In this document: in pieces, positions 1 to 40,537 of the stretch | How positions within the stretch are numbered: position 1 is the stretch's first letter | How the letters are laid out: each line of letters starts with the position of its first letter | DNA from: a virus | IMG/VR virus record: IMGVR_UViG_3300044705_000032 | Span: 1-40,537 of that record | DNA length: 40,537 bases | Reading direction: 5' to 3' (one strand) | Translations under genes and position numbers: made by a program | Notes under the pieces: model-generated | Told to the model about the DNA's origin: nothing | What the model saw: only the letters and a program-made list of their open reading frames with translations | Databases searched by the model: none

Positions 1-39
1 CGCTGTCCCACTTGCGGCGCTCTGGCTTTGGCTGCTTGA
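1..39 (+). CDS. 3' end of an upstream gene, CxxC-type protein
   Basis: The first frame reads RCPTCGALALAA followed by TGA at 37-39, and an ATG follows two bases later. The CPTC pair looks like half of a zinc ribbon. Only 12 codons are visible, so the function cannot be assigned. The tight spacing to the next start fits an operon that continues from the left of the window. Confidence 0.4.
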   Translation, partial: RCPTCGALALAA

Positions 40-41
40 CC

Positions 42-257
42 ATGCGCGGCATTGAAATCCACTACGAGCAACCTGACGGCGCACGCGGCGTCATCAATTA
101 CTTTACCGGCGACAATGCGGAAGTGTTTGCTTCCAGCGCCGCAGAGCGTGACGCAAAACGCAAGCGCTTAATTGCTCACGCCCGTCACATGGCGGGACAA
201 TGGTCGTCAGTATTTCCGAACGACAAGTTCTCCGTCGTCAATATGGACAAACAATGA
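42..257 (+). CDS. Small hypothetical phage protein (71 aa)
   Basis: A 71-residue soluble protein starting MRGIEIHYEQPDGARG. The ATG at 42 is preferred to a TTG at 12 because it follows the upstream stop by two bases. Its TGA overlaps the next gene's ATG (ATGA at 254-257), so the two are probably translationally coupled. I recognise no family. The residues include a basic helix (AERDAKRKRLIAHARH). Confidence 0.55.
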   Translation: MRGIEIHYEQPDGARGVINYFTGDNAEVFASSAAERDAKRKRLIAHARHMAGQWSSVFPNDKFSVVNMDKQ

Positions 258-601
258 CCGCCCGCGCGCAACCCGCCACCGTTAAGTGCGACAGGTGCCG
301 CGTCGATGTGTACCTGTCGGCGCTGGATGACCCGAAGCGCTGCGTTGATCCGCTGTGCTCATTGCGCCGCGAGTTCGCCCGCGATGCCGAACGCAAAGAA
401 GCGGACAACAAATTCTCTGCCCTGTATCAGCCCAAGATCGGCCGCGCCTATCCGATCACACAGCACCCGCTGCAACAGGACAGTCACATTATCAATTACC
501 GCGCATGGCTCAGGTCATGGGCGAGCTACTTCAACATTCCGCGTTGGGAAGCCGGAAAGGTGCGCGCTGCGATCCGGGCGAAGTTCGGGGAGGCAGCTTA
601 G
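254..601 (+). CDS. Small zinc-finger-like hypothetical protein (115 aa)
   Basis: The start is the ATG at 254, overlapping the previous stop. A longer frame from 200 would run through the upstream gene and is not needed. The N-terminal part has cysteines spaced C-x2-C and C-x5-C (CDRCRVDVY ... CVDPLCSLRR, about residues 10-37), which suggests one zinc site. The C-terminal part is basic and helical. The next gene starts directly after its TAG. Function unknown; a nucleic-acid-binding accessory role is only an inference. Confidence 0.6.
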   Translation: MTARAQPATVKCDRCRVDVYLSALDDPKRCVDPLCSLRREFARDAERKEADNKFSALYQPKIGRAYPITQHPLQQDSHIINYRAWLRSWASYFNIPRWEAGKVRAAIRAKFGEAA

Positions 602-793
602 ATGCTTCTCCGATTTGAATTTCGCGTATTGAACGATGAAGGCGAGGTCATCGTCTCCGACTGGACCACATTCACGCCCTACGCAATCGACGTGAACGGC
701 GCAGTCGCGACCGTCGATATGCACACCGGAGCCGCGCTGCGGTTTGTGCGGCGACAGGACATCGCAGGCAAGCTTGAGAGCGAGGCGGCGTGA
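602..793 (+). CDS. Small hypothetical protein (63 aa)
   Basis: Starts immediately after the upstream stop, and its TGA (791-793) overlaps the next ATG at 793. The 63-residue protein opens MLLRFEFRVLNDEGEV and looks like a small beta-rich fold. No family is recognised. The strict stop-start chaining on both sides is the main support. Confidence 0.6.
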   Translation: MLLRFEFRVLNDEGEVIVSDWTTFTPYAIDVNGAVATVDMHTGAALRFVRRQDIAGKLESEAA

Positions 794-933
794 TGGACTT
801 CATTCACCGCATAGCAATTGGCGCACCGCTAACGCCGAACGAATTGCGGTTAGCCGGATGCTTCGCGCTGATGTGGTTTGCGCTGGACCTGATTTGGTTC
901 ACGGCAACGCTCAATCATTGGTGGGGGCTATAA
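793..933 (+). CDS. Tiny membrane protein (46 aa)
   Basis: An unlisted short frame. ATG at 793 overlaps the previous TGA, and TAA at 931-933 overlaps the ATG of the stomatin gene. Residues about 20-40 form one hydrophobic, tryptophan-rich segment (CFALMWFALDLIWFTATL), so it is a single-pass membrane micro-protein. Its tight coupling to a membrane-scaffold (SPFH) gene suggests they act together, but that is inference. Confidence 0.6.
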   Translation: MDFIHRIAIGAPLTPNELRLAGCFALMWFALDLIWFTATLNHWWGL

Positions 934-1799
934 TGCCGATCGAATGTGGTTATCAAGCGAGCGGGCAGCGCATAAAGTTAGATTGTGTCAACCCTCCGGT
1001 TGACCCGTCATGGGATTGGATTTCGCTGCTTATCCATGCTGCGGAAGCCGCAGTAGCAATTGCGGTTATTTGGTTTGTACTACGCTCAGCATTAAGAATT
1101 GCAGATCAATGGAATAGAGCGGTTATCTTGCGGCTCGGTAAGTTCTCTCGCGTGGCTGGGCCTGGCATTTTTTTCAAAATCCCACTTGTTGACCAAGTGA
1201 CGGAATGGGTTTCACTACAGGTTGAAGTAACCGAAATTAAAGCTGAACAAACACTGACGAAAGACACCGTTCCGATCAATGTCAAAACCGTGATGTTTTG
1301 GCGTGTCGTTGATCCGCGCGCCGCAGTTGTTGAAGTTGCCGACTACGAGAACAGTTTAGAGCTTGCCGCGCAGACGGCATTACGCGAAGCCATTGGTGCA
1401 CATGATTTTACAGAACTGCTGACGCAGCGAGCTTCCGTCGATGCCGCGCTTAAGGCCGCTATTGAAGAAAAGGCAAAAGCGTGGGGGGTGGAAGTTCAGT
1501 CAATCGAAATTCAGGACGTGAAAATACCTGACGAATTACAGGAGGCCATGAGCCGCGAGGCACAAGCCGAACGAGAACAGCATGCCCGCGTCATTCTTGG
1601 CGAGTCCGAAATTGCTATCGCACAGAAATTTGTCGATGCGGCCAAGGTGTACGAGACAAATGCCGTGGCGCTCCAGCTCCGCGCCATGAACATCATTTAC
1701 GAAACGACCAAGGAACGCGGATCAACAATCTTACTACCAACCGGAATGTTGGACGCATTGAGCGCGCTCAGTACCAGCGTTCCAAAGATTGCGGGTTAA
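933..1799 (+). CDS. SPFH/band-7 (stomatin/prohibitin-like) membrane protein
   Basis: The 288-aa protein has a short N-terminal tail with two Cys, one membrane segment at about residues 29-50, then a band-7 domain: WNRAVILRLGKFSRVAGPG, KIPLVDQVTEWVSLQ, TLTKDTVPINVKTVMFWRV, then a helical region (EKAKAWGVEVQSIEIQDVKIP, EAMSREAQAERE) typical of stomatins. The ATG at 933 is chosen because it overlaps the stop of the preceding micro-gene; a frame open from 744 would overlap that whole gene. Family members form oligomeric membrane rings and several (HflK/HflC) bind the FtsH protease. In a phage, candidate roles are superinfection exclusion, control of FtsH or membrane organisation; the sequence does not decide between them. 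Confidence 0.9.
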   Translation: MPIECGYQASGQRIKLDCVNPPVDPSWDWISLLIHAAEAAVAIAVIWFVLRSALRIADQWNRAVILRLGKFSRVAGPGIFFKIPLVDQVTEWVSLQVEVTEIKAEQTLTKDTVPINVKTVMFWRVVDPRAAVVEVADYENSLELAAQTALREAIGAHDFTELLTQRASVDAALKAAIEEKAKAWGVEVQSIEIQDVKIPDELQEAMSREAQAEREQHARVILGESEIAIAQKFVDAAKVYETNAVALQLRAMNIIYETTKERGSTILLPTGMLDALSALSTSVPKIAG

Positions 1800-1802
1800 T
1801 AA

Positions 1803-1964
1803 ATGACCCGCTTGCAGGAAATCGCAGACTTACGCCGCCGCTACCAGGAAGCGGTCGAAGCCCGCAAATGGAAAACGGCGTCACTGCTTCATGCGCGGTT
1901 GCTATCGCTGATGACGCGCCAGCTCAACGCGGAAAACAAAGCGGCAAAGCGGAGGACCGCATAA
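1803..1964 (+). CDS. Small basic coiled-coil-like protein (53 aa)
   Basis: A short frame between the stomatin and HNH genes, MTRLQEIADLRRRYQEAV and onward, with a Lys/Arg-rich end (KAAKRRTA). It begins three bases after the stomatin stop, and its TAA abuts the ATG of the HNH gene at 1965. Predicted to be one long helix or coiled coil. No family recognised. Confidence 0.55.
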   Translation: MTRLQEIADLRRRYQEAVEARKWKTASLLHARLLSLMTRQLNAENKAAKRRTA

Positions 1965-2501
1965 ATGTCCTCCGAAGTAGCAATCTGTCAATGCGGCGAT
2001 CACGCATGGCTATCTTTGACTAAAGGATATTGCGCAATTGTTGACGCCAGCATAGCGCCCGTTGTTGCTGCTTTTGCTTGGCATACAGGATTGTCGCATG
2101 GGGCCACACCGTATGCTCGCCGCACTCTTAATTGGAAAATAAATGGTGTGAAACGCTGCACCACACAGACAATGCATGCTTTTTTATTTCCAATTCCTGC
2201 TGGTTATGTTGTGGATCACATAAATCAGAACACTCTCGACAATAGGCGTAGAAATCTTCGCCTTTCCACTGATCGACAAAACGCCACTAACCGGAAAAGC
2301 AGAAATCAGATGCTTGGTCGGTATAGAGGAGTTGTATCCCGTGAGGGCAGATGGGCTGCTTTTATCCGCGCGGATGGTAAGCAACATTATTTAGGTATGT
2401 TTCCCACTCCCGAGCACGCGGCGCGCGCTTACGATGATGCAGCAATTAGATTGCACGGAAGTTTTGCCGTGCTGAACAACGTAGGCGCAGAAAATGTCTA
2501 A
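1965..2501 (+). CDS. HNH endonuclease with C-terminal AP2 DNA-binding domain
   Basis: 178 aa. An HNH-3 type motif is seen around residues 80-110: VVDHINQNTLDN with His85, followed by RRRNLRLSTDRQNATNR. An AP2/ERF-like DNA-binding domain follows at about 119-170 (YRGVVSREGRWAAFIRA, HYLGMFPTPEHAARAYDDA, LHGSFAVLN). This architecture is typical of free-standing homing-type endonucleases of phages. The codons are more AT-rich than in the flanking genes (for example around 2125-2240), which fits recent acquisition. It overlaps the next gene by eight bases, so it has been fitted into the operon without breaking a neighbour. Confidence 0.9.
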   Translation: MSSEVAICQCGDHAWLSLTKGYCAIVDASIAPVVAAFAWHTGLSHGATPYARRTLNWKINGVKRCTTQTMHAFLFPIPAGYVVDHINQNTLDNRRRNLRLSTDRQNATNRKSRNQMLGRYRGVVSREGRWAAFIRADGKQHYLGMFPTPEHAARAYDDAAIRLHGSFAVLNNVGAENV

Positions 2502-2766
2502 AGACCTGATGCGCTTGCAATACATCGTCGCTGAAATTGCCGACGCCTGCGCGGACATTCAAACCAAGTGCGGCATCATTCAGCGCGATTTGCACGGCAA
2601 CGACGCAGAGGCCGCAGTCCGCGAAATCAAAGAAGCGCTTCGCATCGCGCGACAGGTCACGATTTTATCCAACGTTGTATCCGGCGTGATCGAGGCGATA
2701 GACACGGCAGCGATAGCGGACGGGGATGTTGAGGCGGCAGAACAATCAGTGGGAGCAGTAGCATGA
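2494..2766 (+). CDS. Hypothetical helical protein upstream of ERF (90 aa)
   Basis: Starts inside the end of the HNH gene and stops overlapping the ERF start (ATGA at 2763-2766). Composition is helical and acidic (MSKDLMRLQYIVAEIADAC and onward). Its position directly before the ERF-YqaJ pair suggests an accessory role in recombination or replication, but I recognise no family. Confidence 0.6.
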   Translation: MSKDLMRLQYIVAEIADACADIQTKCGIIQRDLHGNDAEAAVREIKEALRIARQVTILSNVVSGVIEAIDTAAIADGDVEAAEQSVGAVA

Positions 2767-3518
2767 GCGCAGTAGCTAAGCAGGAAGTCGCAACTTTAGT
2801 CCCGTCGCAAGGGACTGCCGTCACCCCCATGGAAATGATCCGCGAAGCTGCGGCGCGCGGTGACATGGAGGTGGTGACGAAACTCATGGACTTGCAGGAG
2901 CGATGGGAGAAGAACGCATCTCGCAAGGCATTCAATGAAGCTTTCGCGGCGTTCAAGACCGAGATTTTGCCCGTCATCCGTAACAAAAAAATCACCGACG
3001 GCCCGCTCAAGGGCAAAAAATACGCCGAATTGTTTTCGGTCGTGCAGGCGGTGACTCCGGCTCTCGGAAACCAAGGGCTCAGCGCGTCGTGGGACATCGT
3101 GCGCGACGACAAAGATTGGATCGAAGTTGCCTGCACGGTCGAGCACGTTCAGGGCCACTCGCGGACGGTCAAAATGGGAGGTCCTCCCGATACGGGAGGG
3201 GCCAAGAACGCAATCCAGGCTCGCATAAGCACCGTCACCTACCTAGAGCGGCAAACGCTCAAGGCGGTCTGCGGCATTGCTGAGCAAGGCGACGACAGCG
3301 ACGGAACCGGCGCGAATGATGCAGGCGGTCCTGTGAATGAGCAACAGCTTGCCGAATTGCAGGCCCGCATCGCGCACGTCGGCATGAACATCCAGCGGTT
3401 CTGCACGAAGTACCGAATCGAAGCCGTGCCGGACCTTCCCGCCTCAAAGTTTAACGACGCGATGGCCGCGCTGGACGATTACGAGCGGCGCGCTCAGGAA
3501 GCGCAGGTGCGCAAATGA
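2763..3518 (+). CDS. erf: ERF-family single-strand annealing protein
   Basis: 251 aa. The ERF superfamily signature is clear: FNEAFAAFKTEILPVIRNKK, then GKKYAELFSVVQAVTPALGNQGLS, then the conserved end of the core VTYLERQTLKAVCGIA. The protein would anneal complementary single strands during phage recombination. The C-terminal tail (about 190-251) is probably the variable partner-binding region. The gene overlaps the exonuclease gene downstream by four bases, giving the classic exonuclease-annealase pair. Confidence 0.92.
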   Translation: MSAVAKQEVATLVPSQGTAVTPMEMIREAAARGDMEVVTKLMDLQERWEKNASRKAFNEAFAAFKTEILPVIRNKKITDGPLKGKKYAELFSVVQAVTPALGNQGLSASWDIVRDDKDWIEVACTVEHVQGHSRTVKMGGPPDTGGAKNAIQARISTVTYLERQTLKAVCGIAEQGDDSDGTGANDAGGPVNEQQLAELQARIAHVGMNIQRFCTKYRIEAVPDLPASKFNDAMAALDDYERRAQEAQVRK

Positions 3519-4153
3519 GCGAAGAACTCATCCAAGGCTCAGTCGAATGGTTGGCCGCGCGCTGCGGAAAAGTCACAGCCTCACGCATTGCCGATGTGTG
3601 CGCCAAGACGAAAACAGGCTGGGGCGCAAGCCGTGTAAATTACATGGCCGAGTTGCTGACCGAGCGCCTGACCGGCAATCCTGCGCCTTCATTCACCAAC
3701 GACGCGATGCGATGGGGTACCGAACAAGAGCCGCAAGCGCGGGCTGAGTACGCCTTCCGCTATAACGTCGATGTCGCGGAAGTCGGCTTCATTCATCACC
3801 CCAAGATCGCAATGTCCGGCGCATCGCCAGATGGTCTTGTCGGCGAGATTGGCCTTGTTGAGTTCAAATGCCCAAATACGGCAACGCACGTCGAAACGCT
3901 CTTGGGTGAGCCGATAGCGGACAAATACATCAAGCAGATGCAGTGGCAGATGGCTTGCTGCGACCGTTCTTGGTGCGATTGGGTTTCTTTCGATCCGCGC
4001 CTACCCGAGCACATGCAGCTATTCGTTCAGCGCGTTCCGCGCGACGACAGGCTCATTGCCGAGATTGAACAGTACGTCACCGCGTTCCTCGAAGAACTGG
4101 ACGCGAAGCTGAACGCGCTGCGCGCCCGCTATGAGCAACAGGCGGCAGCATGA
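3515..4153 (+). CDS. YqaJ-type phage recombination exonuclease
   Basis: 212 aa. This is a PD-(D/E)XK nuclease of the lambda-Exo/YqaJ group. Visible motifs: QGSVEWLAARCGKVTASRIAD at the start, RWGTEQEPQARAEY (about 66-79), SGASPDGLVG with Asp106, and GLVEFKCP with Glu116 and Lys118 as the catalytic E-x-K. QMQWQMACC follows, as usual for the family. It would resect double-stranded ends 5' to 3' to make the single strand bound by the ERF protein. ATGA overlaps on both sides indicate coupled translation. Confidence 0.93.
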   Translation: MSEELIQGSVEWLAARCGKVTASRIADVCAKTKTGWGASRVNYMAELLTERLTGNPAPSFTNDAMRWGTEQEPQARAEYAFRYNVDVAEVGFIHHPKIAMSGASPDGLVGEIGLVEFKCPNTATHVETLLGEPIADKYIKQMQWQMACCDRSWCDWVSFDPRLPEHMQLFVQRVPRDDRLIAEIEQYVTAFLEELDAKLNALRARYEQQAAA

Positions 4154-4650
4154 CCGCAATTCCTCCCCTCGTGTTCACTTACGACGGCGAAGCCATGATC
4201 CCCAAGGTGCCACGTCTCGCGGACAGGCACCTTGTGGTTGGTGAGCTGTACCGCATGAGTGTGGAGGAAGAGCGGTCGATGGCATCGCACCGGCAATACT
4301 TTGCCGCGCTGCACGACCTCTGGCTCAATCTACCGGAGGACGTTGCAGAGAACTTCCCGAGCGAAGAGCACTTACGCAAACGCGCGCTTATCGAAGCGCA
4401 CTATTACGACGAAGAGATCATCGACTGCGGATCGAACAAGGTCGCGCCGAACATCGCAGCCGCGATCCGAAAGCGAGACGATTTCGCGTTGATTTTCGTG
4501 CGCGATCAATTCGTCATCATCCGCACGGCCAAGAGCCAATCGCTCAAGGCCATGGGCAAGAAACTCTTCCAGCAATCCAAGCAGGACGTGCTGGACATTG
4601 TTTCCGCCATGGTGGGCAGCAAGCCTCCGGTGCAGGAGATCGCAGCGTGA
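4150..4650 (+). CDS. Hypothetical phage protein, DUF1367-like
   Basis: 166 aa. The stretch HRQYFAALHDLWLNLPED and the later KAMGKKLFQQSKQDVLDIV resemble phage DUF1367 proteins, which lie among replication/recombination genes; the similarity is from memory and weak. No catalytic motif is evident. It overlaps YqaJ by four bases upstream and the next gene by four (GTGA) downstream, so it belongs to the same recombination operon. Confidence 0.65.
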   Translation: MTAIPPLVFTYDGEAMIPKVPRLADRHLVVGELYRMSVEEERSMASHRQYFAALHDLWLNLPEDVAENFPSEEHLRKRALIEAHYYDEEIIDCGSNKVAPNIAAAIRKRDDFALIFVRDQFVIIRTAKSQSLKAMGKKLFQQSKQDVLDIVSAMVGSKPPVQEIAA

Positions 4651-5015
4651 GACAGCGTAGCCCCCGCGCCAAGATCGAAGCGCACCTGGATTTCATCCGG
4701 GCGCTTCCCTGCATCTGCTGCGGCAACAACATCGAAACGCAGGCGGCGCATATCAGGATGAGTGACGCGCGTGTAGTCAAAGTGAACGCAGGAGTCGGCG
4801 CCAAAGCAGACGACTATTGGACCCTTCCGATGTGCGGCACGCACCACGACGAACAGCATAGGACCGGAAACGAACGCAAGTTCTGGCAGCGATATGGGAT
4901 TGATCCAATTCTGTACGCGCTGCGGCTTTGGTCAGTGACGGGAAACCACGAACTCGGCTGCGAAGTCGTCGCGGCTGCAACTGCAAATCGGCCAAACATT
5001 CTCATGGCCGGATGA
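4647..5015 (+). CDS. HNH-like Cys/His protein (DUF968/Ref-like)
   Basis: 122 aa from a GTG that overlaps the previous TGA. Zinc-ligand pattern: PCICCGN near residue 22, QAAHIRMSD, then LPMCGTHHDEQHR. This CxxC ... H ... CxxHH arrangement is that of small phage HNH proteins such as DUF968 and P1 Ref. It may be a nuclease helping recombination, since it follows ERF and YqaJ directly. Activity cannot be proved from the motif alone. Confidence 0.75.
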   Translation: MRQRSPRAKIEAHLDFIRALPCICCGNNIETQAAHIRMSDARVVKVNAGVGAKADDYWTLPMCGTHHDEQHRTGNERKFWQRYGIDPILYALRLWSVTGNHELGCEVVAAATANRPNILMAG

Positions 5016-5023
5016 TATCAGCC

Positions 5024-5040
5024 ACTCCCTCGCCGGGAGT
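5024..5040 (+). other. Short inverted repeat after the recombination block
   Basis: ACTCCC-tcgcc-GGGAGT is a perfect six-pair hairpin just after the stop at 5015. No T-run follows, so it is more likely an RNA-stability or attenuation element than a strong terminator. Confidence 0.35.
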
Positions 5041-5097
5041 TAACTAACTGGAATGTCTGAAAATCTTGTCATGCCGCGGCATTGGGGGAACTGAGAT

Positions 5098-5292
5098 ATG
5101 GCCTACTGCGAGATCAGCCACGACGACGAAGAACAGGCGAGGCAGACGCTCGGCGAAACTGCAAAGCCTACGGGTCGCCTTCGTTGGTACGACGGCATGG
5201 GGCCGATGCAAATTTTGCAGTCCGAATGGACGAACGACCTTGGCGTGGTGCGGCTTTGGTACGACGTGCCGACAATGCGTCTCTGCAAATAG
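5098..5292 (+). CDS. Small hypothetical protein (64 aa)
   Basis: ATG at 5098 has a purine-rich ribosome site (GGGGGAA) about eight bases upstream. The product, MAYCEISHDDEEQAR and onward, ends with a Trp/Tyr-rich stretch (VVRLWYDVPTMRLCK). Two other frames are open over the same DNA, but only this one has a good ribosome site at its start. No family recognised. Confidence 0.5.
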   Translation: MAYCEISHDDEEQARQTLGETAKPTGRLRWYDGMGPMQILQSEWTNDLGVVRLWYDVPTMRLCK

Positions 5293-5334
5293 CGCGTCAC
5301 CACGTTTGACCGAGAAAGCAAAGGGGTAAGGGAA

Positions 5335-5439
5335 ATGCAGGACTATTCAGGCGGAGGCGGGCTTCTTCTGATCTTCGGAGGCGGACTGCTGATCGTTTTA
5401 ATCATCCTAATGGCCTCGTTCATTTGGGCCATCGCATAG
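5335..5439 (+). CDS. Membrane micro-protein (34 aa)
   Basis: A short frame with GGGGTAAGGGAA just before the ATG. After MQDYSGGGG it is one continuous hydrophobic helix (residues 10-34) ending IWAIA. It is a single-pass membrane peptide of unknown role. The next gene begins 11 bases after its stop. Confidence 0.5.
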   Translation: MQDYSGGGGLLLIFGGGLLIVLIILMASFIWAIA

Positions 5440-5449
5440 GACGAAGGAA

Positions 5450-5542
5450 ATGGAGATCGTAGAAGACTTCTTCATCCTACTTGGAATTTCCCTGATGATG
5501 ACGGGCTTCGCGGTCGGCGTTTGGTACATCTGCACACGGTAA
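5450..5542 (+). CDS. Membrane micro-protein (30 aa)
   Basis: A short frame with AAGGA before the ATG. MEIVEDFF leads into one hydrophobic helix (ILLGISLMMTGFAVGVWYI) with a basic end (CTR). It is the second of two consecutive single-pass micro-proteins. Size and position recall phage membrane effector peptides, but no specific function can be named. Confidence 0.5.
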   Translation: MEIVEDFFILLGISLMMTGFAVGVWYICTR

Positions 5543-5548
5543 CGAGCG

Positions 5549-5722
5549 ATGACCAGCATGAGCGACAAAGACCGAATTGAATTGCTTCGCAACTCGCTCA
5601 AGGCGATCAAGCGAGCAACGCTGGACGGGTCAATGGGGCCGGACGTGATCTGGATAGATCAAATCGAGACGTTGCACGACTTCTGCGAACGTATCTTGGA
5701 AAGTACGGAACCCACTGTCTAA
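5549..5722 (+). CDS. Small soluble hypothetical protein (57 aa)
   Basis: Begins six bases after the previous stop. MTSMSDKDRIELLRNSLKA and onward forms a helical protein with conserved-looking GPDVIWIDQIETLHDFCERIL. A second ATG (MSDKD) lies three codons in and is an equally possible start. No family recognised. Confidence 0.5.
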   Translation: MTSMSDKDRIELLRNSLKAIKRATLDGSMGPDVIWIDQIETLHDFCERILESTEPTV

Positions 5723-5750
5723 CGATGACCGGAGCTTTGGAGAAAACAAG

Positions 5751-5951
5751 ATGAGAACATTCAGTTGGACGTTATCGGTTCTCGCATGCCTCGGATGGCT
5801 CTTGGTCGCGTTGCGCGTTTGGGAATCTTCGCTGGAGGGGTTTTGGTGCTTCGCTGCTATCGGTGCCTGCATCCTGACCGGCATCAATACTATCTGCTCC
5901 ACGGCTCGCGAGCATGATCGCGGACGGTACTTTTGGAGCCTGCCCGTATAA
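5751..5951 (+). CDS. Two-pass membrane protein (66 aa)
   Basis: GGAG lies about 10 bases before the ATG. Two hydrophobic segments, about residues 4-22 (FSWTLSVLACLGWLLVAL) and 30-47 (GFWCFAAIGACILTGINT), are followed by a charged tail. Together with the two micro-proteins upstream it makes a small cluster of membrane proteins in the early region. Confidence 0.55.
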   Translation: MRTFSWTLSVLACLGWLLVALRVWESSLEGFWCFAAIGACILTGINTICSTAREHDRGRYFWSLPV

Positions 5952-5991
5952 CTCAAGATCATCGCGATATAACTGAAAAAGGAGAACAGTG

Positions 5992-6234
5992 ATGTCAATC
6001 AAACTGAATGAAAAGGCACGCGGAGAGGCGCAGAAGCTTCTCGGTGAATATCAAACGATTTGCGACATGCTCAACGACATTAAGCGCCCGTCGTTTCGGC
6101 TGACAATAACCGCCAGCAATGATGCTGACGACTTCGCGGAGGTCGAAGTGTCGGAGAAGAATGCCCGCGTGTTGCTGGAAGCCGAGAGGCAGTGGACGGT
6201 AACGGAGTTGAAGAAGCTCGGCATAGAAGTGTGA
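5992..6234 (+). CDS. Small hypothetical protein (80 aa)
   Basis: A strong GGAG site lies seven bases before the ATG at 5992; a GTG three bases earlier is less well placed. The protein starts MSIKLNEKARGEAQKLLGEY and is helical, with a central beta-like segment. No family recognised. It directly precedes the methyltransferase. Confidence 0.6.
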   Translation: MSIKLNEKARGEAQKLLGEYQTICDMLNDIKRPSFRLTITASNDADDFAEVEVSEKNARVLLEAERQWTVTELKKLGIEV

Positions 6235-6253
6235 CCTCACGACATTGGAATTT

Positions 6254-6991
6254 ATGACAAAGGTCGAAACCATAGCCGAAGGCGTCACGCTCTACCTGGG
6301 CGATTGCCGCGAAATCGTGCCGACGATGCAGGCTGTCGATGCTGTGGTGACTGACCCTCCTTACGGGAAAGGAGAGCGGACGCGCCGCAAGAGTAACGGC
6401 CGAGACGTGTCCGGCCGGCTTAAAAGCAACGCCGCTGGATGGGCGACGGATTGGCCGGAGGTACACGGCGACAGCGAACCCTTTGACCCATCCCATTGGC
6501 TAGGGTTCCCGAAAGTCATCTTGTTCGGAGCCAACTGGTTCTCGAGCAGGCTGCCCGACGCCTCGCAATGGATCATATGGGACAAGCGAGAACATACCGG
6601 CCCGGACGATAACGCGGATTGTGAACTCGCATGGACGAATTTGGGCGGTCCCGCTCGCATTCATAGACAACTCTGGCGCGGCATCTGCAGGCGCGGCGAG
6701 GAAAACATCTCAACCGGCGAGGGTCGCGTTCACCCGACACAGAAGCCGATTGCCCTCATGTCGTTTTGCATTGAGGCGTGCCGTCTGCCAGCAGGAGCCG
6801 TGATCCTTGACCCCTACATGGGCGCGGGCGCGACGGGAGTAGCGGCAGTCCGAAAGGGCTTTGGATTCATCGGCATCGAGATCGAGCCAATCTACTTCGA
6901 TACAGCACTGCGGAGAATTTCCGATGCGCTTCGTCAAAAAGATTTGTTCGTTCATGCGCCGCCGGAGGAGCAAGAGCGAATGTTGTTGTGA
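6254..6991 (+). CDS. DNA methyltransferase (N6-adenine/N4-cytosine type)
   Basis: 245 aa. The catalytic motif DPPY is at residues 34-37 (VVTDPPYGKG). The AdoMet-binding motif comes near the C-terminus (LDPYMGAGATGVAAVRKGFGFIGIE), preceded by HPTQKP. Catalytic-before-AdoMet order is that of beta-class amino-methyltransferases. The ATG at 6254 is preferred to a TTG at 6245. No restriction partner is nearby, so it is probably an orphan enzyme that protects phage DNA or regulates it. Its 3' end overlaps a small zinc-ribbon gene. Confidence 0.92.
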   Translation: MTKVETIAEGVTLYLGDCREIVPTMQAVDAVVTDPPYGKGERTRRKSNGRDVSGRLKSNAAGWATDWPEVHGDSEPFDPSHWLGFPKVILFGANWFSSRLPDASQWIIWDKREHTGPDDNADCELAWTNLGGPARIHRQLWRGICRRGEENISTGEGRVHPTQKPIALMSFCIEACRLPAGAVILDPYMGAGATGVAAVRKGFGFIGIEIEPIYFDTALRRISDALRQKDLFVHAPPEEQERMLL

Positions 6992-7072
6992 ACGCTGTGG
7001 TAGCCCAACAAAACACGTATGCTCGTGGGTTGCGTCGAAATGTGCCCGCGCTGCGACATCCTTGGAAAGTAA
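6924..7072 (+). pseudogene. Small zinc-ribbon gene with an apparent one-base frameshift
   Basis: An ATG at 6924 has a good GGAG eight bases upstream, inside the methyltransferase gene. The frame gives MRFVKKICSFMRRRR then CCCERCGSPTK. At the A-run 7010-7013 the sense moves to another frame that reads TRMLVGCVEMCPRCDILGK and stops at 7070-7072. One extra A would join the two halves into a CERC...CPRC zinc ribbon. As written, the first frame instead runs on to a TGA at 7104-7106. This is a real frameshift mutation or a homopolymer sequencing error. Confidence 0.5.
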
Positions 7073-7102
7073 GAACACTCTAATCTCTGGCCCTGACCCT
7101 AC

Positions 7103-7546
7103 ATGACTGAAATTCCGATCATAAGCCTCTGGCAGCCGTGGGCCTCGCTCATTTTCGTGACGCCCCAGGTCAAGTGTCATGAAACGCGGTCGCGTCCTGC
7201 TCCGCTCAAATACTTGGGCGGATACATCGGCATCCACGCCACAACGACGTTCCCGCCCCTAAGACACATCAGCGCGGAACTGCATGAACTCTGCATGGAC
7301 GTGTTTGGGTGCGGATACAATCACACGTTGCCGCGCGGGGTTATTCTAGGCACCGCCTACCTGTCCCACTGCTTTCAGACTGACAGAGGCGTTCCAGCAA
7401 GCCACGACGACAAGATCGCCGGCGACTGGTCGCCCGGTCGCTTTGCGTGGCTGCTTGATGACGTGGCGAAGTTACCGCAGCCCATCCCCGCCAAGGGCAA
7501 GCAGGGATGGTGGAAGCATTCGCTCACAATGCCAAAAGCGGCATGA
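7103..7546 (+). CDS. ASCH-domain (PUA-like) protein
   Basis: 147 aa. The N-terminus IISLWQPWASLI followed by KCHETRSRPAPLKYLGGYIGIHA is the hallmark of ASCH domains, a PUA-like fold that binds RNA or modified nucleotides. GVILGTAYLSHC and the later W-rich FAWLLDDV complete the domain. Many phages carry one near replication genes; some relatives are nucleases or RNA binders. Its exact substrate is not shown by the sequence. Confidence 0.8.
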   Translation: MTEIPIISLWQPWASLIFVTPQVKCHETRSRPAPLKYLGGYIGIHATTTFPPLRHISAELHELCMDVFGCGYNHTLPRGVILGTAYLSHCFQTDRGVPASHDDKIAGDWSPGRFAWLLDDVAKLPQPIPAKGKQGWWKHSLTMPKAA

Positions 7547-7588
7547 CGAATAGTCAACGCTAGATAGCTGAGAAAATGGGAGATCACG

Positions 7589-9247
7589 ATGGCGGCCTAC
7601 CCGATCCCGACCGACGCGCTGGACGACCGGCTCGGATTCGTCGGGACCGCCGGCAGCGGTAAGACCTATAATGCAGGCTCAGCAGTTGAGCGCCTACTGA
7701 ACTCGGCCGCGCGCGTCGTCATTCCTGATCCCCTTGGCGTCTGGTACGGGCTGGCTCTCGACAAGGATGGGCGCGGCCCCTCGACCTTCCGCCGCAAGGA
7801 GCAACTTGTCGTATTTGGCGGCCCGCGCGGCGACTTGCCGATTACCGAGCATGCGGGCGCGCTGATTGGCGAGACGGTCGCCAGCATGGCCGAAAGCGCC
7901 ATCATCGATATGAGCGAACTCGGCACGAAGGCGGCGGAGCGCCGCTTCATGCTGGCGTTCCTTACCGCGCTTCACCGCAAGCAATCCGACAGCCCGCTAC
8001 ACGTCATTTTTGACGAAGCGGATATGTGGGCGCCGCAGCGCATCCTCGACAAAGAGGGCGAGGCGATGAAGCTGCTCGGCATGATGGAAACTATCGTGCG
8101 ACGGGGCCGCATTAAGGGCTTTATCCCGTGGCTGATTACGCAGCGGCCGGCGGTGCTCTCAAAGAACGTGCTGAGCCAAATCGACGGCCTCATTTCCTTC
8201 AAGCTCACATCAGCGCAGGATCGTGATGCGATCGGCGATTGGGTTGAAGGTTCTGCCGACAAGGCTCAGTGGCGGCAGATGTGGGCGAACATGCCGACGC
8301 TCGCGCGCGGCGAAGGTGTCATTTGGATTCCGGCGCGCGGCATTCTAAAAACCTCTCAGTTCCCGGAAAAGGTGACGTTCGACAGCTCGCGCACACCGCA
8401 GCGCGGCGAACGCGCCGCCAGCGCCGTCACGCTCCAGCCCGTCAATCTGGACAGCCTAAAAGCACGGCTCTCACAAGTCGAGGCTGAAACGAAGGCGAAT
8501 GACCCGAAGGCACTCCGGGCAGAGATCGCCAAGCTTAAGAGCGAGGCGCGGCAGGCCACGCCAGTTGATCCGGCGGCACTTGAGCATGCGGAGAGTCGTG
8601 GCTACCAGCGCGGCTTTAATGAGGGACACGCGGCGGGGCACGCTTCTGGCTTTGAGGCCGCGCAGAATGCAGCGCGGGACGCAATCGCGCGACTTACGCG
8701 CCCACCTGTGGCGGTCGTGCGGCAGCCTGCGCCTCCTCCAATTCAGCGGCCCGTTGTCAAACGTCCGATCACGCCTGCCCCAGCGGTCGAAGATGACACA
8801 CCTATGTCCCCGACCGTGCGAAAGATTATCGACGAAATTCACCGAGCAAATCCAGTCGCGCTTTCATTTGAGGCTGCCGCATTGCGGGCCGCTGTGTCGC
8901 GCAGATCAAGTGCCTACGAGAAGTATCGGAAGCAAGTCGAAGCGTCGCACGAGATTGAACGCCGACACGATGGTCGATTTCAGTCCGCTCCTGGATATGC
9001 GACGCCAATGCAAGCTGGCGTCGATCCAATCGAGGCTTTCTGTTCACGTTTGCCGCCGTCCTACGCTGCGATGCTCCGCGCGATCTCGTCATATGGCGGT
9101 CCGATGACGAAAGAGGAGGTTGCGGAAGCGGCTGGCGTCAGCCCAACATCAAGCGGCCTCTCAAGTGGATTGCGCGAATTAATGGCCTTGAGCCTCATCG
9201 AAAAAGACGGTGAGGCCTATGTCATCCACGGCGACATAGCAGCCTGA
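7589..9247 (+). CDS. HerA/FtsK-type P-loop ATPase with C-terminal winged helix
   Basis: 552 aa. Walker A is GTAGSGKT at residues 19-26, Walker B HVIFDEAD with Asp142-Glu143, and a sensor region WLITQRPAVLSKNVLSQIDG follows at about 181-200. This is the VirD4/HerA (DUF87-like) fold. A coiled-coil stretch (about 285-380) and a proline-rich linker lead to a C-terminal winged-helix-like part (about 490-548, MTKEEVAEAAGVSPTSSGLSSGLREL). GGGAG before the ATG is a good ribosome site. No separate replicative helicase is seen, so it may move or unwind DNA for phage replication or recombination. Cell-side defence systems use similar ATPases, but no partner nuclease adjoins it. Confidence 0.88.
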   Translation: MAAYPIPTDALDDRLGFVGTAGSGKTYNAGSAVERLLNSAARVVIPDPLGVWYGLALDKDGRGPSTFRRKEQLVVFGGPRGDLPITEHAGALIGETVASMAESAIIDMSELGTKAAERRFMLAFLTALHRKQSDSPLHVIFDEADMWAPQRILDKEGEAMKLLGMMETIVRRGRIKGFIPWLITQRPAVLSKNVLSQIDGLISFKLTSAQDRDAIGDWVEGSADKAQWRQMWANMPTLARGEGVIWIPARGILKTSQFPEKVTFDSSRTPQRGERAASAVTLQPVNLDSLKARLSQVEAETKANDPKALRAEIAKLKSEARQATPVDPAALEHAESRGYQRGFNEGHAAGHASGFEAAQNAARDAIARLTRPPVAVVRQPAPPPIQRPVVKRPITPAPAVEDDTPMSPTVRKIIDEIHRANPVALSFEAAALRAAVSRRSSAYEKYRKQVEASHEIERRHDGRFQSAPGYATPMQAGVDPIEAFCSRLPPSYAAMLRAISSYGGPMTKEEVAEAAGVSPTSSGLSSGLRELMALSLIEKDGEAYVIHGDIAA

Positions 9248-9284
9248 GAATTACAGCGGCGTCGAATGACGGGGCGAGTTCAGT

Positions 9285-9632
9285 ATGACCGGAGATAACG
9301 ACACGATCACGCTCAAGGACGCCGCGAGCCACTTCGGCTTTACGGTATCCACATTGCGCGCGGAAGCCGGTCGGGGCCGCTTGACACTGTACAAGATCGG
9401 CAAGCGATACTACACGACGCCAGCCGACATAAAGAGCATGGTTCAGCAATGCCGCGTCGATCAAAAGGCCCAAGGCTTTACCTTGATCCGAAACGAAAGC
9501 AGTGGGTCATCCGAGACGGCCAGCGCTTCATCCGCACGGGCGCGGGCGAGCGAGATAGCGATGCGGCTGAAAAATACCTCGCGCAGTACATCGGCCACAA
9601 GCATAAGCCGGAAGCATCGAGCGCACCAATGA
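9285..9632 (+). CDS. Excisionase-like helix-turn-helix protein
   Basis: 115 aa. Residues 8-58 form an HTH_17/MerR-like DNA-binding unit: TITLKDAASHFGFTVSTLRAEAGRGRL, then YKIGKRYYTTPADIKSMV. The rest is Ser/Ala/Arg-rich and low complexity. Its last 184 bases overlap the integrase gene in another frame, which explains that bias. Known homologues in rhizobial genomes show the same overlap with an integrase (recalled, not checked). It probably directs excision or controls the integrase. Confidence 0.85.
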   Translation: MTGDNDTITLKDAASHFGFTVSTLRAEAGRGRLTLYKIGKRYYTTPADIKSMVQQCRVDQKAQGFTLIRNESSGSSETASASSARARASEIAMRLKNTSRSTSATSISRKHRAHQ

Positions 9633-10510
9633 TCGCAGACGTTCTTGCCGTCTATGGCGAGGAAGTAGCGCCGCACAGGCGCACGGCGAGCACCATTGGC
9701 TATAAAATCGGCAAGCTTCTGGAATGGTGGGGAGACAAGCGCGTCTCCGATATTTCGGAAAATACTTGCCGGGCCTACGTCAAAGAGCGCGGCAACACCG
9801 GAGCTGGCGCGGACCTAAAGACGCTGCGATCGGCAGTCGGCTATTGGGATAAGAGCGAACAGTACGGGCCGCTGGCGCGAATGCCGAAATTCTGGATGCC
9901 AGAGGAACCGGAAGCGCGGGAACGATGGCTTACGCGGTCGGAAGCGGCGCGGCTGCTTCGCGCAGCTCGGCCCTATCAGCACATCCGCCGGCTGATCCTG
10001 CTCGGCCTCTATACCGGCTCCCGGCCAGGCGTGATCCTCGCGCTCGATTGGTCGCAGATAGACCTACGTTCCGGCGTGCTGATCCGCGCCCGTGGCGCAC
10101 AGGCGAAGAACAAGCGGTCGCCGCGCGCTAAGCTCGGCTGGCGGATTCTGGCGCACCTGAGACGCTGGCATCGGCTAGACGGCGGCAAGGGGCCAGTCTG
10201 CTATCTGGAGGACAAGTGGCATCCAGGGAAGCGGATCGTAGAGGACCCGCACGGCGCTTGGGCGAAGGTCATCAAGGCGTCGGGGCTGGAGGGCGTCACC
10301 CGACATACCCTACGGCATACGCGCGCTACATGGATGGCTCAGAAAGGCGTCAAGCTATTCGAGGCCGCTGGCTTCCTTGGCATGTCCGTCCGCACCTTAG
10401 AGCGCGTCTATGCCCACCACGACCCGGAGCATCAGGAACACGCGGCTAACATAGGGCATATTGTACTTCCCGTACCCAAGTGGTACGAGAGGGCGGGGCG
10501 TAAGTCATGA
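9449..10510 (+). CDS. int: Tyrosine site-specific recombinase (phage integrase)
   Basis: 353 aa. The N-terminal arm-binding part (RLYLDPKRKQWVIRDGQRF) lies in the overlap with the HTH gene, which supports the ATG at 9449. A core-binding SAM-like domain spans about 58-145. The catalytic set is Arg193 (TGSRPGV), His286 and Arg289 (RHTLRHTRATW) and the nucleophile Tyr321 (LERVYAHHDPEH). The usual second histidine position reads GMS (311-313), a change I also associate with this integrase subgroup. It would insert the phage at a chromosomal att site; no attP was identified. Confidence 0.93.
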   Translation: MPRRSKGPRLYLDPKRKQWVIRDGQRFIRTGAGERDSDAAEKYLAQYIGHKHKPEASSAPMIADVLAVYGEEVAPHRRTASTIGYKIGKLLEWWGDKRVSDISENTCRAYVKERGNTGAGADLKTLRSAVGYWDKSEQYGPLARMPKFWMPEEPEARERWLTRSEAARLLRAARPYQHIRRLILLGLYTGSRPGVILALDWSQIDLRSGVLIRARGAQAKNKRSPRAKLGWRILAHLRRWHRLDGGKGPVCYLEDKWHPGKRIVEDPHGAWAKVIKASGLEGVTRHTLRHTRATWMAQKGVKLFEAAGFLGMSVRTLERVYAHHDPEHQEHAANIGHIVLPVPKWYERAGRKS

Positions 10511-11451
10511 ACGCCCTCCTAGACCACAAATGGCGTCAAAGCCCGGCGCAAGACGCGATCTGGGCTCAGGTCGCAGGAATGCGGCCATCCCGAGCCGTGC
10601 GGCAGTTGTTGATGGCACTCCAATTTAGAGCTTTCCTAGACGAGAGCGTGAGCGGGCCGGAGATTCCGGAGGGCGAGTTCGTCTTAGCTGGACACATAGC
10701 AACCGCCGAACAATGGGCGCGCTTTTCCAAGGAGTGGGAAGAATTGCTGCCTTGGGGCGGCATCTTGGAAGACGATGGTCAATATAATTTCCACATGACG
10801 GAAATGGCGGCCTCGCCAGAGCGACTGTCCCGAGTACGCGCCTTTTATAGGGTCATCGAAGATAATGTCGCCCTCTCGGTATCGTTTCGCATAAATCTGC
10901 ATGATTTTGCGAACGCTAAAGCCCGATTTAGAGCGATGACTGAGCCGTTTGGTATCTCATTTGGCTTCGCTGATTGGGACAACCCGTATTATTTTTCATT
11001 CCGCACGTTCATGGATACGTTCCACTCGCGACGAGGTCTGTTCGATAAGGTTATCCCGCTAGACGAAACGGTAGACTTTTATTTTGACGATAAGGTCGAA
11101 AAAAGCATTATTTTTAATGCGTGGAACGACTATCAAAATACTATCCCTGAGCAAAATCGAAAGTATTACGGGGCGACTCCCCGCTTCGAAAACGATAGGG
11201 ATCGCCGCTTCCTGCCTCTTCAAGCTGCCGATTTATGGGCTTGGTATGTCCGCGAATGGTACGAGGAAGACTGTGTAGACGTTCCAGACAAAATGAAGGC
11301 ATTTGACTTCGGCGGGTGGACGGGAAAACAGCGTCCAAGTCTGACCATTGTTATGAGCGAGAACCAGATTTTAGATCGCCTGAAAGAACTTAGTCATCAC
11401 ATCGATTTTATTGCGATGCGAGGCAATGTCATTTGGAACAAGGATGATTAG
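10507..11451 (+). CDS. DUF3800 protein coupled to the integrase
   Basis: 314 aa. DUF3800 signatures: FRAFLDESVSG near residue 40, an acidic VDFYFDDKVEKS segment, and DRRFLPLQAADLWAWYVREW near 235-255. The family has an RNase H-like fold with conserved acidic residues and is common in phages and genomic islands; its function is not established. It overlaps the integrase stop by four bases (ATGA). Base composition is more AT-rich than the integrase, hinting at a separate origin as cargo. Confidence 0.85.
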   Translation: MNALLDHKWRQSPAQDAIWAQVAGMRPSRAVRQLLMALQFRAFLDESVSGPEIPEGEFVLAGHIATAEQWARFSKEWEELLPWGGILEDDGQYNFHMTEMAASPERLSRVRAFYRVIEDNVALSVSFRINLHDFANAKARFRAMTEPFGISFGFADWDNPYYFSFRTFMDTFHSRRGLFDKVIPLDETVDFYFDDKVEKSIIFNAWNDYQNTIPEQNRKYYGATPRFENDRDRRFLPLQAADLWAWYVREWYEEDCVDVPDKMKAFDFGGWTGKQRPSLTIVMSENQILDRLKELSHHIDFIAMRGNVIWNKDD

Positions 11452-11609
11452 CCATTCGACCGGACGATTTTCTTTATGGCTCTCTCGAAAAATTTGCCGC
11501 TTTCATCCGATTCAAGTTTCCGAGCGGTTTCAATGAACCGCTCGGATTGTGCCTTGTCAGTGTTTTTTGGGCTTTTTCTTTTTGGTTTTGCCTTTTGGCG
11601 CCGGGCCAT
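11448..11609 (-). CDS. Small basic protein coupled to the transposase (53 aa)
   Basis: Reading leftward from ATG 11609-11607, seven bases after the transposase stop and behind AAGGAAT. The product starts MARRQKAKPKRKSPKN and then has SERFIETARKLESDESGKFFERA. Similar short proteins with the RFIEAAR...DES pattern are common in rhizobia (recalled). Its TAA overlaps the TAG of the convergent DUF3800 gene. The role is unknown; it appears to be a passenger of the transposase transcript. Confidence 0.65.
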   Translation of the reverse strand: MARRQKAKPKRKSPKNTDKAQSERFIETARKLESDESGKFFERAIKKIVRSNG

Positions 11610-11615
11610 ATTCCT

Positions 11616-12569
11616 TCACTCCGCTAATGAGGTTGTGCGGTAGGTGAGGCGCTTACCGCTGATGCCTTTTACAATCCGAGAGGACCGATCTTCGTCATTC
11701 ACGCCAAGCGCGACGCGGTTGTTATACCGGAAATCGAACTCGGCCAGATAGCGTTGCAGATGCTTTTCGGCGCAGTGTTGATAAGTGCCGCGCATGCCGC
11801 GCTTAAACACTGAGAAGTAACCCTCAACGGTGTTAGTGGTTACATCGCCGCGCACGTATTCGTCGGATGCGTGATTGACGGTTTCATGTGCCGCAAAGTC
11901 GCGACCGGATTTGATGTAGAGCCTGCTTTCGTCGGTATGCAGGCGAGATTCAGCGGCAATGTTCTCGCGCACGATCTTGGTGACAGTCTCGCCATCGGCA
12001 ACGGCAGGATGAAACGAGCGAACGCGACCACCGCGTTCAACGAGCGAAAGCACGGCGCGTTTTTTGCCGGGACCGCGGCGATCCTTAGACATCGGCTTTC
12101 CGCTAGTTTTGAACTTACGTAATTGCGATTCCGGGATGTCGCCGAAGTAGGTTTCGTCGGCTTCCACGACCTTGCCTGAGCCGCCGAGCGGGCTCAGGCT
12201 TCCGTCGCGCATTGCTTCGCGGATGCGGTGTCCCATGAACCACGCGGTTTTGAGGGTCACGCCCAAGGTGCGGTGGAGCTGGTTGGCGCTGATGCCCTTT
12301 TTGCTCGACGCGATCAGGAATACGGCCTGTAGCCACAGCCGAAGGGCTACGTGCGACGATTCGAAGACGGTACCCACCTTCACGGTGAAAGGCTTGCGGC
12401 ACTGGTAGCACTTGTAGGTGCCAATGCGGGTGCTTTCGCCTTGCAACTTGGAGATGCGATCAAAGCCTCCGCAGTGCGGGCAAACCGGCCCCTTGGGCCA
12501 CACCCGCTTTTCGAGCCAAGCGTATGCGGCCTCTTCGTCGTGGAAATGGGCGTCTGAAAGGACTGACAT
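11616..12569 (-). CDS. IS1595-family (ISXO2-like) transposase
   Basis: 317 aa, full length. An N-terminal zinc ribbon (CPHC 30-33, CYQC 54-57) is followed by the ISXO2-type DDE domain: VEADETYFGD with Asp138, LHTDESRLY with Asp213, and NTVEGYFSVFKRGMRGTYQH with Glu249 (and Asn246). No terminal inverted repeats could be found by eye on either side, so it may be a solo transposase gene rather than a complete insertion sequence. It runs against the surrounding phage genes and has its own promoter. Confidence 0.9.
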   Translation of the reverse strand: MSVLSDAHFHDEEAAYAWLEKRVWPKGPVCPHCGGFDRISKLQGESTRIGTYKCYQCRKPFTVKVGTVFESSHVALRLWLQAVFLIASSKKGISANQLHRTLGVTLKTAWFMGHRIREAMRDGSLSPLGGSGKVVEADETYFGDIPESQLRKFKTSGKPMSKDRRGPGKKRAVLSLVERGGRVRSFHPAVADGETVTKIVRENIAAESRLHTDESRLYIKSGRDFAAHETVNHASDEYVRGDVTTNTVEGYFSVFKRGMRGTYQHCAEKHLQRYLAEFDFRYNNRVALGVNDEDRSSRIVKGISGKRLTYRTTSLAE

Positions 12570-12591
12570 GGCTAACCCCTTGATTGTTCAA

Positions 12592-12620
12592 GGAGTAGCA
12601 CAGTCCGGTGGGTACGTCAA
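12592..12620 (-). promoter_or_regulatory. Promoter of the transposase gene
   Basis: On the minus strand, TTGACG (12620-12615) and TACTCC (12597-12592) are separated by exactly 17 bases and lie 23 bases before the transposase ATG. The -35 box is a consensus alphaproteobacterial one. A TTGATTGTTCAA partial palindrome (12580-12591) follows at the expected transcription start. Confidence 0.6.
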
Positions 12621-12655
12621 GTATAATATCCCGCTAACATATGATGCAAGGCGAT

Positions 12656-12919
12656 ATGCAGCGCGGATGGGTCTACTTCATCGAATGCGGTGATTTCATC
12701 AAGATAGGATTCACCGTCCAGTCAGTCGAGAAGCGCCTATCGGGCATTCGCAGCGGCAATCCCTTTCCTATCCGGTTGCTTTTTGTGAGGCAGACAATCA
12801 AGCGGTGGGAGCGCGAAATGCACGCTAGGTTTGCCCATATTCGCCACCATCGCGAGTGGTTTAAGAAAGCGCCGGAAATCGTCAGGGCGATCGACGGGTT
12901 CAACAAGGGTATCTGGTAA
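12656..12919 (+). CDS. GIY-YIG-like (MUG113/T5orf172-type) protein
   Basis: 87 aa from the ATG at 12656, which has AAGG upstream; an in-frame ATG pair at 12641 would add five residues. Motifs: GWVYFIECGDFIKIGFT (the degenerate GIY ... YIG strands), KRLSGIRSGNPFPIRLL, and WEREMHARFAHIRHHREWFKK with the catalytic-type Glu. This is the compact single-domain form of the nuclease superfamily found in many phages. It is divergent from the transposase gene. A TATAAT at 12622-12627 could be its -10 box. Confidence 0.85.
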   Translation: MQRGWVYFIECGDFIKIGFTVQSVEKRLSGIRSGNPFPIRLLFVRQTIKRWEREMHARFAHIRHHREWFKKAPEIVRAIDGFNKGIW

Positions 12920-13051
12920 CTGTGCCGTTTCTGTGCCTTCTGAAATAACTGTGCGAGGAATCAAATAGTTGGCAAGCCAGCTTGTTTCCACGCCAGAATG
13001 TTGGTAGGCTCTAAATTCTTGAAAATGCTTGCAGTTAGCATCGGTAACTCC

Positions 13052-13306
13052 ATGAACGACTCAGGAACAAACGCGCTATCCTGTGCCGAAGCTGTGCCGC
13101 CGTGCGTTCATTTCGTCGGCTTCCGGGATGACCGATATTCGGCTGCCGTGAGGGTATGGGGAAGGCCCGATTTCGTCCACCGCTGGTGGGGTAAGCGAGC
13201 GCGGCGGGAGATCGCAGAGGGTGATACCGTCGTGTTCGCGACTGGCGAATGGACGCAAGAGCCGAGCCGCTACAATGCGCCGGACATTACCGAGGATGAT
13301 CTATGA
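13052..13306 (+). CDS. Conserved small phage protein (84 aa)
   Basis: Starts MNDSGTNALS. The core HFVGFRDDRYSAAVRVWGRPDFVHRWWGKRARREIAEGDTVVF resembles small proteins widespread in rhizobial prophages (recalled); function unknown. A longer frame from 12998 has no better start signal. The 130 bases before it (12920-13051) hold no gene I can support, only repeats of CTGTGC. Its TGA overlaps the ATG of a 13-codon frame. Confidence 0.6.
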   Translation: MNDSGTNALSCAEAVPPCVHFVGFRDDRYSAAVRVWGRPDFVHRWWGKRARREIAEGDTVVFATGEWTQEPSRYNAPDITEDDL

Positions 13307-13344
13307 CCGGCGACAAGTACGCGAATTGGAAATGGAGGCCGTGA
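13303..13344 (+). CDS. 13-codon coupling micro-ORF
   Basis: ATG at 13303 overlaps the previous stop (ATGA), and the TGA at 13342-13344 overlaps the next ATG (TGATG). The peptide would be MTGDKYANWKWRP. Being locked to both neighbours suggests it passes ribosomes along. The GGAGG it carries (13334-13338) is the ribosome site of the next gene. Confidence 0.35.
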   Translation: MTGDKYANWKWRP

Positions 13345-13559
13345 TGGCAGAGCCGCAAACATATGCCTATGAGATCGAGCAAGGCGGCATCATCGTGGCT
13401 GGTGTGAGCGGGCCAGACCACAATCAGGTGCGCCGCGAGATAATGCACTATATTCGTCAATACATGAGCGAAGGGCCAATTACGGTCAGGGGCACAGACA
13501 CAGCATCGTTATTTAAGGTGCTCGGCAAACCGGATGAACGCCATGACTCGGCCGACTAA
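13344..13559 (+). CDS. Small hypothetical phage protein (71 aa)
   Basis: ATG 13344 has a perfect GGAGG five bases upstream. MAEPQTYAYEIEQGGIIVAGV and onward, with a central helix (NQVRREIMHYIRQYMSEG), looks like a compact alpha/beta protein. I recognise no named family. A longer frame from 13221 is discounted because it runs through the previous gene. Confidence 0.6.
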   Translation: MAEPQTYAYEIEQGGIIVAGVSGPDHNQVRREIMHYIRQYMSEGPITVRGTDTASLFKVLGKPDERHDSAD

Positions 13560-13720
13560 AGAAGCCTTAGCCTTCCGCGCGCAGATCGAGAAAGAGTGGC
13601 CGGACTGGCCGCCGGAACTGAGACAGGCTGCCACGAACCTCCGCATGGAATTAGACTTCATGCGGACGAAGGCATGGAAACAGCCGGGAGCTTTATGCCG
13701 AGCACAAGGCGAGGAAGTAG
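13543..13720 (+). pseudogene. Small phage gene with an apparent one-base frameshift
   Basis: Starts MTRPTKEALAFRAQIEKEWPDW (ATG 13543; another ATG at 13534). After KAWKQP the written frame becomes unlike a protein and would run to 13791, deep into the next gene. Removing one G from GGG at 13686-13688 gives ELYAEHKARK and a TAG at 13718-13720, placed exactly before the GGAGGG ribosome site of the next gene. That geometry argues the shorter, frame-corrected product is the ancestral one. Confidence 0.5.
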
Positions 13721-13729
13721 GAGGGAATC

Positions 13730-13984
13730 ATGTGGCAACGAATGGAAACTGCGCCGAAGGACGGTCGCCTCGTTTGGGCATTCCTCTATGACAGCGGCAT
13801 CAAGCTAGTCCGCTGGTCAAGCGCGTTACACGATGAGGCATGGGTGGAGGCGAACGATCCGGACAACGATTGGGTGCCGGAGTTTTGGGCGCCGCTTGAG
13901 GCGATCCAGCTCCCCAATGGCATTCGTATAGAAGATCGGCATGGTGGCGGGGTTAGGTTGCGCGAATACACATTTGCCGAATGA
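13730..13984 (+). CDS. DUF551-like small phage protein (84 aa)
   Basis: GGAGGG just upstream. MWQRMETAPKDGRLVWAFLYDSGIKLVRWSS matches the start of DUF551-type phage proteins (W-x-x-M/I-x-TAPKDG...). One of three such paralogues in the window, with those at 15830-16089 and 19710-19952. Function unknown. Confidence 0.7.
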   Translation: MWQRMETAPKDGRLVWAFLYDSGIKLVRWSSALHDEAWVEANDPDNDWVPEFWAPLEAIQLPNGIRIEDRHGGGVRLREYTFAE

Positions 13985-14055
13985 CAATGAGAATCGCAAA
14001 CCCCGCTGATTTTCCACGAGTAATTCAGCGGTCGAGAGCGCGGAAAACGGCATAG
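13981..14055 (+). CDS. Possible 24-aa basic peptide
   Basis: ATG at 13981 overlaps the previous TGA (ATGA). The peptide has PADFPRVIQRSRARKTA at its end. Support is limited to the coupling and the lack of any other use of this gap before the DUF5131 gene. Confidence 0.3.
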   Translation: MTMRIANPADFPRVIQRSRARKTA

Positions 14056-14083
14056 GGCCATCAGGAAAGGCGGAAATTCAGCG

Positions 14084-14839
14084 ATGGGCGAGAACAGCAA
14101 AATCGAGTGGACCGACCACACCTTCAATCCGTGGATCGGTTGCCAGAAGGTGTCGCCGGGCTGCGACCACTGCTACGCGGAAAGCCTCGCCACGCGCTAC
14201 GGCTGGGTTACGTGGGGGCCGCACGGCGAGCGCAAGCGGACCTCCGAGGCGAACTGGCGGAAGCCGCGCCAGTGGGCGAAGGCTTCCCGGTCACAGGTGG
14301 GGCTCTATCCAGATGCCCACCGCCGGCCGCGCGTATTCTGCGCCTCGCTTGCCGACGTATTCGACAATCAGGTGCCAGGCGACTGGCGGCGCGATCTGTT
14401 TGACCTGATCGCCGCAACGCCTGAGCTGGATTGGCTGCTACTCACGAAGCGGCCGGAGAACCTTGCGCGCATGTTTCCGACCGGCCGCTGGCCGAACATC
14501 TGGCTCGGGACGACGTGCGAGGATCAGGAACGGTATGACCGGCGCTGGCCGCTGTTGGCCGGTATGAGCGGCGCGGCCGTGCGCTTCATTAGCTACGAGC
14601 CGGCCATCGGACCGCTTCGGCTGCCGCCTCGTGATCCGCAACCGGACTGGCTAATCTGCGGCGGCGAGAGCGGCCACGGCGCACGCTACATGGAGCCGGC
14701 TTGGGCTGAGCGCATCCGAGACGACTGCCGGGGCGAAGGCGTGGCGTTCTTTATGAAGCAGATGACGGGCAAGAAGCCGATTCCAGACGACCTATTGGTT
14801 CGGCAGTTCCCGGCCGGGAAAATGTCGAAAGCCGCATGA
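14084..14839 (+). CDS. Phage Gp37/Gp68 family (DUF5131) radical-SAM-like protein
   Basis: 251 aa. The family start SKIEWTDHTFNPWIGCQKVSPGCDHCYAE holds Cys20, Cys27 and Cys30, the spacing used for an iron-sulphur cluster. Later blocks fit too: FCASLADVFD, WLLLTKRPENLARMFP, WLGTTCEDQE, FISYEPAIGPL, WLICGGESG and FFMKQM. It would use an Fe-S cluster and S-adenosylmethionine, but its reaction is not known. The gene is clearly more GC-rich than many neighbours. A ribosome site (AGGAAAGGCGGAAA) precedes the ATG. Confidence 0.9.
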   Translation: MGENSKIEWTDHTFNPWIGCQKVSPGCDHCYAESLATRYGWVTWGPHGERKRTSEANWRKPRQWAKASRSQVGLYPDAHRRPRVFCASLADVFDNQVPGDWRRDLFDLIAATPELDWLLLTKRPENLARMFPTGRWPNIWLGTTCEDQERYDRRWPLLAGMSGAAVRFISYEPAIGPLRLPPRDPQPDWLICGGESGHGARYMEPAWAERIRDDCRGEGVAFFMKQMTGKKPIPDDLLVRQFPAGKMSKAA

Positions 14840-14854
14840 TGGAGCAGGACTGGA

Positions 14855-15058
14855 ATGGCTGAAAAAGACACCCGCTGGCAAGCCGTCAACGAGGATGGTT
14901 TTGAGTACGCCATCAAACGGGGACCACATGGTGACGAGTTTGTTAAGACTGCGGACGGCTCTTGCTTGCGTCGTCCGCGCGGGATCAGCTTAGAGGCGGC
15001 GCAAGGCACTGGACTCGTCAAATCGACTGGTGACGGAAGCCCTTTTAGCGAGTTCTGA
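14855..15058 (+). CDS. Small hypothetical protein (67 aa)
   Basis: Begins 15 bases after the DUF5131 stop with AGGACTGGA upstream. MAEKDTRWQAVNEDGFEYAI and onward is a small charged protein with no recognisable family. Confidence 0.5.
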   Translation: MAEKDTRWQAVNEDGFEYAIKRGPHGDEFVKTADGSCLRRPRGISLEAAQGTGLVKSTGDGSPFSEF

Positions 15059-15076
15059 AATCTTGAGGAGAGCGCA

Positions 15077-15427
15077 GTGGCCCGGCAGGCGATAGACGTT
15101 CTGTTCGACCGCGTGGACTGGAAATGCGTGGCGTGCGGTGCGGCTATGGGGACGTGCGACTGTTGGGTAAAATGCGAGTGCGGGCACCGTCATTTGCAGG
15201 GGAAGGAATGCGGCAACGTGGTTTGGCACGTTGCGCTACAATTCGCTCAGGAGGCCGCCGATAAGATCGTTGAGGACATGGCCCAGAGCTATAGGCTATT
15301 CCAGCGCGAGCACATGGCTGCTCGCCTCAAGCGTGCCGTGATCCGGCAGACGCAACCGATCATCATTGAGACGTTTGAGGGCGTCGAGGCCGCGAAGCTG
15401 TACCACGAAAAGTCTCAGATCGAATGA
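15077..15427 (+). CDS. Zinc-ribbon-like hypothetical protein (116 aa)
   Basis: GTG start with GAGGAG upstream. Residues about 17-45 hold six cysteines (CVACGAAMGTCDCWVKCECGHRH ... ECGN), probably one or two zinc sites. The rest is helical and charged (RLFQREHMAARLKRAV). A nucleic-acid-binding role is plausible but unproven. Confidence 0.6.
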   Translation: MARQAIDVLFDRVDWKCVACGAAMGTCDCWVKCECGHRHLQGKECGNVVWHVALQFAQEAADKIVEDMAQSYRLFQREHMAARLKRAVIRQTQPIIIETFEGVEAAKLYHEKSQIE

Positions 15428-15443
15428 GGGGCAGGGATGCAAC

Positions 15444-15680
15444 ATGAATGAAATTCCCCGGTTTACCGAGCGGGACAAGGCGGTGATCCGCTCCTTTGCT
15501 GGTGGCGACACGTCTCGCCGGGCCGAGGCTATCGCTATCTTCAATGCGAGCCTGCGCACGCACGGCGTAGATCACCGCGATCCCTATTTCGAGTTCATGT
15601 CCGAAACATGCACAAGCGTTCCGTGCTGGGTGCTGAGGTCAAAGGCTCGCGCAGAAATCCTAGATCGTCCCTGGCCGTAA
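15444..15680 (+). CDS. Small hypothetical protein (78 aa)
   Basis: ATG 15444 follows GGGCAGGGATGC. The product starts MNEIPRFTERDKAVIRSF. An upstream frame from 15366 lies inside the previous gene and is not used. The stop TAA overlaps the next ATG (TAATG at 15678-15682). Confidence 0.5.
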   Translation: MNEIPRFTERDKAVIRSFAGGDTSRRAEAIAIFNASLRTHGVDHRDPYFEFMSETCTSVPCWVLRSKARAEILDRPWP

Positions 15681-15833
15681 TGTCAGAGGCAACAGTCATT
15701 TTTGGACACCGCCGTTGCGCTCGGGCGCTTGGGCGGCCTCAAAGGAGGCAAGGCGCGGGCCGAAAAGCTTTCAAAAGAGCGCCGGGCGGAGATCGCTAGG
15801 AAGGCCGCCAAAAAGCGGTGGGGGCAGCCCTAA
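15680..15833 (+). pseudogene. Small basic Gly/Lys-rich phage protein, apparent frameshift
   Basis: ATG 15680 overlaps the previous stop and gives MSEATVI. At the T-run 15699-15703 the sense moves to another frame reading LDTAVALGRLGGLKGGKARA, then EKLSKERRAEIARKAAKKRW and TAA at 15831-15833. Deleting one T restores a single frame. GGKARA...ERRAEIARKAAKKRW is a widely seen small basic phage/bacterial protein pattern (recalled), probably nucleic-acid binding. No alternative ATG exists in the second frame; a TTG at 15702 is possible. Confidence 0.5.
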
Positions 15834-16089
15834 AGGCGGCGGATCGGTAATTCCTCTTGTCCATTGTCGTTTGCGTCGGCGTAATCGGTCGGCTGGCCAC
15901 CCTGCTTGCGCGTATCTGGGATGTCACCGGGACGGTAGTTTGCCGGTGCGTACGGCAGATCGCGGAGCCAATACCCTTGAGGCCGATGCGGTGCAGACGA
16001 ACGCGCGTACCGTCCTTTGGAGCCGTGTCGATCGGCATCCAGGGCAACCGTCGCTCCTGCTCAACTCTCGCTTCGTCAATTTCTTGCAC
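15830..16089 (-). pseudogene. DUF551-like gene with an apparent frameshift
   Basis: Reads leftward from GTG 16089 behind AGGAG: MQEIDEARVEQERRLPWMPID, TAPKDGTRVRLHRIGLKG. At CCC 15974-15976 (GGG on the coding strand) the sense moves to a frame reading YWLRDLPYAPANYRPGDIPD and ending in TAG at 15830-15832. One extra G joins the two. The corrected product is a DUF551-type protein (IDTAPKDGT). It is the last gene of a leftward operon and overlaps the end of the convergent gene by four bases. Confidence 0.55.
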
Positions 16090-16097
16090 GGCGGCTC

Positions 16098-16274
16098 CTA
16101 TATTTTGCGCGAACGCGCTGCATAACATTCTGGCATACAGACATGCAGCGGATCGTGAGGGCGGCAGAGGCAACGCGGAGGTAATGTCGGCGGCTCAACC
16201 CACAGCGATAACTGGTCTAGCTTGACGGAGAGCCAGCCAAGCCAGTCGGAAATATAATATCTGACTGAACGCAC
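16098..16274 (-). CDS. Small Cys/Pro-containing hypothetical protein (58 aa)
   Basis: Leftward frame ending TAG at 16098. The GTG at 16274 lies seven bases after GGAG; the ATG at 16280 would leave only one base of spacing. The product contains DWLGWLSVKLDQLSLWVEPP then CLCRPHDPLHVCMPEC, so the C-terminal half may bind a metal. Function unknown. Confidence 0.5.
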   Translation of the reverse strand: MRSVRYYISDWLGWLSVKLDQLSLWVEPPTLPPRCLCRPHDPLHVCMPECYAARSRKI

Positions 16275-16285
16275 GGCCATGCTCC

Positions 16286-16459
16286 TTATTCTACAACGAC
16301 GCCGGGCGTGTCCGGCAGGGTACGCGATGGCGTGATTTGGGATTTAACATACATCACACAGTACGTGACGGCAGCATCCCACCCGCGCCTTTCGGCCGTT
16401 CGGCATCGCTCGGTCATATCATCGAGCGCAGCTTGCAAGCGGTCGCAGGTGACACACAC
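16286..16459 (-). CDS. Small hypothetical protein (57 aa)
   Basis: Leftward frame from GTG 16459, ten bases after a GGAG that follows the 194-aa gene. Product MCVTCDRLQAALDDMTERC and onward, with a CxxC near the start and a helical middle. It fills an otherwise empty gap and is followed closely by the next gene. Confidence 0.5.
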   Translation of the reverse strand: MCVTCDRLQAALDDMTERCRTAERRGWDAAVTYCVMYVKSQITPSRTLPDTPGVVVE

Positions 16460-16469
16460 GCTCGGCTCC

Positions 16470-17054
16470 TCACTCTATAAGCCCGCGCTCGCGGGCAATG
16501 AAGATCAGTTTGGTTTTCAGCCACGTCCGGCGCGGGCATTCTATCTTTTGCGCCTTGCAGTACGCCTTGACCTTGGCGAGCCGCTTCGCGTCAGGACCGG
16601 GACCGCGCATGATCGAGACGAACCGCGCAATCTGCGTATCCTTGAACTCGTATGGCTCGGCGCCGCGCCGACCGTTAGCAGCCGAGCTTAAGCCCTGTGC
16701 GAGACGGCGGCAGGTTTCATCCCCGTCGCGCATCATTGCAGGCCAGTTTTTCAGGCTATTCCGGCCCTTGGCGTCAACGATGTGAGATTTCCGGCGATGC
16801 ACGGCAACCTTCATGGCTACCATGCTGTCCACGCGATCCGGCTTCTTGCCCCGGTTTTCAGCCAGGACGCCGGGCAGCGCTACCACGACCACGCGAGGCG
16901 GCCGGACCAGCCCGACAAAATCCTCATATCCGCCATCCCTGCCGACTACAAATTCCTCTTTCGGCTGGAACTTGGCGACGCGCTCCCGTTGCTCCGCTTC
17001 CGAGAGGCCCCGGACCGGGTTGATAAAAGCGAGATATTCGGGTTTTTCCGCCAT
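16470..17054 (-). CDS. Hypothetical protein heading the leftward operon (194 aa)
   Basis: First gene after the leftward promoter, with the ATG at 17054 only nine bases past the -10 box, so the message may be nearly leaderless. The product starts MAEKPEYLAFINPVRGLSEA; a central GYEDFVGLVRPPRVVVVALP and MKVAVHRRKSHIVDAKG recall the N-terminal fold of serine resolvases, but the catalytic serine motif is not convincing. The C-terminus is basic with a CPRRTW element. It faces the small-gene array across a divergent promoter, so a regulatory role is possible; this is inference only. Confidence 0.6.
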   Translation of the reverse strand: MAEKPEYLAFINPVRGLSEAEQRERVAKFQPKEEFVVGRDGGYEDFVGLVRPPRVVVVALPGVLAENRGKKPDRVDSMVAMKVAVHRRKSHIVDAKGRNSLKNWPAMMRDGDETCRRLAQGLSSAANGRRGAEPYEFKDTQIARFVSIMRGPGPDAKRLAKVKAYCKAQKIECPRRTWLKTKLIFIARERGLIE

Positions 17055-17063
17055 TATTCGCAC

Positions 17064-17092
17064 ACAATAAAACAGGTCTTGCACGGCGTCAA
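17064..17092 (-). promoter_or_regulatory. Leftward promoter of the divergent pair
   Basis: On the minus strand, TTGACG (17092-17087), a 17-base spacer and TATTGT (17069-17064). The ATG of the 194-aa gene lies nine bases downstream of the -10 box. Its -35 box is separated from the rightward -35 by only two bases. Confidence 0.6.
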
Positions 17093-17108
17093 GATGTGTG
17101 CTTATATC
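17079..17108 (+). promoter_or_regulatory. Rightward promoter of the divergent pair
   Basis: TTGCAC (17079-17084), an 18-base spacer and TATATC (17103-17108), with GGGAG before the ATG at 17131. Inverted repeats TCTTG/CAAGA (17077-17081, 17090-17094) enclose both -35 boxes, and GCACACA/TGTGTGC (17060-17066, 17095-17101) also lies here. These could be operators for a shared regulator. Confidence 0.5.
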
Positions 17109-17130
17109 CTATCAACAGGGAGTAAGAACC

Positions 17131-17358
17131 ATGCGTACCGAGCACCTGACAGACGACCAGATCGCCTCCACCTTGCCGGACGGCCTGCGAGATCGCGTTA
17201 TGGTTCAGGCACAAAGGCGGACGGTCGCGCGATCCGGTCTTAGCCGCGAAGGCGAGCTCGCCGCCTCACAGTTTGAATGCGCGCGGCTCGGCATTCCGTG
17301 GGATGCGGAGCAAGATGCGCGTTGGCGGCGGCTCGGCATTCACCCGGATCAGCAGTAA
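17131..17358 (+). CDS. Small hypothetical protein, first gene of the array (75 aa)
   Basis: ATG 17131 behind GGGAG and the rightward promoter. MRTEHLTDDQIASTLPDGLR and onward is a charged helical protein. No family recognised. As the first gene of the operon it is the best candidate for a regulator of it, but no HTH is visible. Confidence 0.55.
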   Translation: MRTEHLTDDQIASTLPDGLRDRVMVQAQRRTVARSGLSREGELAASQFECARLGIPWDAEQDARWRRLGIHPDQQ

Positions 17359-17374
17359 GGAAACGCCCCGAGCC

Positions 17375-17575
17375 ATGCAGATCATCACAAACCCGGATAT
17401 TGCGCAGCCGACAGGCAACGCCGAGATCGACAGCATGATCCACCGTCTGCTGGATGCTCAGCAGGATATTAACTTTGAAGCCAACTCCCGCATGAGCCAA
17501 TCGCTCTGCGACGCATCCGCTCTGATTGACGATTGCGAGCGGTTGTTGCGCAAGCTTGGCGGCCAGAAAGAATAG
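17375..17575 (+). CDS. Small helical hypothetical protein (66 aa)
   Basis: AAGGAAA lies upstream of the ATG at 17375. The product MQIITNPDIAQPTGNAEIDS and onward is mostly helical (NSRMSQSLCDASALIDDCERL). The stop is followed by AGCCCC and the next ATG, the junction style of this array. Confidence 0.55.
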   Translation: MQIITNPDIAQPTGNAEIDSMIHRLLDAQQDINFEANSRMSQSLCDASALIDDCERLLRKLGGQKE

Positions 17576-17579
17576 CCCC

Positions 17580-17846
17580 ATGAAAATTAAGATCGAAGTC
17601 GAGGTCGATCTTTACGACTGGAAAACGCAGAATAAAATGTTTCTGCGTGAGCATGTCGGAGATTTGGACGGCGGCAAGGGACGAAAGTTCAAAATCTCAC
17701 GTCCGGTCGGCGGCATCAATTTGCAAGTTCAACAGGACGGCACGCAGCGAGAGGCAATGGCGAACCTCGCGCCGCTCGTTAAGGCGATGGCCGAGGCCAT
17801 CGTCACTCACGCCAAAAAGATCGACGCCGAAAAGAAGGCTGCGTAA
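17580..17846 (+). CDS. Small hypothetical protein (88 aa)
   Basis: MKIKIEVEVDLYDWKTQNKM opens a small beta-rich domain (KFKISRPVGGINLQVQQDG) followed by a helical, Lys-rich tail ending EKKAA. Its stop codon sits in the first of the repeated hairpins. Family unknown. Confidence 0.55.
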   Translation: MKIKIEVEVDLYDWKTQNKMFLREHVGDLDGGKGRKFKISRPVGGINLQVQQDGTQREAMANLAPLVKAMAEAIVTHAKKIDAEKKAA

Positions 17847-17853
17847 AACGCAG
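17839..17853 (+). repeat. Stop-codon hairpin, copy 1
   Basis: CTGCGT-aaa-ACGCAG, six pairs, spanning the TAA of the 88-aa gene and followed by AAAGGCC. The same hairpin type recurs at 18891, 19062 and 21441 at equivalent positions. Confidence 0.65.
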
Positions 17854-17864
17854 AAAGGCCGGTC

Positions 17865-18104
17865 ATGGACATACAGGCACTCGCCAAGCAGCCGATCAAC
17901 GGCCAGGGCGTTCAGATCGAGAAGCTGCGGCGCAAGCTCAACGACACTGCGCAATTTCTCGACGTGATGGCAAACACCTTGGACGAGTGGGCCGAGCAGA
18001 GCCGGTCGGGCGGCTGGAGCACTCATCAGGTCGAAGCTAATCGCAGCCGCGCAAACGAGTGCCGCCGACAGGCGGCGCACATCCGTTCCATTTTGGAGAC
18101 TTAG
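17865..18104 (+). CDS. Small helical hypothetical protein (79 aa)
   Basis: GAAAGG upstream of the ATG. MDIQALAKQPINGQGVQIEK, then KLNDTAQFLDVMANTLDEW and RANECRRQAAHIRSILET, is predicted to be a helical hairpin. Similar short proteins occur in alphaproteobacterial phages, but no function is known to me. Confidence 0.55.
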   Translation: MDIQALAKQPINGQGVQIEKLRRKLNDTAQFLDVMANTLDEWAEQSRSGGWSTHQVEANRSRANECRRQAAHIRSILET

Positions 18105-18110
18105 GCCCCC

Positions 18111-18281
18111 ATGGAAACGATCTGCGACATGAAGGTAGGGAACGCTTGGGCCGCCCTCGAACGTCTCGCCCGCGAGATTGATCCGAGTCTGCCGGCCGAC
18201 CTGACCGGCAAGGAAATTCGGATCACGCTCAGCAAAGATTGTCAGTCGGTCGAGTGCTACGACCGCGAGCTAACGGATTAG
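18111..18281 (+). CDS. Small hypothetical protein (56 aa)
   Basis: A short frame starting METICDMKVGNAWAALERLA and ending CQSVECYDRELTD. It lies between two TAGGCC junctions (TTAGGCCCCC before, ATTAGGCCC after), in register with the array. Confidence 0.5.
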   Translation: METICDMKVGNAWAALERLAREIDPSLPADLTGKEIRITLSKDCQSVECYDRELTD

Positions 18282-18285
18282 GCCC

Positions 18286-18444
18286 GTGATTGACGCCGAC
18301 AAAGCCTCCGAGATTATCAGTCACGGCATCGCCAAACTGTTCGACAAATACGCATTCACGCCGGTTCCTCAATCCCGGTTCTGGATCGAAATGCGATACC
18401 TCATCCGCGCCGAAATCGAGGCGCTGTCCAAGTTGGAGCAATAG
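18286..18444 (+). CDS. Small hypothetical protein (52 aa)
   Basis: GTG start directly after TTAGGCCC. The peptide MIDADKASEIISHGIAKLFD ... FWIEMRYLIRAEIEALSKLEQ is mostly helical. Its end, GGAGCAATAGGCC, matches the junction sequence at 19307-19319. Confidence 0.5.
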   Translation: MIDADKASEIISHGIAKLFDKYAFTPVPQSRFWIEMRYLIRAEIEALSKLEQ

Positions 18445-18447
18445 GCC

Positions 18448-18639
18448 ATGAAGGCACCAAAGAACCTGCGCGTTGAGCAATGGCCGTATCCGCACCTTCG
18501 GGATGACGAAGGATGCGTTCTCGCTCACGACTACATCGACGATGAAAAGGTGGCGTTCATTCTCGACGCCGTTGCTGAGAAGAGTGGCCGCAGCGCAGTG
18601 CCGCAAGACCTTGGCATGATCGATCGCGGCCTCAGCTAA
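18448..18639 (+). CDS. Small hypothetical protein (63 aa)
   Basis: ATG three bases after the stop in TAGGCCATG. MKAPKNLRVEQWPYPHLRDD and onward has an acidic centre (HDYIDDEKVAFILDAVAEKS). No family recognised. Confidence 0.5.
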   Translation: MKAPKNLRVEQWPYPHLRDDEGCVLAHDYIDDEKVAFILDAVAEKSGRSAVPQDLGMIDRGLS

Positions 18640-18652
18640 CAGGAAACCCCCG

Positions 18653-18901
18653 ATGTTCTCGAAAGACCCGAAGGAAGCCTACAAACAGTTCATGGGCGCT
18701 GCGTCAGCGGCTCTCGCGCCCGACGAGTTTTGGTGCGTCGTCAATGACGAAGGCGTTTTCGAGGGTCACGCATCGAAGGACATGGGCGAAGCCGTCCGGT
18801 CATTCTGTGACGCCCTCGACATTGATTGGGACGAAGCGACCGAAGCCGGGTGCCGGATCGCGGTCGTAAAAATGAACGCTCAAACGGAGGCTGTGCCGTA
18901 G
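18653..18901 (+). CDS. Small hypothetical protein (82 aa)
   Basis: AGGAAA upstream. MFSKDPKEAYKQFMGAASAA, then EFWCVVNDEGVFEGHASKDM, suggests a small alpha/beta domain. Its stop codon is inside the second repeated hairpin. Confidence 0.5.
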   Translation: MFSKDPKEAYKQFMGAASAALAPDEFWCVVNDEGVFEGHASKDMGEAVRSFCDALDIDWDEATEAGCRIAVVKMNAQTEAVP

Positions 18902-18908
18902 CGCACAG
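18891..18908 (+). repeat. Stop-codon hairpin, copy 2
   Basis: CTGTGC-cgtagc-GCACAG, six pairs. The loop contains the TAG stop. Compared with copies 1 and 4 the stem differs at two paired positions, and both partners changed. Confidence 0.6.
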
Positions 18909-18919
18909 AATAGGCCGCT

Positions 18920-19081
18920 ATGACCAAGCCGAGCCAATTTGTGATTGACCGGACGCTCGCCCGCATCGACAGGGAGCGCAAGCGGCTACGCGAGGAGTTC
19001 GACCGGGCAATGGCAAAACTAGATGCGGATGAACGTGAACTGCTTGGAATGAAGCCGGAGGCTGCGCAGAGCGCAGAATAG
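18920..19081 (+). CDS. Small charged coiled-coil protein (53 aa)
   Basis: A short frame after AATAGGCCGCT. MTKPSQFVIDRTLARIDRER leads to a long charged helix (KRLREEFDRAMAKLDADERE). The third hairpin copy lies in its last codons, encoding EAAQSAE. No family recognised. Confidence 0.5.
   Translation: MTKPSQFVIDRTLARIDRERKRLREEFDRAMAKLDADERELLGMKPEAAQSAE
19062..19076 (+). repeat. Stop-codon hairpin, copy 3
   Basis: CTGCGC-aga-GCGCAG, six pairs, just before the TAG at 19079-19081 and followed by AATAGGCCC. Same place, arm length and loop length as copies 1 and 4, with one compensated pair change. Confidence 0.6.
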
Positions 19082-19085
19082 GCCC

Positions 19086-19316
19086 ATGTCCGGCTTGACC
19101 GAGTTCGACTATGCGACAAAGCGGTTCGACGCTGAAATCGCGAAGGTCGCCAACTGGAAGCATGGCTATTTCGGAGCGGCGTATTCGACCCGGCTCCGGG
19201 CGGCGATTGCCGACGCCCGCGCAGCATGTGACCGGCTAGAGGTCGCATTGAACGAGGACGACGAAGCGGGCAAAAAGGCACTCGCAAAGCTCATGTCCAA
19301 ATCTGAGGAGCAATAG
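19086..19316 (+). CDS. Small helical hypothetical protein (76 aa)
   Basis: ATG after AATAGGCCC. MSGLTEFDYATKRFDAEIAK, then AAIADARAACDRLEVALNED, ending MSKSEEQ. Its 3' end carries a linker (AAATCTGAGGAG) shared with the gene ending at 21647. Confidence 0.5.
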   Translation: MSGLTEFDYATKRFDAEIAKVANWKHGYFGAAYSTRLRAAIADARAACDRLEVALNEDDEAGKKALAKLMSKSEEQ

Positions 19317-19322
19317 GCCCCG

Positions 19323-19559
19323 ATGAAAAGCCGCGAAGAAAACAAGGCGCGCGACAAGGATCGGCCGATCATCGTCCATCGTATCGCGCTGCTTGTGCAG
19401 CAATCGACGCACTGTGACGATGACGACGCAATCGACGCGGCGTGGAACGTGTGGGACTACATGGGCCAGCCGGACACGCTCAACGTCTCACCGGAACAAC
19501 TTGACGAGGCTCGCCGCATTCTGCGGAAGCCGCCGCAAGTCGATTTCAAATCTCTGTAG
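19323..19559 (+). CDS. Small hypothetical protein (78 aa)
   Basis: ATG after AATAGGCCCCG. A basic start (MKSREENKARDKDRPIIVHR) is followed by a helical segment and ends VDFKSL. The end overlaps a linker repeated at 20520-20543. Confidence 0.5.
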   Translation: MKSREENKARDKDRPIIVHRIALLVQQSTHCDDDDAIDAAWNVWDYMGQPDTLNVSPEQLDEARRILRKPPQVDFKSL

Positions 19560-19569
19560 GATCACCCCC
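19546..19569 (+). repeat. Junction linker repeat, copy 1
   Basis: TCAAATCT, three variable bases, then TAGGATCACCCCC. It matches 20520-20543 at 21 of 24 positions; both span the end of one gene and the ribosome-site region of the next. Confidence 0.6.
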
Positions 19570-19570
19570 A

Positions 19571-19705
19571 ATGCTCTGCGCTCAGTGCGGCGAGTTATGT
19601 AAAGAGGTTGCGCCCGACCCGAGCGCGGAGCCGCCTGCTGACCTTGGCGGGTTCTGGTGCGAGAAGTGCAAGGAGTTTGTCGAAGTCGAATTTGAAACGG
19701 ATTAG
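19571..19705 (+). CDS. Zinc-ribbon micro-protein (44 aa)
   Basis: A short frame with two CxxC pairs: MLCAQCGELC near the start and WCEKC at residues 29-33. This is a single zinc ribbon followed by an acidic tail (EFVEVEFETD). Likely a nucleic-acid- or protein-binding adaptor; no specific family. Confidence 0.55.
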   Translation: MLCAQCGELCKEVAPDPSAEPPADLGGFWCEKCKEFVEVEFETD

Positions 19706-19709
19706 GCCG

Positions 19710-19952
19710 GTGGGACGAGCAATTCCGAAGGAAGCAATCTCGGTGCGTAAGGCGAAGCCGGCGCCGCACAAGCGCGTCCTGCTTTGGATTTCAAACCGCT
19801 CCGTAGCGATCGAACACATGCCGGTAGTCGGCTGGAACACCCATAGCGATGGGTGGTGGACCGGTATCCCCGGCAACTATCTCAGCCTTGCCGACCTCAA
19901 ATGGAAGGTCACTCACTGGCTGGCTATTCCAGCCCTCGAAGCCGAGGAGTAA
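19710..19952 (+). CDS. DUF551-like small phage protein (80 aa)
   Basis: GTG start at 19710, right after ATTAGGCCG. RVLLWISNRSVAIEHMPVVGWNT, then DGWWTGIPG and KVTHWLAIPALE, fits the DUF551 pattern, which ends VTHW-hydrophobic-P. A third paralogue of the genes at 13730 and 15830-16089. Function unknown. Confidence 0.6.
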   Translation: MGRAIPKEAISVRKAKPAPHKRVLLWISNRSVAIEHMPVVGWNTHSDGWWTGIPGNYLSLADLKWKVTHWLAIPALEAEE

Positions 19953-19959
19953 TACCCCC

Positions 19960-20199
19960 GTGGCGAACTTTGGCACAGCAGAGACACGGCTTAGAGCGCA
20001 GTACCTTGGCGTCGTTACGCTGCTTGGCAAGATCGCGGCGCGGCTTCCGAAGCGCGACGAGGCGCACTACGGGATCGACAAGGCCATCCGTGACGCGAAC
20101 AATTACCTGCTCGTGACGGACGGCGACATCCGTTTTGCTAAATCTTCGGATGGCGGATATGCCGCATTCCCGAGCGACAGCTTCAAAAACGCAGGATAG
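19960..20199 (+). CDS. Small hypothetical protein (79 aa)
   Basis: GTG after GAGGAGTAATACCCCC. MANFGTAETRLRAQYLGVVT, then IAARLPKRDEAHYGIDKAIRD and ANNYLLVTDG. Predicted helical with a short beta end. No family recognised. Confidence 0.5.
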   Translation: MANFGTAETRLRAQYLGVVTLLGKIAARLPKRDEAHYGIDKAIRDANNYLLVTDGDIRFAKSSDGGYAAFPSDSFKNAG

Positions 20200-20206
20200 G
20201 CCGGAA

Positions 20207-20533
20207 GTGCTGCAAGTCGGTCAAACGCTTTGGTTTGAGGGCGCGCACCGCCATAACGCGGGCTTGTCCGAAGTGACCGTCACCAAGGTTGGGCGCAAGT
20301 GGGCGCAGTTGAGCAACCATGAGCGTATCGACGTGCAGACGTTGTACGCCGATGGCGGGCAGTACGTCTCGCCGGGACGCTGCTGGCTATCTAAAGTTGA
20401 GTGCGATGCGGAGGCAAATAGGCAAGCCGCATGGAGTGACTTGGTAAAGATGATACAGCACGCATACCGCGCGCCGGAAGGCGTCTCGGAGGTCAATATC
20501 CGTCGCGCAATCTCGCTTCTCAAATCTGAATAG
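20207..20533 (+). CDS. Small hypothetical protein (108 aa)
   Basis: GTG 20207 after GATAGGCCGGAA; the frame is open further upstream but overlaps the previous gene. An N-terminal beta barrel-like part (QTLWFEGAHRHNAGLSEVTV, TKVGRKWAQLSNHERIDVQT) is followed by helices. The start could be an SH3/KOW-like small barrel (inference). It ends LLKSE in the junction linker. Confidence 0.55.
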   Translation: MLQVGQTLWFEGAHRHNAGLSEVTVTKVGRKWAQLSNHERIDVQTLYADGGQYVSPGRCWLSKVECDAEANRQAAWSDLVKMIQHAYRAPEGVSEVNIRRAISLLKSE

Positions 20534-20543
20534 GATCACCCCC
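20520..20543 (+). repeat. Junction linker repeat, copy 2
   Basis: TCAAATCT, GAA, TAGGATCACCCCC. Second copy of the 19546-19569 linker. The three differing bases are the ones before the stop codon. Confidence 0.6.
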
Positions 20544-20544
20544 G

Positions 20545-20688
20545 GTGGCAAAGAGCAAGGACCGGCCGCGCAAAGAGCGCAAGACAAGCAAAGTCGAGGG
20601 GCGGCTGTTTCGCGACCGGAAGCGCGGCAACCGCGCCCGGCGAAAGCGCACACTTTTTGGACTAAACGTCGATCTAAGCCGAATCTAA
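20545..20688 (+). CDS. Very basic micro-protein (47 aa)
   Basis: GTG start after the linker. MAKSKDRPRKERKTSKVEGR and RDRKRGNRARRKRTLFGL make it extremely Arg/Lys-rich, so it probably binds nucleic acid. No family recognised. Confidence 0.5.
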   Translation: MAKSKDRPRKERKTSKVEGRLFRDRKRGNRARRKRTLFGLNVDLSRI

Positions 20689-20703
20689 AGGAAAACGCCC
20701 GCT

Positions 20704-20883
20704 ATGGGATACATCATCGTCACGCGCAACCCGCGCACCAAGCACGTCATTGCGATTACTGAGGCCACGACCGAGCACGACGAGCATGTGTCCGAATTTG
20801 ACACCGAGGAGGCCGCTGGCGACGAGGCCGCGAAGATACCTGCCTGCCGCGCTTGGGGTTATCAAGTTTTAGAGATCAACTAG
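20704..20883 (+). CDS. Small hypothetical protein (59 aa)
   Basis: AAAGGAAAACGCCCGCT precedes the ATG. MGYIIVTRNPRTKHVIAITE, then an acidic middle (EHDEHVSEFDTEEAAGDEA) and WGYQVLEIN. It looks like a compact beta/alpha fold, similar to many short phage proteins without a name. Confidence 0.5.
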   Translation: MGYIIVTRNPRTKHVIAITEATTEHDEHVSEFDTEEAAGDEAAKIPACRAWGYQVLEIN

Positions 20884-20911
20884 GAGGGTTGGCGAGAGTC
20901 AACAAACGCCC

Positions 20912-21088
20912 GTGGTTAGCTGCACGCTCTGCCAAGGTTACGGGATGGTGGTCTGGAGGACAAAAGATGGCGTCTCCGAGCCCGCCGCCATGACCGAAGC
21001 GGACGAGAACGACATGGACGCCACAAAGTCTCTCTGCCCCGCGTGCGACGGCTCCGGCGAGGAGCCGACAGCAACCGATTTCGTTTAG
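20912..21088 (+). CDS. Zinc-finger micro-protein, DnaJ-type CxxCxG repeats (58 aa)
   Basis: GTG start. SCTLCQGYG near the N-terminus and LCPACDGSG near residue 41 are two CxxC-x-G(x)G units, the pattern of the DnaJ zinc centre. An acidic linker separates them. Probably one zinc site. Confidence 0.55.
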   Translation: MVSCTLCQGYGMVVWRTKDGVSEPAAMTEADENDMDATKSLCPACDGSGEEPTATDFV

Positions 21089-21100
21089 AGGAAAATGCCC

Positions 21101-21448
21101 ATGACGCCAATCGAGGAAATCGCAGCCGAACGTAAGCGGCAGATCGAGAAGGAAGGCTACGACGCGCGGCATGACGACCGTCACGAGAAAGGCGAAATTG
21201 CCCTCGCCGCGTGCTGCTACGCCTCGCCTACGCCTCTCTATTTGAAGGACGAACGGGCGAGCGCCTTCATCATGCGCGACCCTTGGCCGTGGGACGACAG
21301 CTTTGACAAGCGTCCTGTGTATCAAGGTCGCAGCCGGCAACCGGGCTTACTCAGCGCGAAGCTCCGCGACCTGCTCGTGAAGGCGGCGGCACTGCTCGTG
21401 GCCGAGATCGAGCGGCTAGATCGCTCCGCGAAAAGGGAGGCTGCGTAA
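21101..21448 (+). CDS. Conserved phage protein, EIAAERKRQIEKEG type (115 aa)
   Basis: The ATG at 21101 is eight bases after GGA; an ATG at 21095 is too close. Sequence blocks EIAAERKRQIEKEGYDARHD, GEIALAACCYA, WPWDDSFDKRP and LRDLLVKAAALLVAEIERLD belong to a family very common in phages but, to my knowledge, without assigned function. The stop lies in the fourth hairpin. Confidence 0.7.
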   Translation: MTPIEEIAAERKRQIEKEGYDARHDDRHEKGEIALAACCYASPTPLYLKDERASAFIMRDPWPWDDSFDKRPVYQGRSRQPGLLSAKLRDLLVKAAALLVAEIERLDRSAKREAA

Positions 21449-21455
21449 AACGCAG
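21441..21455 (+). repeat. Stop-codon hairpin, copy 4
   Basis: CTGCGT-aaa-ACGCAG, identical to copy 1 over 15 bases and preceded by the same GGCTGCGTAAAACGCAGAAA context. It lies 3.6 kb away from copy 1, across the TAA of the 115-aa gene. Confidence 0.65.
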
Positions 21456-21464
21456 AAAAGGACG

Positions 21465-21647
21465 ATGGCCCGATATAACCCGATGGTGAGCGGCGGCGAT
21501 CCGGTTAAGACCATGCAAGTGCGGCGCGGCCACATCCTCCTTGACCGGGACAACCGCGTAGTCACGGACGAGCACGGCGAGGCGTTCACCTACCCCGACA
21601 ATGACGCGGCAGAAGCCGCAATCCGCAACTTCAAATCTGAGGAGTAA
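21465..21647 (+). CDS. Small hypothetical protein, last gene of the array (60 aa)
   Basis: AAAAGGACG upstream of the ATG. MARYNPMVSGGDPVKTMQVR, then GHILLDRDNRVVTDEHGEAF, ending NFKSEE. Its last codons (AAATCTGAGGAG) repeat the end of the gene at 19086-19316. Confidence 0.5.
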   Translation: MARYNPMVSGGDPVKTMQVRRGHILLDRDNRVVTDEHGEAFTYPDNDAAEAAIRNFKSEE

Positions 21648-21724
21648 AAGGCCGGCGAAATTTCAGCAGCGCGCGATGTTCAGCAAACAGTCGAGCTTGG
21701 ACAAAACGCGGCTTAGAAACGACG

Positions 21725-21750
21725 AAGCCCGGCACGATGGCCGGGCTTTT
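21725..21750 (+). terminator. Hairpin terminator between convergent operons
   Basis: AAGCCCGGC (21725-21733), six-base loop, GCCGGGCTT (21740-21748), then TT: a nine-pair GC-rich stem with T's after it. It lies 78 bases after the last rightward gene and 20 bases before the end of the leftward structural operon, so it may stop transcription from both sides. Confidence 0.8.
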
Positions 21751-21769
21751 GTAATTCATGGTGCGCGTA

Positions 21770-22114
21770 TTACTGACGCCGCGATGGCGTAAGAACTCTT
21801 TCGCGCGGGTCTGTTCGTTGCCTGCAACGAAGCCATGACGATAGTAACGCCACACCAAGATAAATATCGATCCCAATCAGGACGAACCATTCCGGTGCCC
21901 ACGGCATTTTTCCAGTTTCGGAATGGAACTTAGCCATCCCAAGAATACCGAAACCCATGAACACGAGAGCGCTACACCGCGCCAAGTTCAGCCATGCCGG
22001 CTCGCGCAGGTCGAGAAAGTTTGAGTCGCGGATTGTCTTGATAGTCGCGACCATGAAGATTCCACCAAGGAAACACAGGGCGTAGAAGATCGAAAGCATG
22101 TCATGCTCAGACAT
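21770..22114 (-). CDS. Three-pass membrane protein of the lysis region (114 aa)
   Basis: ATG 22114 has GGAG six bases upstream, better than the ATG at 22126. Three hydrophobic segments: about residues 8-25 (SIFYALCFLGGIFMVATI), 45-62 (CSALVFMGFGILGMA) and 74-94 (WFVLIGIDIYLGVALLSSWL), then a basic tail. It is the last gene of the leftward operon; a holin or antiholin role is possible. Confidence 0.6.
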   Translation of the reverse strand: MSEHDMLSIFYALCFLGGIFMVATIKTIRDSNFLDLREPAWLNLARCSALVFMGFGILGMAKFHSETGKMPWAPEWFVLIGIDIYLGVALLSSWLRCRQRTDPRERVLTPSRRQ

Positions 22115-22424
22115 CGTTCGCTCCATTCGTCCAGCGCTTTGCGGTGCGTCCGATCCTCGCGATAAGGGCTTGGCACAAGGTCATTGCCGTTAAGCCAACA
22201 AGAAATCCTGAGACGCCTGGATCGAGCGGGTCGCTTAGTATCTTACCCCACAGATGCGAAAAGGTTCCAGAAAGATAATTTGCTGTGAGGGCACCACCGA
22301 GAGCAGATGTTAATACCGAGCCTATGCTTTCCTTTGCGAACAGTGCTTTCACTACCCCGCCTGACAGACCGGCTGCCAGCTCAGGGACGCGAAACCCGGC
22401 TGAGGAGAAAATGTCGTCAGGCAT
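22107..22424 (-). CDS. Membrane-associated protein of the lysis region (105 aa)
   Basis: ATG 22424 overlaps the stop of a 14-codon leader ORF. MPDDIFSSAGFRVPELAAGL opens the protein; hydrophobic, glycine-rich stretches follow (ALGGALTANYLSG, GVSGFLVGLTAMTLCQALIA) and a basic end. Probably two membrane segments. Holin-like by location and composition only. Confidence 0.55.
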   Translation of the reverse strand: MPDDIFSSAGFRVPELAAGLSGGVVKALFAKESIGSVLTSALGGALTANYLSGTFSHLWGKILSDPLDPGVSGFLVGLTAMTLCQALIARIGRTAKRWTNGANDV

Positions 22425-22468
22425 TACCGAGCCTTAACGATTTTCGATGCTTCATTCGTCCTAGGCAT
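22424..22468 (-). CDS. 14-codon leader ORF
   Basis: Leftward MPRTNEASKIVKAR with a strong GAGGAAAGGA upstream. Its TAA shares a base with the next ATG (TAATG). The following gene lacks a good ribosome site of its own, so this ORF may drive its translation. Confidence 0.4.
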   Translation of the reverse strand: MPRTNEASKIVKAR

Positions 22469-22536
22469 GTCGGGGAGTTCCTTTCCTCGGTGTGCTTAGG
22501 GCGTTCGTTCTGTTCACAGCAGAGCGGGCGCCCGCC

Positions 22537-22947
22537 TTATTTAGAGAAACGCTTCACAATGGCGCCGACAACACCAGATGTCGTCTGCGCGATAAACAAA
22601 GATTCAACGACGACACGCCCAAATTCTTGCTCCTCGGCGGGGACCTTCAATACAGCAAACGTGTGCGGGTCCACTCCGAACGTGGAAAGCAAATATATTG
22701 CGGCATGATACATCCCCACCGGGATAACGAAGATGCACCAAGCGACCCACCATACCGGGTGGTTCATTGCAGCTATGCCGAGATCGCGCTGGGCTGCCTT
22801 GCGAGCAATCTCTGCGTCAATTTGTTTTTTGGCTAGATCAACCGCTGCCTGATCTGTCGCATTTGTCGATGCAAGCTTGGCCTTGTACGCATTCAACAGC
22901 CCGGAGATGACTGGGCCAGCAAGCAAGTTCCCGAGCCATTCCCACAT
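22537..22947 (-). CDS. 3TM-type holin family protein (136 aa)
   Basis: MWEWLGNLLAGPVISGLLNAYKAKL, a helical region, then HPVWWVAWCIFVIPVGMYHA and a C-terminal hydrophobic stretch (FIAQTTSGVVGAIV) with a basic end. The pattern fits the 'holin of 3TMs' (gene-transfer-agent type) family. It would form the membrane lesion that lets the endolysin out. A perfect palindrome GCGGGCGCCCGC (22524-22535) lies just past its stop. Confidence 0.7.
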   Translation of the reverse strand: MWEWLGNLLAGPVISGLLNAYKAKLASTNATDQAAVDLAKKQIDAEIARKAAQRDLGIAAMNHPVWWVAWCIFVIPVGMYHAAIYLLSTFGVDPHTFAVLKVPAEEQEFGRVVVESLFIAQTTSGVVGAIVKRFSK

Positions 22948-22948
22948 C

Positions 22949-23215
22949 TTATTTGCTCGGAATGCTTTTGATGATCGAGCGAGCCCGCGTGATGAAGGAC
23001 ACGACGGTCATCAGGCGCACAACCCAGCCGATCACGAGCGGATAGGCCTGGAAGGACTGTTTCAATTGGTCCGTCAGCGTCGGATCAAGCACGACGGCCG
23101 CAATCGTATCCCAATTGGTGAAGGCCCAGGACAGCGCGAACGGGACGAGAACTGCATATTTCATCGTCCACGACTCGACGGAGCCAGACCAAAAGGCTTT
23201 GATCTTCTCCCACAT
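22949..23215 (-). CDS. Two-pass membrane protein of the lysis region (88 aa)
   Basis: ATG 23215, two bases after the previous stop; the longer frame from 23563 is a shadow of the endolysin. MWEKIKAFWSGSVESWTMKY, then hydrophobic segments YAVLVPFALSWAFTNW and PLVIGWVVRLMTVVSFI, and a basic tail. Holin- or pinholin-like in build. Confidence 0.6.
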   Translation of the reverse strand: MWEKIKAFWSGSVESWTMKYAVLVPFALSWAFTNWDTIAAVVLDPTLTDQLKQSFQAYPLVIGWVVRLMTVVSFITRARSIIKSIPSK

Positions 23216-23217
23216 GG

Positions 23218-23400
23218 CTAGAGCTTCTTCGCTACGTCTTTGGCGGCATCGGCCACCTTGCCTGCGTCGGCAATTGCGGTTTTGCCAGCGGAGACAATCT
23301 GTTCGCCTTTCGATGCGTTGTTGCGAAAGACGAGAGCGCCCGTTATGAAGCAGGCAATGCCGATAGCGATAGTGAGCCAGAGGGGAACTAGCATGGTCAT
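23218..23400 (-). CDS. Small membrane protein next to the endolysin (60 aa)
   Basis: ATG 23400 overlaps the endolysin stop. One N-terminal membrane segment (PLWLTIAIGIACFITGALVF) followed by an Ala/Lys-rich amphipathic helix (ADAGKVADAAKDVAKKL). Topology recalls spanin or holin-partner proteins, but no lipobox is seen. Confidence 0.6.
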   Translation of the reverse strand: MTMLVPLWLTIAIGIACFITGALVFRNNASKGEQIVSAGKTAIADAGKVADAAKDVAKKL

Positions 23401-24101
23401 TTTCCTTTCGTGAAGGATTTGAGAATTGCGAGAAACGCGGATACGAGAACAGAGAGCCATCCTGATTGTGGCTGCGGAGTTGGGGTAGGCTGTGGTGATG
23501 GCGGAGGCGGCACAATCGAAGGCGATTGCATTTGTTCGTCGGCAAATCGAATACTCGGATCAAGCTTGCGCATCGCGTCCAGCATGCCGGCGCAGCCGAG
23601 TTGCTTGTCTACCGCTTCCGGATCGAACTTCTCGTCCGAGACGTATTTGCCTTTGACGTATTGATCAGAACCGCCCCACAGGTACGGCGATGCCATGTGG
23701 TGAAACTTCTCGTAACCTTCACCATTGTACAATTCGAGCAGCGTCAGCGTGCCGCCGGCAGTCCAGTCTTTCCATGCGGCAGCATAGGGAGCGCATTTCT
23801 CCAGCGCATCGACTGCCGCATCAAACCAGGATTTGAACGGCCCCCTGCCCCTCGGGACATGCACTGAGACGGCATTCCAAGGATCGCCTTGGGCAATGCT
23901 CCTGTCCCACCGCTGCGATGCCTCGCGCTCGTGGATTACCGCTATAACCCACCACGGAACGCCAGTGACCACGGAGACGGCCTGATACCGCGCCTTACCG
24001 GCAACAAGCCGCTGCGCGACCACACTAAAGCCGCGCGTAGGGTCGTATTTGGCGACGCGCCAGCGCTGCGCGTTCTGCGCAATCAGGGCAGCGGTATCCA
24101 T
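23397..24101 (-). CDS. Endolysin (GH108/lysozyme-like) with C-terminal membrane anchor
   Basis: 234 aa. VPWWVIAVIHEREASQRWDR with the catalytic-type Glu58 or Glu60, and AQGDPWNAVSVHVPRGRGPF, are the signature of phage GH108-like muramidases, as are LLELYNGEGYEKFH and SPYLWGGSDQY. A proline-rich linker (about 195-212) leads to a hydrophobic end (GWLSVLVSAFLAILKSF). The anchor would hold the enzyme in the inner membrane until holin action. No N-terminal signal is seen. Confidence 0.85.
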   Translation of the reverse strand: MDTAALIAQNAQRWRVAKYDPTRGFSVVAQRLVAGKARYQAVSVVTGVPWWVIAVIHEREASQRWDRSIAQGDPWNAVSVHVPRGRGPFKSWFDAAVDALEKCAPYAAAWKDWTAGGTLTLLELYNGEGYEKFHHMASPYLWGGSDQYVKGKYVSDEKFDPEAVDKQLGCAGMLDAMRKLDPSIRFADEQMQSPSIVPPPPSPQPTPTPQPQSGWLSVLVSAFLAILKSFTKGK

Positions 24102-24105
24102 ATTG

Positions 24106-24798
24106 CTAACCGAGATATTCGAGGATTGTCAGCGGATTATTCGATCCTGACTGAGATGCCGCATTCCACCCGCACGAAACCCTGATGCGCGAGAGCGGCT
24201 TTGCCATGTAGGTCTTAGTCTGTCCAGGAAGAACGATGATGCTTCCCGCAACACCATAAGCGACGGAAAGATTGGACGGGCAGACAGACACCGCAACGGT
24301 GCCTGGATTATGAAATGCAATTCCCCTGCGCTGAGCATTGGAGCCTATGGCTGACACAACCGCCGTTCCCAGCAAAACGCCCGACGATACCGGAGACGCG
24401 ATAGCCGACCCCGTATTGAGCCTCGCGAGCGGTTCTGGGTTCGAGTTTGCCGCATTGACACTCGTAAAGTTCAGGATCGAGACTGGCTGATTACTTCCCA
24501 CATCAACCCATGCCATCCAAGCGCAGTTGACGTTCTGCTGTTCGTTTTCCGAGAGGATAACCAAGTCTTCCTGCGGATATACGAGTAATGCGCCTTCCCC
24601 GTGCGCAGGCTGGATAGATACGTTCGCTGGGCAAACCCTGAGATTGTTGCTTCCCGGATTATGAAAAACGATTCCCCTGCGCACCGAATCCGAGCCGAGA
24701 ACCTGCGTCCATGTCGCGCCCAGAGTGCCTACGCCAACTCCAAGCGGGCCGATAACAGGCACATCATGCGAGAGATCGGCAAGCGCGAGCGTTGTCAT
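24106..24798 (-). CDS. Tail-associated protein with a duplicated domain (230 aa)
   Basis: Two similar halves of about 100 residues: TQVLGSDSVRRGIVFHNPGS then LRVCPANVSI, and SAIGSNAQRRGIAFHNPGTV then VSVCPSNLSV. Each is beta-rich. It lies between tail fibre and endolysin and overlaps the fibre gene by four bases. A virion-surface, fibre-accessory or receptor-binding role is inferred from position. The shared RRGI-FHNPG and VCP-N-S motifs show the duplication directly. Confidence 0.7.
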   Translation of the reverse strand: MTTLALADLSHDVPVIGPLGVGVGTLGATWTQVLGSDSVRRGIVFHNPGSNNLRVCPANVSIQPAHGEGALLVYPQEDLVILSENEQQNVNCAWMAWVDVGSNQPVSILNFTSVNAANSNPEPLARLNTGSAIASPVSSGVLLGTAVVSAIGSNAQRRGIAFHNPGTVAVSVCPSNLSVAYGVAGSIIVLPGQTKTYMAKPLSRIRVSCGWNAASQSGSNNPLTILEYLG

Positions 24799-26678
24799 GC
24801 CATGATCTCCTCTAACACGATTGAACCCCCGCTAGTGCCCGGAAAATTCACCGCGTTGGCTGCGTTGCTGGTTTTGATCTGCGCCGTATAAGTGACGCTT
24901 GAACTCGTGTTCGGATTATCCATCCAGATTATCGCCGCAGGCATAATGGAATTGGAGAATCCGAGGTTTTTTATCGCCGGGCCAACCTGAGTCGATCCGT
25001 TGCCGATCGCCAGAAACCCGTTCGCTGCGCCGTTCATTCCGAGAGAGCCGGTCAGTGCAATTTTCACCAGATTAGGCGCCGACGTTGGCGTGATCGATTT
25101 CGTTACAGCGGTGTTGCCGTAAGACGTGCTCGTGCTTGATGTATCGGAAGTCGTTTGAAAGAAGCTCGATTGCACGACATCGCCGGGTTTCTTCTGCCCG
25201 GCTCCGAACAATTGAATCTTGTCGGGAGCCGTAGCCCATGTCCCGGCCGTGACTTGGCCGGAACTGAAATCCATATAACCAAGCACACGAAAGGATTTCG
25301 TCGTAACGGCAGACGCACTATAGAAAACACCTGCCGATGTTGATCCTGCCGAAATACCCGTGCCACTTTGGGGAGAACTTTCTGGTAGAGCAACGATCTG
25401 TGTAGGGCTTGCCCCTCCGACAACGCAGACAATCACGCCAAGAACGAGCGTTCCTGCGTTATCAAAAATAACAACCCAGACACGGAACGGGATGGCGTTT
25501 GCAGTGCCGAGCGTAGCCCCGTTCGGAACGGTAATTGAAAGACCGCTGCCGAGCGCGCGGAAGACTGGATCGCCATTTGCAATAGTCGGATCGCGGAATG
25601 GGATAATGACAGGAGATGATTTTGACGGGTCGTTACCGTTCCTGTCCTTTACCGCAATCGTCAGTGCGTTGCTGCTTACCGTGCCGTTGAGTTGAACGTT
25701 CAATGGAGTTTGCAGACCGAGAGCCTGGACACCGCTGACGTTCCACGTTCCCGCCCCATCGGTTGAAACAAAGGCATGGCTACCTGGAGGGATGATAAGA
25801 GATACGCCAGTCGCCATGCCATTAAAGGCGTCCGCAGCGTTGATGGCGAAAGTGATATTCCCGGTCAGGGCGTAGACCGTGAAGCCAAACCCCGCAAACA
25901 ACGTGCTCGATTTGGCGAGTGTATAAGTTATTGTCCCCGTCGCCTGCCGTTCGGTATTGTGAAATGCGGCTGTGACGGACTGGTTTGTTGCGTCGGAGAC
26001 TGGCGTAAAGACGACACGGAGATTGCCTGCCCCGTCATCCTGTAGACCGGAACCGATGTTTTCAGTCGCGAGAGCGCCTAGCCCGAATGCTGTCCGTCCC
26101 AACGCGAGAGAGGCCGCCGATACGACGGGCTGCATTGCCGTAGAGACAAGGGCGGACGACGGCTGCGCTGCAATCGGATTGCCGTTCCCGTCAAATCCTA
26201 GGAGCTGATTGGCGCGAGCCGTCGCAGACGGGAGAGCGGACGGAGGGTTCGCATCGGAAAGCGGAGCCACAAGCGCACGCGAAAACAGGCCGTTGACCTG
26301 CTGCGTGACCATCATCAGCCAGTCGAGTGCTTTTTCCACTGCGGATGGGAATAAAGCGCCCTGATTGGCCATCGAGTTCAACTGTTCCAGCGGCAGAACG
26401 CGGGCCAGAGTAAGCGTTGTACAGGAGGCTATCGGAGAGCCGGTCAGAGGATAGGTGAACGATCCCCCCGTAGAACCGTTCGATCCGTCATTGACCCCTG
26501 TAATCGACCATAACGAATTTGCAATGACCGTGCTGTTTCCGCTCGCATCGACATAAGTGAGTTGCGTATTACTCTGATCTGTCGAGTTTGCACCAGGTAT
26601 CTCGAATGAATACGAGAACGTCGTCGTCGCGCCGTTGCCGGAGACGGTCGTTTTATAGGCCGTAGTCGTAATTGTCAT
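24795..26678 (-). CDS. Tail fibre/tailspike protein (627 aa)
   Basis: Residues 1-150 resemble the T7-type fibre head-binding region: ITTTAYKTTVSGNGATTTFS, FTYPLTG, and FPSAVEKALDWLMMVTQQVN. The remaining part is Gly/Ser/Thr/Asn-rich beta structure, typical of trimeric fibres, including a distinct C-terminal part with SLGMNGAANGFLAIGNGST. It would bind the host surface. ATGA overlaps at both ends tie it to its neighbours. Confidence 0.85.
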   Translation of the reverse strand: MTITTTAYKTTVSGNGATTTFSYSFEIPGANSTDQSNTQLTYVDASGNSTVIANSLWSITGVNDGSNGSTGGSFTYPLTGSPIASCTTLTLARVLPLEQLNSMANQGALFPSAVEKALDWLMMVTQQVNGLFSRALVAPLSDANPPSALPSATARANQLLGFDGNGNPIAAQPSSALVSTAMQPVVSAASLALGRTAFGLGALATENIGSGLQDDGAGNLRVVFTPVSDATNQSVTAAFHNTERQATGTITYTLAKSSTLFAGFGFTVYALTGNITFAINAADAFNGMATGVSLIIPPGSHAFVSTDGAGTWNVSGVQALGLQTPLNVQLNGTVSSNALTIAVKDRNGNDPSKSSPVIIPFRDPTIANGDPVFRALGSGLSITVPNGATLGTANAIPFRVWVVIFDNAGTLVLGVIVCVVGGASPTQIVALPESSPQSGTGISAGSTSAGVFYSASAVTTKSFRVLGYMDFSSGQVTAGTWATAPDKIQLFGAGQKKPGDVVQSSFFQTTSDTSSTSTSYGNTAVTKSITPTSAPNLVKIALTGSLGMNGAANGFLAIGNGSTQVGPAIKNLGFSNSIMPAAIIWMDNPNTSSSVTYTAQIKTSNAANAVNFPGTSGGSIVLEEIMA

Positions 26679-26833
26679 TTGCTGTCGTCCGGACGGAGAT
26701 CGTGATCAGCTCTATGCGGATGGTCTGGCAGGAACGGAGCGCGGTTGCCCGTGTTCGGCCTGACCTGCTGTTGCGGCTTGATCGCGCGCTGCGCAGGAAT
26801 AGGCGCAGCCGGAGTGACTGTGCTTTCGGCCAT
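26675..26833 (-). CDS. Small proline-rich structural-operon protein (52 aa)
   Basis: A short frame in the gap between ejection protein and fibre. MAESTVTPAAPIPAQRAIKP, then RPNTGNRAPFLPDHPHRADH. Its TGA overlaps the fibre ATG (ATGA 26675-26678). It is unstructured-looking and may be a linker or virion accessory protein. Confidence 0.55.
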   Translation of the reverse strand: MAESTVTPAAPIPAQRAIKPQQQVRPNTGNRAPFLPDHPHRADHDLRPDDSK

Positions 26834-26851
26834 GGCTGTCTCTGTTGAAAG

Positions 26852-29800
26852 TTAGTGCTTGCGCTTGGGCAGATTGCCTTGCAGCAATGATACCTTCTCA
26901 TCCAAAGCTTGCTGGATGATCTCTGGGTTCTGCATCATAATGAGAGAACGCGCGGCCTCTCGCGACGTACTGATTGCATGAACAATCATGTCACGTTGCG
27001 TATTCAACGGCAGCGCATCGAATCCAGGCATCCTAACGATACCATCAAGCCTCGTCTTCACCATCTGCCCAGCCAGTGTCGCAAAATCGAAATACTGTTT
27101 GTCGGTTAGTTCAACGCCACGGATTTTCCGCTGCGGCATCGCTGGGAATACCCCGAGCCTTAGCATGGCTTGAGGAACCGGATCATTGTTCACCCGCATT
27201 TCATAGATGGCGCTTAATCCGCCTACTCCGAGCACTTCCTTGTTCGGAATAGGTTGACCGAATACATCCACACGAGGAAGCAGCGTTTGCGACAGCCACG
27301 GCACCTTTGCCTTGATCGCATCCATCATTGTGCGTGCGGAGCGCGAGTAAGGATCGATCCCGCGCGCGACTTGGAACATGCCGACCGAGTACGGAACGAA
27401 GGACGATAGAAAATTGCGAACGTATGACGCACCGTAACGGTCGTGATCTGTTACCGCCTTAATCAGATCGGAAGGACCGCGCATGAAGCTTTCATCCAAG
27501 ATGTTCTGGCTGAAAGCGTGCATGAGCTGAGCGCCGACTTTGGTAGCGTCGTCTTTCCCGATCATGTGCGCTACTTCGTAAAGATCGGCCGCGACACTGA
27601 CCTGCATCCCGAGCGGGCCAAGCCTATGAATGTCGTACCAAGTTTCCCCAATCCTGATGCTGTGCGGGGGACCGTTGACCATCGTCCAGACTGAACGCTC
27701 TTTCGGATCGGACGGCCCCGAACCGTTCACCAATCCTTCCGCAGCCAAAGAACCGATCGCAACGCTTAAAGCGGACCCTACCGCCATGCGGCCTATCGCC
27801 ATGTCTCTGGCTACAGGTCCGTTAGAGCCGGATAGATCGGCGCGAATTTCATGCGAGAGAACGCCAAGGACCGTCCTGCGGAGGATAGCCTGTTCGATGA
27901 TATTCGAGGAAATATGCACGAACGGATCGATGAACTTGAGCCACTGACCGCCAGCAAAGCGCGCGTTGGTCAGTCGTGTCAGAGCCGTCGTGAACTCACC
28001 GCCCTTCCCCATCAAGGTCAGATCGGTTGCCGACTTACGCGCGTCCTGCATCAGCTCCGGAGTCGGGCTTGTCTCTATCTCTCCGATGCGCCGCGCCATC
28101 GCATCGCCTTCGAGCCCTTCCATTGCGGCCTGACGATAAGCGAGCGCAGCCATTTCACGTTCATAATTCATCGCGCGGAAGAAACTATGGATGGCCGCAA
28201 TTCCCCTAGACGGAATGCGCGCAAGCGTCCCGACAGGAACAGGCACGCCACCAATCGTGAAATTTGGAATAGCCGCTCTTGGATTTACAAGCGGGGATAG
28301 TGCAAACTGCCGCGCCGTCATGTTTTCCGCTTCGCCGGGGAGAAGCGTCGTCCTACCCGATTTGACCGACTCCCAAGCCGCGACAACTCCGTTCCTCACA
28401 CCGCGCAGCATGCCATAAGCTTGCGCGGGAACTTCTCCGAAGAACACTCGGGGTCCTTCCTCGCCTAACAAGCGAAAGACTGCGCTCGAAGTCGCCGCCC
28501 CAACCGTTTCGGGACCGGCCTTCCACATTGCCAGGAGAGCGTTGCCAACTGAATAAGTTGTATGTGTCGCAGGACCGGAGATTAGCCCATTGATCCAGTA
28601 TTCGAGGATCATGTCTCCGAACGTAGGCTTAGCGCTGTCATGCATGAATTTGGACACCTGAGACGGCGTATCCAAATTCATTGCGAACTGGGCTTCTTGT
28701 CGTAACTGGAATAGCGTCTTGCCAGTAGCGTCTCTGACAAAATCGGAGATCGCCTGCGCCTCCTTCATTCCGCCTATTTCTCGGAATGCACGTAGGGCAC
28801 GTCCAGCCTCCGCTGTAACGGCAGACAACGTGCTCTGGATCATCTGGTGACGTGTTTTGGCCTGACCGAACGCAAGTAGTTCGGCATCGCTTCCGGTCGC
28901 GGCCTTAGCAGCGGCATCCCGCACAGCCGTTGCCGACTGAACGAGCATCTTACGCAGTGCCATGACTTTGGAAGCTAAACCGCCCCTGCCGAACTGCTCG
29001 GCAAACTTGGCCATGTCTACAGCAGTCGCTTCAACACCAGCCGCTTCGGCTAAGTCCAAAACCTGCGCGTCGGACACAACGCCGCGCACGTCCATGAAGT
29101 CGCCGTTTTCCTCCGCTGTCTGACGGAGAACGGCATTGATGTCTTCCGGAGTATTGAGGTTATCGAGCCGGATATTCCCGGCTTTATCGATCAGGTCTGT
29201 TTCTGGACGGGAGAACGGTTCGTTTGCGGTCTTGGGCGGCTCTACGGGTTTTGCTTCGCGTGCTCCAAGGCTTTCTGCCTGAGCTTCACTTCCGCCCTTG
29301 CCGAGCGTTCCAGATTCCTCAGCAGCTCCACCTTCTCCGCCGGCTGGTCCGGCCGCATTGCCATTACTGTCAGGTTGCGGACCTCGCGCCTCGCGTCGTC
29401 CAGTTTGGTCTGCAATACCTTCAAGTCTTGCATCCTGCTCCTCCGGAGCATGTTCGGCGACTATGCGGTCCCGCTCACCCTGTACGCGCTCCGCGGTCGG
29501 ATGCGCTTCGTGCGGTTGCGCCGTCTCTGCATCGGCTTCATGCAGATCGGCAAAGGCTTTCGGCACTTCCCGTTCCGGCGCAATCGTGACGCGCTCGGGC
29601 TTTGCCACAATCAGCCGGTCGAACACATCTCTTATATCATCGTTGATCGGCGACCGCAATTTGGCGACGGTCTGGTAGATGGACGTAAGCCATTGACGGA
29701 ATTGTTCAAAAACACGCGCCAGAGCGGTAGACGGTGCCCTTCCCTCCATCATGTAGGTTTCAAAGCCGCGTGCGAATTTCTCGTGCTGCGCGCGGGTGAT

Positions 29801-31585
29801 TTCGCCTTCCTTGGCACCTAACCAATCACGAACGGTCTGCGCGTCTTTGGTCAGGTCTGCGGGTGCTTTTTCATCCGCCGCGTCCTGCATTAGTTCTTCG
29901 AGCCATTGATGCCCGGTTTCATGCAGGAAGGTGGAGGCGTCGGCGTCTTTGAATAGGGTTATGGTATTACGGGTATCGGCTAGCGTGATCTTGCCGGCAC
30001 GTCGCGACTGAGCCAGTTCTTTGACGCGCGGCTTGGCGCGACCTGCCTCAATCTCAGGTGCTTCCGCATTGTAGAGATCGAGCGCGGTGCCTTTCTCACC
30101 GTTGAACCGTGCCGCCCTCGCTTCGTAGTGCGCCGCAATGAGCTGCGCTGCGGCTTGCGCCTCTTCGGTCGGACGGCCTGCCGCTGTCAGACGTTTTTCC
30201 ACGTCGGCGGCAATGTCGGTTGCGCCCAAGCCTACCGGTTTGGTGGGGGTAGGCTTCGTCTCGGCTGGAATGGCCTGCGGTGACTCTGGCGTGACCGCTG
30301 GTGCGGTTTCCGTCTCTTTGGGCAGCAGCGTTGCGCCTTGCCGTGCCGACCCCTGTACGGGCGCTTCTGTGGGCTGCGGCGAGGCCTGAACTGGCGTCTC
30401 AGCAGCCGGTGCCTCTACCGGAGCCTCTTGCGGCATCCGTTCTTGGGCGGTTCGGTATGCCTGTCCTACCCTCGGGGCCAAGTCCCGCATCGCGTAATCC
30501 GTCTCCATCAGACGCTGACGGATGCGAGCCATGTCCGGGCTGTCAGACACCGTGTTCTTCTCGATGTAATCGTCGCGCTGTTCGGTCAGTTCATCGAGAC
30601 GCGCCTGATATTTCTTTTGCAGCCTTGGCGTGGCGGTTTCCATGCGCTGCTGGAGGTCCGCTATTTCCTCGCCATGCGGCGCTTCCGCCGCCACGCGCTC
30701 ATCACGGCTTGCTCTCAGTTCTTCTATCCAGCGGCGGAAAACCTCCTTTCGATTGGAGAGGTCGTCGAATTTCTGGAACGTCTCGGGATCGATCTCGCGC
30801 GCGACCGCATGAATGTCAGGCTTAGGCGCTTCCTGAGTACCGGGCTGTGCTACTTCCGCTCCGCGTTCTTCCGCCGCCTTGGCCTGCGCTTCGGCCTGCG
30901 CCTTCATGGCTTCGGTTTCGGCCGCAAACCGCGCTTCCGCGTTCGGCGCTACGGTCCCTTTCCAGCCGGCCTCACCTTCCCCGATGATCCCGAGCGATCG
31001 CGCCTTGTCCAAATCAAAGGCAGTCATCGCTCGCTGCGTCGCTGATGGCTTGGCTGTTTTCGGCACACCGAGCGGGTGCGGAGAACCGAAAAACGCCTCC
31101 GGAATAGCAGCAATGTCTCTGCCGAGCTGCGGTTGCCCTAGTTCCTCGCCGATCTGAGCGACACCAACTTGCGTGCCCCGGAAAGCCGCAGTCGTGCCTC
31201 GCAAGAATGTCTCTAACGCAACAGCAGCAGGCCGCATCCACGCTTCATTGAATGCCTTGGTCGCGTTGAAATTCTCTTTGGAATAGTCGGTCCAAATACC
31301 GGCTTTCCTGAGCGTGTCTTCGCTCTCTTTCGAAAGCCCTAGAGGTTCTGCCCCCCACCCCTCTTTCAGTCCTTGCCCAAATGCACTGAGCACTTTTCCG
31401 GTCGAACTGTTGTGAATATAGTTGTCGGCTTCTTCCGATGATGTTGGAATATCGATCTTTGTTCCAAAATCATCAAAGGTACTCGGAATAGTCCGGTACG
31501 GCTTATTGAAAAATTCGTCCGCAGTCGGCAGTTGTCCTGCCGAACCGAAAAACTCATCTGCGGTTGGTAAGGTCTGTGTCGCCAT
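26852..31585 (-). CDS. Giant internal virion/ejection protein (gp16-like) with an HExxH metallopeptidase motif
   Basis: 1577 aa, placed like T7 gp16. The N-terminus repeats LPTADEFF twice (residues 6-13, 19-26). A coiled-coil, Ala/Glu-rich region spans about 210-470. At 553-559, FLHETGH is an HExxH zinc site (His555, Glu556, His559), and FARGFETYMMEG supplies a likely third ligand, Glu609; this layout is that of zincin peptidases in large phage polyvalent proteins. Another charged linker (690-790) precedes a long helical C-terminal part (AFREIGGMKEAQAISDFVRD). No lytic transglycosylase motif is visible. It would be ejected ahead of the DNA and might cleave a host or virion protein. Confidence 0.85.
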   Translation of the reverse strand: MATQTLPTADEFFGSAGQLPTADEFFNKPYRTIPSTFDDFGTKIDIPTSSEEADNYIHNSSTGKVLSAFGQGLKEGWGAEPLGLSKESEDTLRKAGIWTDYSKENFNATKAFNEAWMRPAAVALETFLRGTTAAFRGTQVGVAQIGEELGQPQLGRDIAAIPEAFFGSPHPLGVPKTAKPSATQRAMTAFDLDKARSLGIIGEGEAGWKGTVAPNAEARFAAETEAMKAQAEAQAKAAEERGAEVAQPGTQEAPKPDIHAVAREIDPETFQKFDDLSNRKEVFRRWIEELRASRDERVAAEAPHGEEIADLQQRMETATPRLQKKYQARLDELTEQRDDYIEKNTVSDSPDMARIRQRLMETDYAMRDLAPRVGQAYRTAQERMPQEAPVEAPAAETPVQASPQPTEAPVQGSARQGATLLPKETETAPAVTPESPQAIPAETKPTPTKPVGLGATDIAADVEKRLTAAGRPTEEAQAAAQLIAAHYEARAARFNGEKGTALDLYNAEAPEIEAGRAKPRVKELAQSRRAGKITLADTRNTITLFKDADASTFLHETGHQWLEELMQDAADEKAPADLTKDAQTVRDWLGAKEGEITRAQHEKFARGFETYMMEGRAPSTALARVFEQFRQWLTSIYQTVAKLRSPINDDIRDVFDRLIVAKPERVTIAPEREVPKAFADLHEADAETAQPHEAHPTAERVQGERDRIVAEHAPEEQDARLEGIADQTGRREARGPQPDSNGNAAGPAGGEGGAAEESGTLGKGGSEAQAESLGAREAKPVEPPKTANEPFSRPETDLIDKAGNIRLDNLNTPEDINAVLRQTAEENGDFMDVRGVVSDAQVLDLAEAAGVEATAVDMAKFAEQFGRGGLASKVMALRKMLVQSATAVRDAAAKAATGSDAELLAFGQAKTRHQMIQSTLSAVTAEAGRALRAFREIGGMKEAQAISDFVRDATGKTLFQLRQEAQFAMNLDTPSQVSKFMHDSAKPTFGDMILEYWINGLISGPATHTTYSVGNALLAMWKAGPETVGAATSSAVFRLLGEEGPRVFFGEVPAQAYGMLRGVRNGVVAAWESVKSGRTTLLPGEAENMTARQFALSPLVNPRAAIPNFTIGGVPVPVGTLARIPSRGIAAIHSFFRAMNYEREMAALAYRQAAMEGLEGDAMARRIGEIETSPTPELMQDARKSATDLTLMGKGGEFTTALTRLTNARFAGGQWLKFIDPFVHISSNIIEQAILRRTVLGVLSHEIRADLSGSNGPVARDMAIGRMAVGSALSVAIGSLAAEGLVNGSGPSDPKERSVWTMVNGPPHSIRIGETWYDIHRLGPLGMQVSVAADLYEVAHMIGKDDATKVGAQLMHAFSQNILDESFMRGPSDLIKAVTDHDRYGASYVRNFLSSFVPYSVGMFQVARGIDPYSRSARTMMDAIKAKVPWLSQTLLPRVDVFGQPIPNKEVLGVGGLSAIYEMRVNNDPVPQAMLRLGVFPAMPQRKIRGVELTDKQYFDFATLAGQMVKTRLDGIVRMPGFDALPLNTQRDMIVHAISTSREAARSLIMMQNPEIIQQALDEKVSLLQGNLPKRKH

Positions 31586-33828
31586 TATCGCGATTGAGGA
31601 ACTTGCGGTTCATTAGACGGCGGCTGGGCGCTTGTCCTGATCCAACCGCGCTCCAAAGCTAACTTCTCGCCTTCGGCGCGCGTCATTTTCCCAGACTGCA
31701 CAGCCGAGATAAGACCCTGCGGCGTGTTCAAATCGGGAGCCGCCTGTGATGCACCATTCGCAGCGGCGAGCATGTCGGCAGTCCACTGCGACATCGGCCG
31801 TTTGAATTGCGCGATAGATTTACCGAGATAGTCAGGACTTCCCGGATCGAGCATTTGAAATGCGGTCTTCCCGTCCTGTTTGCCTTTTTGATATGCAGGA
31901 AAGAACTGCGCCAGAAATCTTTGATACAGTTCGTCCCCTTTGGGGTCTTTCAGGTGCAAGCCTTCATCTGAGCCGCTGATCTGATTCTTGGCGGTTTTCA
32001 AGAACTGCGCCCGCATCACGCTTTCGGCCTCACCCTCCGGCGTGCGCTTGCTGCTCAACTCTGTCCTGAGTTCCTTCAAACCGGCTAAGGTCAAATCGCC
32101 GTTAGGACCGGAATGCTCGTATAGCTGAGATTCCGCCGTGATCTTATTCGGATTGCCGTCAGGCAGATGAATGCGCTTGAACAGGTCATAAAATCCCTGC
32201 CCGTAGGTGCCTACGTCTTTTTGTCCTGCGGCTTTCGCCTGCAATAGACCGAGCGCATGTTCGCGGTTATACGCAAACCTAGGGTCAGCCATGATGCGCT
32301 GAGCGGTCCAGGACGGATCGTTATTGATAAGCCCGTTCAGGAGTTCGTCTGTTCCTGCTTTTTGGGCGTCTTTCAGCGCTTCCTCTCTCTGCTTTCGGTC
32401 ACGCTCCTGGTCAAGATATGCCGCCTGTTGCACCGTGTAGCGATGATTGATTTCGGTGATGACAGCATTGCGCAGCATCGGATTGTCGCGCAATGCAGGA
32501 TCATCTAATGCCTGCGCTACAGCCGCGCCTTTGTTTTGCTGGACAAAGGCTGCTGGTCCCGGACCAAGCGGAGGCGGATTGTTCGCCACATCATTCGGCG
32601 ACAGCCTGCGATATCCGAGCACATTTGCAGTAGGAAATTCCGCCACGGAGACGGCGTTTCCTTGGTTCCCGCCTAGTATTTTGATTGTTCCTGGTGTCGA
32701 TCCCGGACCCGCATAGAACCCAACGTGCCCCTTGGCTGGATCGGCCCCGCGCGAGAGGACAACAATATCGCCCTCCTGCGGTTGATCTACGGGCGTTCCA
32801 TAAGTGAGGAATGAACGCGCTGCCGCGCTGTTAGTGCCAGAATATCCGGCAGAATGCAGAACCGCATTTGCCCAAGCCGCACACCAGGGCGTTAACGCTG
32901 GGTCTATGTTCTGCCCGCCTACATTCTTAATAAAGCTCGCCAATACGCCACGGTCTTTATCTTCTCTCAACCCGACTTGCTGGCGGGCCACATCCATAGG
33001 GGAATGCGGAATGGCCGTCTGCCGATCAACCCAATCAATCGCCTGTATGTGTGTGTTCTGCCCCTTGAGTTTGGCTGTGACCTGAGCCACGCTCACAGGG
33101 TCCATGCGATCCTTGTAGCGGTCGAAAAGCTCGTTTGCCTCTTTCAGTTTTCCGAGATCGGCCTGCGTATCAATAATGGCTTTCAGCGTAGCTCCGCGCC
33201 GCTTGGTAACTGCGGCTTCAACTTCCTCGCCATGCAGGCTCGCCCAATTCCTGACTTCGTTGTCCTGCCAGCGCAGAGCATTCTCAAAACCCTGCATGTC
33301 ACCATTGCCGTAAGCCACGGCGGCTTGACCGGCATAGGTTTCTATCTGGTTCTTTGCAGTATTGCTCTGCCACGTCCGCATCTGCCCATCGGCATGGTTC
33401 GTGGCGTATCGATAGTACGAGTCCTGCAAGTACCTAAGCGATGCAGCAAGCTTGGCTTGTTCTGCAAGACTTCCGGCCCGCGACTGTGCTTGCTGTCGCA
33501 GATCGTCAATGTCTTTCTTGAACTGAGGAAGGGCATCGTTCGCCGCGCGGCCTTCCAACTGAGAGAATTTAGAGTACTTGTCCGTGACCTGATCGGCGTA
33601 CCACGTGTTCACGTCTGCGGAATGGATGTCGTTCACCATCCGCTGCCGTTCGGTCAGGACGCTTAGTCCAGTCTCACCTGCTTTCTCCAGGCTTTGGCCG
33701 AATGCTTCTCCGGCCCTCGCCTGATAGCCCCCAAACATATTAGGGGACGAATTGATATGGAAATAATCGTTTCCAGGCGCTCCAGTCGGGCGCTCTTCCG
33801 GGAGTTCGATGTCGAGAATGGACGCCAT
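31585..33828 (-). CDS. Internal virion protein (gp15-like) with an embedded TIGR02594/NlpC-like peptidase domain
   Basis: 747 aa. The flanking helical parts and position match T7 gp15-like ejection proteins. Residues about 278-410 form a cysteine-peptidase/amidase domain: ARQQVGLREDKDRG, TPWCAAWANAV with Cys316, GDIVVLSRG, KGHVGFYAG with His368, and GGNQGN with Asn387. This domain could open peptidoglycan locally during DNA entry, replacing the transglycosylase that T7 carries in gp16. TAATG overlaps link it to both neighbours. Confidence 0.87.
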   Translation of the reverse strand: MASILDIELPEERPTGAPGNDYFHINSSPNMFGGYQARAGEAFGQSLEKAGETGLSVLTERQRMVNDIHSADVNTWYADQVTDKYSKFSQLEGRAANDALPQFKKDIDDLRQQAQSRAGSLAEQAKLAASLRYLQDSYYRYATNHADGQMRTWQSNTAKNQIETYAGQAAVAYGNGDMQGFENALRWQDNEVRNWASLHGEEVEAAVTKRRGATLKAIIDTQADLGKLKEANELFDRYKDRMDPVSVAQVTAKLKGQNTHIQAIDWVDRQTAIPHSPMDVARQQVGLREDKDRGVLASFIKNVGGQNIDPALTPWCAAWANAVLHSAGYSGTNSAAARSFLTYGTPVDQPQEGDIVVLSRGADPAKGHVGFYAGPGSTPGTIKILGGNQGNAVSVAEFPTANVLGYRRLSPNDVANNPPPLGPGPAAFVQQNKGAAVAQALDDPALRDNPMLRNAVITEINHRYTVQQAAYLDQERDRKQREEALKDAQKAGTDELLNGLINNDPSWTAQRIMADPRFAYNREHALGLLQAKAAGQKDVGTYGQGFYDLFKRIHLPDGNPNKITAESQLYEHSGPNGDLTLAGLKELRTELSSKRTPEGEAESVMRAQFLKTAKNQISGSDEGLHLKDPKGDELYQRFLAQFFPAYQKGKQDGKTAFQMLDPGSPDYLGKSIAQFKRPMSQWTADMLAAANGASQAAPDLNTPQGLISAVQSGKMTRAEGEKLALERGWIRTSAQPPSNEPQVPQSR

Positions 33829-34358
33829 TAGCCGCCGCTATTCATCTGGTACATGGCGTAACGCGATCCGGCCGACGAAGCGGACGACAATAGAGACGCT
33901 CCTACAGCCCACGGCTCGGCCTCTCTCGCCTGCCGCGATTCCGTTTCGAGCAATTGCGACTGCGCAGTATCGTTCAGACCCTGGACCTCATAGCCATACG
34001 CCCTGCGCGCCGCATTGGAACGAACAGTGAGTGCATCCAATAGACCGACTTCGGCCTCACCGCTCCGAGCATTGGAAAACGAACCGCTGTTCACATCGAC
34101 GTTCGATGCACCCTGCTCTGCTTTGGTCTTTCCGACCGTGGCTCTTGTTCTTAAGCCTGTCATCGTGGCTTGCTGAGAACCAGCCTGGAGTTCGGCGTTC
34201 TGGTTCTGCTGCGCGATCTTGGCATTGTTCGCTGCGACCTGCGCTTGATAAGCAGCGTTAGCCGACGCGGCAGCATATTGTCTTCCCGTTCCGACCGCGC
34301 TCATTACGCCGCCGGCCAAAGAAGTCACCAACATGAGCGGAGCGAGCGCTGCTCCCAT
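33828..34358 (-). CDS. Internal virion protein (gp14-like, 176 aa)
   Basis: The hydrophobic N-terminus APLMLVTSLAGGVMSAVGTG is followed by long Ala/Gln/Asn-rich helices (AYQAQVAANNAKIAQQNQNA) and EVGLLDALTVRSNAARRAYGY. Size, hydrophobic start and position between gp13- and gp15-like genes fit T7 gp14, which goes to the outer membrane and forms the ejection channel. Confidence 0.82.
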   Translation of the reverse strand: MGAALAPLMLVTSLAGGVMSAVGTGRQYAAASANAAYQAQVAANNAKIAQQNQNAELQAGSQQATMTGLRTRATVGKTKAEQGASNVDVNSGSFSNARSGEAEVGLLDALTVRSNAARRAYGYEVQGLNDTAQSQLLETESRQAREAEPWAVGASLLSSASSAGSRYAMYQMNSGG

Positions 34359-34359
34359 A

Positions 34360-34833
34360 TCAAGCCCTCAATTCAAATCGCCGGAAAAGCTGGCCTCGTC
34401 TACCGAACGGCTCAGGCTCTCCGAGCGTAAATCCGAGAATTTTCAGAAAGCGAATGGCCTGCTCGTAGTTCGCATCGACGTAATCGAACAGGACAGACCT
34501 ATAGAGGAGCATTTCCCCAACGGCGCGCTTGGCCTCTCGCGCAAAGGAAAACGGCACACGCTCAACAGCCGGCGTGGTCAGCAGCCACGGATGGCCGATT
34601 TCACTTAAGAGATTCCCGCCCAAGCCCCACATCGCGGCTATGTCGCCATCAACAAAAGCTGTACGGGATAGGATACCGGATCGGAACGCGCGACGGACTG
34701 CCCGATAGCTCGACAGACCGGCGGCCTGCACTTCCTTCCTATCCGCCGCGCGTAAATTGACAGCCAATAGGTCGCAGTGTTCGGGCTTGGCTGCCAAGAT
34801 CGTGTAGCGATCACCCACCCGTGTCACCCACAT
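34360..34833 (-). CDS. Internal virion protein (gp13-like, DUF2833/GNAT-like fold, 157 aa)
   Basis: Blocks AAKPEHCDLLAVNLRAADRK, AMWGLGGNLLSEIGHPWLLTT and DYVDANYEQAIRFLKILGFTL match the phage gp13-like family, which resembles acetyltransferases. In T7 this protein is needed for virion assembly and DNA ejection. It overlaps the tail tubular B-like gene by 23 bases. Confidence 0.82.
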   Translation of the reverse strand: MWVTRVGDRYTILAAKPEHCDLLAVNLRAADRKEVQAAGLSSYRAVRRAFRSGILSRTAFVDGDIAAMWGLGGNLLSEIGHPWLLTTPAVERVPFSFAREAKRAVGEMLLYRSVLFDYVDANYEQAIRFLKILGFTLGEPEPFGRRGQLFRRFELRA

Positions 34834-37800
34834 TCAGCGATGGCATGCAGGCCAGAATGGTCATCGGCAGAGGATAAGTCTGCTGCATCGCGACCATGCC
34901 GGGAGAACGCTGATAATCCGGAGTGTTCCAGTCGCCTTGAATCGGAACGTATACATCGCCGCTGAATAGAGGAACCGCCGAGCCGGCATAAACCGCATTC
35001 GCATTAGTTAGACCGAACCTGCGATCGGTCATTTCGGAAAGATCGAGATAACCGGATGCGGAACCCCACGGGCGCTCGGCCTGGTTCTCGGTCTGAGCTG
35101 CAACGGGCTGATCCTGTCCGACCCTGATTCCCCTGCTCTGCCACAGCCGCATCGTCACAGAATTGATGCGCTTATGCTTACCCTGGATCATCGCTCCAGG
35201 AACATCGGCATGCAGAGTTTGCACCTGGGCTGTAAACGGAAGCCCAATGGTGATCTGACTTGCGGCCGATGGAAGTGTGATGGAGCCACCCGTTACAGTC
35301 AGAGGATTGTCGGGGCTTGCAGCAACGCTCCCATCGGCCAGCACGGAAACTTGCATCCCCTCCAGGTGATCCAATCCGCCAACGGAACTGACCGGATTCG
35401 TCAGCGACCATTGTCCTGGTTGAGCGGGGATTGGCAGGTTATTCGGATCGTTCGGAACGGTCGCCGTGATATTTTTGTTAATATCCGCCACGACCTGAAT
35501 TGGCGAGTTGACTTTCGTAACCACTGCGATTCCGCCGCCCAAACGAATGACCTTTCCGACATCCGAACCAAACACGGCAGCGGAAGCCGTGAAGACAGCG
35601 CTGAAATCGAGCAACAGGATAACCTCTGCTCCTGACCCTGTGCTGTCTTGGATTTGCAATACGGGAGCAACGTAACCATTTCCCGGATTGACGACCGTCA
35701 TCCCGTTAATAGCGCCCCCGCTCAGGGATAATGTAACCTGCGCGCCGGAGCCATTGCCCTGTTGATCTACGACCTGACCGACCGGAGCGGTGTAATTCGA
35801 CCCTCCGAGAACGATCGTTCCGCCCGATATTCCTCGTGACGGCGCGGCTCGCGAGGCCTGCAACGTCGCGTTCGGTTCCGTCTGTGGAAGAGACAGTCCG
35901 CAATCGACGCACCAAGTCTGCTCGACGTTGCTCCAAAGACGATTATCGAACCTCTCGACGTAATACATCCACTGTTGCGGGCCTGGGATATACCGCTTGA
36001 CCACTAAGTAGACCGCATCCACCGGAGGCTCCGGCGCCGTCGCAATCGACTGCACCAATCCGTTCGTATCGTGCCGCGTCCAGCCGATGACATCCTGCTC
36101 TTTCAAGTACGTGCAGGACAGCAGTTTACCGTCATCCCGAACCGCCCAGATGATCTTGTTCGGCTCTCTCGCCCATGCCCATTGCTTGATTTGATAATTG
36201 ATGAACAGATGCGAGGACAGAACCGTGATGTCCGTTCCGGCATAAATGTTGGTGAAGAAATTGTACTGGAGATCACGAATGATCGAGCCGAGCGACTGAC
36301 CGTAAATGATGTCGTAGTTGATCTTGATCGGGGGAAGTGTCGGGTTAAACCCGTTCGATTCCTGCGGCTGCGCGTTCTGCTGAGACGGCGTTATCGCAGA
36401 CCCGGCGCCCGTCGTTCCGGAGAGTTGCCACGCATCCTCGCCCGTAGCGATAATACACCCCCCAGGCATCGGGAGCGCCCATTGGATGCCGTTGACCTGC
36501 TTCGACCAAGGAGAACCGGAGATGGCATCGCTCGAAATCGTCGGGTTCGACGTGTCGAAATTAAGAAACGCTCCGGGCTGGCTGAAATTGTATCCATCCG
36601 GATTATTCAGCGTGAACATATAGCCACGCCGCTGCTGGAAATACTCGACCACAGCCGGATACGTTCCAGACTCAGACCCTATGGTGATCGTGCCCGTTGC
36701 ACCAGCCCCGCCGTGCACGCCGTCGCCAATCGTGATCGTATCTCCTAGTTTATAACCTTCACCCGGATTTTGCACGATGAGATCGGCCAGGGCGCCAGTC
36801 CCGTCTACTCTCGCCTGAATGACGGCTCCAGAACCCGTCGCAGAATTGATCGTGACCGTGACGGTGGCTTGTGAATAACCAGCTCCTACCGCAGTTACAG
36901 AAGAGGCGAGAATCGCGCCCCGAGCGAACGGATTATTATGCAGCGGAGGCGTTGTAGTAAAATCAGGCTGGATATTGGTATCCTGCCAAGTGGTTGTTCT
37001 TGAAGTCCCGGCATAGCCGAACAACTGTCCGACAAAGTTCTCCGTGTTCGTGTAATCCGGAGGAGCGCGGTAGATATTGTATGACGAGGCATTGGCGACA
37101 GCCGCCCATGTGACCGTGTTCGAGCCGAATTGTCCGGAAATATCGACCGAATCCTTGCAAGCCCCAATCGGAGAAGCGATGCTCTCCTGTCCTGTTGTGG
37201 CATCAACCGCAGTGACGACATAACCATAAGCGGCAGGACCGGCCCCGGAAACATATCCCTTATTGGCAGTGACAGAGCACGATGCCGGAGCCGATGTAGA
37301 CGACTTGAAGCTCGGTTGTGCGATCGTCCAGTTGTTCGCTGCTAATCGGGTTAGTTCCTGCGGAGGGTACTCGACTAGCGTCTGCTGATTGACGCAGGTC
37401 AGCGACATCGTATCGGCAGACTGCGTGAATTTCAGATACGGCAGATCGACAGCAGCATACGGCGTCATCAGCGTATAGATGCGCGCTACCGTCCCGCCGC
37501 CCGTGTAAGTCCCGTAATTGAGGGAATTGACCGGAGTTCCAAAAATATCCGTCAGGAGAACGCTGTTCGACGTTGCTCCAGCTACAATGAATGTGCGCCC
37601 GTTCAGAGCCGTCATACCTTGTACGCCAGTGATATATATCCAATCACCGTTGTTAAAATTATTCGCCGCAATGCCGACTTGGCAAGGATTTGCCTTACTT
37701 GCCGACGTGATCTGTTTAGGCGCCTCCGTCACATATGCGCCGTCAGTAATGACGCGCATATAGAAATCGCCAAACTCAAGAAGATACGATTGGAAGAGAT

Positions 37801-38023
37801 TGAACTTGAACGTAATCAGTCGCGGCGGTTGTCCGGAAGTCGGCTGCTTGCACGCCCCGACAAATGCGCTCCCGGCCCTTGAAGCAAGCCCGCCTTTGTA
37901 ATCGACAAAGACATTACGCGCGACAGAGCATCCCGCGTGCCACTTGGCAAGGTCGAAACGTCCGTAAAGCGCAGGAGCGATTTCTCCTGCGGAAAAGCTG
38001 GTTTTGGCGAAGGTCTCGCCCAT
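34811..38023 (-). CDS. Tail tubular protein B-like/tail hub protein (1070 aa)
   Basis: The N-terminus is the family signature: FSAGEIAPALYGRFDLAKWH, GCSVARNVFVDYKGGLASRAG, FKFNLFQSYLLEFGDFYMRV. Later comes QVQTLHADVPGAMIQGKHKR and EMTDRRFGLTNANAVYAGSA, also typical. It is larger than T7 gp12 (about 800 aa) because of Gly-rich beta insertions with NPGxGY motifs, at about residues 385-455 and 725-810. It forms the tail nozzle below the tubular A ring. Confidence 0.85.
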   Translation of the reverse strand: MGETFAKTSFSAGEIAPALYGRFDLAKWHAGCSVARNVFVDYKGGLASRAGSAFVGACKQPTSGQPPRLITFKFNLFQSYLLEFGDFYMRVITDGAYVTEAPKQITSASKANPCQVGIAANNFNNGDWIYITGVQGMTALNGRTFIVAGATSNSVLLTDIFGTPVNSLNYGTYTGGGTVARIYTLMTPYAAVDLPYLKFTQSADTMSLTCVNQQTLVEYPPQELTRLAANNWTIAQPSFKSSTSAPASCSVTANKGYVSGAGPAAYGYVVTAVDATTGQESIASPIGACKDSVDISGQFGSNTVTWAAVANASSYNIYRAPPDYTNTENFVGQLFGYAGTSRTTTWQDTNIQPDFTTTPPLHNNPFARGAILASSVTAVGAGYSQATVTVTINSATGSGAVIQARVDGTGALADLIVQNPGEGYKLGDTITIGDGVHGGAGATGTITIGSESGTYPAVVEYFQQRRGYMFTLNNPDGYNFSQPGAFLNFDTSNPTISSDAISGSPWSKQVNGIQWALPMPGGCIIATGEDAWQLSGTTGAGSAITPSQQNAQPQESNGFNPTLPPIKINYDIIYGQSLGSIIRDLQYNFFTNIYAGTDITVLSSHLFINYQIKQWAWAREPNKIIWAVRDDGKLLSCTYLKEQDVIGWTRHDTNGLVQSIATAPEPPVDAVYLVVKRYIPGPQQWMYYVERFDNRLWSNVEQTWCVDCGLSLPQTEPNATLQASRAAPSRGISGGTIVLGGSNYTAPVGQVVDQQGNGSGAQVTLSLSGGAINGMTVVNPGNGYVAPVLQIQDSTGSGAEVILLLDFSAVFTASAAVFGSDVGKVIRLGGGIAVVTKVNSPIQVVADINKNITATVPNDPNNLPIPAQPGQWSLTNPVSSVGGLDHLEGMQVSVLADGSVAASPDNPLTVTGGSITLPSAASQITIGLPFTAQVQTLHADVPGAMIQGKHKRINSVTMRLWQSRGIRVGQDQPVAAQTENQAERPWGSASGYLDLSEMTDRRFGLTNANAVYAGSAVPLFSGDVYVPIQGDWNTPDYQRSPGMVAMQQTYPLPMTILACMPSLNVGDTGG

Positions 38024-38824
38024 TTAGAGCAAGACCCCGCCAGGAAACGCAATCGTGCTCCAGCCGTAGAATGCCTGTCCTACTCCCGGAGGCCCCATGC
38101 CGAAATACGCATTGCCCCTGGCCGCCATCCAGTCCGGCATGTGATCGACACTTTCAAATCCCTCGTTCCCATCAGAAATCCGCGCCTGCTGAATAATGCC
38201 GGTCGCCATTTCGACTTGGCTTTTCAGCAAAGGCAGGTTCATGTTGATCGGATTGACGAGGAACGACGCCAGCGTAGCCACCACCGCTTGATGCAAATGC
38301 GGGTCCCAGAGATCGGGCGTTTCGATCCTGGCCGTGTAAACCAAATCGGCATATTGCAGGTCGGTCAGCAGGATTTTCTTTTGATTGTTCCGTGCGTCCG
38401 TATCGATCCCGACCACAAATTTCCAGCCATCTCCCCATGTCGCGCGTTGCACAATGCCGATATCGGACGGATAGATCGGCGGAGTCGTTCCAGTCGAAAG
38501 CGGCGGATCGTAAATGAGAAACCGAGCCGCCAGACAATCGTCTGGCAGCGCGTACTCATACAGCCAAGGAAATGGGGGGATTGGGATTGTCGTGCCGTTC
38601 GGATTCTCGGGAGTGCCTTGAGCGGCCTTGAGAACCGTCAGCGAAGCTTGCCGGCGCAAGCTGTTCCAGTGCGCAGACCGGAACACGGCGTCCCGCTTCG
38701 GCGCATAGTGCCGCGCAACGGTGGCCGCATTCGGAGCTGGCAGTGGGGGAGAGAGAGACGTTATCGTGTAGCCAGCCCCGATCGCATCAAGGCTTTCATT
38801 GGCTACATCGACAGGCGAGGTCAT
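38024..38824 (-). CDS. Tail tubular protein A-like (head-to-tail adaptor, 266 aa)
   Basis: VDVANESLDAIGAGYTITSL, RHYAPKRDAVFRSAHWNSLR, FPWLYEYALPDDCLAARFLI and LWDPHLHQAVVATLASFLVN are the expected blocks of gp11-like adaptor proteins. It starts overlapping the previous stop and ends one base before the tubular B-like ATG. It would join the portal to the tail nozzle. Confidence 0.85.
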   Translation of the reverse strand: MTSPVDVANESLDAIGAGYTITSLSPPLPAPNAATVARHYAPKRDAVFRSAHWNSLRRQASLTVLKAAQGTPENPNGTTIPIPPFPWLYEYALPDDCLAARFLIYDPPLSTGTTPPIYPSDIGIVQRATWGDGWKFVVGIDTDARNNQKKILLTDLQYADLVYTARIETPDLWDPHLHQAVVATLASFLVNPINMNLPLLKSQVEMATGIIQQARISDGNEGFESVDHMPDWMAARGNAYFGMGPPGVGQAFYGWSTIAFPGGVLL

Positions 38825-39018
38825 CCAACGACCTCGTACAACGGCACATCCTTGTGCTCGCCAAGGATGCGATTGCTGTCATTGAGCACTTCGATTTTGT
38901 CGTGCGAGATTCGTTCAACCCTGTGCGGGCCTTTCACGCCGTCAGGGAGGTCGTATTCGTACCCTGCTTCCCGCAGCGCGCCATCGACCTCGGCCTGTTC
39001 CAGAAGACGGATTCTCAT
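38821..39018 (-). CDS. Small virion-region protein (65 aa)
   Basis: MRIRLLEQAEVDGALREAGY, then GPHRVERISHDKIEVLNDSN. ATGA overlaps on both sides. Small proteins at this place sometimes close the head or tail joint, but no family is recognised. Confidence 0.6.
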   Translation of the reverse strand: MRIRLLEQAEVDGALREAGYEYDLPDGVKGPHRVERISHDKIEVLNDSNRILGEHKDVPLYEVVG

Positions 39019-39425
39019 TCCTCGTCCTCTTCTTCCTTGTAGAATGCATCGCTGCGCTCACGGTCGCGCGCTTCGTTGCGCTCCAGACGTTCGTCCGGGT
39101 CTTCCGTATCTTCGTCCTCGGCTCCGAGATGCGTGATCTGGAGTTCAACGCAGCATTTCGACTTCTTCTCGCCGTTGACTTCGACCTCGTTTTCGGAAAC
39201 CGACGTTACCTTTGCCATCGCGAACAGATGGATCATGTCGCCCACGGATGGCTTTTCATCCTCCAGGCCGATCTTTTCCAGCTCGCGTTCGGTGAGGCGA
39301 ATTGCGAGTCCATATGGGTAAACAGGACCAGTAGCTCCTGCTGCGACCGTCGCTGGATAGGCGGCGTTATCTTCTTTCAGGTCTTCCGGCGTGTTGGCCA
39401 TATCGACCAGTTGATGAAAGCTCAT
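39015..39425 (-). CDS. Capsid staple/decoration-like protein (136 aa)
   Basis: ATG 39425 (MSFHQLVDMANTPEDLKED). The central pattern YPYGLAIRLTERELEKIGLE, GDMIHLFAMAKVTSVSENEV and CCVELQITHLGAE matches phage capsid-staple proteins, which pin capsid subunits together. The acidic C-terminal tail (about 105-136) is unusual in length. Confidence 0.75.
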   Translation of the reverse strand: MSFHQLVDMANTPEDLKEDNAAYPATVAAGATGPVYPYGLAIRLTERELEKIGLEDEKPSVGDMIHLFAMAKVTSVSENEVEVNGEKKSKCCVELQITHLGAEDEDTEDPDERLERNEARDRERSDAFYKEEEDEE

Positions 39426-39426
39426 G

Positions 39427-39774
39427 TTATGCTTCCCCCATAGCCGGAGCACCGCCAGACGCCGGAGCCTGCCCGGCTTCCGTACCGGCAGGCGCGGTGT
39501 TTTCGGCCATCAGTTCTTCGTCATGGCGCTTGGCCATCGCGGCGAGTTCTTCCTCATGGCGCTTATTCATGTCCTTGCGCTCGCCAGCGTGCCGGCCGTG
39601 CGCGTCTTCGCGCTCGCGGCTGTGCCGGTCGTGCGTTGACTCTTTCTTGTCGTCGTCTTCGTTCTTTTCCTTTTCAGGTTTCTTCTCGCTGGCCCGTTTT
39701 TTGGTCGGGCCATCCGCGTACATCGCCTTCTGGCGATCCGCGTTGTAATCGGCAGGGTTCTTCCGTTCGGCCAT
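39427..39774 (-). CDS. Highly charged coiled-coil protein, scaffold-like (115 aa)
   Basis: ATG 39774 behind GGAG in the previous gene's end. Residues 28-90 are almost all charged with a repeating RH-x-x-E heptad feel (HDRHSREREDAHGRHAGERK, DMNKRHEEELAAMAKRHDEE). The ends are disordered. It may act in capsid assembly, since it precedes the staple gene; this is inference. Confidence 0.6.
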   Translation of the reverse strand: MAERKNPADYNADRQKAMYADGPTKKRASEKKPEKEKNEDDDKKESTHDRHSREREDAHGRHAGERKDMNKRHEEELAAMAKRHDEELMAENTAPAGTEAGQAPASGGAPAMGEA

Positions 39775-39776
39775 TG

Positions 39777-39983
39777 TCAATCTCCGTAGAGGGCTGATTG
39801 TCGCTTGTGGTGCATTCCTTTCAGCGTCTCAGCGAGATTTGCTTCTCGCCGGATGCGAGCGTTCTTGGAATGCTTCGCTTTTCGTAGTTTCTCTGCGGGG
39901 ATTTTCTCCCCTTCCGGCACGCCTAACGCGCGATGCAGCGCGCCGGGACGCTTAATTGCGTTTTTGATCCAGTGCTTAGCCAT
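39777..39983 (-). CDS. Conserved small phage protein, MAKHWIK type (68 aa)
   Basis: MAKHWIKNAIKRPGALHRAL, then GVPEGEKIPAEKLRKAKHSK, is a small basic protein common near portal/capsid genes of podoviruses (recalled). Function unknown. The ribosome site of the next gene (GGAG) lies in its last codons, encoding YGD. Confidence 0.75.
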   Translation of the reverse strand: MAKHWIKNAIKRPGALHRALGVPEGEKIPAEKLRKAKHSKNARIRREANLAETLKGMHHKRQSALYGD

Positions 39984-39985
39984 CT

Positions 39986-40177
39986 TTAGTCTCCGTAGAA
40001 GGCTTTGCGTCGGCTCATAGCCTTGTCGCCAGTCTTGTTCGCAATCGCGATTGACTCGCCTTCCGGAATGCCTTTCTTGAGCAAAGCGTTGGCCTGTTTG
40101 GCGGCCTTCGATGCGGCGGCGCCTTTCAGCTTCTTATTGTGCTTTTTCGCGAAGTCCCGACCCGTTGGCCACGGCAT
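39986..40177 (-). CDS. Conserved small phage protein, FAKKHNKKL type (63 aa)
   Basis: MPWPTGRDFAKKHNKKLKGA, then AASKAAKQANALLKKGIPEG. Basic, helical and frequent in podovirus head regions (recalled). It also ends YGD with an embedded GGAG before the next gene. Its start overlaps 44 bases of the gene to the right. Confidence 0.75.
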   Translation of the reverse strand: MPWPTGRDFAKKHNKKLKGAAASKAAKQANALLKKGIPEGESIAIANKTGDKAMSRRKAFYGD

Positions 40178-40537
40178 GCTTCATGCTCTCGACAAGTAGC
40201 TTGCGGTCGTATTTCAAATCGTAGGCGTAAGGATCGTGCTCCAAGGCCCGATCTATTTCGCGAATGACTTCATCCGGCGGGAGAACGTTCGCCAATCGGA
40301 TCATCTGGAACGCGGCGTTTGTCCTGACGTTAAAATCCAATGGAAAAATGCGCGTTGCCGTGTGAAAGCCGGGCAGGTTGAAAACGGGTCGAGCTGGTGT
40401 TGGGCTTGACCGAGCAATCAGATACTCTGCCAAAATCCATGCCGAGCCATACATGATGCCGCCGATAAGCAGCGTGGCCCGTGCAAAGTCCGAACAGAAC
40501 TGCCGTGAAAGGCGAGAACAGAGGAAAGCCAAACAGG
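40134..40537 (-). CDS. Partial membrane protein at the right edge
   Basis: The frame is open to the window edge, so its start is probably outside. One membrane segment (LLIGGIMYGSAWILAEYLIA) is followed by a soluble part, FNLPGFHTATRIFPLDFNVR then VIREIDRALEHDPYAYDLKY, which has the look of a repeat-type (TPR-like) segment. This recalls C-terminal parts of O-antigen-ligase-type membrane proteins, at low confidence. Overlap of 44 bases with the next gene is unusual for this operon. Confidence 0.5.
   Translation of the reverse strand, partial: CLAFLCSRLSRQFCSDFARATLLIGGIMYGSAWILAEYLIARSSPTPARPVFNLPGFHTATRIFPLDFNVRTNAAFQMIRLANVLPPDEVIREIDRALEHDPYAYDLKYDRKLLVESMKHAVANGSGLREKAQ

Follow-up and report, generated by a model that had tools for sequence, protein, structure and literature searches.

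Repeated hairpins between genes are familiar from the CUUCGG intercistronic hairpins of bacteriophage T4 and from bacterial REP elements. Split ribosome-binding sites, by comparison, are to our knowledge known essentially from two T4 genes. In these genes, 25 and 38, such split (or accommodated) sites were proven by mutations, and in gene 25 also by probing, with the spacing going from 27 nt raw to 11 nt folded in gene 25 and from 22 to 5 nt in gene 38 (PMC3014915, a review through which we also cite the T4 split-site studies of Nivinskas 1999 and of Malys and Nivinskas 2009). Short repeats also lie at the starts of many small genes in cluster K mycobacteriophages, where these SAS and extended SAS elements are suspected of a role in initiation and about half of them have an adjacent inverted repeat (PMC3203893).

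Here we analysed a 40.5-kb IMG/VR contig (40,537 nt, referred to throughout as the window). Its products, read by eye and named by inspection and not by family search, suggest a temperate, short-tailed phage, with T7-like tail tubular proteins and large internal virion-like proteins (also named by inspection) among them. The host is probably an alphaproteobacterium, because the inserted IS1595 transposase resembles transposases of alphaproteobacterial plasmids and because one protein of the small-gene array is 56% identical to a relative in Bradyrhizobium phage BDU-MI-1. The landmarks are the following:

9449-10510: tyrosine integrase, named by inspection.
11616-12569: inserted transposase, IS1595-like.
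17131-21647, plus strand: about 20 small genes (44-117 aa) packed into a tight array; almost none belongs to a known family.

Among nine array products searched, only that of the gene at 21101 had a clear PHROG match, and all matched families are of unknown function; for the product of the gene that ends at the first hairpin (W1, below) no relatives were found in IMG/VR. Directly 3' of the array, AAGCCCGGCACGATGGCCGGGCTTTTG (21725-21752) looks like its intrinsic terminator. A similar stretch (..TTTATTCTTCAATGATT..CGCTAAGTCATTGATG) lies 3' of the arrays of two phages, at 8395-8445 in L010 and at the array end in L143, and could be either a small gene or a control region.

A sequence-only reading of this DNA had noted that four array genes end in a six-pair hairpin at the stop codon, followed by AGAA and AGG. 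All four were found as described, at 17839, 18891, 19062 and 21441, and AGAA followed by AGG is present 3' of each; the hairpin encloses the stop codon in W1, W2 and W4, and in W3 the stop follows it at 2 nt. A fifth junction, W5, which that reading did not list, has the layout of W2-W4 with a hairpin unrelated in sequence. The five junctions are:

17834-17853, plus strand: W1, GAAGG and hairpin CTGCGT-AAA-ACGCAG (17839-17853); stop TAA at 17844-17846, next start at 17865, with a near Shine-Dalgarno (SD) sequence of its own, AGAAAGG, at 17852-17858.
18886-18908, plus strand: W2, SD GGAGG and hairpin CTGTGC-CGTAGC-GCACAG (18891-18908); stop TAG at 18899-18901, next start ATG at 18920, GGAGG-start distance 29 nt raw and 11 nt folded.
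19057-19076, plus strand: W3, SD GGAGG and hairpin CTGCGC-AGA-GCGCAG (19062-19076); stop TAG at 19079-19081, upstream protein ending in EAAQSAE, next start ATG at 19086, distance 24 nt raw and 9 nt folded.
21436-21455, plus strand: W4, SD GGAGG and the same hairpin as W1, CTGCGT-AAA-ACGCAG (21441-21455); stop TAA at 21446-21448, next start ATG at 21465, distance 24 nt raw and 9 nt folded.
20882-20903, plus strand: W5, SD AGGAGG overlapping the stop TAG (20881-20883), and hairpin GTTGGC-GAGA-GTCAAC (20888-20903); next start GTG at 20912, distance 24 nt raw and 8 nt folded.

The four listed hairpins have a common unit, with GGAGG (GAAGG in W1) directly 5' of the stem and AAWAGG directly 3' of it; this makes it longer than in the sequence-only reading, where GGAGG went unmentioned. 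No Rfam family scored above its gathering threshold anywhere in the window. The 3' half of the element also occurs twice on its own account: AAAACGCAGGATAGGCCG (20186-20203, plus strand) carries it at a stop, lacks the 5' arm and does not fold into a hairpin, and AAAACGCAGAATAAAATGTTTCTGCG (17622-17648), within a gene, repeats it with an inverted repeat of its own.

We consider it probable, at roughly two chances in three, that each hairpin serves as a folded spacer within a split ribosome-binding site. The upstream gene's final codons (GAG-GCT, Glu-Ala) would supply GGAGG, the SD sequence of the next gene, and the 15-18 nt after it, in or beside which the stop codon lies, would fold into the hairpin. 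GGAGG, 22-29 nt from the next start when unfolded, would thereby come to 7-12 nt from it, the ordinary junction spacing of these arrays. In vivo the 30S subunit would use GGAGG across the folded hairpin, and ribosomes that pass or terminate would open the hairpin, adjusting the downstream gene in this way. As part of this reading, the commonest hairpin form also spreads as a junction cassette, from gene to gene and from phage to phage.

When the 19 window junctions were scored for pairing with the 16S rRNA tail, the best SD ended 5-13 nt 5' of the start in 15 of them; that some ordinary junctions work with only a weak TAGG counts against the split-site reading. At the W2, W3, W4 and 20912 (W5) junctions the best SD, at -8.6 to -10 kcal/mol, ranks with the strongest in the array and lies more than 20 nt from the start, with a hairpin occupying the intervening stretch at each of the four; nearer start codons are impossible there, because in each case no start codon precedes the used one in its frame. 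Across six array phages only a distant strong SD is present at 7 of 121 junctions, and six of these seven have a 6-7 bp hairpin fitted between SD and start, against a hairpin rate of 0.8-2.6% in control contexts. The folded spacing (7-12 nt) matches the direct SD spacing of the same arrays (8-15 nt, p 0.39) and the raw spacing (22-29 nt) differs from it (p 3e-5), in a comparison that is partly circular, as junctions from the hairpin scan were required to have 4-13 nt 3' of the stem, and from which the L010 and L172 copies were excluded; among nine copies that came from sequence matching only, seven fall at 9-12 nt.

Taken junction by junction, a strong SD more than about 15 nt from the start with no adequate nearer SD is found at W2, W3, W4, W5 and at the junctions in L143 and L277, and not at W1. 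There GAAGG before the hairpin is weaker and the near AGAAAGG is good, so that the hairpin of W1 may be dispensable. Folding, expected under a split site to leave about 5-11 nt, leaves 7-12 nt, except in two copies that misfit the folded-spacer geometry, L172 and L010, whose next starts lie 33 and 19 nt 3' of the hairpin. There are competing pairings too: in L143 the SD bases GGAG could pair with CUCC 3' of the hairpin (P unpaired 0.2), and at two L279 junctions and in L152 competing pairs reduce the hairpin probability.

The same geometry bears on two other uses for a hairpin at a gene end. Hairpins in this position recall REP elements, and the sequence-only reading had proposed, among other roles, that they stabilise mRNA ends. 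In that case they would guard the upstream messages from 3' exonucleases, or act as processing sites or separate the expression of neighbouring genes. However, the stems are short (-6 to -8 kcal/mol), and they stand flush 3' of GGAGG and 7-12 nt 5' of a start, neither of which end protection needs; no specific support for this proposal emerged, and we consider it improbable. Intrinsic terminators or attenuators have a still smaller claim, close to negligible: a pattern scan does flag W1 and W4, on the minus strand, but on the transcribed strand no T-run follows the hairpin (AGAAAAGG, AGAATAGG), so that the hairpins do not qualify as members of that class, and all the genes go on downstream on the same strand.

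Selection could instead act on the C-terminal peptide that the unit encodes (EAA or EAAxxAE), which might be a degradation tag, and the hairpin would then be a by-product of the codons. The reading frame through the unit is indeed constant in all members (GAG-GCT-G, or AAG-GCT-G in W1), and the W1 and W4 proteins end in AA. Yet the ends vary (KAA, EAA, EAVP, EAAQSAE, EAAPRAE, EAAAKAE, EADAKSD), the hairpin is largely non-coding in W1, W2 and W4, and that of W5 lies wholly 3' of the stop, which makes a peptide signal highly improbable.

How far chance could account for the hairpins depends on what is counted. Perfect 6-bp hairpins occur near 4 of 20 array stops, against a mean of 2.2 at random array positions, and single fold energies are unexceptional against shuffles (z -0.5 to -1.5), whereas the repeated 25-nt sequence has two matches with at most three mismatches, against none in 100 shuffles. 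Hairpins at stops are thus by themselves within chance in this GC-rich array, and a chance origin stands for them in general; the common sequence and the geometry are beyond chance, which is ruled out as the source of the common sequence. The stems also bear out the earlier observation that changes on one arm are matched on the other. Four of the six stem pairs vary on both arms, 95.8% of cells pair, and the covariation score of 0.476 compares with a mean of 0.151 for shuffles and with no more than 0.125 after sliding; one row of this alignment was obtained by searching for hairpins and W2 has a second possible alignment, and two-sided changes remain at three pairs without the former row and at two without W2 as well. 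Pairing is therefore kept in relatives despite sequence change, less strongly without the doubtful rows.

Relatives were sought by pattern scans of IMG/VR, which placed the CTG-family unit in five other small-gene-array phages, on genes that are otherwise unrelated:

G001/G002 (L010, L011): shares 26 identical nt with W4 and closes a homologous gene (44% protein identity).
G005 (L172): identical to W3.
G003 (L143): identical to W3; the AGG after the hairpin is lost, GGAGG and hairpin are kept.
G004 (L152): loop altered.
G006 (L216/L279): CTGCC-GCGAA-GGCAG.

Eight further hits (L136, L148, L163, L182, L183, L191, L221, L232) were judged from their sequence context to be chance matches. An exact 19-nt core had one match in 84,980 species genomes, about the chance expectation; the annotated phages searched held no true copy, a match in Mesorhizobium phage Cp1R7A-A1 being rejected as it lies inside a long gene; and no convincing new phage came out of searches by pattern for ATAGGCCGCNATG junctions or the TTGGC-GTCAA hairpin. 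The general SD-hairpin-start layout was not enriched in the unrelated phage contigs scanned, and is therefore specific to this phage group, whose arrays represent only a few phages.

A different kind of gene end recurs alongside these units, and is the following:

19298-19325, plus strand: hairpin-free gene-end cassette CAAATCTGAGGAGCAATAGGCCCCGATG, with the SD directly in the last codons (KSEEQ and stop), common to L279/L216.

A scan for this cassette (TCTGAGGAGYAATAGGCC) reached one other IMG/VR contig only, G006, which itself has three hairpin junctions. The recurring end TTCAAATCTGAGGAG.. (FKSEE, KSEEQ) is seen at 19298-19321, 20520-20535 and 21631-21653 of the window and at 1690-1720 of L279; its SD falls within the final codons, it lacks a hairpin, and in phage G006 it sits on another gene. 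At two junctions (19557-19570 and 20531-20544) TAGGATCACCCCC resembles the 16S rRNA 3' end itself, GGATCACCTCC, and not its complement, which may be coincidence.

A rival explanation is that the units are gene-junction linkers, either short conserved gene-end sequences by which recombination shuffles tiny genes or spreading small palindromic repeats, with a hairpin that has no function in RNA. W3 and its copies in L172 and L143 are identical over 24 nt on unrelated genes, W4 and L010 share 26 nt and have proteins that are 44% identical, L279 shares the hairpin-free cassette too, and in L010 and L172 the element is present with no start at a suitable distance, as might be expected of recombination linkers or their remnants. 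What such linkers leave unexplained are the matched changes on both arms, a spacing that fits only when folded, and the unrelated hairpins that occupy the same SD-start position. These last, with stems outside the CTG-family search, are found at 20888-20903 in the window and in two related phages, at L277:10506, L279:1170 and L279:3214. We consider this linker explanation unlikely.

The sequence-only reading, which held that the hairpin had been copied as a unit, was partly supported overall. Copying holds for the CTGCG family, common to unrelated genes and phages, and not for the unrelated hairpins in the same place; it is therefore the geometry that is conserved, not one copied hairpin. The hairpin is missing from L002 and L003, the nearest homologues of the W4 gene; this tells against that reading on the surface only, as an ordinary SD next to the start takes its place. 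Selection on RNA structure gained support, as did control of downstream initiation, both now with a concrete SD-hairpin-start geometry. Beyond the split site as such, we tentatively propose a portable translation module, a possible though less than even prospect, in which interchangeable gene-end cassettes, with a direct or a hairpin-bridged SD, would be a general means of setting the expression of each following gene in dense tiny-gene phage operons, the hairpin form responding to ribosomes that cross the upstream stop. For annotation, start predictors that expect an SD at 5-13 nt would miss or misplace such starts. Recurrence four to five times in one array with unrelated hairpins, and again in other phages, offers natural replicates on how folded spacers set initiation.

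Compared with known systems, the junctions are closest to T4 genes 25 and 38, in which SD, hairpin, a short spacer and the start likewise follow one another where two genes meet, the distances going here from 24-29 to 8-11 nt; the same scan, run on T4 as a positive control, returned GAGG, a 7-bp hairpin, 8 nt and the gene 25 ATG at the gene 26-25 junction. Like the cluster K SAS, they are short repeats at junctions of small phage genes with an inverted repeat, but the SAS is GGGATAGGAGCCC, its SD-like part lies within a 13-bp repeat and its 17-bp inverted repeats lie upstream, whereas here a short hairpin stands between SD and start; identity with SAS or ESAS was rejected, since the junctions read AATAGGCC or AGGAAA and not GGGATAGGAGCCC. 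The T4 CUUCGG hairpins and REP elements are not known to have the defining geometry of an SD directly before and a start directly after the stem. The split ribosome-binding site itself is a known kind of signal, and what we describe is probably a repeated, portable variant of it. In T4 two separate genes have one hairpin each, whereas here four or five copies stand in a 4.5-kb array of a phage with presumed alphaproteobacterial hosts, read from sequence alone. Several of the hairpins are unrelated and one form is common to unrelated genes and phages, and as far as the literature searched shows, it is new that the signal repeats within a single array, that its stems vary and that one form has spread in this way.
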